Origin: Candidatus Baltobacteraceae bacterium
GTDB lineage: Bacteria > Vulcanimicrobiota > Vulcanimicrobiia > Vulcanimicrobiales > Vulcanimicrobiaceae
Length of the DNA: 64,000 bases
Reading direction: 5' to 3'
NCBI GenBank assembly: GCA_035502855.1
Contig: DATJTX010000027.1
Coordinates: 1 to 64,000 of the forward strand
Part shown: positions 1 to 64,000 of the stretch, piece after piece
Position numbering within the stretch: the stretch's first letter is position 1
How the letters are laid out: the number at the start of each line of letters is the position of its first letter
The notes under the pieces: generated by a model
What the model was told of the DNA's origin: nothing
The model's database searches: none
Seen by the model: the letters and a program-made list of their open reading frames with translations, nothing else
Translations under genes and position numbers: made by a program

Positions 1-125
1 CCCCCGCATCCGGGCCGCTCTCCAGCAGCCCTTCACACCGGGAGGGGCTCGCAGACATGCAGCCCAAGCCGCCGCCACGGTAAGAAGTAATGGGGCGCGA
101 TAATCAGCTCCCAGGTAAGAAGGCT
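1..125. other. Window edge, no gene assigned
   Basis: Short stretch before rsgA. Three plus-strand frames are open from the window edge to stops between positions 80 and 105, so it could hold the last 25-30 codons of a gene that starts outside the window. None of the three readings is recognisable. I assign nothing here. Confidence 0.4.
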
Positions 126-1034
126 TTATGGCGCGACTCGCCCCGAAGCCGTGCCGCTCTCGATGAGCATGCGTTCGTAGCTGCTGTAGCGGCTTTCGGC
201 GATCCCTCCGGCGGCCACGGCCGCCTTTACACCGCAGTCCGGCTCGCGCAGGTGGGTGCAATCGGAAAAGCGGCAGGTGGTCGCCGGCCGGCGCATCTCG
301 CGGAAGCCCTCGACCAGCTCGGCCGGAGCGACCCGGCCGAGCCCGAATTCGTTGACGCCCGGGCTATCTATAAGGAAGCCGGCGGGCAGGCGGTAGAGGC
401 GCGCCGCGGTCGTGGTCTGGCGGCCCATGCCGTGCCGCGAGACGTTCCCGACACTCGCCTGGCCGCCGAGCGCGCGGAAGATCGAGCTTTTCCCGACGCC
501 GGAGTTCCCGCAAAGCAGCGCGTGACGGCCCTCGAGGGCTCGGCGCAAGGCCGGGACGTTCGCGCCTTCCTTTGGGTTTACGATCAGGCTCGGATATCCG
601 AGTCTCGAGTAGAGATCGTGCAGCTCGCGCGTGATGCCGGGATCGGCGAGGTCGGGTTTTGTCAGTACCACCATGGCTTCGATTGATTCGAGTTCGGCGA
701 ATGCCAGTAATTGGTCCAAAGTAATCAGCCGCGGTGCCGGATCGGCTAACGCGGTGACCGTGACCAGCATGTCGACGTTGGCCGCGATCGTTTTGCTGCG
801 GCCTTCGACGGTACGGCGCTCGAGTCGGAAGCTGCGCGGTTCGATCCGGTCGACAACCGTCCGGTCGTCTTCCAAAATGCGGACGTGAACCACGTCACCG
901 GGCACCGGCATGGAGCGTTTACCGCTCTGACGACGCAGCTGCGCGAGGCGCGGCTGCGTTTCGGAATCCAGACAGATCCACGCCACGTTTTTTCCCGTGG
1001 ATACAACCAATGCGCGATGTAGGCCGTTCATCAC
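126..1034 (-). CDS. rsgA: Ribosome small-subunit biogenesis GTPase RsgA
   Basis: Circularly permuted GTPase that helps late maturation of the 30S subunit and leaves when it hydrolyses GTP. In the 302-residue product the G-motifs come in permuted order: G4 'TKPD' (125-128), G1/P-loop 'GNSGVGKSS' (176-184), then G3 'DSPG' (223-226). An N-terminal OB-fold region precedes them, and a C-terminal zinc knuckle follows (Cys254, Cys259, His261, Cys267). Length is normal for the family. The first codon is GTG at 1034, followed directly by ATG at 1031; either could be used. It is transcribed away from the cdaA cluster, and its start is only about 20 bp from the divergent gene, so the promoters must overlap. 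Confidence 0.96.
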   Translation of the reverse strand: MMNGLHRALVVSTGKNVAWICLDSETQPRLAQLRRQSGKRSMPVPGDVVHVRILEDDRTVVDRIEPRSFRLERRTVEGRSKTIAANVDMLVTVTALADPAPRLITLDQLLAFAELESIEAMVVLTKPDLADPGITRELHDLYSRLGYPSLIVNPKEGANVPALRRALEGRHALLCGNSGVGKSSIFRALGGQASVGNVSRHGMGRQTTTAARLYRLPAGFLIDSPGVNEFGLGRVAPAELVEGFREMRRPATTCRFSDCTHLREPDCGVKAAVAAGGIAESRYSSYERMLIESGTASGRVAP

Positions 1035-1054
1035 ATTAGGAGAACCGTGTTATC

Positions 1055-1600
1055 GTGTCCGGCTTCACCCTGCGAGTTCAACCCATTCCCGACGATGCCG
1101 AGCGTGCGACGATCGAATCGATCGCTGCCGGCCATGGGGCGCAGGTCTCGTGGGTCCACTTCCCGGCATGCGGGCGGACGTATGGTTTGGTCGAGCGCGC
1201 CGGCGATGCGTGTGCGGCCGCGATCCGCGAGGCGACGGGGGCGGTGATCTTCGAGCGACCCATCATCGCCCTTGCAGTTTACCCCAGCGTCCCCGAAGCC
1301 TTGCCGCTGCTGCTCCATGCGCTGGGCGGTCCGGGGCGCCCCGACGGCGTTCTCGCCTGCGAAGCACACGGCGCCGGCGTGATCGTGGAATGGGATATGG
1401 ACCGATCGGCTCTTGAGGTCGTGCTCGGTTTGGTCGATATCGAAATCAACCGCTTTCACGCGCGCCGCGTCAATGCGCTGCTCACGCCGCTTCCGCTGCG
1501 TTGGTGGACGGCAATCGCCGCCAGCGGTTTGCACGCGCCGGAGATCACCCCGGATCGCGTGCTCGAAGAAGCGCTCGAGGTGCATCGTGTCCTGGATTAA
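1055..1600 (+). CDS. Conserved-looking protein of unknown function ahead of cdaA
   Basis: 181-residue soluble protein with no signal peptide or membrane segment, not recognised. It has a mixed alpha/beta composition and one central Cys ('PACGRTYG', about residue 38). The GTG start at 1055 is supported by AGGAGA at 1038-1043. Its last codons overlap the start of cdaA by 14 bp, so it is almost certainly cotranscribed and translationally coupled with cdaA-ybbR-glmM. This suggests, without proving, a role in the same cell-envelope or c-di-AMP unit. Confidence 0.7.
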   Translation: MSGFTLRVQPIPDDAERATIESIAAGHGAQVSWVHFPACGRTYGLVERAGDACAAAIREATGAVIFERPIIALAVYPSVPEALPLLLHALGGPGRPDGVLACEAHGAGVIVEWDMDRSALEVVLGLVDIEINRFHARRVNALLTPLPLRWWTAIAASGLHAPEITPDRVLEEALEVHRVLD

Positions 1601-2483
1601 CGCGCTGTTCGGTTATGTCGGCATCACCGATGTCGTCGACATCGTCGCGACCAGCGTGCTCATCTACTACGTGCTTCTGCTGATCCGCGGGACGCGAGCG
1701 GTGCAAATGCTGACCGGCTTGCTGGTGCTGGCCGGCCTGCTCGGCTTGGCCAACCTGATGCACTTATATCTGCTCGGCGCGATTCTCCAGTTCGCGCTCG
1801 TCGGCGCCGCCGTCACGATTCCGATCGTCTTTCAGCCGGAGCTGCGGCGCGCGCTCGAGCAGATCGGGCGCGGCGGCTTGCTGCACATCGGCGAAGAAAC
1901 GACCGACTGGATGCGGCGCGAGGACAAATCGATCACGACGCTCGCGCACGCGGCATTCCTGCTCTCGCGCAACAAGCTCGGCGGGTTAATCGTGATCGAG
2001 CAACAGAGCGGCCTCAAAGAATTCGTGGAGAGCGGAACCGTGCTCAACGCCGAGCTCTCCGCCGAGCTCGTGCTCGCGCTCTTCATGCCGCGTTCGCCGT
2101 TGCACGACGGCGCACTGATCGTGCGGGGGAACCTCGTCGAGGCCGCCGGCTGCTTCTTGCCGCTTGCCGAGCAGCGTCTCTCGGAACGCCGGGTGGGCAC
2201 GCGCCATCGTGCGGCGCTGGGTCTGACCGAGCAGACCGATGCGGTCGTCATCGTGATTTCCGAGGAGAGCGGCGCGATCTGCATCGCGCGCGAAGGAAGG
2301 CTCTCGCGGCCGATCGAGGAGGAGACGCGTCTGATCAAGGTGCTGCTCGCCGTAACGCGTCCGCCGCGCGAACGCCGCCGCTTTGTGCGCAACGACGTCA
2401 TCTCGCAATTGCGCTCACGGCTCGCACCGCCAAAAGACAAGGGAAACGTCCGTGCAGATCATCCGAAAGAACTTCGGACTTAA
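1587..2483 (+). CDS. cdaA: Membrane diadenylate cyclase CdaA (c-di-AMP synthase)
   Basis: Makes cyclic di-AMP from two ATP at the membrane. From the GTG at 1587 (GAGG at 1577-1580) the 298-residue protein has three hydrophobic helices in residues 14-82, then a DAC domain with both signature motifs: 'DGA' (174-176) and 'RHR' (206-208). The frame is open further upstream, but that extension is Arg/Ser-rich shadow of the preceding gene, and 298 residues fits the CdaA family. It is followed by ybbR and glmM with overlaps, the arrangement known from Firmicutes, where YbbR (CdaR) and GlmM modulate CdaA activity. A c-di-AMP riboswitch lies 2.1 kb downstream. Confidence 0.96.
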   Translation: MSWINALFGYVGITDVVDIVATSVLIYYVLLLIRGTRAVQMLTGLLVLAGLLGLANLMHLYLLGAILQFALVGAAVTIPIVFQPELRRALEQIGRGGLLHIGEETTDWMRREDKSITTLAHAAFLLSRNKLGGLIVIEQQSGLKEFVESGTVLNAELSAELVLALFMPRSPLHDGALIVRGNLVEAAGCFLPLAEQRLSERRVGTRHRAALGLTEQTDAVVIVISEESGAICIAREGRLSRPIEEETRLIKVLLAVTRPPRERRRFVRNDVISQLRSRLAPPKDKGNVRADHPKELRT

Positions 2484-3123
2484 GCTCCTCTCCCTCGCCC
2501 TGGCCATCGTCGGCTGGGCGTATTTCCGGTATGCCAGCAATCCGGTTTTGGCGGCACGTTTCGATCAGCAGCTCTCCGTTCCGATCGTCGCGGCGAACCT
2601 TCCGGCCGGATACGTCGCACGATATACCGACAAGGAGGCCGTCGTCACCGTCGATACCCGCCGCGCCGGACCGGCGGTCAAGCCCGACGAGATCAAGGCG
2701 GTCCTCGATCTTTCGGGCAAGGGGGCGGGCGTCTACAACGTGCCGGTGGAATTGGTCGCGCCGAACGTGGTGGTACAGAGTTTGAGCCCGGCCTCGGTGA
2801 GCCTGACGGTTGAAAAGATCGATCAGCGCAGTTTCGCGCTCTCCTTTCATTACAGCGGAGCGCCGCAGACGCACGTCGTGGTCAATAGCTCCCAGCTAAC
2901 GCCGGCACAAGTGGTCGTCCAGGGCCCGCAGGACCAGCTCTCGCAGGTCAGCTCGATTCGTGTCGACGTCCCGATACCGCAGACACCTCAGGCGATCGAC
3001 GAGATGGTCCGCCCAATCCCCGTCGACGCGAGCGGATCGGAAGTCGCCGAGCTCAACGTCTCCCCCGATTTGATTCGCGTGCGCGTCGACTTCGTGCAGG
3101 GCGCGAGCGAACGCAATCCGTGA
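2452..3123 (+). CDS. ybbR: YbbR-domain regulator of CdaA (CdaR-like)
   Basis: Extracytoplasmic partner of CdaA. The GTG start at 2452 has AAGGGA about 8 bp upstream and lies 32 bp inside cdaA. The 223-residue product has one N-terminal membrane anchor (about residues 10-26), then beta-rich YbbR repeats. The second repeat shows the typical 'PAQVVVQGPQDQLSQVSSI' stretch. In Firmicutes CdaR controls cyclase activity through its membrane segment; the same role is inferred here from domain and position. It has fewer repeats than the Bacillus protein. Its stop overlaps the glmM start (GTGA). Confidence 0.92.
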   Translation: MQIIRKNFGLKLLSLALAIVGWAYFRYASNPVLAARFDQQLSVPIVAANLPAGYVARYTDKEAVVTVDTRRAGPAVKPDEIKAVLDLSGKGAGVYNVPVELVAPNVVVQSLSPASVSLTVEKIDQRSFALSFHYSGAPQTHVVVNSSQLTPAQVVVQGPQDQLSQVSSIRVDVPIPQTPQAIDEMVRPIPVDASGSEVAELNVSPDLIRVRVDFVQGASERNP

Positions 3124-4472
3124 GGGCGCACTTCGGCACGGATGGCGTGCGCGGCGTCGCGAACGACGATTTGACGCCGGAGCTCGCCTTTGCGATCGGA
3201 CGGGCCGGCGCAACGGCGCTGGCGCACGAGAGCGAACGGCACCGGCCGGTGATCGTCGGCCGCGACACACGGCTGTCCGGAACGATGCTCGAGGCTGCAA
3301 TCGTGGCGGGCATTACCTCGGTTGGACGCGACGTGCTGCAAGTCGGAATCGTGCCGACACCGGCCGTTGCGCGCATCACCCTGGCGGAGGAGGCGGCGGC
3401 GGGCGTGATGATCAGCGCCTCACACAATCCGATCGCCGACAACGGAATCAAATTCTTCGGCCCCGACGGATTCAAGCTTTCCGACGATCTCGAACACGAG
3501 ATCGAGTCCCTTATGGAACGCGACGATCTGCCGCGTCCCACCGGAGCAGGCGTCGGGGTTGCACGGATCGCTCAAAACCTCGGCAAGCACTATTACGACG
3601 AACTCTACGAAACGGGCGTCGATCTGGGCGGCATGCGGATCGTGGTGGACGGCGCGTTCGGAGCAGCGTACGCCATCGCGCCGTATGCGCTGCGCAAACT
3701 CGGCGCCGACGTGATCGAAATCAATTGCGACAACGACGGTGCGCGGATCAACGTCGAGTGCGGTGCCACGCACCTGGGTCCGCTGCAGGCCGAAGTCGAG
3801 CGGGCACGAGCGCGGAACGATCGGCCCGTGGTCGGCGTCGCGTTCGACGGTGATGCCGATCGTGCGCTCTTCGTCGACGAGAGCGGCGCGATCGTTTCCG
3901 GCGATCACGTGATGTACGCGATCGGACGTTTGTTGCACGAGCGCGGCGAGCTCACGCACGATACGATCGTCGGGACGGTGATGAGCAATATCGGATTCGA
4001 GCGTGCGCTCGCGCGGGTAGGATTGACGCTGATCCGCACGGCGGTTGGCGATCGCTACGTACTCGAACGCATGCAGGCCGGCGGTTTCGTGCTCGGCGGC
4101 GAGCAATCGGGACACGTGATCGACCTGCGCCGTAATACGACCGGCGACGGACCGATGACGGCGGTGACGCTCTTCGGTATTATGTGCGAGAAGAACGTGC
4201 GGTTGCACGATCTCGTGCGCGAGGTCGTCGTCGCACCGCAGGTCCTGGTCAACGTGCGTACGCCGCACAAGGGCGTGCTCGACGTGCAAGAGGTGCGTGA
4301 GGCAATCGTCCGGGCGGAAAGCGCGCTGGCCGGCACCGGCCGGCTCCTGATTCGGCCCTCCGGAACCGAGCCGTTGATCCGGGTCATGGCCGAGGGGGAC
4401 GATCGCGAGACGATCGAGCGGATCGCCGGGGACTTGGCTCGGCGCATCGAGCAAGCTGCCGCCGTTTTGTAA
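3120..4472 (+). CDS. glmM: Phosphoglucosamine mutase GlmM
   Basis: Interconverts glucosamine-6-phosphate and glucosamine-1-phosphate on the way to UDP-GlcNAc for peptidoglycan and LPS. The 450-residue protein shows the phosphoserine loop 'SASHNP' (active Ser101), the Mg-binding loop 'DGDADR' (243-248) and the C-terminal phosphate-binding motif 'RPSGTEPLIRV'. The GTG start overlaps the ybbR stop by 4 bp. GlmM of other bacteria binds CdaA and inhibits it, so the order cdaA-ybbR-glmM is functionally meaningful. The enzyme of the preceding step, GlmS, lies at 37.5 kb. Confidence 0.97.
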   Translation: MRAHFGTDGVRGVANDDLTPELAFAIGRAGATALAHESERHRPVIVGRDTRLSGTMLEAAIVAGITSVGRDVLQVGIVPTPAVARITLAEEAAAGVMISASHNPIADNGIKFFGPDGFKLSDDLEHEIESLMERDDLPRPTGAGVGVARIAQNLGKHYYDELYETGVDLGGMRIVVDGAFGAAYAIAPYALRKLGADVIEINCDNDGARINVECGATHLGPLQAEVERARARNDRPVVGVAFDGDADRALFVDESGAIVSGDHVMYAIGRLLHERGELTHDTIVGTVMSNIGFERALARVGLTLIRTAVGDRYVLERMQAGGFVLGGEQSGHVIDLRRNTTGDGPMTAVTLFGIMCEKNVRLHDLVREVVVAPQVLVNVRTPHKGVLDVQEVREAIVRAESALAGTGRLLIRPSGTEPLIRVMAEGDDRETIERIAGDLARRIEQAAAVL

Positions 4473-4567
4473 AGCCTGAGAAAAAGAGGGGCAGGAGATG
4501 GTCGCCTCGCGGTAAACCAAAAGGCCCAAGCCGTGGGCATAGCCTGCGGTCCCTACGCCTGCACAAG

Positions 4568-4690
4568 AACACTGAATCCGGCGATGGCAGCCGGAGCGGG
4601 GGACTTTCCCGGGATTAGGGGTGAATGGGCCGGTCCGGTCCTAGGGCGATCTTTCCCGTCCGAACCCGTCAACTAACCTCGCAAGTGTCG
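4568..4690 (+). promoter_or_regulatory. c-di-AMP riboswitch (ydaO/yuaA class)
   Basis: Reads as a near-consensus ydaO-yuaA aptamer. Conserved blocks in order: GAGCGGGGGAC at 4604-4614, GGGGTGAAT at 4618-4626, AGGGCGAT near 4643, CCGAACCCGTCA at 4660-4671 and CTAACCTCGCAAG at 4673-4685. A short P1 helix can close it (ACACT at 4569-4573 with AGTGT at 4684-4688). Known members bind c-di-AMP and turn off wall hydrolases and transporters. The downstream gene is an NlpC/P60 hydrolase, the classic target. No terminator fits between aptamer and start codon. A 5-bp hairpin (AAGAG 4694-4698 with CTCTT 4705-4709) overlaps the SD and TTG start, suggesting translational control. Confidence 0.93.
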
Positions 4691-4707
4691 TGAAAGAGGA
4701 GCGTCTC

Positions 4708-5331
4708 TTGCGTCAAGCGTTAGCTATCGGGGCTTTTGCCCTGTTGCTCACCGGGTCGTTTGCCACTGCTGGCGCCGCGACCCCAGGTCCCGCAAAAACC
4801 AGGGCCTTCGATTCGGCCCCAACCAGCCCCGACGTCGCGGAATGGACGTCCCACCTGATCGTCGTCACCAAGTCCGAGCACGGCGCCAAGAACGCCGAGT
4901 TTCGTTCCTTTGCGGGCGGCGTGCTGGCGCGGACCTCACGGATCGCGACCGAGCTCACCCGCAGCGCCCTGAAATTCCTCGGCGTCCCATACGTTTTCGG
5001 CGGCACGACCTCGAGCGGCTTCGATTGCTCCGGGTACGTGCAGCACGTCTTCGCGATGCTCGGGATCAGCCTGCCGCGAACCGCCGACGCGCAGTTCGAC
5101 GCCGGGCAGCGCATCGTGGGCGGCATGCGGCCGGGCGATCTGGTGTTCTTTCAGACCTACGCCCCCGGCGCTTCGCACGTGGGCATTTATCTTGGCCACG
5201 GAAAGTTCGTCCACGCCGCGAGCGAAGGAGTGATGGTCTCGAGCCTGCACGACGCGTATTGGGCGAATCGGTTCATCGGCGCCAAGCGCTTCATCAGCGC
5301 GAAGCAAAAACATCTGCTCGCAACGAGATAA
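4708..5331 (+). CDS. Exported NlpC/P60 cell-wall endopeptidase
   Basis: Peptidoglycan hydrolase of the NlpC/P60 family, cutting gamma-D-Glu/diaminopimelate-type stem peptide bonds. I place the start at TTG 4708 because AGAGGAG (4695-4701) lies 6 bp ahead and the product then begins with a clean signal peptide (residues 1-24). A GTG at 4690 is in frame but lies against the riboswitch. The catalytic domain fills the C-terminal half: Cys107 in 'FDCSGYV', His157 in 'SHVGIYLG' and His169 in 'FVHA'. About 65 residues of linker precede it, with no LysM or SH3 domain. The upstream c-di-AMP riboswitch implies repression or activation by the product of cdaA. Confidence 0.93.
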   Translation: MRQALAIGAFALLLTGSFATAGAATPGPAKTRAFDSAPTSPDVAEWTSHLIVVTKSEHGAKNAEFRSFAGGVLARTSRIATELTRSALKFLGVPYVFGGTTSSGFDCSGYVQHVFAMLGISLPRTADAQFDAGQRIVGGMRPGDLVFFQTYAPGASHVGIYLGHGKFVHAASEGVMVSSLHDAYWANRFIGAKRFISAKQKHLLATR

Positions 5332-5418
5332 ATTAACACACCGACCGAACGCGCCGACGCGGAAGCGCGCAGCGCATCGCTGGCCTACCTCGCATGGCCG
5401 CTGGCGCTCCTCGAAGCG

Positions 5419-5718
5419 GTGACACCGCGGCCGGAGGCATCGGCCTGGTATCGGTTCCACTTGCGGCAAGCCCTTTGGTTCGGCATTCTGTCGACGGCCA
5501 TCGGGCTTGCCGCGTTGCTGTGGCCGCTCGTGCTCAGCCTGGTCGTCGGCGACGTGGTTGCCACCCTCTGGATTTACGGTCTCGCCATCCTGCTCGATCT
5601 CGGGCTCTTCGTCGTATGGCTCGTGCTTGCGATACGCTATAGCCGGCGCGCGGCTCGTGCCGAACTTTTCGACGTGCCATGGGTCGCGCGTATGACAGGG
5701 ACCTCGGTCCGAAAGTAG
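5419..5718 (+). CDS. Small membrane protein, DUF4870/Tic20-like, start uncertain
   Basis: The visible product has two strong hydrophobic segments (about residues 22-45 and 48-72) and the 'YRFHLRQAL' entry typical of DUF4870-type small membrane proteins. GTG 5419 is the first common start codon, but the reading frame is open from 5332, directly after the nlpC stop and in the same frame. The residues it would add ('SLAYLAWPLALLE') look like the missing first membrane helix of this family. The true protein may therefore begin at a rare start (ATT 5332 or CTG 5380), or be made by read-through. Function unknown. Confidence 0.6.
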   Translation: MTPRPEASAWYRFHLRQALWFGILSTAIGLAALLWPLVLSLVVGDVVATLWIYGLAILLDLGLFVVWLVLAIRYSRRAARAELFDVPWVARMTGTSVRK

Positions 5719-5745
5719 TATTGAGGGCCGTTGCTCCGCAATGGG

Positions 5746-5809
5746 GTCGCCGCACGAAGCGGCGACACAACCGGAGCGACAGGATGTCGCGATTTTCGCG
5801 AAGCGAAAA
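5746..5809 (+). repeat. Double-hairpin element beside tRNA-Gln
   Basis: Two strong hairpins lie just before the tRNA: GTCGCCGC (5746-5753) with GCGGCGAC (5759-5766) around an ACGAA loop, and TTTTCGC (5793-5799) with GCGAAAA (5803-5809) around GAA. GGAGC lies between them. A similar layout (GAA-capped hairpin, CGGAGC, GCGAAGCG) occurs at 34336-34383, so this may be a dispersed palindromic element. It could also act on expression of the tRNA. Confidence 0.45.
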
Positions 5810-5813
5810 CCGG

Positions 5814-5885
5814 TGGGGTGTCGCCAAGCGGTAAGGCAGCGGACTTTGAATCCGCCATTCGTTGGTTCGAATCCAGCCACCCCAG
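5814..5885 (+). tRNA. tRNA-Gln (anticodon TTG)
   Basis: Full cloverleaf: acceptor stem TGGGGTG with CACCCCA, D-arm with AAGCGGTAAGGC, anticodon arm GCGGA-CTTTGAA-TCCGC giving anticodon TTG (reads CAA, and CAG by wobble), and T-arm GTTGG-TTCGAAT-CCAGC. The discriminator base is G. CCA is not encoded, so it must be added after transcription. The 72-nt length is normal. It borders the duplicated accessory module, and tRNA genes are common borders of such islands. Confidence 0.96.
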
Positions 5886-5917
5886 GGACTTTATCCGACA
5901 AAGCCGGGGACGGCTTT

Positions 5918-6022
5918 GTCGGGCTAAAGTCGTCGCGGCTTTGCTGACGCAAAGCTCGCGCACTCATCGCTTCGCAGCGCGCAGGCAGCATAGCGGCAAC
6001 AATAGCGTGGTAGAATGCCCTC
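5918..6022 (+). repeat. 105-bp repeat, copy 1, upstream of coiled-coil gene
   Basis: Matches 11357-11461 base for base over 105 bp with about seven substitutions and no gaps by eye. Both copies end with TAGAAT, 6 bp and then ATG of a small coiled-coil gene. TAGAAT (6011-6016) is a good -10 box. Its distance would put transcription at or next to the ATG, so a leaderless transcript is likely. No clear -35 box is seen. The repeat marks the left end of a duplicated module. Confidence 0.8.
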
Positions 6023-6226
6023 ATGGAGCGTGAACCGACGCCGGCGGATCTGATGAACGCGATCCTCGACATGCACGGAGCGATGTCCCAGGGGTTCGCC
6101 CAGGTCGACGCGCGGTTCGGTCGGCTCGAGGCGCGGGTTACTTCGATCGAAGGCGAGATCAGAGGCATTCATCATTGGATCGCACGCAGCGACGCGCGGT
6201 TCGATGCGCTCGAACGGCGCCTTTAA
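6023..6226 (+). CDS. Small coiled-coil protein, one heptad unit
   Basis: 67-residue protein, family A of three in this window. It starts 'MEREPTPADLMNAILDMHG', has one 'FAQVDAR' heptad and ends in a coiled-coil tail 'VTSIEGEIRGIHHW' followed by 'ARFDALERRL'. It has no signal peptide or membrane segment. It resembles many small bacterial proteins of 'xxxVDARF' heptads with no assigned role; oligomerisation is the only thing that can be predicted. No Shine-Dalgarno is visible, and the -10 box lies 6 bp ahead. Confidence 0.72.
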   Translation: MEREPTPADLMNAILDMHGAMSQGFAQVDARFGRLEARVTSIEGEIRGIHHWIARSDARFDALERRL

Positions 6227-6231
6227 CCCTC

Positions 6232-6456
6232 ATGGAGCGTGAACCGACGGCGGCGGATCTGATGAATGCCATCCTCGACATGCACGGCGCGATGTTCCAG
6301 GGATTCGCCCAAGTCGACGCGCGCTTTGCCCAGGTCGACGCGCGGTTCGAGCGGCTCGAGGTGCGGGTCACGTCGATCGAAGGCGAGATCAGAGGCATTC
6401 ATCGCTGGATCGCACGCAGCGACGCGCGGTTCGATGCGCTCGAAGGGCGCCTCTAG
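6232..6456 (+). CDS. Small coiled-coil protein, two heptad units
   Basis: 74-residue paralogue of the preceding gene, beginning 5 bp after its stop. Same N- and C-terminal parts, but two 'FAQVDARF' units in the middle. It has lost the promoter-like TAGAAT because the previous gene's stop region lies there, so it must be translated from the same transcript. The codon-level match shows recent tandem duplication. Its 3' end overlaps the convergent pfpI gene by 4 bp. Function unknown. Confidence 0.7.
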   Translation: MEREPTAADLMNAILDMHGAMFQGFAQVDARFAQVDARFERLEVRVTSIEGEIRGIHRWIARSDARFDALEGRL

Positions 6457-7034
6457 CCGGTCACCGCACCCGCGTTTTTAACGCCTCGATGACGGCTTTG
6501 GCCGTGCTCGCCCTGGATTGCGGGTTCTGACCGGTAATCCACCTTATCGAGTTTGACGGCACGTTCTTCCTCGTCGGTGAAGCACGTGATCGTCTTTCCG
6601 GCGACGAGCGTTGCCGCTTCACCGGTCCGAATCGCATCGACGAACGCCGCCGGTCCATGGCAAACCGCCGCGATGATCTTTCCCTGCGCGTCGAACTCGC
6701 TGAGCAACGTCTTCAGCGGATCGAAGGTGGCAAGATCGAACATCGTACCGTGTCCGCCGGGGATAAAGACGGCGTCGTGGTCGGTTGCATCGCCCGCTTC
6801 GCGCAAGGTTACGGTCTGCTCGAGGTCCTTGCGCGCGAGATCGTTCGGATCGGCGCCCTCGAGACTGCGCGGATCGATCGGTGCGTGGCCGCCGTGCGGC
6901 GTCGCGGTCACGATCTCGAAGCCGGCCTCGCGAAACGCGTGCCACGGGATGCTGTACTCCTCGAGCCAGAGCCCGGTCGGGTGCTCGGCATCGATGCGCG
7001 AGTGCCCGGTCACAATCATGAGAATCTTCGGCAT
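6453..7034 (-). CDS. DJ-1/PfpI family protein with damaged C-terminus
   Basis: DJ-1/PfpI superfamily (glutamine-amidotransferase-like fold; family members act as glyoxalases, chaperones or peptidases). From ATG 7034 it reads 'MPKILMIVTGHS' and has the nucleophile elbow 'AVCHGPAAF'. It is normal up to 'AVKLDKV' near the C-terminus, then turns into unrelated sequence. The usual ending ('TGQNPQS', then 'TAKAVIEALK') is present in the next frame. About 30 residues are missing at the joint near 6540, with a frameshift. The core may still fold, but this is probably a decaying gene. A remnant of a second copy of its 3' end lies near 11730-11760. Confidence 0.8.
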   Translation of the reverse strand: MPKILMIVTGHSRIDAEHPTGLWLEEYSIPWHAFREAGFEIVTATPHGGHAPIDPRSLEGADPNDLARKDLEQTVTLREAGDATDHDAVFIPGGHGTMFDLATFDPLKTLLSEFDAQGKIIAAVCHGPAAFVDAIRTGEAATLVAGKTITCFTDEEERAVKLDKVDYRSEPAIQGEHGQSRHRGVKNAGAVTG

Positions 7035-7089
7035 AGCAATCCGATGATACATGAAATTTCCGTATCAAGAGGCCGGCCGAGAGCTTGAC

Positions 7090-7866
7090 TCATTGCGCGC
7101 GGAGGAAGTGGGCCATGAGCTCGACGCGGCCGTGGAGGCCGAATTTTCGTAAAATCGCGACGACGTATTGATGTGTCGTGCGTGGTGTCAACGAGAGCTG
7201 CCACGCGATTTCACGCTCGGCCATCCCGGTGAGAAGAAGACACAGCACCTCGTGCTCGCGCGGCGTAAGCGAACACGCGGGCGCGAACGCCCGCATCGCC
7301 TCGCGATGAAAGGCGCCGGCGCCGAGGAGAAAAAGATTCAATACATCGCGCTCACGCTCACCGAAGGGTCGAGCGTTGATGCCCCGTTCGAGCCCGATGT
7401 ACGACTCGTGTCGCGTATCGATCGTGTGTGAGCCGAGGAGACGGTCGCCGACGGCCAGTGGACGCAGAATTTCATTGTAGAGCCACGAGTTTTCCCACTC
7501 GTGATCGTCGACGAGCTCGGGGCGCAGGAAAGCGCGAGTGCGCCCGGCGTGCGCAAGGATCGCTTGCGTTTGCGGGTCGACGTCTCCAGCCGCGAAGCGC
7601 GCGGCTTGTTCGGCCACACGGCCGCGGCGCTCAGCGGAAGAATCGAGTTGCGCGGTCGCAACGATACGCCACGCGCGCGGGTCGGTGATGCGCGAGGCTT
7701 CAGCGTCCCGTCGGGCCGCAACCCAAAATCCGTTGGTCGCTCCGATCGTCCGGGTAAGTTCCCGCAGCGCGTGGGCTAGTGCCGCATCGATGTCGGATGC
7801 GGGAAAGTCGGCGAGCTCGCTCCAGATCCGCGAGACGGCGTGCACGTCGCGCTCCGACACATGCAT
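7090..7866 (-). CDS. LuxR-type transcriptional regulator
   Basis: 258 residues. The last 60 form a GerE/LuxR helix-turn-helix ('LTPREHEVLCLLLTGMAERE', then a recognition helix followed by 'VVAILRKFGLHGRVEL'). The N-terminal 190 residues have no receiver Asp pocket and may be a GAF/autoinducer-type sensor, but I cannot name it. It is transcribed away from the lipoprotein gene at 7954. The 87-bp gap holds a perfect palindrome and a promoter, so it probably controls that operon and maybe itself. Pieces of a paralogue survive at 11762-11845. Confidence 0.88.
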   Translation of the reverse strand: MHVSERDVHAVSRIWSELADFPASDIDAALAHALRELTRTIGATNGFWVAARRDAEASRITDPRAWRIVATAQLDSSAERRGRVAEQAARFAAGDVDPQTQAILAHAGRTRAFLRPELVDDHEWENSWLYNEILRPLAVGDRLLGSHTIDTRHESYIGLERGINARPFGERERDVLNLFLLGAGAFHREAMRAFAPACSLTPREHEVLCLLLTGMAEREIAWQLSLTPRTTHQYVVAILRKFGLHGRVELMAHFLRAQ

Positions 7867-7902
7867 CGTCAGGCCGACTTCGGGGGGCTAGCGTGGGGCA
7901 CC

Positions 7903-7916
7903 CTGCTAGCTAGCAG
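7903..7916. promoter_or_regulatory. Perfect 14-bp palindrome, candidate LuxR operator
   Basis: CTGCTAGCTAGCAG is its own reverse complement. It lies between the divergent luxR-type gene and the lipoprotein operon and ends 1 bp before a -35-like TTGCCG, where an activator would sit. The CTG-N8-CAG form resembles lux-type boxes. The nearby GCTAGC at 7888-7893 repeats its core. That LuxR binds here is an inference. Confidence 0.55.
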
Positions 7917-7917
7917 A

Positions 7918-7948
7918 TTGCCGCACGAGTCTCAGCCTCCCACATAAT
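7918..7948 (+). promoter_or_regulatory. Promoter of the mini-lipoprotein/Gly-rich operon
   Basis: TTGCCG (7918-7923) and CATAAT (7943-7948) with a 19-bp spacer. The ATG at 7954 starts 6 bp after the -10 box, so the transcript would start at or beside the start codon, with no Shine-Dalgarno, as also seen for the coiled-coil genes. Confidence 0.5.
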
Positions 7949-7953
7949 AAGCA

Positions 7954-8118
7954 ATGACAGTGCGCTACGCGCTTCCGGCGTTCGCCTTATCCGTGCTGGT
8001 TCTCGCGGCATGCGCGGCGTCACGCGGGTTGATTCCGGGGCCAACGCCGCCGCCGGGAACGGTGGTCCTTTCGTCCGCAAGTATGGCATTCACGGCCGCG
8101 GGCGCGAGCGGTTCCTAA
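7954..8118 (+). CDS. 54-residue mini-lipoprotein
   Basis: Short frame coding a lipoprotein signal (lipobox 'LAAC', Cys20) and a 34-residue tail that ends 'MAFTAAGASGS'. The tail looks like the start of a beta-sandwich repeat that has been cut off. Its stop overlaps the ATG of the glycine-rich lipoprotein (TAATG), so the two are coupled. In copy B the same N-terminus (from 11853) is joined in frame to the second lipoprotein after loss of about 90 bp. It could be a real leader lipoprotein or the stump of a longer gene. Confidence 0.5.
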   Translation: MTVRYALPAFALSVLVLAACAASRGLIPGPTPPPGTVVLSSASMAFTAAGASGS

Positions 8119-9971
8119 TGCGCAATCTTGCATCGGTTGCGCTCGTCGCACTGCTCGCCGGCTGCGGCGGTGGCGGCTCCACGCCGAGCCTTCCCGTGCA
8201 ATCCGTCGCGTCGCCCGCGCCGCAGCCTACGCAACAGTCGCCGCAAAGCGTGAAGGTTTCGTTCAACATCATCGTGCCGACGGCGAGCGGCGCGAGCGCG
8301 CGTCGCGTGCCGAACTACGTTTCAGCGTCGACGAAATCGGCATCGATCGCGGTCGGCAGCGCAATGCCGACCACCGTGAACTGCACGGCGACGTGCAGTG
8401 GGACGGTGAGCGCGCCGGTCGGCAGCGATACGTTTACCGTGAACCTCTACGACGCGACCAACGGCACGGGCAACGTGCTCTCGACCGGAGCATTGACGCA
8501 AACGATCGTCGCGAACACGGCCAATAGCGTGAACGTCACCTTCAACGGTGTCGTCGCGTCGCTGAGCATCGTGCTCGGTGCAAGCGGCACCGCCGGCACG
8601 CCGGCGTTGATTCCGGTCAGCGTCAACGCGCTCGACGCTGACGGGAACACGATCGTCGGGCCCGGCGTGTACGTCAACGCGAGCGACAAGCCGCTAACGA
8701 TCGCTCTCTCGGATTCCGATCCGTCCGGGGCAACGGCGCTCTCGCAAACATCGCTGACGCAACCGACGAGCGGGATCACGCTGACCTACACCGGCTTGGC
8801 GATCACGTCATCCACGATCGGCGGGTCCGCCGCCGGCATTACAACGAGTACAACGAGCTTCACGCCGACGCTGCAGCCGATCGTCGTGACAACGAACGAT
8901 ACGCAAAACCCCGCGTATGCCGGCATCGATTTGTACGCAACGAGCGGCACGGGTTCATCGGCGACGTTCAGCGCCTCCGAAGTCGGGTGGACCAACGCTC
9001 CGTACGACAAGACGCTAACCGTAGCCACGGGGAGCGGATGTGCGAGCATCGCGACCGTCGCGCCGTCGAGCGGGACGTCGTTTACGGCATCGGTTGTTGC
9101 TTCGCCGAGCGCCGGCACATGTACGGCGACCCTGAGCGACGGCGCGGGACAGAGCCAAGCCGCATCGCTCGCGTATACAAGTTTCGTCTACACCGGCGCA
9201 TCGCAGTCCATTACGCTGCCCAGCGGCGTGACCAACGTGACGATCACCGCGGCAGGCGCCCAAGGGGGGACGGCCTGCGTTTGCTCGACCGGCGGTTCCC
9301 CCGGCGCGGGTGGCGAGGGCGGCTCGGTTACCGCAACCCTGGCTGTAACGGCCGGCATGTTGGACGTCTTGGTGGGCGGCGCCGGCGGCACGAGCAGTAG
9401 CGGTTCCGGAGCCGCGGGCGGCTACAACGGCGGTGCGGTGGGCGGCAGTGCTACCGGCTCCGTCGAAGCCGAAGGCGGTGGCGGTGGCGGCGGCGGCGCT
9501 TCCAGCGTTACCGAGGGAAGTACGCAACTTGTCGTTGCCGGCGGCGGAGGCGGGGGGGGGATTGGCGACCCCGGTTGCACCGACGGCGGCGGTAACGGTG
9601 GCTACCCGGACGGTACTGCTGGCCAGACCCCGGGAGATCTGTGTGCCACTGCTGCCGGTGGTGGGGGTGGCGGCACGCAGAGCGCAGGCGGGGGCGGCGG
9701 ACAAAACGGCGGCGGCGGTGGAGGCGCGCGCGGTAGCGCAGGCTCGGCCGGTGCGGGCGGCGCCGGCGGAACCGCTGATAGCGCCAACCTCGTCGTGGGC
9801 GGCGGCGGCGGCGGCGGCGGCTACTACGGCGGTGGAGGCGGAGGCGGCGGCATCACCGAGGGCAGCGCCGGCGGAGGGGCCGGATCGTCGTTCTACATTT
9901 CAACCGCGACGAACGTGACGACACAATCCGGCACACAGAGCGGCAACGGCTACGTGATCATCACGTGGTGA
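8118..9971 (+). CDS. Glycine-rich surface lipoprotein A
   Basis: 617 residues from ATG 8118. Lipobox 'LLAGC' (Cys16), a Pro/Gln linker, then about 240 residues of beta-rich repeats shared almost word for word with the protein at 11958 ('VPNYVSAST', 'GNVLSTG', 'NALDADGNTIVGPGVYVNAS'). The similarity stops at 'LTYT' (near 8790). After that comes a stretch of unique beta structure and a C-terminal glycine-rich domain that opens 'FVYTGASQSITLPSGVTNVT', the signature of GRD-type glycine-rich domains (also found in ALK receptors), with Gly runs and a few Cys. Likely anchored to the outer membrane and exposed. Binding or structural role inferred; no catalytic motif. Confidence 0.83.
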   Translation: MRNLASVALVALLAGCGGGGSTPSLPVQSVASPAPQPTQQSPQSVKVSFNIIVPTASGASARRVPNYVSASTKSASIAVGSAMPTTVNCTATCSGTVSAPVGSDTFTVNLYDATNGTGNVLSTGALTQTIVANTANSVNVTFNGVVASLSIVLGASGTAGTPALIPVSVNALDADGNTIVGPGVYVNASDKPLTIALSDSDPSGATALSQTSLTQPTSGITLTYTGLAITSSTIGGSAAGITTSTTSFTPTLQPIVVTTNDTQNPAYAGIDLYATSGTGSSATFSASEVGWTNAPYDKTLTVATGSGCASIATVAPSSGTSFTASVVASPSAGTCTATLSDGAGQSQAASLAYTSFVYTGASQSITLPSGVTNVTITAAGAQGGTACVCSTGGSPGAGGEGGSVTATLAVTAGMLDVLVGGAGGTSSSGSGAAGGYNGGAVGGSATGSVEAEGGGGGGGGASSVTEGSTQLVVAGGGGGGGIGDPGCTDGGGNGGYPDGTAGQTPGDLCATAAGGGGGGTQSAGGGGGQNGGGGGGARGSAGSAGAGGAGGTADSANLVVGGGGGGGGYYGGGGGGGGITEGSAGGGAGSSFYISTATNVTTQSGTQSGNGYVIITW

Positions 9972-9983
9972 AAGGAGCATTCA

Positions 9984-11357
9984 ATGGGAACGGGTGGTTC
10001 GATAACATTGGTCAACGGCACGACCCACGACTGGCGCAGAACGCATCAGAACTCATACCAAATGGCGGCCTGGGAGTTTCCGCAGGCCATCGCGGCGGGA
10101 ACCGCGCCGAGAATCTATGTCGAGTGGGACGAGCGACTTCTGCACGAGTGGCGTGACGACGTGGGCGAGGTCACCTACGCGATCGGTGATACCGGGCATA
10201 CGTTCCAGGTTCAAGCGAGCGTCAGGGATGGAAAGTACGACGTGCGTATCTATTTCGAGAATCTCGCAACGCAAGGCACTCCGCGCGGGGCGACGCTCGA
10301 CCTGGGATGGGGATACAACGGCGACGTGACTTTCGTTCTGGCGAGCGCCGGCGACGACTTCATTTCGAATACCGTTCCCACGTCCTGGATGCAGAACAAC
10401 CTGGCCATCTTGGGAGATCTCACGCTGCGGCGCCTCTGCATGCCGGGCTCCCATGATGCGGGAATGAGCGTGCTGAATGCTCATACGTTCTTCGGCACCG
10501 CCGCGAACTGTTGCACGCAGACGCATTCCATTCGCAATCAGCTCGAACTCGGGGTGCGTTATTTCGACATCCGTCCGGTCATCAGCGGCGGTCAGTACTT
10601 CACGGGACACTACGGCTATGTCAAACTCCTCAATTCGTGGCAGGGCGCCAACGGCGAATCGATGGCCCAAGTCCTTTCCGCCGTCCGCGACTACACCGCA
10701 AAGCACAAAGAACTGGTGGTTCTGCACCTCTCGCACGAGTTTAACACCGACGTGGCGAACGACCGGTATCGGGTGTTCACCCAGGAGGAATGGGATCGAT
10801 TGCTCGCGCTCGTGCGCGACGAACTAGAAGCGGTACTCTTCATCGCCAAACCTGCGGACGTCGACCTCACCACGTTAAAGCTCAAGGATTTCATCGGCAC
10901 CGGGAAGGCGGCGGTCGTCGTGCGGGTCGATCCGGGGGATGGGAAGGTCGGGCTCGGACGTTTTGCCGGTCAGGGGTTTTATCCGCAGTGCCAGTATCCC
11001 ATCTTCGACCAGTATTCCAACACGGACAACATCGGTCAGATGGCCACCGATCAGCTTTCAAAGATGAAGGCGAATAAACCCGACGGGAAGGCTGCGTGCT
11101 TTTTGCTGGCGTGGACGCTGACGCAGACCGCAGCCGAAGCAGCCGCCGGCTTTCCTCCGATCCTCATGTTGGGACTGCTCGTGAACCCGCGACTCTACGG
11201 CTACCTGTACCCTGCGTGCACGCCCGACTGCTTCCCCAACATCTTGAATCTGGACTGCGTCTCGACATCGACGGTCACGGCACTGGCTATGGCCTTGAAT
11301 GCGCGAGCGGCCCGCTCGGCCGGCCTCCCGTCCGGGAGCGTGGCATCGACGGCGTAG
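9984..11357 (+). CDS. PI-PLC X-domain-like phosphodiesterase
   Basis: 457 residues with strong SD AAAGGAG (9972-9978) just after lipoprotein A. An N-terminal beta-rich domain of about 125 residues (unidentified) is followed by a phosphatidylinositol-specific phospholipase C-like barrel: 'MPGSHDAGM' (catalytic His157), 'LELGVRYFDIRP' and 'TGHYGY' (His209). In B. cereus PI-PLC the two equivalent His residues do general acid-base catalysis. No signal peptide is visible, odd for this enzyme family. The stop codon's last base is the first base of the downstream 105-bp repeat, so the C-terminus may have been trimmed by the duplication. Substrate unknown. Confidence 0.82.
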   Translation: MGTGGSITLVNGTTHDWRRTHQNSYQMAAWEFPQAIAAGTAPRIYVEWDERLLHEWRDDVGEVTYAIGDTGHTFQVQASVRDGKYDVRIYFENLATQGTPRGATLDLGWGYNGDVTFVLASAGDDFISNTVPTSWMQNNLAILGDLTLRRLCMPGSHDAGMSVLNAHTFFGTAANCCTQTHSIRNQLELGVRYFDIRPVISGGQYFTGHYGYVKLLNSWQGANGESMAQVLSAVRDYTAKHKELVVLHLSHEFNTDVANDRYRVFTQEEWDRLLALVRDELEAVLFIAKPADVDLTTLKLKDFIGTGKAAVVVRVDPGDGKVGLGRFAGQGFYPQCQYPIFDQYSNTDNIGQMATDQLSKMKANKPDGKAACFLLAWTLTQTAAEAAAGFPPILMLGLLVNPRLYGYLYPACTPDCFPNILNLDCVSTSTVTALAMALNARAARSAGLPSGSVASTA

Positions 11358-11461
11358 TCGGGCTAAAGTCGCCGCGGCTCTGCCGACGCAAAGCTCGCGC
11401 ACTCATCGCTTCGAAGCGCGCTGGCAGCATGGCGGCAACAATCGCGTGGTAGAATGCCCTC
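11357..11461 (+). repeat. 105-bp repeat, copy 2
   Basis: Second copy of the element at 5918-6022, ending in TAGAAT (11450-11455), 6 bp and the ATG of the third coiled-coil gene. It begins exactly at the stop codon of the PI-PLC-like gene, which places the junction of the duplicated module. Confidence 0.8.
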
Positions 11462-11728
11462 ATGGAGCGTGAACCGACGCCGGCGGATCTGATGAATGCC
11501 ATCCTCGACATGCACGGCGCGATGTCCCAGGGGTTCGCCCAGGTCGACGCACGCTTCGCCCAGGTCGACGCGCGCTTTGCCCAGATCGACACACGCTTTG
11601 CCCAGGTCGACGCGCGCTTCGATCGGCTCGAGGCCCGGGTCACGTCGATCGAAGGCGAGATCAGAGGCATTCATCGCTGGATCGCACGCGGCGACGCGCG
11701 ATTCGATGCGCTCGAACGGCGCCTCTAA
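11462..11728 (+). CDS. Small coiled-coil protein, four heptad units
   Basis: 88-residue third member of the family. Termini match the 67- and 74-residue paralogues; the middle holds four units of the 'FAQVDAR' type (one reads 'FAQIDTR'). Each unit is 21 bp, so length changes in whole heptads and the coiled coil stays in register. A leaderless start is again implied by TAGAAT 6 bp upstream. Confidence 0.72.
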   Translation: MEREPTPADLMNAILDMHGAMSQGFAQVDARFAQVDARFAQIDTRFAQVDARFDRLEARVTSIEGEIRGIHRWIARGDARFDALERRL

Positions 11729-11846
11729 CCGCTCAACGCGCCCGCGTCGTTAACGCCTCGAAATTTTCACAGAATCGCGACGACGATACGACTCGTACCG
11801 CGTATCGATCGGGTGTGATCCGAGCAGGCGATCACCGACGGCGAGC
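11729..11846 (-). pseudogene. Remnants of pfpI and luxR genes (module copy B)
   Basis: Three fused scraps match copy A in order. 11729-11760 matches the pfpI 3' end (6457-6489). 11762-11785 matches 7142-7165, the LuxR recognition-helix region, with three changes. 11787-11845 matches 7400-7460 and, read on the minus strand, still gives 'LAVGDRLLGSHPIDTRYESY' against 'LAVGDRLLGSHTIDTRHESY' of the intact regulator. About 650, 235 and 490 bp have been lost between them. No product is expected. Confidence 0.8.
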
Positions 11847-11957
11847 GAAAAAATGATGGTGCGCTTCGGGCTCCGGGCAATGGCCTTATGCGTGCTCGCA
11901 TTTGCGGCATGCGCGGCATCGCGCGGGTTCGCACCCACCACCGTCGGGAGGTTCGTG

Positions 11958-14345
11958 ATGCGCAACGTTGCCGCGGTCGCGATCGCCGCGCTGCTCGCCG
12001 GATGCGGCGGCGGCGCCACCACGCCGGGCCTTCCCGTGCAATCGGTGACGACGCCGGCGCCGCAGCCCACGCAGCAAAAGGCGCAAATCGTCAGCGTTGC
12101 GTTCACCATCATCGTACCGACGGCGAGCGGTGAAGCGGCACGGCGTGTGCCCAACTACGTTTCTGCGTCGACGCAATCGGCATCGATCGTGGTCGGATCG
12201 GCAACGCCCGTCGTGGTAAATTGCACCGCAACCTGCAGCGGCACCGTGAATGCACCGGTCGGCAGTGACACCTTCAGCGTGGAGCTGTACGACGCGACGA
12301 ACGGCAGCGGCAACGTGCTTTCGACCGGCACTCTCACGCAAACGATCGTCGCGAATACGGCCAACAGCGTGAACGTCACGTTCAACGGTGTGGTGAACTC
12401 GCTCGCCGTCGCGATTGGCAATGTGGTATCGCCGGGCATGGCCGGTTCGGTCGGCGTGACCGTGAACGCGCTCGATGCCGACGGCAACACGATCGTGGGC
12501 CCCGGGGTATACGTGAACGCGAGCGGCGCGCCGGTCACGATCGCGCTGAGCAACTCCGATGCAAGCGGCAACTCGACGCTCTCGCAGACCTCGATCACGC
12601 AGCCGACCACCGGGATCGAACTGACCTACACCGCCGCATTCGATGCGAATCCGACGATCTCGGCAAGTGCAACCGGATTCACCACGGCGAACGCAGCCGT
12701 GCATTTCCCCGCACCGACGCTCACCGCGCTAAGCGCGGTCAGCGGCGTAGCGGGCAATACCGTGAATGAGACCGTAACCGGCACGAACTTCGTGAGCGGA
12801 AACACGAGCATAGCGGCGGGTGCCAACGTCACCGTGAGCAGCGTGAACGTGACGAGTTCGACCTCGTTGACGGCGAGTTTCGTCATCGGCGGCGGCGCGG
12901 CGTTCGGTTCGCAGAACGTGAGCGCCACGACGGGCAACGGAACGAGCGGTACGATTCCGTTCGCGATTGGAACGAGTTCGATCGTCGTTACCGCGATGAC
13001 CGATGCCACACCGGGATCGCCTCCGGGCACCGGCGCCGGTAGCGCGGGGGACTTGCGCAGCGCGATCTTGGCGGCTAATGCCGCGCCCGGCAGCGTGATC
13101 ACGTTCAACTGCGGTTCGCCATGTACGATCCCACTCGGGGGTCCATTACCGCCGATCCAAGCGAACACGGTCATCGACGGTGGAACGTACGGCAGTGTGA
13201 TCATCAACGGACAGAACCTGTATCGCGCATTTTGGGCCGAGAGCGGCACCGTCGTCCTCGCGAATTTGGAAATCGAAAACGCTGCGGCAATCGGTGGTGC
13301 CGGAGCCGTCACCAACGGCGGCGGAGGTAGCGGCGGCGGCGCGGGACTGGGCGCAGGCCTTTTCGTCGACTCCGCGAGCGCCGATGTCAGTCTGATCAAC
13401 GACTACTTCTCCGCCGACAGCGCTACTGGGGGTGCGGGCGGCAAGGCCGCGAGTGGCGGTGGCGGAAACTTCGGCGCCAGCGGCGGAGGCGGGTTGGCCG
13501 GCGTCGGCGGCTATGGTTCTAGTGGCGGCGGCGGTGGCGGCGGGCTCCTCGGCGCAGGCGCGAACACGGTTTCCGCCGGCGGCAACGGCGGTGTCGGTTT
13601 CGATAGCTGCAGCGGTGGCAGCACGGGTGGCACCTCCGCGTCCGGGCAAGTGGGTGGCCAGGGACAGAGCGGAGCCGCTAGCGGGTGCGGCGGCGGCGGC
13701 GGAGGCGAGGGCGGGACGGGGACGGCTGTGGATGTGAACGGCTTTGCCGGCGGCGACGGCGGGAATGGCGCCTTTGGTGCGGGCGGCGGCGGCGGCGGCG
13801 CGGGTGGCAGCTCGTACGGCTCCGCCGCCGGGAGCGGTGCCGACGGCGGGAACGGGGGCTTAGGTGGTTTTGGCGGCGGCGGTGGCGGCGGCGGCGAAGG
13901 CGGCTCGGGCGACACATGCACTTGCGGCGCGGGAAACGGCGGGAACGGCGGACTCGGGGCGAGCGGCGGCGCCGGCGGCGGAGGTGGTGGCGGCGGCGAA
14001 GGCGGCGGCACCGCGAACGGTTCAGGTGGAACGAGCGGCGTGGGCGCCTCAGGAGGCAGCCTTTCGCCCGCCGTCGCTGGGGGTAACGGCGGTTCCCCGG
14101 GCGGTGGCGGCGGTGGGGCGGCAGCGGGACCAGCAATCTTCGTGAATGCGGGGACACTGGTCACCTTCAACAGCGGCGCCGGCGGCTGCACCGCGGCAGG
14201 CGGGGCCGGTGCATCCGACGGCGGCGGTAACGGCGGCTCCGATGCGACGCCGGTCTTCAACTACGGCGGAACGGTGAACGGCGTCACGGTAACGGCGGGT
14301 AACGGCGGCCCCGTTGCAAGCGCACTCGGCTCGACGGTGCCGTAA
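11958..14345 (+). CDS. Glycine-rich surface lipoprotein B
   Basis: 795 residues from ATG 11958, chosen for its SD GGGAGG (11946-11951) and lipobox 'LLAGC' (Cys16). The frame also opens at 11853, which would add a second, upstream lipoprotein signal ('LAFAAC') left over from the mini-lipoprotein. It shares about 240 residues with lipoprotein A. It then has an IPT/TIG-like segment ('TVTGTNFVSGNT'), a 'DLRSAILAANAAPGSVITF' stretch typical of right-handed beta-helix surface proteins, and about 300 residues in which helix rungs carry long Gly-rich loops. Likely outer-membrane anchored surface protein. No enzyme motif seen. Confidence 0.82.
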   Translation: MRNVAAVAIAALLAGCGGGATTPGLPVQSVTTPAPQPTQQKAQIVSVAFTIIVPTASGEAARRVPNYVSASTQSASIVVGSATPVVVNCTATCSGTVNAPVGSDTFSVELYDATNGSGNVLSTGTLTQTIVANTANSVNVTFNGVVNSLAVAIGNVVSPGMAGSVGVTVNALDADGNTIVGPGVYVNASGAPVTIALSNSDASGNSTLSQTSITQPTTGIELTYTAAFDANPTISASATGFTTANAAVHFPAPTLTALSAVSGVAGNTVNETVTGTNFVSGNTSIAAGANVTVSSVNVTSSTSLTASFVIGGGAAFGSQNVSATTGNGTSGTIPFAIGTSSIVVTAMTDATPGSPPGTGAGSAGDLRSAILAANAAPGSVITFNCGSPCTIPLGGPLPPIQANTVIDGGTYGSVIINGQNLYRAFWAESGTVVLANLEIENAAAIGGAGAVTNGGGGSGGGAGLGAGLFVDSASADVSLINDYFSADSATGGAGGKAASGGGGNFGASGGGGLAGVGGYGSSGGGGGGGLLGAGANTVSAGGNGGVGFDSCSGGSTGGTSASGQVGGQGQSGAASGCGGGGGGEGGTGTAVDVNGFAGGDGGNGAFGAGGGGGGAGGSSYGSAAGSGADGGNGGLGGFGGGGGGGGEGGSGDTCTCGAGNGGNGGLGASGGAGGGGGGGGEGGGTANGSGGTSGVGASGGSLSPAVAGGNGGSPGGGGGGAAAGPAIFVNAGTLVTFNSGAGGCTAAGGAGASDGGGNGGSDATPVFNYGGTVNGVTVTAGNGGPVASALGSTVP

Positions 14346-14390
14346 TCGAGACATAAAGGGACGTTAATCCGAAAAGCGCAAAGCGCGCGT

Positions 14391-17698
<3,308 letters not shown>

Positions 17699-17702
<4 letters not shown>

Positions 17703-18454
17703 TCTTCGGTGGCGATGGCGCTCACGATCCAGAAATCGAACGTGAGCGACCGGTCGATGAAATAGGCTTCCGGTATCCAGAAGAAGCCGTCGTCGGCGAA
17801 GCGCTTCCCAAGTGAATTGCGCGCCAGGAATCGTTTCTTCGCGCGATCGTAGCCGACGCAGATCAGGGCGTGTCCGGTTATCGGGCGATCGCTCGGGCGC
17901 GGCAGGCGCAGCACGCCCGTGTGCGCGGCTTCGCTGAAGGTCTCCACGTACGCTTCGACGCCGAAGACGAACGGGTTTCGCTGCGCGAGGGCTGCGTAGA
18001 GATCGTCGAGATTGCGCGCGATGCGGCGGTAGGACGCGGGGCGCACGTGCGCGTGCGCGTAGCACGGGTGCGGCGGCGTCGCGAGCACGTTCGCATCGAG
18101 GTAGCGCCACATCCGTTCGGGGCACGCGCCGAAGCGCGCGGCTGCCTTGATCGCGGTGCGCAGGGTCGTACCGCAATCGGTTTGCTGCTGGCGCTTGGCT
18201 TTGCGCGCGTTGAAATACATGAAGAGGCGAGAGGGGCCCGGAATCGGCCGGCGGTCGCGGTTCGCGATCAACGTGAAGGTCGAGGCGAGCGCGTTGGCGC
18301 TGCAGCTTTGGATGTGGCGCTGCTGATAGACCTCACCGCACCAGGCCGAGAGATCGACCGCACGCGGAAGGCGCGCGATGCTTGGCCGGAACCGGCGGTC
18401 GCGTGCGTCGGGTTCGTCGCGCCGGCTGCCGGGATGAAATTTCACTCCTGCCAT
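17699..18454 (-). CDS. Papain-like (C1 family) cysteine protease
   Basis: 251 residues. 'PRAVDLSAWCGEVYQQRHIQ' then 'SCSANALA' is the papain-type active-site entry, with catalytic Cys in the 'SCSANA' stretch. The His is in 'GHALICVGYD' and the Asn in 'ARNSLG'. There is no propeptide or clear signal peptide, so it is likely a cytoplasmic or unconventionally exported form of C1-type peptidase as found in many environmental bacteria. The start at 18454 overlaps the divergent ATG at 18453 (CATG); GTG 18445 is an alternative. Substrate unknown. Confidence 0.85.
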
Positions 18455-19430
18455 GAACCGCCCATTCGATATGGGTTCGCGGCAAGCCGCTACGCTGCAC
18501 GTTACCAACGGCGACACGGTCGTGTATTTGTTCAAGAAGGCCGGCATCGTGGGGACGCACCTGCCGTGGCGCGATGGGCTGCACGAAGGCCCGGTGCCGG
18601 CGGTCTCCACGCTCGAGGAGCTGAGCCGAATCCGCGGGGAGTACCTGGCTTCGCGCAACTTCGGAAACCCGATCAAGCTGTTGCATGAGCTCGCGACGCG
18701 TGATGCGGTGCTGCATCGTGCCGAGGAATTCCGCGAAGTCATCCTCTGGTTCGAGCACGATCTTTACGACCAACTTCAAATGCTGCAGATTCTGGTCGAG
18801 CTGGACGCGCTTGCACTCGAACCGGGCCGGGTGAGCGTGGTGCAGAGCGACGCATATTTGGGCAGCATGACCGTCGACGAACTCCTTGCGCTCTATCCTC
18901 GCCGCCGGACCGTCACCACCGCGATCTACGATGCGGCGCACCTCGCCTGGGACGCGCTGCGCGCCGAAGATCCCGCCGGTCTGCTGCTGCAGAGCCAACG
19001 CGATGCCGCCGGGCTGCCGTTCATGCGCGCCGCGTTGCGGCGGCTGTGCGAGGAGTATCCCTGGAGCAGCGACGGGCTGTCGCGCTCGCAGCGCCAAGCC
19101 CTCGCGGCGATCGCGCAGGGACCTGCCCGTATCGACGAACTCTTCACGCGCGCACAGGCGCGCGAAGAAGCGCCGTTCTTGGGCGACCTCGCGTTCGCCG
19201 CGATCGTGCACGACTTGCAAAGCGAACCCGCGCCGCTGGCCCGGATCGAGAACGAGACCTTCGAACTGACCGCGCTTGGCCGTTCGACTCTTGCCGGCGG
19301 CGAGGACTGGCTTGCCGTACAGCCGATCGACCGCTGGATCGGCGGCGTTCACCTCACCCCGGAGCGAGCCTATCGCTGGAACGACGGGAGCGAAAGGTTT
19401 AGCAAGGGACCGGCAACGGTAGACTCGTGA
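18453..19430 (+). CDS. DUF1835-type protein
   Basis: 325 residues. The N-terminus 'LHVTNGDTVVYLFKKAGI' followed by 'WRDGLHEGPVP' is the hallmark of DUF1835, a family of unknown biochemical role. A helical domain and a winged-helix-like C-terminal part ('SRSQRQALAAIAQGPARIDE') follow. ATG 18453 and ATG 18471 are both possible starts; the second still keeps the whole DUF1835 motif. It overlaps the next gene by 4 bp (GTGA), suggesting an operon with the NTF2-like protein. Confidence 0.82.
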   Translation: MNRPFDMGSRQAATLHVTNGDTVVYLFKKAGIVGTHLPWRDGLHEGPVPAVSTLEELSRIRGEYLASRNFGNPIKLLHELATRDAVLHRAEEFREVILWFEHDLYDQLQMLQILVELDALALEPGRVSVVQSDAYLGSMTVDELLALYPRRRTVTTAIYDAAHLAWDALRAEDPAGLLLQSQRDAAGLPFMRAALRRLCEEYPWSSDGLSRSQRQALAAIAQGPARIDELFTRAQAREEAPFLGDLAFAAIVHDLQSEPAPLARIENETFELTALGRSTLAGGEDWLAVQPIDRWIGGVHLTPERAYRWNDGSERFSKGPATVDS

Positions 19431-19765
19431 CATTCCGCGAGCTGATCGAGGAACTCGTCGGCGCCTGGCAAGCAAACGATGCATTGCGAGCTTGCGCGTT
19501 CTTCGCTCAAGAGGGCCTTTACCATGAATCAGGCCGCGAGCCGCTGCTCGGCCGCGATGCGATCTTGGCACACTTCGCGCGCTTTTTTCGCGACGGTCCC
19601 GCATGGCGATTCGAAATCGACGACGTGATCGTTGAAGGCGATCGCGCTGCGGTTTCGTATACGTTTGCAACCAACAACGACGGCACGTGGCGCACGCGCG
19701 CCGGGTGCGCGCTCGTTCGGCGTGAAGGCGACTCGATCGTGCAATGGCGCGAGTATCACGGGTAG
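19427..19765 (+). CDS. SnoaL/NTF2-like small protein
   Basis: 112 residues with the SnoaL-type cone fold pattern: an N-terminal helix 'LVGAWQANDALRACAFFA', 'YHESGREPLLGRDAILAHF', and a beta sheet ending 'IVQWREYHG'. Members are isomerases, hydrolases or ligand binders, so no reaction can be assigned. GTG start inside the preceding gene's stop (GTGA). Confidence 0.8.
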   Translation: MTFRELIEELVGAWQANDALRACAFFAQEGLYHESGREPLLGRDAILAHFARFFRDGPAWRFEIDDVIVEGDRAAVSYTFATNNDGTWRTRAGCALVRREGDSIVQWREYHG

Positions 19766-19782
19766 ATAGGAAGAACACCGGT

Positions 19783-20157
19783 ATGATGGGCGAGCAACTC
19801 AGTATCGATATCACCACCGAGAATCACGGCGAAACCGTGATCTATCGGTTGCGTGGTTGCTTGGATTTGGCAACTTCGCCGAGCGTACGGGCCGCACTGG
19901 TCGAAGCGGCGGGTGGTGACAAGCACGATATCATCGTCGATTTGACCAAGCTCGAATATCTCGACTCGACGGGCCTTGGTGCGTTGATCGGCGGCCATCG
20001 CCGGGCGATTGAAAAAGGCGGGGCGATTCGATTGGCGGTGGGAAACGGTGCGATCGCGCGCTTGCTCACGATCACCGGTCTGATCCGCGTTTTTCCGGTC
20101 TATGCGACGCTCGAAGACGCGGTCGCGGATCGCTCGCGGCTAACGGCTACGGTGTAG
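19783..20157 (+). CDS. STAS-domain anti-sigma-factor antagonist
   Basis: 124 residues, SpoIIAA/RsbV type. The key loop 'LEYLDSTGLGALIGGHRRA' contains the Ser that a partner kinase phosphorylates in this family, and the rest of the STAS fold is intact. Start chosen at ATG 19783 (SD AGGAAGA at 19768-19774); the frame's upstream extension is shadow. No anti-sigma kinase is visible nearby, so its partner must lie elsewhere. It overlaps the end of convergent glcF by 11 bp. Confidence 0.9.
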   Translation: MMGEQLSIDITTENHGETVIYRLRGCLDLATSPSVRAALVEAAGGDKHDIIVDLTKLEYLDSTGLGALIGGHRRAIEKGGAIRLAVGNGAIARLLTITGLIRVFPVYATLEDAVADRSRLTATV

Positions 20158-21385
20158 AGTACGCCTCGTCGAGAAGCTCGACGATGTGCTTTACCTCGGC
20201 CCGAAGGCCTGCCTCGCGCAAACCGGCTGCGACCTGCAGTGCACACCCGGGGTTCGCGGTCGCGACGATGTCGGCACCGGTGGCTTTGATGTTGGCTGTC
20301 TTGCGCGCTTGCAAGCGCGATGCCATCTCGGGTTCGGTCAGGTTGTAAATCCCGGCGCTGCCGCAGCATAGCGCGCTCTCGGCCATCTCGATCAGGCGCA
20401 GTCCGGGAATTTTCGCGAGCAGTCTACGCGGCGCCGCACTGACCCGTTGCGCGTGCACCAGGTGACAGGGCTCTTGATAGGTCACGCGTGCGTCGATCCG
20501 TCCGCGCGGTGGCTGCAGTTCCATCGCGTCGAGGACTTCGGTGACGTCGCGCACGCGCGCCGCGAACGCTGCCGCGCGCTCGCGCCAGGCCGGGTCGTCG
20601 TGCAGGAGCCGTTCGTATTCCTTGAGCGTACTGCCGCAACCGGCAGCGTTGACGACGTACACGTCCGCGCCGCTGCGTTCGAACGCGGCGACGTTGACGC
20701 GAGCCAGCTCGCGCGCTAAGGCGTCGTCACCTGCGTGCACCGCGATCGCGCCGCAACAGCCCTGGACGCGCGGAACCACGACCGATAAGCGCGCGCGGTT
20801 TAGCATGCGAATCGTAGCCTCGTGCACGCGCGGGAAGGCGACGTGCATGACGCATCCCGCGTGCAGCATCGCCGTGCCGGCGGCGTTCGAGACGGTGTAC
20901 TGTTGATCGTCCGGCACGAAAAACCGGCCGGGAATAGGCGGCGCCAGCCGTGCCAGTTCGCGTAATCCGAAAAATCCGGCCAGCGCGGAAAGACCACTAT
21001 GCTGGGCGAACCGCAGCATCGACGCCGCCATGCGCAAGCGCGCGGGTCTGGCGAAGAGCCAATCGAGCAGAATCGCCCGGCTCCAGCGAACGCGCACCGG
21101 CTGGGTCGCGGCGCTTGCGTGTCGGATGCGCGCACGCATCTCTTCGAGCATCGAGCCATAGGGAACGCCCGAGGGACAGACGGCTTCGCAAGCGCGGCAG
21201 TCCAGACACTGCGACATCTGCTCGACGAAACCCGGGCTGAGCAGATCGAGTTCGCCCTCGTCGGCGGCCTTGATCAGGCTAATGCGGCCGCGAGGGCCTG
21301 ACGTCTCGGTCATCGTCTCCAGATACGTCGGGCACGCCGGTAAACAAAGCCCGCACCGGACGCACGCCTCGTAGCCCGTCATCAT
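20147..21385 (-). CDS. glcF: Glycolate oxidase iron-sulfur subunit (GlcF-like)
   Basis: 412 residues. Two [4Fe-4S] motifs, 'CVRCGLCLPACP' and 'CLDCRACEAVCP', sit in the N-terminal quarter, followed by two CCG domains ('GCCGA', 'NAAGCGS'; 'CCGSAGIYN', 'NPGCALQ'). This is the electron-transfer subunit of glycolate or related 2-hydroxy-acid oxidases. A matching FAD subunit lies 10 kb away at 30299-31687. The ATG at 21385 overlaps the malic-enzyme stop (ATGA), so the two are cotranscribed. The open frame further upstream is a shadow of the malic enzyme gene. Confidence 0.92.
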   Translation of the reverse strand: MMTGYEACVRCGLCLPACPTYLETMTETSGPRGRISLIKAADEGELDLLSPGFVEQMSQCLDCRACEAVCPSGVPYGSMLEEMRARIRHASAATQPVRVRWSRAILLDWLFARPARLRMAASMLRFAQHSGLSALAGFFGLRELARLAPPIPGRFFVPDDQQYTVSNAAGTAMLHAGCVMHVAFPRVHEATIRMLNRARLSVVVPRVQGCCGAIAVHAGDDALARELARVNVAAFERSGADVYVVNAAGCGSTLKEYERLLHDDPAWRERAAAFAARVRDVTEVLDAMELQPPRGRIDARVTYQEPCHLVHAQRVSAAPRRLLAKIPGLRLIEMAESALCCGSAGIYNLTEPEMASRLQARKTANIKATGADIVATANPGCALQVAAGLREAGLRAEVKHIVELLDEAYSTP

Positions 21386-23094
21386 ACGGCTTCGATGCCG
21401 GCGTAGCGCGGCTGCCACATCGCGGTATGAATGGCGCTTTCGACGTCCTCCGGAACGACGCGCGCGAGTCCCTCGCGCAACGCCGCAGCAGCAACGGCGG
21501 CTGCAACGCGCGCCGAAACCTCGCGCAGGCGCTCCATCGGCGGAAGAATCGGGGCTCCCAACTGCGAGACGTCGACCATGTCGGCGATCGCAGCGGCGGC
21601 CGCGACGAACATGCCGTCGCTGATCAGCTGAGCTCGCGTTACGATCGTTCCTAAGCCCAGGCCCGGGAAGATCATGGCGTTGTTCGCTTGGGCGATTTCG
21701 TAGGTCGAACCGCCGTAGACCACGGGCGCGAACGGACTTCCGGTCGCGACCAGCGCTTTTCCGTCGCTCCACGCGATCAGGTCGGCCGGCTGCGCCTCGG
21801 CTAGTGCGGTCGGATTGGAAAGCGGCAGAATGATGGGACGAGGCGTCCCGCGCGCGAGCTGACGGACGACCGCTTCATCGAAGGCGCCGGTGACGCCGGA
21901 CGCGCCGGCCAGAACCGTCGGCTCGACGCGGCGCACGACCTCGGCCAACGTAATGCCGCGTTCGGGGTCACGTTCCCAGCCTGCGACTTCGTCAGCCGGC
22001 CGCGCATACGGTCGCTGGAAGTCGCGCAGGGCGGACATGTTCTCGAGCAGCAAGCCGTCGCGGTCGACGCACCAGAAGCGGCGCGTGGCTTCCTCGCGTG
22101 AGAGTCCTTCGCCGGTCATCGCCTCCACGATGAGATCGGCGATTCCGCAACCTGCCGTGCCGGCTCCGAAAATGAGGAAGCGTTGGTCGCGTAGCCGTCC
22201 GCGCACAACCTTGAGAGCGGCTGCGACCGCGGCGAGCACGATCGATGCCGTGCCCTGGATATCGTCGTTGAACGTGCAGACCGATGAACGGTAGGCATTG
22301 AGTACGTAGCGAGCATTGCTTGCCCCGAGGTCTTCCCAATGCAGCAGGGCGTTGGGATACACGCGCAAGGCGGTCGTGACGTAAGCGTCGATGAACGCGC
22401 GGTAGCGCTCGCCGCGAACGCGGCGATTGCGATAGCCGAGATAGAGCGGATCGTCGAGCAGCGACTGCCGGTCGGTTCCGACGTCGAGCATGACCGGAAT
22501 CGTGCGCGACGGATCGATGCCGGCGGCAGCGGTATACACCGCGAGTTTGCCGATGCAGATATCGATGCCGCCGACGCCCCAGTCGCCGATGCCGAGAATC
22601 GCTTCCGCGTCGGTCGCAACGATGAGATCGACATCGTCCGGTTCGTCGCCGGCTTCGTTGTTGCGCAGTGCGCTTTCGATTTCGCCGGGCCGGTCGATCG
22701 AGAGAAAGACGCCGCGCGGTCTACGGAATTGGTGGCTGTATTGCTGAATCGCAAGGCCGACGGTCGGTGTGTAGATGACGGGCAGCATCTCGGCGAGGTG
22801 CGAGGCCAAGAGATGGAAGAAGAGCGTCTCGTTGCGATCGCGCATCGCGGTCAAAAAGGTGTTCCTCGCCAGGTCATCCGCCTGTTTCACGAACAGCTCG
22901 TAGGCGCGCTCGGCCTGCTGGTCGAGCGTAAGCACGGCCGGCGGCAGCAGTCCAACCAGACCAAGCTCCTCGCGTTCCCGCTCGGTAAAGGCCGTGCCCT
23001 TGTTGATTCGCGGGGTGCGCAAGACGTCGAAGCCGCGAGCGCAGACCCGGAACGATCCGTCGTCGGCGACGCAGTAGAATTTCGACCGCCTCAT
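21382..23094 (-). CDS. NAD-type malic enzyme
   Basis: Oxidative decarboxylation of malate to pyruvate. 570 residues, the large-form malic enzyme (SfcA/MaeA type). Visible are 'VIYTPTVG' near the N-terminus, the malic signature 'FNDDIQGTASI', the nucleotide-binding 'GAGTAGCGIADL', and 'LSNPTA'. Length matches the eukaryote-like class rather than the 400-residue bacterial class. First gene of a two-gene unit with glcF. Confidence 0.94.
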   Translation of the reverse strand: MRRSKFYCVADDGSFRVCARGFDVLRTPRINKGTAFTEREREELGLVGLLPPAVLTLDQQAERAYELFVKQADDLARNTFLTAMRDRNETLFFHLLASHLAEMLPVIYTPTVGLAIQQYSHQFRRPRGVFLSIDRPGEIESALRNNEAGDEPDDVDLIVATDAEAILGIGDWGVGGIDICIGKLAVYTAAAGIDPSRTIPVMLDVGTDRQSLLDDPLYLGYRNRRVRGERYRAFIDAYVTTALRVYPNALLHWEDLGASNARYVLNAYRSSVCTFNDDIQGTASIVLAAVAAALKVVRGRLRDQRFLIFGAGTAGCGIADLIVEAMTGEGLSREEATRRFWCVDRDGLLLENMSALRDFQRPYARPADEVAGWERDPERGITLAEVVRRVEPTVLAGASGVTGAFDEAVVRQLARGTPRPIILPLSNPTALAEAQPADLIAWSDGKALVATGSPFAPVVYGGSTYEIAQANNAMIFPGLGLGTIVTRAQLISDGMFVAAAAAIADMVDVSQLGAPILPPMERLREVSARVAAAVAAAALREGLARVVPEDVESAIHTAMWQPRYAGIEAV

Positions 23095-23198
23095 GTGCCG
23101 AGCGGTTCGCCGACCGCTCCGACCTTTCCGGTAGACCGGAAGGCAGGCATGGGCGTACGTTCTCCTGCGCGAATCCCGGTTACACTCGGAGGCTCTTT

Positions 23199-24290
23199 TT
23201 GCGTAACGCCGTCACCTCGAAATACTTTCTCACGACCGAAGAGAAACTGAAGCATTTTATCGTCGACGTGCTCGAGCGGTCCGGCGTGGCGCGTGCTCAC
23301 GCGGAAGTGACCGCCGACGTTCTGGTGGAGGCGGACCTGCGCGGCATCGAATCGCACGGCGTCGCGCGTTTGGAGTCGTATTACGTCGCGCGTATCCGCA
23401 GCGGCCATCTGAACCCGCAGCCGAACTATCGCGTCGTTCGCGAAAGCAAGACGTCGATCGTCTTCGACGCCGATAACGGCCTGGGCCATCCGGTCTCGAA
23501 GATGGCAATGGAATCGGTCATTGCCAAGGCGCAGGAATTCGGTTCAGCTTTTGGTGGGGTGCGCAACTCGAACCACTACGGCATTGCCGGATATTATGCG
23601 ATGATGGCGCTCGAGCACGACATGATCGGCATGTCGGCGACGAACTCCGTCAAATACGCGGCCGCGACGTTCGGGCGTGAGGTCACGCTCGGAACCAACC
23701 CGTTTGCGTTTGCGGTGCCCGCCGGCAACGAGCCCTCGTTCGTGCTCGACTTCGCGACGACGACGGTTCCGAAGGGCAAGATCGAGGTGTACAAGCGCAA
23801 GGACAAAGAGCTGGAACCGGGATGGGCGATCGACGAGCAGGGCAATATGACTGCCGATCCCGACGAAGCGCTGCGCGGCGCGCTCTTGCCGTTGGGCGGT
23901 TTCGGCATGGAAGGCGGCGGCCACAAGGGGTACGGCTTGGGCTTGCTGGCCGACATTTTGTGCGGCGTTCTTTCCGGCGGCTGCTTCGGTCCGACGCTGC
24001 CTTTTGCCGACGAAACGAAGAAGGGCGCGATCTCGCATTGGTTCGGCGCGTTCCGCGTCGACGGATTCCGCGACGTGGCCGAGTTCAAAGAAGACATGGA
24101 CGTCGAGCTGCGCTACTTCAAGGACAGCGCGGTCGCGCGCGGCGCGCAACGCATCATGGTCGCGGGAGAACCCGAGATCCTCAAAGCGGCATACCACCGG
24201 CAGTACGGCGTTCCGGTGCACGCGAAAGTCTGGGACGGGCTCAAACGCATCGCGGACGAGCTCGATCTCGACTTCAACCTCGAGAGATAA
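23199..24290 (+). CDS. Ldh_2-family malate/L-lactate dehydrogenase
   Basis: 363 residues, the type-2 (YlbC/ComC-like) NAD(P)-dependent dehydrogenase fold, unrelated to classic MDH. 'ADLRGIESHGVAR' and 'VRNSNHYGIAGYY' contain the conserved active-site and cofactor residues of the family. 'GFGMEGGGHKGYGL' and the following loops close the site. Substrate in this family can be malate, lactate, sulfolactate or ureidoglycolate; neighbours point to malate. The TTG start at 23199 is favoured by CGGAGG at 23188-23193. Confidence 0.92.
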   Translation: MRNAVTSKYFLTTEEKLKHFIVDVLERSGVARAHAEVTADVLVEADLRGIESHGVARLESYYVARIRSGHLNPQPNYRVVRESKTSIVFDADNGLGHPVSKMAMESVIAKAQEFGSAFGGVRNSNHYGIAGYYAMMALEHDMIGMSATNSVKYAAATFGREVTLGTNPFAFAVPAGNEPSFVLDFATTTVPKGKIEVYKRKDKELEPGWAIDEQGNMTADPDEALRGALLPLGGFGMEGGGHKGYGLGLLADILCGVLSGGCFGPTLPFADETKKGAISHWFGAFRVDGFRDVAEFKEDMDVELRYFKDSAVARGAQRIMVAGEPEILKAAYHRQYGVPVHAKVWDGLKRIADELDLDFNLER

Positions 24291-24305
24291 CCCGGTCGGC
24301 GGAAT

Positions 24306-25325
24306 CTAGGAGACGGCTTGCGCCGCCTGCTCGCCGGTGGGAATGAGCCCTAACTCGATACACGCGTCGCGCTCTTTGCGCAATTCCTCTTGCGTCTTCT
24401 CGAGCATCCGGCGCCCAAACGCGTCGAAATCGAATCCTTCGACGATCCGCGAGACGCCTTTTTCGGTGCGCGAGGGATATGAAAAGATCAAGCCCGGATC
24501 GATTCCGTACTCTCCGTTCGAGTAGCGCGCGACCGAGTAGACTTCACCGGCGGGCGTGTCGTGCGTGAGGCGGTAGACGCCGGTCACGGTTGCGTGCGCA
24601 GCCGAGGCTGCCGAGGATGCCAAGCGAGCCTGAATGACTTGCGTTCCACGGTTCTGCACGGTCGAGATGAACTTGTGCTCGAGCCATTCCTCGTCGTCGA
24701 TGACCTCCGGAACGGGGCGCCCGCCGATTTTCGCGTGCGCGAAATCCGGGAACTGCGTTGCCGAGTGATTTCCCCAGATGATCATCTGCGAGATCTCCGA
24801 GACGTCGACGCTGGCTTTTTTCGCGAGCTGGGCGCGAGCCCGCAATTCATCGAGCGTCGTCATCGCGAAGAAGCGGTCCCTCGGTACGCTGGGCGCGTTG
24901 TTCATCGCGATCAGGCAGTTCGTGTTGCATGGGTTACCTACGACGAACACGCGCACGTCGTCGGCAGCGTTGTTCTCGATCGCGCGCCCCTGCTCGGTGA
25001 AGATCTTGCCGTTGACGCGCAGCAGCTCGGAACGCTGCATGTCACCTTTACGCGGGACGGCGCCGACGAGAATCGCCCAATCGACGTCGCGCATCATCGC
25101 GTCGGAGTTTGAGCCGTACTGGACGTTTCGCAGCAGCGGGAAGGCGCAGTCCTCGAGCTCCATCAGCGTGCCCCGAAGCGTGCCCAGGGCCTGCTCGATC
25201 TCGAGCAGGTGCAGGTCGAGCTCGATCTGGGGACCGAACATTTCACCGTTGGCGATGCGGAAGATCAGCTGGTAGCCGATCTGACCCGCGGCGCCGGTAA
25301 CCGCCACCTTGAGACGTTTTTTCAC
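24306..25325 (-). CDS. mdh: Malate dehydrogenase
   Basis: NAD-dependent malate/oxaloacetate interconversion of the TCA cycle. 339 residues, the type close to cytosolic MDH: '[20 protein letters not shown]' (NAD fold), '[13 protein letters not shown]', '[14 protein letters not shown]' (catalytic His) and '[10 protein letters not shown]'. GTG start at 25325. It is convergent with the Ldh_2-type gene, so two unrelated malate dehydrogenases lie tail to tail. Confidence 0.95.
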
Positions 25326-25387
25326 GATACCTCCGCACGACCGTCGTAAGCTTTGCCCCGGGTTCTTCGCGCTGCCAGGAATTCCGT

Positions 25388-25873
25388 TTGGCCTTGCCCG
25401 ATAAGGCTTCCATGCGCGGTCCCCACGGCCAGCCCGACCTCGAACTCGTCCACGTCAGCGTCATCTCCGCTGCCGGTGCGTATACCGTAGGCAATTCCTC
25501 CTTTTTCCGCTACATCATTCGGCTGGCCGAGATGGAGCTGCCCCTCTCGCGGGCGGATCAGGAAGCCGTCGACGTCTTGGCCGCGATTCCCCACGCGTTC
25601 GACGCCGACGACGACGTGCCGGCGCTCTCGGGAGCCGGATGGCGCATCGTGCCGGCGCAGGGCGAGCTCGACTGGCCGGTGCTCGAAGCAACGCCGCAAC
25701 GGCTGCGTACCGCGCTCGAGCGTGCGCGCGCACTGCTCTGGAACAACGCGTCGCGCTTTCGCGTGAGCGCGCGCGAGATATCCGCGATCGAGGACGAACT
25801 CGATGCCGTCTACGGCGTCCTGATGCGAGCTGAGGCGGCCGGCTTCGCGGTAAACGTCTCATACGTTTCGTAA
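25388..25873 (+). CDS. Unknown 161-residue protein
   Basis: Soluble, mixed alpha/beta, no motif I recognise. Hydrophobic/charged pattern of the central part ('[20 protein letters not shown]') is that of a real protein. TTG 25388 or ATG 25412 could be the start. Its 3' end overlaps the open frame of the glycosylase downstream, so the two may be cotranscribed. Confidence 0.55.
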
Positions 25874-25992
25874 CGCCCCTGCTTGGTGCGGGCGGCGAAC
25901 CCATTTCGTTCGTCCGCACGCTTTACTCGCACGGGCTGCCGTTTCTGCCGCCCGGTGCGATCGATGAAACGAACAACACCTACACGCTGACG

Positions 25993-26778
25993 GTGTCGAT
26001 CGGCGGGCGCACGCGTTCCCTGAAATTCTCGGCGGACGGGGAGAATCTCGTTGCCGAGCTGGGCGGCGGCCGTGCAAGCGCCGCGGATCTTCACGCAGCG
26101 CAGCGTATTACGCGCCGCGTCTTTCGACTCGATCAGGATCTCTCGCCGTTCTATGCGATGATCGCGAACGACCCGCGCCTGGCGTGGGCGGTCGGAGCAG
26201 GCCGCTTGATCGCCAGTCCGACCGTGTTCGAAGACGTGATCAAGACGATCTGCACGACCAACTGCGCGTGGAGCGCGACGCGCCGCATGGTGAGCGCGCT
26301 GGTCGATCTCGGCGGCGGAGCGTTTCCGGATGCGGCGCTCCTTGCCGCGACACCGGCAAAGTGGTTCGCCGGCGTCGCGCGCATGGGGTATCGCGGACCC
26401 TACGTGCGCGCGATCGCGCGCGACGTGAACGCGGGCCGTCTCGATCTCGAAGCGATGCTGCCGCACACGCTACGCGACGAAGCGCGAGAAGCCGCGGTGG
26501 AAGAAGCGCTGCTCGAGCTGCCCGGCATCGGGCCGTACGCGGCGGCGCACATCATGCAACTCCTCGGCTATCATCGTCGGTTGATCCTCGACTCGTCGAC
26601 GCGGCCGAAGTATTTGCGGCTGACGAAGAAGAAGCGCGCTTCCGACAAGAGCATCGTACGCGATTTCAAACCATACGGGCCGTATGCGGGACTCGCGTTT
26701 TGGCTGTTCCTCACCCGAGACTGGGTCGAGGAGTTACCGTTCGATTCCCAGGGGGATGAGCGCATGGAGAGGGTTTAG
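25993..26778 (+). CDS. HhH-GPD DNA glycosylase (AlkA/OGG-like), true start upstream
   Basis: Base-excision DNA glycosylase fold. 'LLELPGIGPYAAAHIMQLLGY' is the helix-hairpin-helix, followed by the GPD-loop region; the catalytic Asp would be the one in 'ILDSSTRP'. GTG 25993 is the first common start, but the frame is open from 25834 and the added residues ('GAGGEPISFVRTLYSHG', 'LPPGAIDE') look like the family's N-terminal domain. The real start must be a rare codon such as CTG 25879, or an error has hidden it. Substrate (alkylated or oxidised base) not predictable. Confidence 0.8.
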   Translation: MSIGGRTRSLKFSADGENLVAELGGGRASAADLHAAQRITRRVFRLDQDLSPFYAMIANDPRLAWAVGAGRLIASPTVFEDVIKTICTTNCAWSATRRMVSALVDLGGGAFPDAALLAATPAKWFAGVARMGYRGPYVRAIARDVNAGRLDLEAMLPHTLRDEAREAAVEEALLELPGIGPYAAAHIMQLLGYHRRLILDSSTRPKYLRLTKKKRASDKSIVRDFKPYGPYAGLAFWLFLTRDWVEELPFDSQGDERMERV

Positions 26779-28031
26779 CGAACGAGCAGCACGGCCAGCG
26801 CCATCGCGGGGAGTGTTATGGCCAAGCCGATGCCGAGAAATACGACCGGCCGCACACGGAAGCCCTCGCGCCGCAAAGCGATCAGCCAAAGCATCGTAGC
26901 GAGCGATCCGGTTACTGAGACGTTCGGCCCAAGATCGACGGCCACCAGCGCGGCATGTGCAATCGCCGGCGACACCGGTGCGGATTGCAGCGCAAATCCG
27001 CTCGCGAGCGCGACCGGAAGATTGTTGAACACATTGTCCGCTGCCGTGAGAAGAAGCGCGGAGAGTAGATTACCCGGACCGTAGCCCAGTGATTGTGCGT
27101 GATGGAAGAAGAGACGCAGGAGGTCGATCACGCCGGCACGATCGAGTGCGGCAACGATGACGAACAACCCGGCGACCAGCGGAACGATTTGCCACGCCAC
27201 GTGCCGCGCTACGAACGCGAGGACCCCGCGCTCGCGCAGCGAGACGACGGCCGCGCAAGCGATCGCGCCGGCGAGCGCGGTAATGCCGACGTCGAGGCGT
27301 AACGTCGCGGCGATGACCAGCGCGAGGGCCGCGATCCCGATCGCGGCGCCACTTAGCGCGGCGGCGGCCGGCAGCGGCGCGGGTTGCGCGCGCACGCGGT
27401 ACGCGCTCTGCAAATCCGCACGGAAGAACAAGCGCAATCCGAAGTACGTGACGATGATCGCGGCGAGCGAAGCGAGTGCAAAGTCTGCGAGCCACACGTG
27501 CAGCGCAGGTAGGTGCGGACCGAAGACCACGAGATTGGCCGGATTGGAGATCGGAAAAATGAAGGAAGCCGCGTTCGCCACGAACGCGCACGCGAAGAGA
27601 TAGGGCGACGGGTCGGCATCCGTGCGCACGAGTGCAGCGCTGATCGCCGGCGTCAGCACGATCGCGGTGGTGTCGTTGCAAAGCAACGCGGTCACGCCGG
27701 CGCCGAGCAGATAGACGAGGGTAAAGAGCCGGCGCTGCGAGCCGCCGGCCGCGTCCAGGACGCGGGTGGCGAGCCAATCGAAGAGCCGTTCGTGCCTCGC
27801 CAGTTCCGCCAGAGCCATGATGCCGACGAGAAAGGCGTACACGTCCCTGCCGCGCATCACGGCGGCTAACGCCTGCGTGGGCGAGATCGCACCGAGCAAA
27901 ACCAGCAGCGCCGCCCCGCCGGCCGCCCAGATCCACTCCTGTGCGCGCCGCGGCCAAAAGATCATCCCGGCGATGGCGATCACCGAAATAAGAATCACCG
28001 GCCAGCCTAGAAGAGCCACGAGGTCCAGCAT
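26775..28031 (-). CDS. ArsB/NhaD-type anion or arsenite permease
   Basis: 418 residues, about 11 membrane helices. The ion-transporter-superfamily repeats are plain: 'NDTTAIVLTPA' in the first half, 'DNVFNNLPVALASG' and 'DLGPNVSVTGSLATMLWL' in the second, typical of ArsB. No arsR or arsC lies nearby, so arsenite is not assured; a related organic-anion or Na+/H+ role is possible. Start at ATG 28031; the upstream open frame is Arg/Ser-rich shadow. Confidence 0.85.
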   Translation of the reverse strand: MLDLVALLGWPVILISVIAIAGMIFWPRRAQEWIWAAGGAALLVLLGAISPTQALAAVMRGRDVYAFLVGIMALAELARHERLFDWLATRVLDAAGGSQRRLFTLVYLLGAGVTALLCNDTTAIVLTPAISAALVRTDADPSPYLFACAFVANAASFIFPISNPANLVVFGPHLPALHVWLADFALASLAAIIVTYFGLRLFFRADLQSAYRVRAQPAPLPAAAALSGAAIGIAALALVIAATLRLDVGITALAGAIACAAVVSLRERGVLAFVARHVAWQIVPLVAGLFVIVAALDRAGVIDLLRLFFHHAQSLGYGPGNLLSALLLTAADNVFNNLPVALASGFALQSAPVSPAIAHAALVAVDLGPNVSVTGSLATMLWLIALRREGFRVRPVVFLGIGLAITLPAMALAVLLVR

Positions 28032-28143
28032 ACCCGCCGATGCTCTTATCCACAGCGCCTCCACAGAGGAACGGCGCGATCTTCCGCTAATTAGCACAAA
28101 CCAATATTTGCGCTAGTTACGCAGGCTTGGGAGAAGGTGCGCG

Positions 28144-29139
28144 GTGGATAATTCACGGCCTTTACGCACAGCCGAGACGGATGGGCGGCGGCGGACCTCC
28201 GCCACCGCGGATCCGCTGGTGGCAGAGTTCGGCTCGCAGCTCACGCTGGAATTGCGGCGCGGCGAACGCACCGTGCGCGAATATACCCGCGACGTCGAAA
28301 TCTTCGGCGCGTTTTTGCAAGAACGGGACATCACCGGCGCCGACGGGACGCCGTACCGTGGGCCGTTCGGCGATGCGCTCAAACGCGCGACCCAGTCCTC
28401 GGTCCGGCAGTTCGTCATGCATTTGAGCCGGCTCGATTTTTCGCCGGCCGCAATCCGGCGCAAGCTGGCGGTGCTGCGGCGATTCTACGCCTACCTGAAG
28501 CGTGAAGGCATTCGCGCGGACAACCCGGCCGCCGACGTTCCGAATATTCGCCTGCCCAAACGGCTCCCCAAAGCATTGCCGTTCCGCGACGTGATGCGGC
28601 TGCTCGGGACGCGGCCGGCAGCCGGTGAGCCGGAGTTGCGCTGGCGCCGCGACATCGCGATCCTGGAGCTGCTCTATGCGAGCGGGATGCGCCGCGCCGA
28701 ACTGGTCGGCATCAACGTGAGCGACGTGAACTTCGAGGATCGCACGATCCGCGTGATCGGGAAGGGCAACAAACAGCGAACGGTGTTCTTCAACCATGCG
28801 ACGGCTGCCGCGCTCGAAGCCTATTTGCGCGTTCGACCGCGCTGCGAGGACGGCGCGCTCTTCGTGAGCAAACAGCGCCGGCGGCTCAGTTACCAACAGC
28901 TCGGACGCGTCTTTGCGATCTACGTGCGGCTCAGCGGCTTGGAGGGCAAGGTGACGCCGCACACGATGCGTCACTCGGTAGCGACGCATCTGCATCAAAG
29001 CGGCGTCGACCTGATGACGATCAAAGAGTTTCTCGGGCATGAAAGCATCCAGACGACGCAGATCTATGCGGAGATGACGATGGAACACGTGCGCCGCAGC
29101 TACGAGGAGCATCATCTTCGCGATCGCGAAGACCGCTAG
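28144..29139 (+). CDS. xerD: Tyrosine site-specific recombinase (XerC/XerD-like)
   Basis: 331 residues. An N-terminal SAM-like core-binding domain (about 30-125) precedes a catalytic domain with the full set: Arg183 in 'ASGMRRAEL', Lys208 in 'GKGNKQR', His273 and Arg276 in 'HTMRH', His299 in 'LGHES' and Tyr308 in 'TTQIYAE'. It is most like chromosome-dimer-resolving Xer proteins, and nothing phage-like is nearby. GTG start with GGGAGAAGG upstream. The next gene begins 1 bp after its stop. XerC versus XerD cannot be told from one copy. Confidence 0.88.
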   Translation: MDNSRPLRTAETDGRRRTSATADPLVAEFGSQLTLELRRGERTVREYTRDVEIFGAFLQERDITGADGTPYRGPFGDALKRATQSSVRQFVMHLSRLDFSPAAIRRKLAVLRRFYAYLKREGIRADNPAADVPNIRLPKRLPKALPFRDVMRLLGTRPAAGEPELRWRRDIAILELLYASGMRRAELVGINVSDVNFEDRTIRVIGKGNKQRTVFFNHATAAALEAYLRVRPRCEDGALFVSKQRRRLSYQQLGRVFAIYVRLSGLEGKVTPHTMRHSVATHLHQSGVDLMTIKEFLGHESIQTTQIYAEMTMEHVRRSYEEHHLRDREDR

Positions 29140-29140
29140 C

Positions 29141-29860
29141 GTGAAACGCTTTGCTCCGCTTCTTCTTCTGGCTTTTGTCGCATGCGAAGCCCAGCCCGTA
29201 TCCTATTCGACGACGGTCGGCGTCCTCAAGCCCGGCGCCACGATGACCGTTCGCATCGCGAACGGAGTACTCAACGCATACGCACCCGCCGAAGGCGATC
29301 CGTCCGATCGCTTCACCGTGGTTGCGAGCGCTTTGCCGACGGCCTCGCCCCTACCGGCGCCGCCGCAGATCCGCCCGAGCGGCAAAGGCGTCACGATCGA
29401 CGCGTCGGGTACGCTGGCAAACCTGCTGGTGCGCGTACCCGAGGGCGTCAATCTCGTCGTCGAGTCGAAGCGCGGGAACGTGAACGTGACCTCGATCAGC
29501 GGTAACGTCGTCGTTCACGCCGGAACGGGCGACGTGAACGTCATGATTACCGGCTACGCGCAGGCCAGCACGCAGAACGGCGACGTCGACGTAACGATGG
29601 GCGCGACGCATTGGCCGGGGACGCTGCACTTTCGCACCCGGAACGGCGACGTGACCGTCTACGTCCGCGAAACCGACGCGTTTCACGCCCGCATGCACAC
29701 CGACGACGGAACGCTCTTCACCGATTTTGGTTTGCGTGGAACCTCGCATGGAAACAACGAGACCATCGATGCTCCCGTCGACGGCGGAGGCGCCTTTGGA
29801 CTCGATCTCGAGAGTAAGCGCGGCGCGGTCCGGCTGTTGCGCCTCACCCCACAGGCGTAA
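29141..29860 (+). CDS. Lipoprotein with DUF4097-like adhesin-type beta domain
   Basis: 239 residues. Lipobox 'LAFVAC' (Cys15), then a right-handed beta-helix pattern with alternating 'GNVNVTSISGNVVVHAGTGD' and 'GDVDVTMGATHW' rungs, as in DUF4097/DUF4098-type proteins. These are usually surface or periplasmic and of unknown role. Starts 1 bp after the recombinase stop, so it is probably in the same transcript. Confidence 0.78.
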   Translation: MKRFAPLLLLAFVACEAQPVSYSTTVGVLKPGATMTVRIANGVLNAYAPAEGDPSDRFTVVASALPTASPLPAPPQIRPSGKGVTIDASGTLANLLVRVPEGVNLVVESKRGNVNVTSISGNVVVHAGTGDVNVMITGYAQASTQNGDVDVTMGATHWPGTLHFRTRNGDVTVYVRETDAFHARMHTDDGTLFTDFGLRGTSHGNNETIDAPVDGGGAFGLDLESKRGAVRLLRLTPQA

Positions 29861-29864
29861 GCGG

Positions 29865-30302
29865 ATGAAAGCTGCGCGCCGGTGTATTTCGAGTGCGGTC
29901 GTGCTGATCGTGCTCGGCTGTTCGCACGCCTCGGGTGGGCCGCAGGGCTGGACGAAAGCGAACGGCACGACGTGGGTGAACGGCTCGGGCGCGGAGCAAG
30001 AGCGCTATACGATGACGAGCGCCGCGTTCAACGGCTCGCTCAAGGATCTGGCTTCGCAGCAAACGATCGACATCGTGCTGAAGAATGCCGGAACACGCTT
30101 CGTTCAGAGCGTTCCATTTCCGAATTGTCCCGGACAAGCGGGTTTGGCGACGTTCCGCTCGCCGAAAGCGATCGTCGAGGACGGCTTCGCCTTGGAAGGC
30201 GAGCGCGCGGTCACGATTCTCTACGTGCGCCCGTCCGGCGCCGCCGAGAGCCCGGAGGTTCTGGCGGCGATGAATGCCGCGCTCTGTGTGCCGCCGGCTT
30301 AA
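29865..30302 (+). CDS. Small lipoprotein of unknown function
   Basis: 145 residues from ATG 29865. Lipobox 'LIVLGC' (about Cys19), then a globular part with a Cys pair ('FPNCPGQ' and 'AALCVPPA') that may form a disulfide. Not recognised. Lies 4 bp after the preceding lipoprotein gene and overlaps convergent glcD by 4 bp. Confidence 0.7.
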   Translation: MKAARRCISSAVVLIVLGCSHASGGPQGWTKANGTTWVNGSGAEQERYTMTSAAFNGSLKDLASQQTIDIVLKNAGTRFVQSVPFPNCPGQAGLATFRSPKAIVEDGFALEGERAVTILYVRPSGAAESPEVLAAMNAALCVPPA

Positions 30303-31687
30303 TCGCTCGCGAGCACGGCGCCGGGGTTCATCGCGTCCGCGGGATCGATCGCGCGCTTGACCGCGCGCATCAGTTCCATTTCGACCGGGCCGCGCTGCAG
30401 CGCGAGTTCCTCGCGGCGATAGCGGCCGACGCCGTGCTCGGCGGTGATGCTGCCGTCGAAGTCCCGCACGACCGAATGAACGGTGTGATTGACGGCCTCG
30501 GCGCAGTCGCCGGGACCGAGGAGCACGTTGAAATGGATGTTCCCGTCGCCGACGTGCCCGAACGCGAGCACGCGCGCTTCGGGATGATTGCGCCCGACGG
30601 CGTCGTGGGCGCGCGCGAGAAACGACGGAATTGCCGAGACCGCAACGCTGACATCGTGCTTGGCGCTCGGTCCCGTGCGGCGTTCGTTTTCGGCGATGCT
30701 CTCGCGCCACTCCCACAATGCCAGCGCCTGCGCGCTGCTCTCGGCCATGACGCCGGCGCTCGCGTACCCGCGTTCGGTGACCAGCGCCAGCGCCTGCTCG
30801 GCCCCTTCGCGCAGTCCGGGGAGGCTCGATGCCGCTTCCACGAGCAGATACCACGGGTGCGGTGCGAGCGGCCGAACCAGTTCCGGCGCGTAAGCAAGAC
30901 GCAATCCGACGGCGAGCTCGCTGAAAAGCTCGCAGCCCACGAGCGCCTCCCCGAGCGCCTCTTGCACCTCGGCAAATGCGGCGACCGCGTTTTCGGGAGA
31001 ATCGATTCCGAGCAGCGCGGTTGCGCGGTGCGCCGGCCGCGCGAACAGACGCAACACCGCGCCGGTGATAACGCCGAGCGTTCCTTCACTGCCGATGAAC
31101 AGCTGCTTCCAATCGTAACCGGCATTGTCTTTGCGCAGCGCCCGCATCCCGTCGGCGATGCGACCGTCGGCGAGCACCACTTCGAGCCCGAGCACGAGCG
31201 CGCGCATCGAGCCGTAGCGCAGTACCGCCGTTCCGCCGGCGTTGGTCGCGATCAGGCCGCCGATCTGCGCGCTTCCCTCGGCCGCAAGCGAGAGCGGAAA
31301 GAAGCGTCCGGCCGAATCGGCGGCGCCTTGTACGTCGGCCAAGACGCAGCCGGCGTCGAGGGCGATCGTGAAGCCGAGCGCATCGAGCCACCGCACGTTG
31401 CGCATTCGCGAAAGGCTGAGAACGACCGCACGGTCGAGATCGAGCGGTGTCGCGCCGGCCGCGAGCCCGGTGTTGCCCCCTTGCGGGACGATCGCCGCGC
31501 CCGCCGCGCGAGCGGCACGTACGCACGCCGCGACTGCCGTCGTATCCGCCGGGCGCACCACCGCGAGAGCAGCGCCGTGAAAGACGCCGCGCCAATCGGT
31601 GAGGTAGGGTTCGAGATCGCGTTGTTCGGTAAGCACACCGCCCGGGCCGCAGATCGCGGCGAGCTCCGCGAGCAGTGACACGCTCAT
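30299..31687 (-). CDS. glcD: FAD-linked 2-hydroxy-acid oxidase subunit (GlcD-like)
   Basis: 462 residues, VAO-type flavoprotein. The PP-loop 'VPQGGNTGLAAGATP' and 'NAGGTAVLRYGSM' bind FAD; the C-terminal domain ends 'FDGSITAEHGVGRYRREEL', with the conserved His of GlcD and D-lactate dehydrogenases. Together with glcF at 20.1 kb it could form glycolate oxidase; D-lactate is the main alternative. The ATG at 31687 overlaps the panE stop (ATGA). Longer open frame upstream is shadow. Confidence 0.9.
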   Translation of the reverse strand: MSVSLLAELAAICGPGGVLTEQRDLEPYLTDWRGVFHGAALAVVRPADTTAVAACVRAARAAGAAIVPQGGNTGLAAGATPLDLDRAVVLSLSRMRNVRWLDALGFTIALDAGCVLADVQGAADSAGRFFPLSLAAEGSAQIGGLIATNAGGTAVLRYGSMRALVLGLEVVLADGRIADGMRALRKDNAGYDWKQLFIGSEGTLGVITGAVLRLFARPAHRATALLGIDSPENAVAAFAEVQEALGEALVGCELFSELAVGLRLAYAPELVRPLAPHPWYLLVEAASSLPGLREGAEQALALVTERGYASAGVMAESSAQALALWEWRESIAENERRTGPSAKHDVSVAVSAIPSFLARAHDAVGRNHPEARVLAFGHVGDGNIHFNVLLGPGDCAEAVNHTVHSVVRDFDGSITAEHGVGRYRREELALQRGPVEMELMRAVKRAIDPADAMNPGAVLASD

Positions 31688-32616
31688 TCGCGCTTGCGCG
31701 CGAGCTGCGCTTCCTTCGCTTTGATCAGGCGCACCATCGCGTCGTTGTACGGCGTCGCGACGCCGGTGCGCCGGCCGAACGCCACGACCGCGCCGTTGAT
31801 GTGATCGATCTCGCTCGGATGTCCGGACTCGAGGTCGAACGCCATCGAGCTCTTCGAGTCGGCGCCGATTTCGATCACCTGGGTGACGTATTGCCACGGG
31901 CTGACGAACGGCAGATTGATCTTCAGTGCGGCCGCGACGGCGGCTGCTTCTTCTGCCAACGACTCGGCCAAATGGGCCGCGTTGGGGCTGCGCGGAATCT
32001 CACCGGTTTCACAATCGAGGAGGGCCGAGATCGCGTTGATCGCGGCATTGGCGATCAGCTTGCCCCACAGGTGCGGGCGAATATCATAGACGACCGAAGC
32101 GCGCAGACCCGATCGCGTCAGCAACTCGGCGATCATGCGTGCCGTCGCCGGTGCGGCCGAGGTCGCGCCGATCAGCGTGTTGCCGTTTACCGAGCTGCGC
32201 ACGTGTCCGGACGCGACCGTGGTCGAGGATTCGGTCGTAACGCCGAGCACCACCGGCACGGCGCCGCCGAGGGCGGTTTTGATCGCGTCTTCGTTGCCCA
32301 CGCCGTTCTGTAGCGAGATCACCGGCGTGGCCGGATTGAGCTCGCCCGCGAACGGGCGGAGCGCTCGCAGCGTATCAACGGCTTTGACAAAGAGCAGCAG
32401 CATCTGCGAATCGAAGAGCTCGCGCGCATTCGAAGCGACGCGTACGCGACGCGGAGCCTCGTCGTTGATCTGCAATCCGCGTGCAGAGATGGCCGCGCTC
32501 GTCTGCGCGTTGGCATCGAGCACGGTGACGTCCGACGTCGTCGCGAGATGATACCCGAACAGCGTGCCCATCGAGCCCGCCCCGATGATGCCGATCTTCA
32601 GCCGCTCTGCCTCCAT
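31684..32616 (-). CDS. panE: 2-dehydropantoate 2-reductase (PanE-like)
   Basis: 310 residues, ketopantoate reductase family (NADPH-dependent, coenzyme A pathway). The N-terminal 'GIIGAGSMGTLFGYHLA' binds NADP. 'KAVDTLRALRP' and 'SLQNGVGNED' are the family's middle motifs, and 'WGKLIANAAINAISALL' holds the catalytic Lys. Pairing with glcD may mean a paralogue that reduces another 2-keto acid. Overlaps mlaD by 1 bp (TGATG). Confidence 0.86.
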   Translation of the reverse strand: MEAERLKIGIIGAGSMGTLFGYHLATTSDVTVLDANAQTSAAISARGLQINDEAPRRVRVASNARELFDSQMLLLFVKAVDTLRALRPFAGELNPATPVISLQNGVGNEDAIKTALGGAVPVVLGVTTESSTTVASGHVRSSVNGNTLIGATSAAPATARMIAELLTRSGLRASVVYDIRPHLWGKLIANAAINAISALLDCETGEIPRSPNAAHLAESLAEEAAAVAAALKINLPFVSPWQYVTQVIEIGADSKSSMAFDLESGHPSEIDHINGAVVAFGRRTGVATPYNDAMVRLIKAKEAQLARKRE

Positions 32617-34190
32617 CAGGGGAATTGGGTCTGCAGCCCGTACGAGAAGCGGCGCTCGGCGTGATTGATGGCGCGTTCGCCGTAGAAAAGTTCGAGATTG
32701 CGCGTCAGGTGCAGGTTGCCGTAGATATCGAGTTGCGGCCGGCGCGGATCGTAAAACCGCGTATCCAAACCGAAGACGCCGGCGTTGTATTGGCCGATGA
32801 GGCCGAGCTGCGAGTAGAGGATACCGCCGCCCACTCGCGTGTCATCGTTCAAGGAATGGAGGAGGGCGAGATTGGTCGTCGTGTGGTATCCGATGTCGTT
32901 GGCGCCCACGAAGAGGCTCGTCGAGGAATTCGGCAGCAGCGTCGCGTCGAGATCGGTTTGCGGCCCGCGGTCGCTGCTGTAGAGCCCATTCGGGCAGCAC
33001 ACCTTCTGCGCGGATAGTTCACTCATGCGCAGTTGAATCGAGATCAGGTTGCTCGCGATCCTTGTGAGCCGGTTCCGCAGATGCAGCGACGCCGCGGTGG
33101 GAAGCGGTGTGCCCAGCGGCGCGGGCGAGGCGTTTGCCCCGGGCACAGCGGATGCCGGCATGGTCGGCAGAGGATAGGGCGTGGCGCCCTCGTCGACACC
33201 GTAAACGCGGCTGGTTCCACCGAGAGCGCCGAGGAGCGAGTTTGCTCGCTGCATGGTCGCATCGAGGTTGGCGACCGTGTTCTTCAGTTCGGCCTGCGTT
33301 TGGGGATCGGAGGTGATGCTGCGCAGATCGTGGGTGATACCCGCGATGTTCTCCGTCGTGTCGGCGATGTTTTTGGTCGTCGCAAGCACGCTCGTATGCA
33401 GGGCCGGATCGGTAACCATCGACTCGAGCGAGGCCATCGAGGTGTTGAGCGCATGCGAGGTTTGCTGGAACTGCACCAAGATGTCGGTGATGCGGTGCGA
33501 ATTGAGCTGCGTCGTGTCGTTGAGCGTTCCGGTGAGCGCGACCAGATTGGCGCTCGCTTCGCCGAGGCTGCTTTGGAGCTGGGCCGAGAGCGAGCCGATC
33601 GCCGTTTTCATCGATGCCGTCAATTCGTCGGCGTTCGTCAGCGTCGATTGCAAGGTGTCGAGCAGCTTGGGTTCGCGTTTCGAAAGCTCGTCGAGCATCG
33701 CGTCCAACTTCACGACCTCGCCCTGTCCCTGCTGCAGCAAGTCGGCGATCGTCGCCGTGTTCTGTCCTTCGGGCTGCTGATCGATCGGCAGCACGCGCCG
33801 CTCGAGCGGTATCATTCGTGCGGTTTCTCGCGGCGCGCCGAACACGCCGCTCGGATGCGGAACCGGCGGCACGATGATGAGGTTGGGATCACCGGTCAGC
33901 GGTGCTTGTATCAGGAATCTCGATTCGCGCGGGATATCGACGTCGCGGTTGATCGCCAGGATCACGTCGACGGTATTGTCGGCCAAGAGCGTGATCGAAT
34001 CGACCGACCCGACGGTCACACCGCTAAAGTAGACCAACGCACCCGAGTGAAGTCCGGCCGCGCTTTGGAAGTGCACGCCGATGCGGTACCCGGTGTGCCG
34101 TGTTCCGAAATCCGTGATCACGTAGAACACGGCGAACAGCAACAGTAACGCGAGTAACGCGAATGCCCCCACCTGTGCTTGCCGACTCAT
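32616..34190 (-). CDS. mlaD: MCE/MlaD substrate-binding protein with C-terminal barrel-like part
   Basis: 524 residues, far longer than E. coli MlaD. An N-terminal anchor (8-27) and one MCE domain ('GYRIGVHFQSAAGLHSGALV', about 34-125) are followed by a long helical stretch to about residue 320, as in tube-forming MCE proteins. The last 110 residues read like outer-membrane beta strands ('TDLDATLLPNSSTSLFVGAN', 'GGGILYSQLGLIGQYNAGVF', 'LDIYGNLHLTRNLELFYG') and end in an aromatic-Pro pair. It may therefore reach from inner to outer membrane. Works with mlaE and mlaF for lipid traffic. Confidence 0.88.
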   Translation of the reverse strand: MSRQAQVGAFALLALLLLFAVFYVITDFGTRHTGYRIGVHFQSAAGLHSGALVYFSGVTVGSVDSITLLADNTVDVILAINRDVDIPRESRFLIQAPLTGDPNLIIVPPVPHPSGVFGAPRETARMIPLERRVLPIDQQPEGQNTATIADLLQQGQGEVVKLDAMLDELSKREPKLLDTLQSTLTNADELTASMKTAIGSLSAQLQSSLGEASANLVALTGTLNDTTQLNSHRITDILVQFQQTSHALNTSMASLESMVTDPALHTSVLATTKNIADTTENIAGITHDLRSITSDPQTQAELKNTVANLDATMQRANSLLGALGGTSRVYGVDEGATPYPLPTMPASAVPGANASPAPLGTPLPTAASLHLRNRLTRIASNLISIQLRMSELSAQKVCCPNGLYSSDRGPQTDLDATLLPNSSTSLFVGANDIGYHTTTNLALLHSLNDDTRVGGGILYSQLGLIGQYNAGVFGLDTRFYDPRRPQLDIYGNLHLTRNLELFYGERAINHAERRFSYGLQTQFP

Positions 34191-34335
34191 TATCGCCCTG
34201 TTACTCTGCTCGGCCCGTCATGGCCTCGTGGATTTGCTCGTCTGTAGTCCCGATGGACCTTCGCAGCGACGAGGGGGCTCGTTCGGCGCGCCCTCGGGGA
34301 ATGAAGCGCAAGCCGAGATCGTGCGCGCGCCATGG

Positions 34336-34383
34336 TCCGGGGGCCCCACGAAGTGGGGGGCGCGGAGCCTGGGGCGAAGCGCC
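34336..34383. repeat. Hairpin element in the mlaF-mlaD gap
   Basis: The 195-bp gap 34191-34385 between mlaF and mlaD is long for this operon. It contains CCCCAC (34344-34349) with GTGGGG (34353-34358) around GAA, then CGGAGC and a second GC-rich hairpin at GGGGCGAAGCGCC. The arrangement is like that at 5746-5809. No coding sequence or terminator U-run is seen. The hairpins could lower or uncouple mlaD expression. Confidence 0.4.
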
Positions 34384-34385
34384 AT

Positions 34386-35153
34386 TTAAATGGGTATCGG
34401 GCCGACTTCACTGCCGGCGATAAACTGCTGTACGATGGGGTTCGTCGAGCGCTTGATGTCGTCGACGGTGCCGTAAGCGATGATCGCGCCTTCGAAGAGC
34501 ATCGCGACGTAGTCGGACATCATGTAAATCGACTCGAGATCGTGCGAGATGACGACCGCGCTGCCGCCGTAGCGCTGGCGCAGGCGAACGATCGTGTCGG
34601 TGATGAGATGGGTGACGATCGGATCGAGCCCGGTCGTCGGTTCGTCGTAGAGGATGAGCTGAGGGCGGGTGACGATGGCGCGCGCAAAACCCGCGCGCTT
34701 GAGCATACCGCCGGAGAGCTCGCTCGGCATGGAGTCGTAGGTGCCGCTCAGCCCAACGGAGTCGAGCGCGTCTTCGACGGTCTTGCGAATCTCGGCATCG
34801 GTTCGGTGAGGGGGGCGCTCGCGCAGCGGCAGCGCGACGTTCTCACCGACCGTCAGGCTGTCGAGCAGTGCTGCGCCCTGAAACGCCAAGCTGATCGTAC
34901 GCCGCACCTCGTTCAGCTCCGATTCGTGCATGTGGCAAATATCAAGCCCGCCGACATAGACGTGGCCGGTGTCGGGTTTGCGCAAACCGTCGAGGAGCCG
35001 CACGATCGTGGATTTCCCGGCTCCGGAGAGACCGATGATGCAGGTGATGGCTCCCTCAACCACGTCGAGGCTGCAGTTCTTGAGGATGAGACGGTCCCCG
35101 TAGCTCATGCTCACGTCGTCGAGCCGCGCGATCACGTTCGGCACGGCGCTCAA
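34386..35153 (-). CDS. mlaF: MlaF-type ABC transporter ATPase
   Basis: 255 residues. Walker A 'GLSGAGKST', signature 'LSGGMLKR', Walker B 'LILYDEPTTGLD' and switch His in 'ISHD' are all present. ATP drives lipid movement by the MlaE permease. TTG 35153 overlaps the mlaE stop (TTGA), so I use it; GTG 35144 is also possible. The stop is followed by the hairpin-containing gap before mlaD. Confidence 0.93.
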   Translation of the reverse strand: MSAVPNVIARLDDVSMSYGDRLILKNCSLDVVEGAITCIIGLSGAGKSTIVRLLDGLRKPDTGHVYVGGLDICHMHESELNEVRRTISLAFQGAALLDSLTVGENVALPLRERPPHRTDAEIRKTVEDALDSVGLSGTYDSMPSELSGGMLKRAGFARAIVTRPQLILYDEPTTGLDPIVTHLITDTIVRLRQRYGGSAVVISHDLESIYMMSDYVAMLFEGAIIAYGTVDDIKRSTNPIVQQFIAGSEVGPIPI

Positions 35154-35926
35154 TGACCGCCGAACAAGATAAACGATAGTATGAAGTTCGAGATGAAAAT
35201 CAGAATGATCGAGATGACCACCGAGCCGGTGGTCGAGACGCCGACGCCGGCTGCACCTCCGCGAGCCGAAAGTCCCTGATAGGCGCCGACCAATGCGATG
35301 ATCATCGCGAATACCAGGGACTTGAACAGGCCTTTGACGACGTCCTCGAAGCCGATCGCCTGACGCGCGGAGGAGATGAACGAATCCGGCGAGATGTGGG
35401 CGTAGACTTGTGCAATCCACATGCCACCGCCGATCGAGATGACGTCGGCGAAGATCGTGAGCAGCGGCAGCATGACGAGCATTGCCAGCAGCCGCGGCAA
35501 CACGAGAAAGCGCGCCACCTCCAAGCCCATCGAGGTCAACGCCTCGATTTGCTCGGTCACGACCATCGATCCCAATTCGGCCGCGATTGCAGCGCCGGCG
35601 CGACCGGCGACGACGACCGCGGTGAGCATCGGTCCGAGTTCACGAACGGCTGTGTACGTGACCGCGCTTCCGACCAGGCTTCCGAAGCCGTACTGCACCG
35701 CTTGCTGGGCCGATTCGAGCGAGATCACCATGCCGGTGAAGAGCGAGGTCAAGAGCACGATCGAGAGCGATTGGAACCCGAGTAGGTAGCATTGGTTGAT
35801 CGTCTCGATGAATCGAATGCGGAGCCGCCCGAGGAAACCCAGCGAATCGCTCGCGAGGATCACGATGCCGCCGGCATATTCGAAAAATTCGATCGTCGCG
35901 CGGCCGACTTGGTCCAAGACCTTCAC
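35150..35926 (-). CDS. mlaE: MlaE-type ABC permease
   Basis: 258 residues, five or six membrane helices, with the MlaE core 'YTAVRELGPMLTAVVVAGRA' and 'GAAIAAELGSMVVTEQIEAL'. It moves phospholipids between membrane leaflets with MlaF and MCE proteins. GTG start overlaps the preceding gene's stop (GTGA). Complete and of normal length. Confidence 0.94.
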   Translation of the reverse strand: MKVLDQVGRATIEFFEYAGGIVILASDSLGFLGRLRIRFIETINQCYLLGFQSLSIVLLTSLFTGMVISLESAQQAVQYGFGSLVGSAVTYTAVRELGPMLTAVVVAGRAGAAIAAELGSMVVTEQIEALTSMGLEVARFLVLPRLLAMLVMLPLLTIFADVISIGGGMWIAQVYAHISPDSFISSARQAIGFEDVVKGLFKSLVFAMIIALVGAYQGLSARGGAAGVGVSTTGSVVISIILIFISNFILSFILFGGH

Positions 35927-36276
35927 GGAGCGTGCTCCATCGTTTCGACTTCGGCGAGAATCTCGCGAGTCGCTTCAATCCGCTTGACGGCGACGCCGCG
36001 TTCGGCGGTCAGGTTGAAGCGCACCTGGTTGAGATGTTCGAGGCGCCGATCCACGTCGCGCAGATGTTCGCGCGCCTCGCGTTCGAACCCGGCGAAGTAC
36101 CGGCGCACCGCCTCCACGTACTCGGCCCGCTGCTTCGGCTGAATCGAACCGCTCGCAAGAGCCCGTTGCGCTGCATCGTGCGCGCGGCGCATTGCTCGAT
36201 CCGTGATGTGAAAGTTGCCGACATGCGCGACCAACGCGGCGAAGGCGTCGTCAGCCACCGGTGCTCCCAAGCGCAT
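35923..36276 (-). CDS. Helical protein between rph and mlaE, unknown function
   Basis: 117 residues from ATG 36276, inside the 3' end of rph (26-bp overlap). The product is nearly all helix, with a charged coiled-coil-like second half ('[20 protein letters not shown]' onward). No signal or membrane segment. It overlaps mlaE by 4 bp, so it is translated with the Mla genes and may be an accessory cytoplasmic subunit, like MlaB in position but not in fold. Confidence 0.62.
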
Positions 36277-36976
36277 GCCGCTGTTTTTCGAACAGCTCGC
36301 GAATCCCCATTTCAGCCAGCGCCAGCAGACGATCGAGCTGCGCGCGATCGAAGGGCATCGCCTCGGCCGTCCCCTGCAACTCGACGAATTTGCCGGCATC
36401 GGTCATGAAGACGTTCATGTCGGTATGCGCGGCGCTGTCCTCCTCGTAGGCGAGATCGAGCATCGCCATGCCGTTGACGATGCCGACGCTGATCGCGGCG
36501 ACCATGCCGGTCAACGGCCACTTTGCGCCGCCGAAATCGGGGAGCGCCCGGAGCGCGAGTGCAAGCGCGACATAGGCGCCGGTGACCGAAGCGGTGCGCG
36601 TGCCGCCGTCGGCCTGGAGCACGTCGCAGTCGATCCACACGGTTCGTTCACCGAGCTTGGCGGTGTCGGTCACGGCCCGCAGCGCGCGCCCAATGATGCG
36701 CTGAATCTCGTGCGTCCGGCCGCCGACGCGTCCCTTGGCCGCCTCGCGTTGCGTGCGCTCCTGGGTCGCGCGCGGAAGCATTGCGTACTCCGCACTCACC
36801 CAGCCCAGGCCCTTGCCCTTGAGCCATTGCGGCACGCGTTCTTCGATGCTGGCGGCACACAAGACGCGGGTATTGCCGACGCTGATGAGCGCGCTTCCCT
36901 CCGCGTATTTCAAGAATCCGGTTTCGATCGTGATGGGGCGCAATTGGTCGGGAGTTCGCCCGTCGCTTCGCGTCAT
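36251..36976 (-). CDS. rph: Ribonuclease PH
   Basis: Phosphorolytic 3' exonuclease that trims tRNA and rRNA precursors. 241 residues: '[13 protein letters not shown]' at the start, '[10 protein letters not shown]', '[15 protein letters not shown]' (phosphate-binding Arg/Ser/Thr) and '[19 protein letters not shown]' (catalytic Asp pair). Complete. First gene of the rph-unknown-mlaEF-mlaD unit. Confidence 0.96.
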
Positions 36977-37083
36977 ATTCCGCTACCTTTGGCAGACCGC
37001 GCAGGCATTCCGCCCTCGGGGAAACAAACCGCCTGGTCGATCCGTTTCCCCTAGTGTTCGTTTGCTGCGAACGGAGGAACGTC

Positions 37084-37446
37084 ATGAAGCGAATCTTCGC
37101 CGTATTGGTTGCGGCGGTCGCATGTTTTCCCATCAGCGCCCGGGCGGCGGTGATCTCCGTCTCGCCGGCGACGCTGACGCTGGAAATCGGCGGCAAAGTC
37201 TTCGGGAAAGTGAGCGCCAGCGCGGCGAGTTCGCACGTTGTCTTAGCGTCGTCCACCTGCTTTACGACGGCGGGCTCGCGCAACGACATCCTCAAGGCTA
37301 CGGCCATCAACAGGTCGGAATCCGGCAAGTTCACGACCCTGACGATCGACGTTCGCGCGCAGAACGCCGGGAACTGCGTCATCAAGTTCCAGAGCGAGTC
37401 GCACTTCGCCACCGTCAACGTGATCGTGAAGCCGGAGGAGCCGTAA
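37084..37446 (+). CDS. Small secreted beta-rich protein
   Basis: 120 residues from ATG 37084 (SD GGAGGAA at 37073-37079). Signal peptide 1-22 ending 'SARAA', then an immunoglobulin-like beta pattern ('VISVSPATLTLEIGGKVFGK') and two Cys ('STCFT', 'GNCVIK') placed for a disulfide. Monocistronic. Not recognised; possibly an extracellular binding protein. Confidence 0.7.
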   Translation: MKRIFAVLVAAVACFPISARAAVISVSPATLTLEIGGKVFGKVSASAASSHVVLASSTCFTTAGSRNDILKATAINRSESGKFTTLTIDVRAQNAGNCVIKFQSESHFATVNVIVKPEEP

Positions 37447-37469
37447 TCGTGAAATTGCCTCCTCGGGCT

Positions 37470-37490
37470 CGTGCGAACTCGAGTTCCACG
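37470..37490. terminator. Hairpin between convergent genes
   Basis: CGTG-C-GAAC / loop TCGA / GTTC-CACG gives an 8-bp stem with one bulge, containing the 12-bp palindrome at 37475-37486. It lies 24 bp after the stop of the small secreted gene and about 50 bp after the end of glmS. There is no U-run, so it may slow rather than end transcription from both sides. Confidence 0.35.
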
Positions 37491-37543
37491 TGGGCCTTAC
37501 GAGCAAACGATTACCGCTGACGTTCAAGCCCTGAACCGTCGCG

Positions 37544-39385
<1,842 letters not shown>

Positions 39386-39442
39386 ATGCGTCTCTTTTGA
39401 GCCTTGACCAAGGAGGCATCCAGTAGTTACCCCACCGGGGGA

Positions 39443-39718
39443 CTATTTAATGCCTTCTTTGGTCCGATGGTAACCGATCACGCCCTCGGCGATTTCGTCG
39501 AGCGCGATCGAGACCGGCTTATTGGGATTGATTTCTTCTTTGTCGACGACCAGCGGTTCGCTGGCGAAGAATTCGCGCCGGTCCGAAAACGGGAGCTGTT
39601 GGATGCGGATCCAGTTGTTCAACTGGCGTGCGCGTTTGGTCACGATGTTGACGAGGCTGAACTTCGAATCCGCGTGCTTGAGCAGCGCGTCGAGGTCGCC
39701 GAATACAGTTTTACTCAA
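39443..39718 (-). CDS. rpoZ: RNA polymerase omega subunit
   Basis: 91 residues. 'HADSKFSLVNIVTKRARQLN' is the conserved omega core. I place the start at TTG 39718, with GGGGA just upstream in the mRNA ('GGGGAAAATTTG'); TTG 39739 would add seven residues. It follows gmk by 47 bp, the classic gmk-rpoZ pair. Structural role in polymerase assembly. Confidence 0.9.
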   Translation of the reverse strand: MSKTVFGDLDALLKHADSKFSLVNIVTKRARQLNNWIRIQQLPFSDRREFFASEPLVVDKEEINPNKPVSIALDEIAEGVIGYHRTKEGIK

Positions 39719-39765
39719 ATTTTCCCCAATGTTCTTCAAAGATGCTAAGAATACGTTTGCGTTTG

Positions 39766-40449
39766 CTAGTTGTGTTCGACGTCCGCAAGCGAATCGTCGC
39801 TGTAGCGGTGAATCCGGAAGCGTTCGGCTTGCACGATCGCCAACAGATCCGCCGTGGCCTGGTCCGGCTTTCCCTGTTCGTTGATCACGATGTAATCGAA
39901 TTGCCGGATGAACTTCATCTCCTGATGCGCGATCTCGAGACGCCGCGCGATCTCCTCGTTGGTTTCGGTCCTTCGCGCGAGCAGCCGCTCGCGCAGCTGC
40001 GAGAAGCGGTCGGGCACGAGAAAGATCAACACCGCGTCGGGGTAGGCTGCCTTGACGGCGAGCGCCCCGTTGACCTCGGGTTTCATGATCACGTCGTACC
40101 CTTGGGCAAGCGTTGCTTCCATGAAATCCCCCGGCGTTCCGTAGAGGTTCCCGTTGTACTCCCGCCACTCCAAGAACCCGCCCGCCGCTTGGCGCGCCTC
40201 AAAGGCCTCCCGCGTCACGAAGAAATAATGCTCGCCCTCACGCTCGCCCGGACGCGGATCGCGCGTCGTTGCCGAGACCGAATACCGGAAGCGCGGAAGA
40301 CGATCGCGCAGGGCATCGACAAGGGTGTCTTTGCCCGCACCCGACGGCCCGGAAACGACGAACAGGAGTCCCGGGCCGGTGATCACGCGAAATCCTCGAG
40401 GAACGAAGCCGGAAGAGTTCCCAGCCGATAGGGAGGCCACCTGGTCCAT
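39766..40449 (-). CDS. gmk: Guanylate kinase
   Basis: GMP to GDP with ATP. 227 residues from ATG 40449; P-loop 'SGPSGAGKDT', GMP-binding 'SVSATTRDPRPGEREGEHYF', and the lid region 'RRTETNEEIARRL'. About 30 residues precede the P-loop, more than usual. ATG 40473 would add eight more. Its start shares the CATG at 40447-40450 with the divergent ligase gene. Confidence 0.95.
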   Translation of the reverse strand: MDQVASLSAGNSSGFVPRGFRVITGPGLLFVVSGPSGAGKDTLVDALRDRLPRFRYSVSATTRDPRPGEREGEHYFFVTREAFEARQAAGGFLEWREYNGNLYGTPGDFMEATLAQGYDVIMKPEVNGALAVKAAYPDAVLIFLVPDRFSQLRERLLARRTETNEEIARRLEIAHQEMKFIRQFDYIVINEQGKPDQATADLLAIVQAERFRIHRYSDDSLADVEHN

Positions 40450-41953
40450 GTCGTCACTCTCTTTAGCATCCATTCTTGCCGAGAGCGCATTGCGCCATCC
40501 GGCCCGCGCCGCCCTCGTCACCGGGTCGGAGACCATAACCTACGCACGGCTCTGGGAGGATGCCCGGCGCTACGCCGCCCACCTGCGTGCCCTGGGCGTA
40601 GGACCGGGCGACCGGGTCGGGATCCTGCTGCTCAATACGGTGGACTTTCCGCGCGCTTACTACGGGGTGCTGGCGTTGGGCGCGGTCGTGGTGCCCGTCC
40701 ACGCGCTCCTGACGCCCGAGGAGATCGGCTACATCCTCGCCGACGCCGGCGCCAAGGTCCTGGTCTGCGGCGGCCCGCTGAGCGGGAACGGGACGGCCGG
40801 CGCTGCGCTGGCCGGCGTGACGGTCTTCGAGGCGGCGCTGCCGCAGGATGCGCCGGTTCCTTCGCTGCTGCAGCGCGACGCCGCCGACGACGCCGTTATT
40901 CTCTACACCAGCGGGACGACCGGACGGCCCAAAGGCGCGGTCCTCTCGCAAGCCAACATCGTGCTCAACGCCGCGGCCTGCGTGAACGATCTCTTCTACG
41001 TCGTTGCCGAGGACGTGTTCCTCGCCTGCCTTCCCCTCTTCCATGCATTCGGACAAACGGTGGTGATGAACGCCGCGTTCCGCGCCGGCGCGTCGCTCGT
41101 GCTGATGCCGCGCTTCGACGGCAAGACCGCCCTCGATCTGATGCTTGCGCATGGCGTGACGGTCTTTGCCGGCGTGCCCACGATGTACATCGGGTTGCTC
41201 GAAGCCGCGAACGCGCGGGTCGAGCGGCCGCCGCTGCGCAGCGCCGTCAGCGGCGGCGCATCGCTTCCGCTGGTCGTGCTCGAGTCCTTCGAACGCGCCT
41301 TCGGCGTTCCGATCTACGAGGGATATGGGCTCTCGGAAACCTCGCCGGTTGCGAGCTTCAACCAGCGTGATTTCGGACGTAAGCCCGGCACGGTCGGCCG
41401 CGGAATCTGGGGCGTCGAGCTGGATATCGCCAAAGCCGACGTCGACGATCGCATCGAGCTGCTTGGCGCAGGCGAACTCGGCGAGATCGTGATTCGGGGA
41501 CACTGCGTGTTCAAGGGCTATCTGAACAACGCGGAGGCGACGCGCGCGGCGATCGTGGAGGGCTGGTTCCGTTCCGGCGATCTCGGAACGAAAGATGTGC
41601 AGGGCTTCATCACGATCGTCGATCGCAAGAAAGACATGATCATCCGCGGCGGGTACAACGTGTACCCGCGCGAGGTCGAGGAAGTCTTGATGCGCCACCC
41701 CGCCGTCAAACAGGTGGCAGTGCTCGGCGTGCCGCACGAAACGCACGGTGAGGAGGTGGTCGCCGTCATCGTGCGCAGCGACGAAGGCGCAAACGTCAGC
41801 GACGAGGCGATCATCGTTTGGTCACAAGAGCACCTCGCGCGCTATAAATACCCGCGGTACGTGCATTTCGTCGATGCATTTCCGCTGGGTCCGAGCGGGA
41901 AAGTGCTCAAACGAGAGCTTCGAGACAGCTTGCAGCAAAGGACGGTATCATGA
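40448..41953 (+). CDS. Long-chain fatty-acid/acyl-CoA ligase (AMP-forming)
   Basis: 501 residues. AMP-binding motif 'YTSGTTGRPKGA' (about 153-164), 'YEGYGLSETSP', 'GWFRSGDLGTKD', 'DRKKDMIIRGGYNVYPREVE' and the C-terminal catalytic Lys region 'PLGPSGKVLKREL'. It activates carboxylic acids to acyl-CoA; acyl chain length cannot be read from the sequence. Start ATG 40448 with GGGAGG about 12 bp ahead. The next gene overlaps by 4 bp (ATGA). Confidence 0.93.
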   Translation: MSSLSLASILAESALRHPARAALVTGSETITYARLWEDARRYAAHLRALGVGPGDRVGILLLNTVDFPRAYYGVLALGAVVVPVHALLTPEEIGYILADAGAKVLVCGGPLSGNGTAGAALAGVTVFEAALPQDAPVPSLLQRDAADDAVILYTSGTTGRPKGAVLSQANIVLNAAACVNDLFYVVAEDVFLACLPLFHAFGQTVVMNAAFRAGASLVLMPRFDGKTALDLMLAHGVTVFAGVPTMYIGLLEAANARVERPPLRSAVSGGASLPLVVLESFERAFGVPIYEGYGLSETSPVASFNQRDFGRKPGTVGRGIWGVELDIAKADVDDRIELLGAGELGEIVIRGHCVFKGYLNNAEATRAAIVEGWFRSGDLGTKDVQGFITIVDRKKDMIIRGGYNVYPREVEEVLMRHPAVKQVAVLGVPHETHGEEVVAVIVRSDEGANVSDEAIIVWSQEHLARYKYPRYVHFVDAFPLGPSGKVLKRELRDSLQQRTVS

Positions 41954-42267
41954 TCGACGCCACCACGACCACGCGTATCCGTTCCCTCAACGTCATCCAG
42001 CTCGCGCTGATGCTCGGCGTCCTCTACGCGCTGTTCGGCATCATCGCCGGCTTGATCGCAGGGCTCGCTGCGTCGACTGCCGGCTCGGCGTTCGGCGGAT
42101 ACGGCATGCCGAACTTCGGTGCAATCAGTATCGTGCTTTTCCCGATCTTCTACGGCGTGCTGCTCTTCATCGGCGGCTTTCTCTACGGGCTCATCGGCGG
42201 CGCGCTCTACAACCTGGTTGCGGGTTGGATCGGCGGCATCGAGATGCGGCTCGAAACGCGCGTGTAG
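41950..42267 (+). CDS. Small membrane protein
   Basis: 105 residues with two hydrophobic helices (about 17-45 and 58-92) rich in Gly and Ala, the second containing 'FLYGLIGGALYNLVAGWIGG'. The 'LYNLVAGWIGGI' ending is common in small inner-membrane proteins of unknown role. Coupled to the acyl-CoA ligase by ATGA, so possibly a lipid-linked function. Confidence 0.75.
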   Translation: MIDATTTTRIRSLNVIQLALMLGVLYALFGIIAGLIAGLAASTAGSAFGGYGMPNFGAISIVLFPIFYGVLLFIGGFLYGLIGGALYNLVAGWIGGIEMRLETRV

Positions 42268-42279
42268 CGCCTTAGACCG

Positions 42280-43656
42280 ATGGCGAGCCTGCGCACCGAC
42301 CCGGAGCTGATCGCTCGGCTCGCGGCTGAAATCGACGCGCGTTTCGCGGGATCAAAGGTTCGCGATGTGGGACGGCTGCCCGACGGGCGAACCGCGCTCG
42401 TGCTTTGGTCGCGCGGGTCGGAGCACACGCTCTGCATCGATATTTTTGCGACGCCTCCGCTCGTCACCCTCGAAGATGTCCCGCTCGCGATCGAGGGCGA
42501 ACCAGGATTCATTCGCGCGACCGGCGCGGCCTTGCGCGGCAGCAGGCTGCTGCGCGCTTCGGCGCGAAAAGGCGACCGGCTGCTGCGCCTCACGTTCGGC
42601 ACGCGCTCGCGCTTCGGCGTCGGCGACGAGAGCGACCTCTACGTCGAGCTGGTGCCGCGCTTCGGTAATATCGTGCTGGTGCGAAAAGAGCGCATCGTCG
42701 CCGCGGCAAAAGAATTTTCGCTCGCCGAGAACACCACGCGTGCGGTCGAAGTCGGGCAATCCTATGCCCTTCCGCCGCTGCCCGCGCGCGATCGCCCGAT
42801 CGGTCCGGAAAGCATCGCTCGGCACGAAAGCGTCCTCGAGTACTTGAGTGCCCACCGCGCCGATCGGGTTCGGGCCGGCGAGAGCCGCCGCGCACAAGAC
42901 CGGCGCAATGTCCTGATCAAGCGGCTGGACGCGCGCGAAAGCAAAATCCGGCGCGAGCTCCATGCGGTTGCCGAAAAGCAGCGCGCGGCCGCGGATCGCG
43001 ACGCGCTGCGCGCGCGCGGAGAGGCGATATACGCCGGACTCCACGAGGGAAGCGCGTTGGAGCAAGAGGAGGCAAAAGCCGAGGCAGCCGCGCTTTTCGC
43101 GCGCTACAAAAAGCTCGGCGCGTCGCTTGCGCACTTGGACGAGCGCGCTCGCGTGCTGCACGCTGCGCTGGAGGCGGTCGATCAGCTTCGGTGGGAAGCC
43201 GAGCGCGCCGAAGACGGAGATCTCGGCGACGTCGAGGAGGCGGTTACGCAGTTGGATCCGCGGACGCGCCGCAGCCGTGCCACGGCCCCGCGCCGCAAAC
43301 GCGCGCCGCTCGAAGTGCAAACTTCGAGCGGTTCACGCATCCTGGTCGGCCGCTCGCCCAGCGAAAACGCCGATCTCACCTTCCGCGTCGCGCGGCCTGA
43401 CGATTGGTGGTTTCACGCCCAGAACATTCCCGGCGCGCACGTCATCCTCCAGCGGCACGATCGAAGCGAACCGCCGCAGACCGATCTCGACCGTGCCGCC
43501 TCGCTTGCCGCGTTCTACTCCAAAGCCCGGAGCAGCGCCAAGGTGCCGATCGACTACACGTTGCGCAAATACGTGCGCGCCCAGCGCAACGCACCGCCGG
43601 GTTTGGTTTGGTACACGCATCCGCACACCATCATGGCCATTCCACAGCCGATTTGA
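42280..43656 (+). CDS. rqcH: RqcH/NFACT ribosome-quality-control protein, short form
   Basis: Bacterial RqcH binds stalled 50S-peptidyl-tRNA complexes and adds C-terminal Ala tails. 458 residues: NFACT-N-like region (1-170), a long coiled-coil middle (about 195-310) and an NFACT-R domain ('ADLTFRVARPDDWWFHAQN', then 'PGAHVIL'). Usual proteins have about 560-590 residues with an HhH domain between NFACT-N and the coiled coil; here residues 170-195 pass straight to the coiled coil, so the HhH appears lost. Function likely kept, details uncertain. Confidence 0.88.
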   Translation: MASLRTDPELIARLAAEIDARFAGSKVRDVGRLPDGRTALVLWSRGSEHTLCIDIFATPPLVTLEDVPLAIEGEPGFIRATGAALRGSRLLRASARKGDRLLRLTFGTRSRFGVGDESDLYVELVPRFGNIVLVRKERIVAAAKEFSLAENTTRAVEVGQSYALPPLPARDRPIGPESIARHESVLEYLSAHRADRVRAGESRRAQDRRNVLIKRLDARESKIRRELHAVAEKQRAAADRDALRARGEAIYAGLHEGSALEQEEAKAEAAALFARYKKLGASLAHLDERARVLHAALEAVDQLRWEAERAEDGDLGDVEEAVTQLDPRTRRSRATAPRRKRAPLEVQTSSGSRILVGRSPSENADLTFRVARPDDWWFHAQNIPGAHVILQRHDRSEPPQTDLDRAASLAAFYSKARSSAKVPIDYTLRKYVRAQRNAPPGLVWYTHPHTIMAIPQPI

Positions 43657-43687
43657 TCCCGCTGTCCGCTTTGTTCAGATCGAGGAA

Positions 43688-43727
43688 CCAGAGTCCGAAG
43701 TTTGCTAGCGGCAAATGAGGACTCTGG
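43688..43727. terminator. Bidirectional hairpin between rqcH and sod
   Basis: CCAGAGTCC (43688-43696) pairs fully with GGACTCTGG (43719-43727), and inside it TTTGC pairs with GCAAA around TAGCG. It lies between two convergent genes, 31 bp from the rqcH stop and 15 bp from the sod stop. No U-run is present, so it may be a Rho-independent stop of reduced form or a 3' stabiliser for both mRNAs. Confidence 0.5.
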
Positions 43728-43742
43728 TGACGAAGAGATGGA

Positions 43743-44354
43743 CTAAGCGGTCAAGCGGGATTCGCAGACGCCCCAGTCGACGTGGGCGAGAAAGGCTTCG
43801 ATGTATTTGCCTTTGTCGGCGGGCTTGTAGTCGCGCAGAAACGCGTGCTCCCACAAATCCATCACGATAACCGGCTCGCAGCCGGCGAGCTCGTTGATGT
43901 TGTGGTCGCCGATCCAGATGTTGACCAGCTGGTTCGCGTTTTGATCTTGGAAGGCGATCGCCCAGCCCACGCCGCGCATCGCGCCGATCGCGGCAAAATC
44001 TTTCCTCCAATTCTCGAACGAGCCGAAGCTCATGCCGGCGAGTTCGTACAGACGCCCGCCGCCGGGCGCCGCCTTCGGATTCTTGGTGAGGTTGTCGAAA
44101 TAATATTCGTGCAGCCTCATGCCGTTGAACTCCCACCCCAAACGTCGCACGAGTTCGGCAAAGGCGGGATCGGCGCCGCTGTTCTTGCCGCCGCTCCGCA
44201 GCTCGGTCAGCCGCTCGTTCAAAAGGTTCGTATTCTTCACGTAGCCTTCGTAGAGACCGAAATGAATCTGCAGGGTGTCGTCCGAGATACCTTGCAACCC
44301 CGAGAGATCCCACTTTTTGGGCGTGTATTGCTTTGTCGCCACTTGAGCGTTCAT
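43743..44354 (-). CDS. sodB: Superoxide dismutase [Fe/Mn]
   Basis: 203 residues from ATG 44354. Metal ligands are in place: His in 'LQIHFGLY', His in 'MRLHEYYF', Asp and His in 'VIVMDLWEHAFLRDY'. The protein has the usual Fe/Mn fold, but 'QVATKQYTPKKWDL' at the start replaces the common 'YELPPLPY' entry, placing it in a divergent branch. No export signal. Iron versus manganese cannot be told. A 14-bp palindrome at 44446-44459 lies in its 130-bp upstream gap. Confidence 0.92.
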   Translation of the reverse strand: MNAQVATKQYTPKKWDLSGLQGISDDTLQIHFGLYEGYVKNTNLLNERLTELRSGGKNSGADPAFAELVRRLGWEFNGMRLHEYYFDNLTKNPKAAPGGGRLYELAGMSFGSFENWRKDFAAIGAMRGVGWAIAFQDQNANQLVNIWIGDHNINELAGCEPVIVMDLWEHAFLRDYKPADKGKYIEAFLAHVDWGVCESRLTA

Positions 44355-44445
44355 GTGGATCAAAAACCCCGTTTCTAGCTTTTGAATGCTACCCGTTGTA
44401 AAACGCGTACCTAAACGTTAGCTGCAACGGCGCGCTTCGAGAAGG

Positions 44446-44459
44446 GGCGGGCGCCCGCC
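44446..44459. promoter_or_regulatory. Palindrome upstream of sod
   Basis: GGCGGGCGCCCGCC is a perfect 14-bp palindrome in the gap between the quinone reductase stop and the sod start. No U-run follows on either strand. It could be an operator, a stem that ends the reductase mRNA, or chance in GC-rich DNA. Confidence 0.3.
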
Positions 44460-44486
44460 TGCGCTGCTCGTTTCACCGGCACTTCC

Positions 44487-45473
44487 TTAGATATCGGGAA
44501 CGAGCACGATCTTTCCGATATGCACGCTCGATTCGAGCCGAGCGTGTGCTTCGGCCGCCTGCGAGAACGTGAAGACCGAATCGACGACCGGCACGATCGG
44601 ATCGCGCGCACCGAGCAGGGGCCAGATCTTCGCTCGCAAGCCCGCTGCGATGGCTGCTTTTTCGGCATCGGTCCTGGGCCGCAGGCTCGACCCCAAAATC
44701 GTTGCCCGGCGTTGCAACAGGTAGCGCAGATCGATCGCGGACTCCGAGCCGCCGGCGGTGGCGATGCACGCGATGCGGCCCTCGGTCGCGAGGGTCCGAA
44801 GATCGCGGTTGACGTAGTCGCCTCCGATGATGTCGAGCACCACGTCGACGCCGCGCTTGGCGGTGTACTCGAGAACCTCTTCGACGAAATCGACGCTGCG
44901 GTAATCGATTGCCGCTTCCGCGCCGATCTCGAGTGCGGCGCGGCACTTGGTCTCGGAGCCGGCGGTCGCGATGGCGCGCGCGCCCACGGCACGGGCGAAC
45001 ATGATTGCCATCGTTCCTATCCCGCTCGTGCCGCCGTGTACGAGCACGATTTCACCCTCGGCCAGGTGCGCGCGCACGAGGAGGTTGTCGTAGACCGTAA
45101 ACGCATTTTCGGGCAGCGTCGCGCCCTCGACGAACGACCATTGCGCCGGAAGCGGAAGCACTTGCCCGACCGGGACGGCGACGAATTCGCCATAGCCGCC
45201 GCCGTTGCAGAGTGCCACGACGCGATCGCCGACCGCGTATTCGTCGACGTCGGCACCCAACTGCGCGATCGTGCCGCTGACCTCCAGCCCGAGAATCGGC
45301 GACGCGCTTTTGGGCGGCGGATAGTTTCCGCGCCGCTGCAGCGTGTCCGCCCGGCTCACGCCCGCCGCTTCCGTCTCGATCAAGACTTCACCGATGCGTG
45401 GAACCGGGGCAGGCATTTGCGCGACGCGCAACACCGAGGGGTCGCCCGGCTCGTCGTACGTGACGTATCTCAT
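44487..45473 (-). CDS. NADPH:quinone oxidoreductase, zeta-crystallin type
   Basis: 328 residues of the medium-chain dehydrogenase superfamily without the zinc ligands: 'AAGVSRADTLQRRGNYPPP' opening, 'LGLEVSGTI', and NADPH-binding 'VLVHGGTSGIGTMAIMFARA'. Reduces quinones or enones. 49 bp after queA and ahead of sod, so an oxidative-stress pair with sod is possible. Confidence 0.92.
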   Translation of the reverse strand: MRYVTYDEPGDPSVLRVAQMPAPVPRIGEVLIETEAAGVSRADTLQRRGNYPPPKSASPILGLEVSGTIAQLGADVDEYAVGDRVVALCNGGGYGEFVAVPVGQVLPLPAQWSFVEGATLPENAFTVYDNLLVRAHLAEGEIVLVHGGTSGIGTMAIMFARAVGARAIATAGSETKCRAALEIGAEAAIDYRSVDFVEEVLEYTAKRGVDVVLDIIGGDYVNRDLRTLATEGRIACIATAGGSESAIDLRYLLQRRATILGSSLRPRTDAEKAAIAAGLRAKIWPLLGARDPIVPVVDSVFTFSQAAEAHARLESSVHIGKIVLVPDI

Positions 45474-45522
45474 CCTAGGGAGCCTGTGTGCGGGCCGAGG
45501 CCGCGCTCATCCTTTCCCCTGC

Positions 45523-46599
45523 TCATCCTCGCAGCGGGGGACCTTCGATGAACATCGCATCGCCGAAGGAAAAGAATCGATACCGCTGCTCGATCGCCTC
45601 GCGATAGGCTTCCAGGACGCGCTCCCGGCCGGCAAACGCGCTGACCAGCACCAGCAGTGTCGAGCGCGGCAGATGAAAGTTCGTGATTATGGCGTCGACC
45701 ACACGAAAGTCGAAACCCGGCCGGATGAAGAGCGCGGTCGAGGCCTCTTCCGCGACCAATCCCCCGTGGACGGCGGCGCTACCTTCCAGCGCGCGCACGA
45801 CCGTCGTACCTGCAGCGATCACGCGGCCGCCGCGCGAGCGAGCTCGCTCGATCGTTTCGAGCGCGAGCGGCGGAATCGTATAGCGCTCGGCGTGCATCGT
45901 GTGCTCGTCCAGACGCGCACTCTTGAGCGGGCGGAACGTCCCGAGGCCGACGTCGAGCGTCAGTTCGGCGATCGATACCCCGCCGCGCTCGATCCGTTGC
46001 AGCAATTCGGGCGTGAAGTGCAGCGATGCGGTCGGGGCGGCGACGCTGCCCGGTTCGCGTGCGAAGACGGTTTGGTAGCGTTCTTGCGCTTCGTCGGTGT
46101 CGTTGTGAATGTAGGGCGGCAGCGGCAAACGGCCTGCGCGTGACAAGAACTGCTCGAAGGGCTCGTCGAGTTCGAACTCGAGCTCACGCAGACCCTCGTC
46201 GTGCGCGGCGACGACGCGGGCGCGGGTGCGCGCATCGAAGAGAATCGCGGACTCCAGGCGCAAACGGCGCGCGGGGCGCACCAGCGCGAGCCAGCGGGTG
46301 GCGCGCGGATCGTAACGCATCGACTCGGCGGGATGCAGCAGCAGCACCTCGACCGTTCCGCCGCTTCCGGCTCGACGTCCCCACAAGCGCGCAGCGATGA
46401 CGCGCGTACGATTGAGCACCAGCACGTCGTTTGGATGGAGCAGCGAAGGCAGATCGGAGAAGATCTTGTGCTCGATGCGGTCGCGGGATAGTACCATCAG
46501 CCGGCTCGCGTCGCGCTGCTCGGCCGGACGCTGGGCGATCAGTTCCGCGGGAAGCTCGAAATCGTACGCGCAGGTTAGGGAAGCTCTGGAGGAGTCCAT
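45523..46599 (-). CDS. queA: S-adenosylmethionine:tRNA ribosyltransferase-isomerase QueA
   Basis: Penultimate step of queuosine synthesis in tRNA. 358 residues; 'YDFELPAELIAQRPAEQRDA' at the start, 'HFTPELLQRI', 'LDVGLGTFRPLK' and the C-terminal 'TNFHLPRSTLLVLVSAFAG' are QueA signatures. Length normal. Starts 13 bp after the PilZ gene, continuing the ruv operon, as queA follows ruvAB in many bacteria. Confidence 0.96.
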   Translation of the reverse strand: MDSSRASLTCAYDFELPAELIAQRPAEQRDASRLMVLSRDRIEHKIFSDLPSLLHPNDVLVLNRTRVIAARLWGRRAGSGGTVEVLLLHPAESMRYDPRATRWLALVRPARRLRLESAILFDARTRARVVAAHDEGLRELEFELDEPFEQFLSRAGRLPLPPYIHNDTDEAQERYQTVFAREPGSVAAPTASLHFTPELLQRIERGGVSIAELTLDVGLGTFRPLKSARLDEHTMHAERYTIPPLALETIERARSRGGRVIAAGTTVVRALEGSAAVHGGLVAEEASTALFIRPGFDFRVVDAIITNFHLPRSTLLVLVSAFAGRERVLEAYREAIEQRYRFFSFGDAMFIEGPPLRG

Positions 46600-46612
46600 G
46601 CGCTGGAGGAGA

Positions 46613-46990
46613 CTAGCCGCCGGTCAGGCGCGCTCGTTCGATCTCGAGGAAATTGGTCAAGCGCTTACGTTCCTCTTCGGTGGCGTCGACGATCAGCACG
46701 CCGACTTGGTACGTATCGCCCTGGAAAGCGCGAATCCACCGTACCTGACCTCGCAACGTGAGGAACGGATTGCGTTTCATCGTGAACGTATATTTGGTGC
46801 CGACGGGCAGATATTGATCTGCGATCACGCGCATGCCGGTCGGTGAGATGTCGGCCACCGCTCCGCGAAAGAGCATCGAGGAGAGCGGATCTTCGACGAC
46901 GACGTCGATATATTTGCGCAGCCGCAGCGCAAAGCGCTTGTCGCTCTCGCTCTCACCGCCGTCCGGGCGATTGGGCTGGCCTTCAGTCAT
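46613..46990 (-). CDS. PilZ-domain c-di-GMP-binding protein
   Basis: 125 residues, one PilZ domain: 'KRFALRLRKYI' supplies the RxxxR arginines and 'DISPTGMRV' the D/NxSxxG loop, both required for c-di-GMP binding. No fused output domain, so it probably works by partner binding. Overlaps spoIID by 8 bp. With cdaA in the same region the cell appears to use both c-di-AMP and c-di-GMP. Confidence 0.9.
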   Translation of the reverse strand: MTEGQPNRPDGGESESDKRFALRLRKYIDVVVEDPLSSMLFRGAVADISPTGMRVIADQYLPVGTKYTFTMKRNPFLTLRGQVRWIRAFQGDTYQVGVLIVDATEEERKRLTNFLEIERARLTGG

Positions 46991-47975
46991 GGTCGATATC
47001 GGTTCCCGGAAAATAAGAATTCAGAATCTCGGCAGGCTGGGCGCCTCGCAGTGCGAGACCTCGCGCACCCCACTGGCACATCCCGACCCCGTGCCCTAAC
47101 CCACCGCCTTCGATGGCGATGTGCCCAGCTGCTTCTGCTGCGGGTTCGAATTTCGTAATGAGCAGACTCGGCAGCACGCGCGGACCAATGCGCAATCGGA
47201 ACGTGCTGCCCTTGACGGGAAGCGACCAATCCGTACCTGCGAGCACGATCGTTCGTGCTCTGCCGCTGGGGTCGCGCGTTCCTTCGCTCAGCGACTGCAA
47301 CGATCCGAGCGGCGCGATTTCGTTCGCGAACGCCGATGCGACGGAGGTCAGATCCAGCGTACGATTCCAGCGATAATAGGGCGAATCCGTACACGTCGTG
47401 CAGACGACGCCGCCGAGATACGGGATCGGCGCCCCGCCCCAGGCGTCGCTCGCCGACTCCGTATGCCCGCCGCAGCACGAACTGTACATGACGCGCGCGA
47501 AGTTCGCACCATACCGTAAGACCAGTCCGGCGCTTGCATCGACCGCGGCGCGGGCAGCCGGACTCTCCTGTGCGACGCCGCCGTAGACTTGATCGAGTTC
47601 GGACGGAACGACGTCGTAGCCTCGCGCCGGATTGCTGCGCTGCAGCACATAGGTGCGGGCGCAGATCGCTTGAGCTTGCAGCGCGGCATCCGGCCATCCG
47701 GGTGTCATCTCGCGCGGCACGACGCTGTACAGATACTCTTCGAGACGCAGCGTATTCACGATCGATCCACCGGGAAGGCGTGAATACGTGCCGCGATAGG
47801 TCTGCCCGTTGAAGGCAAAGCTGCCCGGAGATGCGCTCCGTACCACGCCGGGACCGAGCAACACGCGCAGCTCCTGCGCGTTCGCGTTCATTGCCGGATC
47901 GAATTCGTCGGCGCGTGCGCGGGCCGTTGCGGCCGCCGCGAGTGCGGCACAAACGAACGCGCGGCGCGTGATCAC
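46983..47975 (-). CDS. spoIID: SpoIID/LytB-domain protein
   Basis: 330 residues. Signal peptide 1-22 ('AFVCAALAAAATARARA'), then a SpoIID domain: 'GTYSRLPGG', 'LEEYLYSVVPREMTPGWPDA' (catalytic Glu), 'ALQAQAICARTYVL' and 'GHGVGMCQWGARGLA'. Family members are lytic transglycosylases acting on denuded glycan. Outside spore formers they occur in cyanobacteria and relatives. No sporulation genes are seen here. Overlaps ruvB by 4 bp. Confidence 0.93.
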   Translation of the reverse strand: MITRRAFVCAALAAAATARARADEFDPAMNANAQELRVLLGPGVVRSASPGSFAFNGQTYRGTYSRLPGGSIVNTLRLEEYLYSVVPREMTPGWPDAALQAQAICARTYVLQRSNPARGYDVVPSELDQVYGGVAQESPAARAAVDASAGLVLRYGANFARVMYSSCCGGHTESASDAWGGAPIPYLGGVVCTTCTDSPYYRWNRTLDLTSVASAFANEIAPLGSLQSLSEGTRDPSGRARTIVLAGTDWSLPVKGSTFRLRIGPRVLPSLLITKFEPAAEAAGHIAIEGGGLGHGVGMCQWGARGLALRGAQPAEILNSYFPGTDIDHD

Positions 47976-49030
47976 AGCAGGCGGTTCTCCTGGGCCGGTG
48001 CGATGATGCCCAAATGCCGGTACGCCGCCTGCGTTGCCTTGCGTCCGCTTGCCGTGCGCACCACGAAGCCGGCCTTGAGCAGATAGGGTTCAACCACGTC
48101 TTCCAGCGTCTGAACGTCGTCGTTCAACGTGGCGGCGATCGCCGCGATTCCCGCCGGGCCGCCGCGGTACGATTCGATCAGCGCGGTCAAGAATGCGCGA
48201 TCTATGCGGTCGAGACCGAGCTGGTCGACGCCCTCGCGCGCGAGCGCGTCGGCCGCGACCGCGTTGGTGATGATTCCGTTTGCCCGCACGTCGGCGAAGT
48301 CCCGCACGCGCCGCAGCAGGCGGTTCGCGACGCGCGGCGTGCCGCGACTGCGCTCGGCGATCGTACGAGCGCCGGATCCGTCGATTTGCGCGCCGAGCAA
48401 TCGCGCCGAGCGCGTGACGATCCGTTCCAGTTCGTCCGGTTCGTAGAAGTCGAGATGGTGAACGATGCCGAAACGGTCGCGCAGCGGAGCGGTGAGCATG
48501 CCGGCGCGCGTCGTCGCCCCGATCAGCGTGAAATGTTTGAGCGGAAGCTTGAGCGTCTTGGCGTAGGCCCCGCGATCGACGACGAAGTCGATCTGGAAGT
48601 CTTCCATCGCCGGATAAAGAAATTCTTCGACGACACGCCCGAGGCGGTGGATCTCGTCGATGAAGAGGACGTCGCCTTCTTCGAGCGATGTCAGAACGCC
48701 GACCAAATCTTTGGGCTTCTCGAGCGTCGGCCCGCTGGTCGGACGAAAATTCGCGCGCATCTCTCGCGCGACCAGCGCCGCGAGCGTCGTCTTACCGAGA
48801 CCGGGCGGTCCATAGAGCAGCGTGTGTTCCAGCGGTTCGCCTCGACCGCGCGCAGCCTCGATCGCGATCCGCAAATTTTCGACGACGCGCTCTTGGCCGA
48901 CGTATTCATCGAATGTGCGCGGCCGCAGCGATGCGCCGTAGACTTCATCTTCGAGTGATTCTTGGGGAGAGAGAACCCGCGCCGACTGATCGTCGCCGCT
49001 GTAGAGCGGACGGCGCGCGTCCTCGCTCAT
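47972..49030 (-). CDS. ruvB: Holliday-junction helicase RuvB
   Basis: 352 residues. Walker A 'YGPPGLGKTTLA', Walker B 'LFIDEIHRLGR', sensor 'GATTRAGMLTAPLRDRFGI' and a C-terminal winged helix. Hexameric branch-migration motor with RuvA. Overlaps ruvA by 4 bp. Confidence 0.97.
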   Translation of the reverse strand: MSEDARRPLYSGDDQSARVLSPQESLEDEVYGASLRPRTFDEYVGQERVVENLRIAIEAARGRGEPLEHTLLYGPPGLGKTTLAALVAREMRANFRPTSGPTLEKPKDLVGVLTSLEEGDVLFIDEIHRLGRVVEEFLYPAMEDFQIDFVVDRGAYAKTLKLPLKHFTLIGATTRAGMLTAPLRDRFGIVHHLDFYEPDELERIVTRSARLLGAQIDGSGARTIAERSRGTPRVANRLLRRVRDFADVRANGIITNAVAADALAREGVDQLGLDRIDRAFLTALIESYRGGPAGIAAIAATLNDDVQTLEDVVEPYLLKAGFVVRTASGRKATQAAYRHLGIIAPAQENRLL

Positions 49031-49656
49031 GCGGGAGAGCGCTCCGGCGTTTTCCGGCGGTAGATCTGCGCCAGAAGCGTCTCCGCATCGGCGATTTGCG
49101 GCGTGCCCTGGAGCGTTTCGCGGATCATCGCTTCGGCCTCGCCACGTTTGTATTCGAGTTGCAGCAGCACGGAGAGGGCCTCATCGGCAAAATCCGGCAT
49201 CGCAGCCGGCGGTGAGGGCGGCGCGTCCCGGATCAACAAGAAACGCGCAACCTTGCCCTGGAGCTTCGCCACGATGTCGCGCGCCTTCTGCTGCCCGATG
49301 CCGGGAAGTTTGCGCAGGTAGCCATAGTCGCCGCGGTCGATCGCGCTCGCGATCGCGGACATCGGCTCCGAGAAAGCGCGCGCGGCGGTGCGCGGGCCGA
49401 TCGACGCGACGCTGATCAGCGCCTCGAAAAACGCCCGCTCGATCGCATTGGTAAAGCCGTAATAGGTAGCGCGAGCGCTGTTTCCGTCGATGTTGAGGGC
49501 GGCGTAGATCTCGAGCGCGACGCGCTCGCCGGGCGCTGCCGTGATCTTCTCGGCGATGCACGGCGGAAGAACGACGTCATAGCCGAGTCCGCCGGTCTCC
49601 AGCACGACGTGCTCGCCGTCGCGCTCGACGAGGGTTCCGCTAATACGCGAGAACAT
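49027..49656 (-). CDS. ruvA: Holliday-junction DNA-binding protein RuvA
   Basis: 209 residues. OB-fold N-terminal domain ('MFSRISGTLVERDGEHVVLE'), tandem helix-hairpin-helix motifs ('LISVASIGPRTAARAF', 'LRKLPGIGQQKARDIV') and a C-terminal RuvB-binding domain. Targets RuvB to junctions. Overlaps ruvC by 17 bp. Confidence 0.95.
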   Translation of the reverse strand: MFSRISGTLVERDGEHVVLETGGLGYDVVLPPCIAEKITAAPGERVALEIYAALNIDGNSARATYYGFTNAIERAFFEALISVASIGPRTAARAFSEPMSAIASAIDRGDYGYLRKLPGIGQQKARDIVAKLQGKVARFLLIRDAPPSPPAAMPDFADEALSVLLQLEYKRGEAEAMIRETLQGTPQIADAETLLAQIYRRKTPERSPA

Positions 49657-50128
49657 GTCCGCTCACGTTGAGATAGGCCAGCGCAATCGCGAGCGCGTCG
49701 GAAACGTCGTTGGGCTTGGGTGCGGTGCGCAGCTTGAGCATCTGCCTGACCATCGCGTTGACCTGATCCTTGCTAGCGCTGCCCGACCCGACCAACGCCC
49801 GCTTGACGCGGGCGTGACCCAAGGTTTGGACCGGAATTCCGGCCTGCGCGCTGGCCAGACACATGACGCCGCGCGCATGTCCCATCAAGATGGCGGTCGA
49901 CGGATTCTTATACGTCGTGTACAACTCCTCGATCACGACCACGTCGGGGGTCGTTTGCGAGAGCAGCGCGGTGATGCCGGCGTGGAGCTCGGCCAGGCGC
50001 CGCTCGAGCGCAGATCCGACGTTCGGCGTCACCACGCCGGCTTCGACCAGTGCGATGTCTCTTCCACGCCGCTCGATCACGCCGTATCCGGTGACGCGGA
50101 GCGCGGGATCGATGCCGAGAATCCGCAT
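49640..50128 (-). CDS. ruvC: Crossover-junction endonuclease RuvC
   Basis: 162 residues. RNase H-like active site: Asp7 in 'GIDPALRVTGYG', Glu in 'VIEELY' and the C-terminal Asp pair in 'NDVSDALAIAL'. Cuts Holliday junctions after RuvAB migration. Overlaps the PASTA kinase gene by 1 bp, an unusual neighbour for ruvC. Confidence 0.96.
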   Translation of the reverse strand: MRILGIDPALRVTGYGVIERRGRDIALVEAGVVTPNVGSALERRLAELHAGITALLSQTTPDVVVIEELYTTYKNPSTAILMGHARGVMCLASAQAGIPVQTLGHARVKRALVGSGSASKDQVNAMVRQMLKLRTAPKPNDVSDALAIALAYLNVSGHVLAY

Positions 50129-52197
50129 TACTCTCCGGTTCCATTGACGACGAGCGTGACCGTCGAGCCGGGCGTGAGGTTCGTGCCGGCGCTGGGGTCG
50201 GTGCCGATCACGCGTCCGTTCGCGCCTTCGCTCGTCGTGTACTGGATGTTACCGACGCGATAGCCGTCTGCCTCGAGCGTCGTCTGCGCGTCACTGAGCG
50301 AGTCGCCTTCGGTATCGGGAACTTCTCCGTTGACCGAGAGCGTCAGCGTTACGCGCTTTCCGCTCTCGACTCGAGTGCCGGCGGCCGTATCCTGCGCGAG
50401 GATGGTCCCGTTTCCGGCCGCCTGGGTCGAAAACGTGACCGCCACCTGGAGTCCGAGTTGCTGAAGCTGCGAGACGGCTTGCGCGTACGCCGCTCCGACC
50501 AACGAGGGAACGGTGATCGTTTGTGCGTAGCTCGCCGGGCCGGTGCTCACGGTCGCGCGAATCGTCTGGCCGCGCTGAAGCGGCTGCCCGGCCTGTACGT
50601 TTTGCGCGTCGATGAACCCGCTCGGCACGTTCGGATCGGCGGTCTGTTCCGAGGTGTCGAGCACGACACCGAGTTTTTGCGCGAGTGCCGTCGCGTCGGC
50701 AACCGACATGTTGTAGAAATTCGGCGCCGCGATCGCCTGCGGCCCTTTGGAAACGACAAGTGCGATCGTTGCACCCTGACGCACTTGCGAACGCGCCGCG
50801 GGAGCCTGATCGATCACGCTGTCCTTGGCGGCGTTGTCGAAGCGTTCGTCGCGCTTGACTTTGAAGCCGTCGTCCTCGAGCGTACGTTCGGCGTCGTTCA
50901 CGTTATAGCCGCGCACGTCGGGCAAGCCGATCAGCGGGAGCCCATTGCTGATCACGAGCTCCACCACCGAGTTGCGGTCGACCTGGGTGCCCGCTACGGG
51001 ATTTTGGCGCATCACGTGATTGGCCGGAACGGTATCGCTTGCGCTCTTGTAAAAGCGCGCGATCAATCCGGCGTTCACGACCGCCGCTTCGGCCTGCGTA
51101 TCGGTCATGCCGCTGTAGTCACCGACCGACACGCTCGACGCGACGTTCGGCAGCGTAAACGGCCGGCCGAAGACGTAATACCCGAGTCCGGTCGCAACCA
51201 GCGCCAGGAGCACGAGCGTTGCAACCAAACCGGCGCCGAAGCGCGAGCGCCGTTCTTCTTCCTCACCGAGCGAGGTGTAGGCGCGGTCGGGCAGCGGCGA
51301 GCGGCGCGGCGGCAGTACCGTATGCATCATCTGCGTCGGCGCGTCGTCGGAGATTTCGTAGGCGGCGACGCTCGGCCGCTCGCGCGCCTCGCGCAGCGCG
51401 GTAGCGACCTCGCTCGCGGAACGGAAGCGGTTCTCGGGACGCTTTTGCAGCAGTTTGTTGACGATCGCCGCCAGTGCGGGCGAGGTGCCGGGGACCTTCC
51501 CGTCGAGCATCGGGACGGGATCGCCGATGTGTTTGAGCGCGACCGTGACCGGCGATTCGCCGGTGTAGGGAAGGCTGCCGGTGAGCATCTGATAGATGAC
51601 GATGCCGACGCTGTAGAGATCCGAACTCTCGTTCAGCTCGTGACCTTGCGCCTGTTCGGGGGAGATGTAGTACACGCTCCCCATCACCAGGCCCGGCTTG
51701 GTCAGTGCCATCGTTTGCTGCGAGACGGCACGCGCGATGCCGAAGTCCGAGAGTTTGACGACGTCGTCCTTCGTAACCAGGATGTTGGCGGGTTTGATGT
51801 CGCGGTGCAGCAGCCCCGCGCGGTGTGCGTAGGCGAGGCCGTTGCAAATCTGCGCGGCGTAATCGATAGCAACGGGCTCGGGAAGCGCTCCGTCGGCGAT
51901 GATCTCGGCGAGCGATGGACCATCGACGAGTTCCATCACGATGTAGTACGTATCGCCTTCGCGCCCGACGTCGTAGGTATTGACGATGTTGGGATGCGAA
52001 AGATGAGCCGCCGATTCGGCTTCTTGGTAGAAGCGCCGCACGAATTCGGCATCGGCAGCATATTGCGGGCGCAAAACCTTGATCGCAACGCGCCGGCGCA
52101 GGACCGTATCGGTGCCGCTGTAGACCGTCGCCATCCCGCCTTCGCCGAGTTTGCGATCGAGTCGGTACCGATTGTTGAATGTCTGCTGCTCGATCAC
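50128..52197 (-). CDS. pknB: PASTA-domain Ser/Thr protein kinase (PknB-like)
   Basis: 689 residues from GTG 52197. Kinase domain with 'LGEGGMATVY', 'VAIKVLRP', 'LHRDIKPANIL', 'LSDFGIARA' and 'SPEQAQG'. A linker and one membrane helix (about 375-395) follow, then five PASTA repeats outside (counted by eye, e.g. 'LPDVRGYNVNDAERTLEDDG'). PASTA kinases sense muropeptides or lipid II and control wall growth. The upstream PBP fits that. The only in-frame common start near the kinase is this GTG; see the short leader frame. Confidence 0.95.
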   Translation of the reverse strand: MIEQQTFNNRYRLDRKLGEGGMATVYSGTDTVLRRRVAIKVLRPQYAADAEFVRRFYQEAESAAHLSHPNIVNTYDVGREGDTYYIVMELVDGPSLAEIIADGALPEPVAIDYAAQICNGLAYAHRAGLLHRDIKPANILVTKDDVVKLSDFGIARAVSQQTMALTKPGLVMGSVYYISPEQAQGHELNESSDLYSVGIVIYQMLTGSLPYTGESPVTVALKHIGDPVPMLDGKVPGTSPALAAIVNKLLQKRPENRFRSASEVATALREARERPSVAAYEISDDAPTQMMHTVLPPRRSPLPDRAYTSLGEEEERRSRFGAGLVATLVLLALVATGLGYYVFGRPFTLPNVASSVSVGDYSGMTDTQAEAAVVNAGLIARFYKSASDTVPANHVMRQNPVAGTQVDRNSVVELVISNGLPLIGLPDVRGYNVNDAERTLEDDGFKVKRDERFDNAAKDSVIDQAPAARSQVRQGATIALVVSKGPQAIAAPNFYNMSVADATALAQKLGVVLDTSEQTADPNVPSGFIDAQNVQAGQPLQRGQTIRATVSTGPASYAQTITVPSLVGAAYAQAVSQLQQLGLQVAVTFSTQAAGNGTILAQDTAAGTRVESGKRVTLTLSVNGEVPDTEGDSLSDAQTTLEADGYRVGNIQYTTSEGANGRVIGTDPSAGTNLTPGSTVTLVVNGTGE

Positions 52198-52220
52198 GTT
52201 CGTCTTACGGTTTCCCGCAT
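52194..52220 (-). CDS. Eight-codon leader frame coupled to pknB
   Basis: ATG at 52220 lies about 11 bp after AGGAGGA (52231-52237), itself overlapping the PBP stop. It reads eight codons ('MRETVRRT') and stops in TGA that overlaps the kinase GTG (GTGA). The kinase GTG has no close SD of its own, so ribosomes may load here and restart. No conserved peptide function is implied. Confidence 0.4.
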   Translation of the reverse strand: MRETVRRT

Positions 52221-52235
52221 CGCAGGTCTTTCCTC

Positions 52236-53636
52236 CTAATGCGTCGCGAGCGCCGCTTCGAGCACGCGGCGCGCGATGGGTGCAGCAACCGTCGCACCGT
52301 AGCCGGCGTTCTCCACGACGATTGCGACGACGAAGCGCGGATGATCGGCCGGCGCGAAGCAGACGAACCACGAGTGCGCCGCACCGTGAGGATTGGTGGC
52401 GGTCCCGGTCTTTCCGGCAACCTGCACGCCGGGGATCTGCGCGGTCGTCCCGGTGCCGTACTGCACGACGGCGATCATCATCTTCTTGACGTCCGCAGCC
52501 GTCTGCGGCGATATCGGCGTGACCAGCGTGCTCGTCGGCGTGACGCTGCGCACCCGGCCGTCGAGCACGATCTGCCGTACGATGTAGGGCCGGGGCATCG
52601 CCCCGTTGTTTGCGATCGTCGCCGCGAGCAGCGCCATCTGCAGCGGCGTCATCAAGAGCGCGCCTTGTCCAAAACCCATCTGGGCAAGCTCGCCGGGAAC
52701 GATCGTGTCCTTCGGCGGCACACGGTCGGTTTCGGCCGGAAGCTGAAAGTCGAGCGGTGCGCCGATGCCCCAGCGATCGAGGTAATCGTAGAACGCATCG
52801 GTTCCCATCTTCAAGCTGATCTGCGCGAAATCGACGTTGCTGGAGAGCGCGAATGCGCCGGTGAGGTCCTGATATCCGGTGGCTTCACTCTCGTTGTCGT
52901 GCAGGACGAAATTCCCGATGACGTAGTAGCCGGGGTCCTCGAAATGGGAATCCATCGTTACCGTGCCGTTTTCGAGCGCCGATCCCGCCGTGAAGATCTT
53001 GAACGTCGATCCGGGTGGATAGAGCCCGCTGATCGCGCGATTGAGCAGCGGGCTCTGGGTGTCATCGACGAGCGAGGGGAATTCGCGGTCGAAGTCCGTG
53101 GGATCGTAGCTCGGTACGCTGGCGATCGCGAGCACGGCGCCGGTCGAGGGATCGAGCACGATGCCCGCGCCGCGCGCGTGCACGGAGAGCTGCGCCCACA
53201 GCGTACGCTCGATCGCGGGCACGATCGTCGTCACGACGTCCGCGCCCCGCGAGCGCGAACTCTTCCCGGCGAACGCGTTCTCGATCGCGTCGAATTGCGC
53301 CAGCGGATCGCCGGTCGTGTCGGCCGGCGTGAGCGCGCGGTCGTACGCGCTTTCGATACCGCTCGTGCCATAGCGCGCGGAGACGTATCCCACCGTTTGC
53401 GCGAGCGCGGCGCCGAGCGGATAGACGCGCGCGCCGCCTCGCGTGCTCGCGAGCACGGCGCCGTCGGTCGCGAGGATCTCGCCGCGGCGCGCGTCGAGCA
53501 GTGCATGCCGCGGATTATAGGGCTTGGCGGCGATGCCCGGCCCGTCGACCAACATCACCCATGCGGTGCGCAGCGCCAGGGCCGCGAAGAGCACGACGAA
53601 GAGCACCCGCAGAGCGCCGATCGCGCGATTGGTCAC
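52236..53636 (-). CDS. pbpA: Class B penicillin-binding protein (PbpA/FtsI-like transpeptidase)
   Basis: 466 residues. N-terminal anchor (8-30), a short dimerisation region, and a transpeptidase domain with SxxK 'PPGSTFK', SxN 'SSN' in 'FALSSNVDF', and KTG 'GKTGTATN'. The short form matches actinobacterial PbpA. The pbpA-pknB pair is also found there, with RodA between, which is absent here. Cross-links peptidoglycan during elongation or division. Confidence 0.95.
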   Translation of the reverse strand: MTNRAIGALRVLFVVLFAALALRTAWVMLVDGPGIAAKPYNPRHALLDARRGEILATDGAVLASTRGGARVYPLGAALAQTVGYVSARYGTSGIESAYDRALTPADTTGDPLAQFDAIENAFAGKSSRSRGADVVTTIVPAIERTLWAQLSVHARGAGIVLDPSTGAVLAIASVPSYDPTDFDREFPSLVDDTQSPLLNRAISGLYPPGSTFKIFTAGSALENGTVTMDSHFEDPGYYVIGNFVLHDNESEATGYQDLTGAFALSSNVDFAQISLKMGTDAFYDYLDRWGIGAPLDFQLPAETDRVPPKDTIVPGELAQMGFGQGALLMTPLQMALLAATIANNGAMPRPYIVRQIVLDGRVRSVTPTSTLVTPISPQTAADVKKMMIAVVQYGTGTTAQIPGVQVAGKTGTATNPHGAAHSWFVCFAPADHPRFVVAIVVENAGYGATVAAPIARRVLEAALATH

Positions 53637-54421
53637 CGTTCGCGCAAAACGCTGAATCCGCCGCCGGAGCGTAGGGCCATATACGGCCGGCCCGGCTCGG
53701 CGGTGATCAACAGGTTGATCATTTCTTGCGCCGTTGCTGCAGCGATCTCACCCGAAGAAAAGACGACGTCGACGCCCATTTCGGCCAGAATCGGCGCAGC
53801 GATGTACGCGCAGGTCGGCAGCGTCTCGAAATGCCGATCTTCATACGGACCGTCGTGCCACGGACCGCGCTTCCCGAAGACCTGCGCGTGATAGTCCCAG
53901 GCGCACAGCTCCTTCTCTTTCCACACGAACTCGCCTTGGACGCAGAGGCGGCGGCACGCTGCGCACTGCACGATCGGTGCGGGCGGATGCGCGAGCCCAT
54001 CGACGATCTCCTCGGGCAGATCCTCGATGTTGAGCACCGCTTCGTCGGAGAGCGCTTCGGGCAGGTCGGCTTGCCATTGTACGCGCGCGAGCAATTCGAT
54101 GTCGCGCATCGGGGCGACGAACGCGCGCTCGTCTTCAGGCGGAAAGGTTCGATCGACCCAATCGAGCAGGTTCGCGAGCGCGATCCCAACGTTCTGCCAG
54201 GATTCGCCGATGACGACGCCGATCGGCGTCCATGCCAGCGGCACCAGCCGCGCGGTGACCGCTCCGGCGTCGGTTCGAAAACTGTTGATGAAGCCGAGCG
54301 TGCTTCCGCTGCCGCCCAGCACGAAGACGCGAGGCTCGTTGCTCAGCTCGAGGCTTCGATCGTCGCCGGAGCGCTGCGGACCACGGGACGATGCCCCGCC
54401 GTGGTTGCCAAAGTGATGCAT
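53633..54421 (-). CDS. Unknown protein with CxxC-type motif, upstream of pbpA
   Basis: 262 residues, soluble. A central 'CAACRRLCVQGEF' and a later 'ELCAWDY' and 'LPTCAYI' could form a zinc site. The rest is unrecognised. Its stop overlaps pbpA by 4 bp, so it starts the wall-signalling operon. ATG 54421 used; later starts would also keep the Cys region. Possible regulator or assembly factor. Confidence 0.65.
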   Translation of the reverse strand: MHHFGNHGGASSRGPQRSGDDRSLELSNEPRVFVLGGSGSTLGFINSFRTDAGAVTARLVPLAWTPIGVVIGESWQNVGIALANLLDWVDRTFPPEDERAFVAPMRDIELLARVQWQADLPEALSDEAVLNIEDLPEEIVDGLAHPPAPIVQCAACRRLCVQGEFVWKEKELCAWDYHAQVFGKRGPWHDGPYEDRHFETLPTCAYIAAPILAEMGVDVVFSSGEIAAATAQEMINLLITAEPGRPYMALRSGGGFSVLRER

Positions 54422-54469
54422 CGGGATGAACTTCGACTCGTCATCCGGCCGAGCCCTGGAGTGAGCGCA

Positions 54470-56833
54470 TCACGGGTTGGACGAATGCGCGATGTCGAAG
54501 CGCAGGCGGATAAATGCGTCGGGTGCAGGAAGGGGTGCAGCGTTTTCGAGCAGCGTGCTGCCGCTTTGCGTCAGCAGCGGCTGTGCGAATCGCGGGGAAG
54601 TGAAAAGGCCGGCGTAACTGTTGAAAAGGTTCCGGCTTACGATCTCGAGCGTGCACGCCGGAGAAATCCGGCGCTCGATCCCCGCCGTCCAGTACGCATA
54701 TCCGGGCAAATTGTTCGAATTGTTTCGCGAGGCGATGATCCCGCTGAGCATGAGTTCGGTCTTATCGTCGGGCAGGCCCCAGCCGGCCGAGAGCCCGGCG
54801 CGCCATGGAGCGATATTCGGCAGCTGGCGTCCCGGGATGTAGATGGAAAACGGAGCGTTGAGGCGAGGATCGCCGGCGAGGATCGCTTGCGTTCCATCTA
54901 AGAAGCCGGAAACGTTGACGCGTTCGCGAAACGCGGTAACGTTCCAGGCAAGGTTCACGCCCCGGTAAAGAACGCTAAGACCGTTGAGATCTTGTATCAA
55001 GTAGATTCTACTGGTGGCGGGAGCGGAGCCCGGGCAGCCGCCGTAGGTGGAATATCCATCTTGCAACTCCGCCGCATATCCCGCGGGTACAGCGCCGGCA
55101 GGCTCCGTCCCGAGCGGAACTTGCGCATCCGTCAGGGTTACACCGCGATCGGATTCATCGTACGCATAAGCGCTGACTGTCGTTTGCGCGTGGGTCCAGG
55201 TCCACCCTGCGTCCACGACCGCCGATCGGACGGCGTGGCCGTTTTGGCTGGGCGCGTTCGCCTCGATGAAATTGCCGGCACAATCGTAATACGCGGACGC
55301 CGCATCGTCGAGTACGCCCCCACCCAGCGTCTCGGCGTCGCGCGCGACGGTGCCGACCTTGAGACGAAACGAGTTCGCGCCTGCGGTTGCGGATGACGAA
55401 AGTGCGGCACCCGCGCCTGCGCCGCTTCCTGAAACGTTTACGTCCGTAACGTCAATCCCTACGGGAACCTTGCCTACGATGAATAGATTTCGGTGAGCCT
55501 TGATCGTCTGTGCGTTCTTTGCGCCTTGCATGAAAGGCAGTTCCGGCGTCTGGGCGATCGCCGTGTCGTCGCGGTCACCGTCGGCGAAAAACATCAGGTT
55601 CGTTTGCGCCGCGTCCGCGAACGCGAAATCGATGCTTGCCGACGTGCCTATCGTCGTCGTCGTTTCCGTCAATGGAGAGGGGATCAGACCCACGATGCGG
55701 TGCGCATAGTCGTCCTCATCTCCTATTCCAAGGCGCGAGAGCGCGACGGCAAGCATTCCGGATGGCAACGTTCCGGTGAACCGCACGCTGAGATGCGAGA
55801 AGTCGAGAGCACTCGTATTGCCCGGGCCGATTCCATATGGAAGGGGGCCGGCAAAAAACGTCGGGATCGGCTGCTCGAAGGATCGCGCGTCGATCGCGCG
55901 GAGTGACGCAGTCCAATTGACGCCCAACGGGAAGTTCACGACACCGTAGAGCGAGGTTCCGCTGATGCCGCCGGTGTGCAGGTAATCCAGGCCCGAGGTG
56001 TCGAGGTACGTCGCGCCGTTCAGCGAGCTATCCACGTGCCGTTCGTTGACGACCGCCGCGTAGCTGATCGCTCCTGACGTGCTCTGCAGCGAAGCCTTCT
56101 CGGTTGCATATTGGTAGCCGCCATAGGTTCCGGTCGCGGCAAGCTGCGTTGCCAGCGAGGGATTCAGAAAGAACAGATCCACCGAGTCGTTGAACTGATC
56201 GGTTTGGACGCCTTGCAGCAGATCGGGATCGAGCGCGTGCAGGGCGAGCGGATTTGAGATTTGCACGCCGTCGAATGCCACCGAGGTCATGCTTGGGTCT
56301 CTACCCTCGAGCGAAAGGCCTTCGACCGTGCCGTCTTGGGCATTGCGCTGAACGGTGATACCACCCAAATCGTTGAGCGCATCGAGCAGATTGAGCGAAA
56401 GCTTCGCCGCGACGTCATTCTCCGAGAGCCGGCGACTTCCGACCTTGATTTCTGAAGCTAGTGCCCTCACGGTCCCGATCGTTTTCAACGTGGGCGCCAA
56501 ACGCACGTCGACCAGCGTTTCTCGGTTCGGCGTCACTTCCACGAGGTGCGTAATCTCTTGGTAACCGTGCGCGCGCACGGCGAGACGGTATTCGCCTTCG
56601 GGAAGCGACACCACACGCGCGTCACCGGCCGAGTCGCTGAGCACGACGCGGTCGAGCGATTCCGCACCACCGATGACGTAGACCGCTGCGCTCGCAAGCG
56701 GGCGTCCGGTGGAAGCGTCGATCACATGAACGAGAAGGACCCCCACGGATTCGGTTTGCGCGCCCGTATCGACGCGGACGAGGAGGTATGCCGCGACGAC
56801 GACTGCGAGCAGAATCGCCGCAGAGCGGCACAT
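54470..56833 (-). CDS. TonB-receptor-like outer-membrane barrel with CarboxypepD-like domain
   Basis: 787 residues from ATG 56833. Signal segment (about 1-25), then a carboxypeptidase-regulatory-like beta domain ('VHVIDASTGRPLASAAVYVI', 'EYRLAVRAHGYQEI'), a plug-like region ('LNLLDALNDLGGITVQRNAQ', 'EGLSLEGRDPSMTSVAFDG') and a long beta-barrel ending 'DAFIRLRFDIAHSSNP', without the usual final Phe. No clear TonB box was spotted. It belongs with SusC-like or adhesin-type receptors. ATG overlaps the next gene's stop (ATGA). Confidence 0.85.
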   Translation of the reverse strand: MCRSAAILLAVVVAAYLLVRVDTGAQTESVGVLLVHVIDASTGRPLASAAVYVIGGAESLDRVVLSDSAGDARVVSLPEGEYRLAVRAHGYQEITHLVEVTPNRETLVDVRLAPTLKTIGTVRALASEIKVGSRRLSENDVAAKLSLNLLDALNDLGGITVQRNAQDGTVEGLSLEGRDPSMTSVAFDGVQISNPLALHALDPDLLQGVQTDQFNDSVDLFFLNPSLATQLAATGTYGGYQYATEKASLQSTSGAISYAAVVNERHVDSSLNGATYLDTSGLDYLHTGGISGTSLYGVVNFPLGVNWTASLRAIDARSFEQPIPTFFAGPLPYGIGPGNTSALDFSHLSVRFTGTLPSGMLAVALSRLGIGDEDDYAHRIVGLIPSPLTETTTTIGTSASIDFAFADAAQTNLMFFADGDRDDTAIAQTPELPFMQGAKNAQTIKAHRNLFIVGKVPVGIDVTDVNVSGSGAGAGAALSSSATAGANSFRLKVGTVARDAETLGGGVLDDAASAYYDCAGNFIEANAPSQNGHAVRSAVVDAGWTWTHAQTTVSAYAYDESDRGVTLTDAQVPLGTEPAGAVPAGYAAELQDGYSTYGGCPGSAPATSRIYLIQDLNGLSVLYRGVNLAWNVTAFRERVNVSGFLDGTQAILAGDPRLNAPFSIYIPGRQLPNIAPWRAGLSAGWGLPDDKTELMLSGIIASRNNSNNLPGYAYWTAGIERRISPACTLEIVSRNLFNSYAGLFTSPRFAQPLLTQSGSTLLENAAPLPAPDAFIRLRFDIAHSSNP

Positions 56834-57579
56834 CAATTCAGGCGATGAAGCGTGATGATGATGCGACGCATCTCTTGACGTGCCGACGAAATCGTGGTTT
56901 GCCCGAGAAACACCTGCTGATCGACCGTGAGCGTTTCGTCCGCGGTCACGCCGTGCTCCAGCGTCAGCGTCGCGTGCCAAGTGGAGGCGCCGTACTCCGT
57001 CGGAATATCGATCGTCGTGCCGTTCACGCTTCCGGTCGTGTGTATCGGATGCTCGATCTCTTGCCCGGACGGACCGTTGCCGCTGCCCGACAGCTCGAGG
57101 CGGACCTCTCCGGTTTGGGCGTCGATGGAGACGACGCGTACCCGTTGCTCCCCTGCCGGGCCGAAGGCCCATGGACGAGCGATTGTAAACCTCCACGCTT
57201 CGCCGGCTTGCAGCGTTCCGGAAGGCCGGCCGCAGAATATGGGATCGTAAAAGACCTCTACGCCGGGATCTCCAATAGCACTTTTACCCGCGGCAGAGAG
57301 ATCATACTTATTGACTGTCATATCGGTCGATGTGGAATGACCGGGCAGATCGAAAACTGCATGAAGCTTCATCGACGCGTCGTCTTGTTCGAGCGCGGTA
57401 ACACTGATTTTGCCGGTGAACTGACGGAAGGCGCCGCCGGAGAGCTGCAGCCGGACACCATATGCTTCCTTAACCGTCGCCCCCGTTGGGATGGTCGGCC
57501 GTAGAAGCACGGGAAGTGCAAAGGGCGTCGCTGTTGCCGTTACCGCGGCAAAAAGGACGGCACCGGAAAATGCGTACAT
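56833..57579 (-). CDS. Secreted protein of unknown function
   Basis: 248 residues. Signal peptide (1-19), then beta-rich sequence with no named domain ('GVRLQLSGGAFRQFTGKISV'). One Cys in 'DPIFCGRP'. It lies between the cysteine-rich peptide and the receptor-like barrel and overlaps the latter by ATGA. Possibly a periplasmic chaperone or ligand-binding partner. Confidence 0.7.
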   Translation of the reverse strand: MYAFSGAVLFAAVTATATPFALPVLLRPTIPTGATVKEAYGVRLQLSGGAFRQFTGKISVTALEQDDASMKLHAVFDLPGHSTSTDMTVNKYDLSAAGKSAIGDPGVEVFYDPIFCGRPSGTLQAGEAWRFTIARPWAFGPAGEQRVRVVSIDAQTGEVRLELSGSGNGPSGQEIEHPIHTTGSVNGTTIDIPTEYGASTWHATLTLEHGVTADETLTVDQQVFLGQTTISSARQEMRRIIITLHRLN

Positions 57580-57610
57580 AATAATAACACCCGGATTCGA
57601 GAGGAGGCGA

Positions 57611-57638
57611 GGCGGGTGCGACCGCGCGTCGCCCCGCC
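57611..57638 (-). promoter_or_regulatory. Intercistronic hairpin after the Cys-rich peptide gene
   Basis: GGCGGG (57611-57616) and CGAC (57619-57622) pair with GTCG (57628-57631) and CCCGCC (57633-57638) around CGCGC. The strong stem sits 12-39 bp beyond the peptide stop and 32 bp before the next start, without a U-run. Such stems often protect an upstream, more highly needed mRNA part. Confidence 0.5.
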
Positions 57639-57649
57639 TTCGCGCTAGA

Positions 57650-57910
57650 CTAGAGCGGCATGGGGCCGGTGCATGGAAAGTCTTCGCATATCGAGACTTC
57701 GTAGCAGACCACGACGACGCCGATTGGTGTTATGAGTGGAATGCAATAGTCCTCAGTGTCGCATATTTCGATGGTACATGTGATTTCGCCAACAGCCCTG
57801 GAGAGGTTAACTGGAGATGCTGGCCTGGCCTGAGTACCCGCACTGGCCGGCACCGCACCAAACGTCAGCAACGTTAGCGCCGCGCCGATGGAAGTCAATC
57901 TCCTGATCAC
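57650..57910 (-). CDS. Small secreted cysteine-rich peptide
   Basis: 86 residues with an intact signal peptide ending 'PASAG'. The mature part (about 62 residues) is acidic and hydrophobic with six Cys in three pairs: 'CTIEIC', then 'YC' and 'VC', then 'ICEDFPC'. Six Cys suggest three disulfides. GTG start with AAGGGAG about 8 bp upstream. First gene of a unit with a secreted protein and a receptor-like barrel. Could be an effector, bacteriocin-like or signal peptide, or a structural surface protein; none can be chosen from sequence alone. Confidence 0.75.
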   Translation of the reverse strand: MIRRLTSIGAALTLLTFGAVPASAGTQARPASPVNLSRAVGEITCTIEICDTEDYCIPLITPIGVVVVCYEVSICEDFPCTGPMPL

Positions 57911-58034
57911 CTGAGGCTCCCTTCTCTTTGACTAAAAAAAGCAAGGACCCAAGTTAAGTAGACCAAAAAACCCCGTGGCCAGTCAATTACCCTTCGGTCG
58001 AGGCGGCCCAGGTCCGGCCCTCCGGCGGGGGGCT

Positions 58035-61172
<3,138 letters not shown>

Positions 61173-61280
61173 GCTGGGGAGGGTGGATTAGCGCGACCCC
61201 GCCGTTAGTCCTATGGACGGAAGTCGTAGCGAACGTCGATTTGACCGGTGAGCGTTTCCGAGCGGGGTTCTCGGGGCGCT

Positions 61281-61907
61281 TCAGGGTACCCGAGCGGCGA
61301 GACCGTACGCGTGCCGTAACCGCGGGATTTCCTCCGCGTAGTTGCGCAGCAGTTCGCTTTCCGCCGCCCGCACGTCGCCGAACTCAAGATCCATGTCGGT
61401 GAGGAGCTCGAAGAAGTTCGATTGGTTCGCGCCTTCGAGGCGCGCGACCAGGCGTCCGTAGCTGTCGGTCAGATACGATTGCTCGTCGTAGATCTCGGCG
61501 ATACGCAGGCGCTCGGCATCGGGCATCCCGGTCATCGATGGATCGCTCTGTGCGACCTGCCAGGCCGCATCGTGAAGCGAGAGGCGCCCCAGCCCCTTGG
61601 GCGCGATTTGCTCGAAAAACGTGTAGAACTGATCGAACGTGAGCGACTCGTCGCGTCCGAAACTCGCCGCAACCTTCGCGTCGATCGCCTTGGCCGCGGC
61701 GGTATGGCGCTGTGCCAGCGCGACCAGCGCGCCTTGGTTGAACGAGAGCTCGTGCACGATGCTGGCGACGTTTTCGTGGAGCGCTTCCTGCTGATGCACG
61801 TGCTCCTGCCAGCCGTTGACTGCAAGCGCGAGAAGGATCGCGATCACGACCGAGCCCATCTCGATGATGACGTCGCCCGGCTCGATATGGACGTTCCAGC
61901 GTCTCAC
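61281..61907 (-). CDS. Membrane-anchored helical protein, unknown
   Basis: 208 residues from GTG 61907 (overlaps the pdxH stop, GTGA). One N-terminal membrane helix ('MGSVVIAILLALAVNGWQEH'), then a mostly helical soluble domain of about 170 residues. The N-terminal pattern (anchor, then 'EHVHQQEALHENVASIVHEL') is seen in a family of unknown small membrane proteins in proteobacteria and relatives. Cotranscribed with pdxH. Confidence 0.7.
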   Translation of the reverse strand: MRRWNVHIEPGDVIIEMGSVVIAILLALAVNGWQEHVHQQEALHENVASIVHELSFNQGALVALAQRHTAAAKAIDAKVAASFGRDESLTFDQFYTFFEQIAPKGLGRLSLHDAAWQVAQSDPSMTGMPDAERLRIAEIYDEQSYLTDSYGRLVARLEGANQSNFFELLTDMDLEFGDVRAAESELLRNYAEEIPRLRHAYGLAARVP

Positions 61908-62542
61908 GGCTGGAGCCGCCGGATCGACCAGCCGGAATTGACGCGCGCGTAGCAGAGCCGATCGTGGAGACGGCTGCCTTGCCCTTGCCAAAACTCGACG
62001 TAGTCGGGGCGCAGCACATAGCCGCCCCAGGAGTGGGGCCGGGGAACGTCTTCGCCGGCGAAACGTTCGTCGAAGTGCTGCATTCGTTCGCTCAGCGTTT
62101 CGCGACGGTCGAGCATGGCGCTTTGTTCCGAGGCCCACGCCGAGAGCTGGTGTCCGCGCGGGCGGGTCGCGAAGTACGCGTCCGATTCGTCCTCGGAAAG
62201 TTGCGCGACCGTACCTTCGACCCGCACCTGGCGATGGAGCTGCGCCCAGAAGAACGTTGCCGCCGCGTACGGATTGACCGCGAGCTCCGCTGCCTTACGG
62301 CTGAAGTACGACGTATAAAATGAAAGACCGCTTGCATCCAGACCCCGCAGCAGGACCACACGCGCGCTGACCCGCCCCTGCGGGCTTGCGGTCGCGAGCG
62401 TCATCGCGTTGGGTTCGCCCAGCGCCGGCACCGCGTAGGCGTCGTCGAGCCAGCGGCGCAGTTGGACGATCGGATCGTCGGAGAGATCGCTCTCGCGAAG
62501 CGGCGGGCTCTCATACGGGTCGCGGCTCGTCTCGATGCTCAT
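61904..62542 (-). CDS. pdxH: Pyridoxamine 5'-phosphate oxidase
   Basis: FMN enzyme that makes pyridoxal phosphate. 212 residues; 'NAMTLATASPQGRVSARVVL' and 'LDASGLSFYTSYFSRKAAEL' bind FMN, and the C-terminal 'GYVLRPDYVEFWQGQGSRLH' ends in the conserved 'RLQP'. Complete. Start overlaps the VWA gene by 4 bp. Confidence 0.96.
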   Translation of the reverse strand: MSIETSRDPYESPPLRESDLSDDPIVQLRRWLDDAYAVPALGEPNAMTLATASPQGRVSARVVLLRGLDASGLSFYTSYFSRKAAELAVNPYAAATFFWAQLHRQVRVEGTVAQLSEDESDAYFATRPRGHQLSAWASEQSAMLDRRETLSERMQHFDERFAGEDVPRPHSWGGYVLRPDYVEFWQGQGSRLHDRLCYARVNSGWSIRRLQP

Positions 62543-63453
62543 GGGAACCTCCCTAGTGAAAGACCGGCCAGCAGCGTTGCCGCCAGCACCAGTGCCGCCG
62601 CGACGAAGAATCCCGGAGCGGCGGCGATCGAACGGCGTTCGATCGTGGTTACGCGCCCGAGCTGTACCAAGGCGGCATGAAGTTGGGTGGCATTTTCAGC
62701 GCGCGCGTACGCTCCGCCGCTGACTTGGGCGTAGGACTCGAGGGCGCCCTCGTCGATGGTCGATTCCTCGCCGCCGATCACGTCGCCGTTCGGTGTGCCG
62801 ATGCCGATCGTGTAGATCGGCACGTGATGCGCCCCAAAATATTCCGCCATCTCTTGGGGATCGACGCCCGTGTTATTGACCCCGTCGGTGATCAAGATCA
62901 CCACGCGATGCCCGACCGGCGGAAACTCGCTCGCCGCCAAGCGCAGCGCATCGCCGATCGCCGTCGCACCGTTCGGGGGCGGGATCTGATCGATCGCCGC
63001 GAGCGTCGCCTCTTTGTCGGCGCTGAGCGGTGCGATCAATTCGGCGCTCCCCGAGAACGTGATGATCCCGATCCGAACGCCGGGCGGGGCTTCCTCGACG
63101 AACGCGCGCGCGGCACCGTCGGCCGCCTGCGCACGGGTCGGCGTGATATCGCTGGACGCCATCGATCCGGAGGTGTCGATGCAGATGAAGACGTTGCCGT
63201 CCCGAACCGGCATCGGCAAGGTGAGGTGCGGACCGGCCGCGCCGATCACCAGTGCCGCGAGTGCGACGATCCAGCCGGTCCGCAGCGCGGTGGTGATCCA
63301 TGCGCGCGGGCGCATTGCCGAGCGCAGAAACGCAACGTTCGAATACCGCAGCGCTTGCGCGTCGACACGCGTTTCGGCGCGGCGGTAGAGCGCGGCGAGC
63401 GCGACCGCCGCGATGGCTCCAACGAACAACAGCCACGGCGCGTCAAACCTCAT
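62539..63453 (-). CDS. VWA-domain (BatA-like) membrane protein
   Basis: 304 residues. N-terminal and C-terminal membrane segments flank a von Willebrand A domain with the MIDAS 'DTSGSM' (about 92-97), 'GNATA'-type second site and 'ITDGVNNTG'. This is the BatA type of the MoxR-DUF58-VWA system, usually linked to MoxR AAA+ chaperone activity on membrane or surface proteins. ATG 63453 overlaps the DUF58 gene by 4 bp. Confidence 0.92.
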   Translation of the reverse strand: MRFDAPWLLFVGAIAAVALAALYRRAETRVDAQALRYSNVAFLRSAMRPRAWITTALRTGWIVALAALVIGAAGPHLTLPMPVRDGNVFICIDTSGSMASSDITPTRAQAADGAARAFVEEAPPGVRIGIITFSGSAELIAPLSADKEATLAAIDQIPPPNGATAIGDALRLAASEFPPVGHRVVILITDGVNNTGVDPQEMAEYFGAHHVPIYTIGIGTPNGDVIGGEESTIDEGALESYAQVSGGAYARAENATQLHAALVQLGRVTTIERRSIAAAPGFFVAAALVLAATLLAGLSLGRFP

Positions 63454-64000
63454 GCGCGTGCACCAAAGGCCGCGCACAGAGACGCCGCCCCGTCGTCTTC
63501 GTGCAGGATGCCCGTCCGCCAGCCTGCCCGTTCGAAACGTTGCGCGAGCGCCGCTTCGCGCTCGCGTACGCTGCGCGCGAACGCCGTGCGTTCGCGCCGG
63601 CCGACGTAGACGCGAAGCGCTCCGCCTTCGGCACCGGCAAAGCGCACGACTCCGCCGAGCGGCAGACCGTCGTACCACGGATCGCGGGCGATCAAAGCGG
63701 TGCAATCGCACCATGCGCCCAGCCGCGCGAGGACGGCGTCATGGCGCGCGTCGAGTTCGAACCAATCGCCGACCGCAAGCAGCGCGGTGCCGCGCCGCAG
63801 CGCGGCGCGCGCGGTCTCCAGCGCGCCGAATAACTCGAAGCGCGTCGTTACCGGCGCCTGAGCGGCGCCGACATAATCGGAGCCGACGCGCAACAAGCGG
63901 TCGCCGCTGCGTGCGCAGTTGAACCACGCGCGCACCGATTCTTGGGCGGCCTGCGCGAGCGTTCGTGTGCGTCCGACCTCCATCGAGGGTGAGTCGTCGA
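63450..64000 (-). CDS. DUF58 protein, partial (cut by window end)
   Basis: The frame is open through the window edge. At the cut end is 'DDSPSMEVGR', the degenerate MIDAS (DxSxSM) of DUF58, then 'FNCARSGDRLLRVGSDYVGA' and the family's C-terminal half to 'AAFGARA'. At least 183 residues are in the window; the N-terminal half, and probably a moxR gene, lie outside. Partner of the VWA gene. Confidence 0.88.
   Translation of the reverse strand, partial: DDSPSMEVGRTRTLAQAAQESVRAWFNCARSGDRLLRVGSDYVGAAQAPVTTRFELFGALETARAALRRGTALLAVGDWFELDARHDAVLARLGAWCDCTALIARDPWYDGLPLGGVVRFAGAEGGALRVYVGRRERTAFARSVREREAALAQRFERAGWRTGILHEDDGAASLCAAFGARA

Follow-up and report, generated by a model that had tools for sequence, protein, structure and literature searches.

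A decayed segmental duplication and a chimeric lipoprotein gene downstream of tRNA-Gln in an Eremiobacterota genome

Genes downstream of tRNA-Gln

The draft genome analysed in this study measures 3.33 Mb in 39 contigs (97% completeness), and the window takes up the initial 64 kb of one of these, the 105-kb contig G000:C27. A tRNA-Gln(TTG) gene, found by ARAGORN at 5814..5885 on the plus strand, forms the left anchor of a variable interval in which a series of genes is present in two versions, referred to here as copy A and copy B. Copy A starts inside a hairpin located after the tRNA gene, with the upstream region of a coiled-coil gene (5909..6022, plus strand). It continues on the same strand with the open reading frame cc1 (6023..6226; 67 aa, one QVDARF heptad) and a tandem second coiled-coil gene, cc2 (6232..6456; 74 aa, two heptads). 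On the minus strand follow a broken gene of the DJ-1/PfpI family, pfpI (6453..7031; Pfam DJ-1_PfpI, 2e-13), and an open frame of 258 aa for a LuxR-type regulator (7090..7866; Pfam GerE, 5e-13). Back on the plus strand, copy A ends with a remnant of a small Ig-like lipoprotein gene, slp (7954..8118; 54 of about 141 codons), and the large lipoprotein gene lipA (8118..9971; 617 aa), which encodes the lipobox LLAGC, an Ig-like domain and a glycine-rich end.

Copy A is separated from copy B by a gene with weak matches to PI-PLC-X (9984..11357, plus strand), for which a relative was found in one of 59 other genomes, with 35% identity, and whose stop codon falls in the 10 bases at the start of copy B. 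The latter begins with the upstream region (11348..11461, plus strand) and the coiled-coil gene ccB (11462..11728, plus strand; 88 aa, four heptads), followed on the minus strand by a scrap of the 3' end of pfpI (11729..11761) and two luxR scraps (11762..11785 and 11787..11845, the second from the region of codons 133-157). A scrap of slp with the signal peptide and lipobox only (11853..11929) and the large lipoprotein gene lipB (11958..14345; 795 aa) close it on the plus strand.

The pfpI gene of copy A could be compared with an intact orthologue in G001, the one congeneric genome covered by the search (74% complete, locus on a short contig). The alignment indicated that about 95 bp were missing near 6543 and that a frameshift removed the conserved C-terminal part of the copy A protein. 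For the LuxR-type protein, we found no relative over its full length in the nearest genomes, only two distant matches among 149 genomes of the phylum, and no close relative in named GTDB genomes.

Collinear copies and the direction of copying

Comparison of 5701-9990 with 11300-14400 by BLASTN gave five blocks in one order and orientation, as expected for a segmental duplication: 5909-6232/11348-11735 (E 6e-101), 6227-6489/11457-11761 (E 7e-88), 7400-7458/11787-11845 (85%, E 2e-13), 7953-8030/11852-11929 (78%, E 5e-13) and 8110-8793/11950-12633 (77%, E 1e-147). Thus the stretch 5909-8030 and the first lipoprotein codons are repeated in the same order at 11348-11929 and beyond, and the left edge of the duplicated segment is at 5909. 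The preliminary description of this DNA had proposed that the same gene order occurs twice and that pfpI and luxR decayed in copy B; this central idea proved right. It had also stated that a lack of collinearity outside the coiled-coil and lipoprotein genes would speak against it, and the alignment gave the opposite result.

Of pfpI and luxR, copy B holds pieces of 24-59 bp, whereas the source carries both genes at greater length. The pfpI scrap is identical to 6457-6489 at 28 of 33 positions, and the two luxR scraps match 7142-7165 at 21 of 24 and 7400-7458 at 50 of 59 positions. Their alignment scores, 33 for the shorter and 73 for the 59-bp luxR scrap, exceeded the maximum of 31 obtained with 200 dinucleotide shuffles, and all three scraps had been placed by the earlier description to within 1 base. 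Judged from the block coordinates, the pfpI-luxR part of copy B is shorter than that of copy A by deletions of about 650, 230 and 490 bp. The duplicated pieces differ between the copies by 8% for the region upstream of the coiled-coil gene (92% identical, and present nowhere else in the genome) up to 22% for slp. Since most of the confidence intervals overlap, one event is the likely, though unproven, origin of all pieces.

The coiled-coil gene, present twice in copy A and once in copy B, differs in the number of QVDARF heptad units, from one to four, and gave only sub-threshold coiled-coil matches in Pfam and NCBIfam. In the aligned codons, cc1 and ccB were 92.5% identical, with 12 differences at 48.5 synonymous sites vs 3 at 152.5 nonsynonymous sites (Fisher p 3e-6), and a synonymous excess was also seen between cc2 and ccB (p 0.016). 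This supports the earlier view that these genes are kept, under purifying selection. The accompanying suggestion, that selection kept the coiled-coil genes and not the regulator or PfpI, holds for its first part; the contrast with PfpI is doubtful, since the pfpI of copy A has itself lost about 95 bp and its frame. In a comparison of parentage, the sites of ccB were mixed between cc1-like and cc2-like.

The direction of copying could be read from the related genomes. In G001 the gene order is glmM, NlpC, DUF4870-like, tRNA-Gln, pfpI, C1-peptidase-like and DUF1835-like, and the locus is collinear with 4001-5922, 6471-7036 and 17716-19755 of the window. Its interval contains a single pfpI after tRNA-Gln, no coiled-coil genes, and nothing from luxR through the tricorn-like protease gene (14391-17702), so that of the sequence at 5923-17715, between tRNA-Gln and the C1-peptidase-like gene, all but pfpI is extra in our genome in comparison to G001. 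As pfpI lies beside tRNA-Gln also in G001, and copy B joins the end of pfpI to the coiled-coil gene exactly as copy A does, copy A is the source and copy B its decayed copy. The coiled-coil gene of G001 sits elsewhere, and one of its flanks alone was matched in the window's genome, on another contig.

The outgroup genera add to this picture. The NlpC and tRNA-Gln genes are adjacent in ten further genomes of the family. How far the DUF1835-like gene lies from tRNA-Gln differs among genera: only 22 bp separate them in G014, about 2 kb at most in G010 and G003, and about 12.6 kb in the window, which indicates that the extra DNA is a gain of the lineage to which our genome belongs. The search of related genomes for a single-copy version of the full module, suggested in the preliminary description, returned none: the loci with a related lipoprotein all occurred without luxR and pfpI, and at just one of them a coiled-coil gene of weak similarity followed the lipoprotein gene at a distance of about 1.4 kb.

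We also noticed an intergenic stretch of about 40 bp in G001 (L070:1119-1160; TTGTCATCCCGAGCGTAGCGCAGCG...) that has at least eight similar scattered copies in the window's genome, and hence is a dispersed repeat.

The small and large lipoproteins

In the same genome, the large lipoprotein gene C22 is preceded by an intact slp of about 141 residues, with only a few bases between the two, and the slp-lip pair was conserved at eight of ten loci from other metagenome-assembled genomes. The mini-lipoprotein N-terminus noted earlier is therefore present in both copies as described, but is a truncated remnant of this Ig-like lipoprotein. The internal deletions of slp differ among copy A, copy B and C10, a further large lipoprotein locus of the genome, which points to repeated, separate losses of slp. 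An Ig-like domain similar to that of slp was also found within the body of lipA (8796-9200; 33% identity, E 6e-14). In copy B, the slp scrap is in frame with lipB over 11853-11957, and translation from 11853 might therefore yield a longer, fused lipoprotein; a GGGAGG motif resembling a ribosome-binding site precedes 11958.

The large lipoproteins belong to a family with at least ten members in this genome; close homologues were located in metagenome-assembled genomes, several of them Candidatus Eremiobacterota. We found no paper on these lipoproteins. The signal peptides of both lipA and lipB carry the lipobox LLAGC. Pfam and NCBIfam contained no matching domain, and a sequence search with lipB against solved structures gave nothing. 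The AlphaFold2 model of lipB (mean pLDDT 66) consisted of beta-sandwich-like domains at residues 44-344, a glycine-rich stretch of low confidence and a short ordered end. With this model, most Foldseek matches were to multi-domain proteins of Ig-like type, at low TM-scores, which inform about the class of the fold only. Taken together, lipA and lipB are probably surface lipoproteins in which Ig-like domains in tandem are combined with a glycine-rich region, and their gene family probably recombines. The dN/dS of the lipoproteins over the N-terminal domain was 0.17-0.31. Elsewhere, several paralogues of this family lie in tandem at G025:C27:3153-12958.

According to the preliminary description, both ends of copy B had stayed intact and the two lipoproteins had diverged only in their C-terminal halves. 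Neither statement was borne out, as the body of lipB belongs to another subfamily, that of C10 and C22, genes located elsewhere in the same genome, and groups with these and with homologues from other genera. The body of lipB was 76-80% identical in DNA to C10 and C22, and lipB could be aligned over its full length with both of them and with the other-genus homologues, whereas lipA could not. The end-to-end relative of lipA was a different gene, in G033 from another genus (49% over 617 residues). Past codon 235 or so, lipA and lipB matched in DNA as glycine-rich low-complexity sequence only.

The relationship changes along the N-terminal domain. Over its 237 residues lipB was 82% identical to C10, 78% to C22 and 73% to lipA. 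In codons 1-50, however, lipB was closer to lipA (80% codon identity vs 63-65% for C10 and C22), and dS in this part was 0.40 for the lipA-lipB pair vs 0.72-1.7 for the others. In codons 51-100 lipB was equally distant from both types, and from codon 150 it was 84-94% identical to C10/C22 vs 60-65% to lipA. Along the gene, identity of lipB to lipA falls from 80% in codons 1-50 to 60-65%, and that to C10 goes from 64% in codons 1-50 to 75, 89, 94 and 88%; C10 and C22 remained 84-93% identical throughout. A 3SEQ-like permutation of informative sites identified lipB as a mosaic of lipA and C10 or C22 (p 5e-5) and placed the changeover near codons 75-85. The AU test rejected lipA and lipB as sisters in codons 151-236 (p 0.0017) and 237-420 (p 8e-8). 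For codons 1-50 with distant outgroups, all three topologies had AU p of at least 0.39, and the kinship of lipA and lipB in this part is suggested by identity, dS and the linked upstream scraps.

Apart from codons 1-50 in the outgroup tree test, the parts of lipB thus have different nearest relatives beyond chance, and the gene is a chimera, A-like from codon 1 to about 50-85 and of C10/C22 type in the remainder. A shorter patch of C10/C22-like sequence was detected in lipA at about codons 53-116 (permutation p 0.0004-0.009).

Probable history and its alternatives

The best explanation of these results, to which we assign a probability of about 0.8, is that the interval grew, that copy A gave rise to copy B, that copy B decayed, and that lipB became chimeric by recombination. 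The interval between tRNA-Gln and the conserved pair of C1-peptidase-like and DUF1835-like genes would have gained extra genes in this Eremiobacterota lineage. One stretch, reaching from the hairpin and the coiled-coil gene over pfpI, luxR and slp into the first part of lipA, would then have been duplicated to a place about 5.4 kb downstream. There, three or more deletions would have shrunk pfpI and luxR to scraps, and one more would have taken most of slp. The signal peptide and linker of lipB would stem from the copied segment and its body from a lipoprotein of C10/C22 type; homologous recombination would have fused the two within the N-terminal domain, which is conserved in this multigene family. 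Copying and formation of the chimera were probably linked, one end of the copied segment being homologous and the other not. The most economical version is that recombination with a gene of C10/C22 type set the end of the segment within the N-terminal domain of the lipoprotein.

The main competing account takes two steps: a complete lipA was duplicated, and the body of the copy was overwritten later by gene conversion from a C10/C22-like paralogue. The same mosaic pattern would be expected, and the C10/C22-like patch of lipA suggests that gene conversion does occur within the family. However, an additional step is needed, and the replacement must reach the stop codon, where A-type and C-type bodies share little sequence, so that we consider this account possible but rather unlikely. 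If, on the other hand, the whole module with an entire lipoprotein gene had been duplicated and the lipoproteins had diverged later in their C-terminal halves only, the 73% identity of the N-terminal 235 residues and their collinearity with the other blocks would be explained. The higher identity of lipB to C10 and C22 over practically the same residues (78-82% over 237), its full-length alignment with them, the refutation of a lipA-lipB pairing by the AU test for codons 151-420 and the separate full-length relative of lipA in G033 leave very little room for such a history.

It is still harder to see the coiled-coil gene and its upstream region as a mobile cassette inserted twice independently, with the luxR and pfpI scraps arising by chance. 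The position of the coiled-coil gene elsewhere in G001 and the scattered occurrence of related coiled-coil genes are in its favour, but the scraps are arranged and oriented as in copy A, none of the shuffles reached their scores, and the upstream region is found at only these two genome sites. An artefact of assembly or binning could be suspected in a draft genome of 39 contigs and 97% completeness; it is just as implausible, as the copies differ by 8-22%, share one 105-kb contig and have different neighbours.

In the preferred history, copying with decay and recombination, the processes involved are all already known and the kind of event is ordinary; what is unusual is the clarity of its traces, and the outgroup arrangement makes most of the steps readable. 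As in other bacterial segmental or tandem duplications followed by pseudogene decay, the copies are collinear, one is cut to scraps, and open genes are kept at the ends. Unlike in these, the right end of the copy enters a gene of another subfamily and yields a chimera. Mosaic surface-protein paralogues formed by gene conversion have been described for trypanosome VSG genes (PMC3708902) and malaria merozoite surface proteins (PMC10919680), where, as here, surface-type paralogues share patches of different ancestry in one open frame; on our side the comparison is based on four family members of one genome compared in detail. The locus thus offers an outgroup-ordered example of a surface-type lipoprotein family from an uncultured phylum that seems to make chimeric genes, and neighbouring paralogues with similar N-termini do not necessarily originate from the same duplication. 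As a far more speculative idea, which we regard as improbable, the large lipoproteins of Eremiobacterota could form a recombining repertoire that swaps signal-peptide/linker cassettes and Ig-like or beta-rich bodies from locus to locus, the tRNA-Gln interval being a place where novel combinations arise.

The interval also resembles a genomic-island hot spot at the side of a tRNA gene, with a variable length (22 bp vs about 12.6 kb) and lineage-specific genes inserted beside the tRNA. It differs in that no integrase was found among the main proteins encoded at 5886-17715, a search for a second copy of the tRNA 3' end as an att direct repeat gave none, and the resident pfpI lies inside.

At the right end of the interval, the gene at 14391-17702 encodes a tricorn-like protease with PD40, Tricorn_C1, PDZ and S41 domains. 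Among 40 genomes searched, relatives with 59-72% identity were present in only eight other genera, and the remaining matches were distant paralogues at about 30%.
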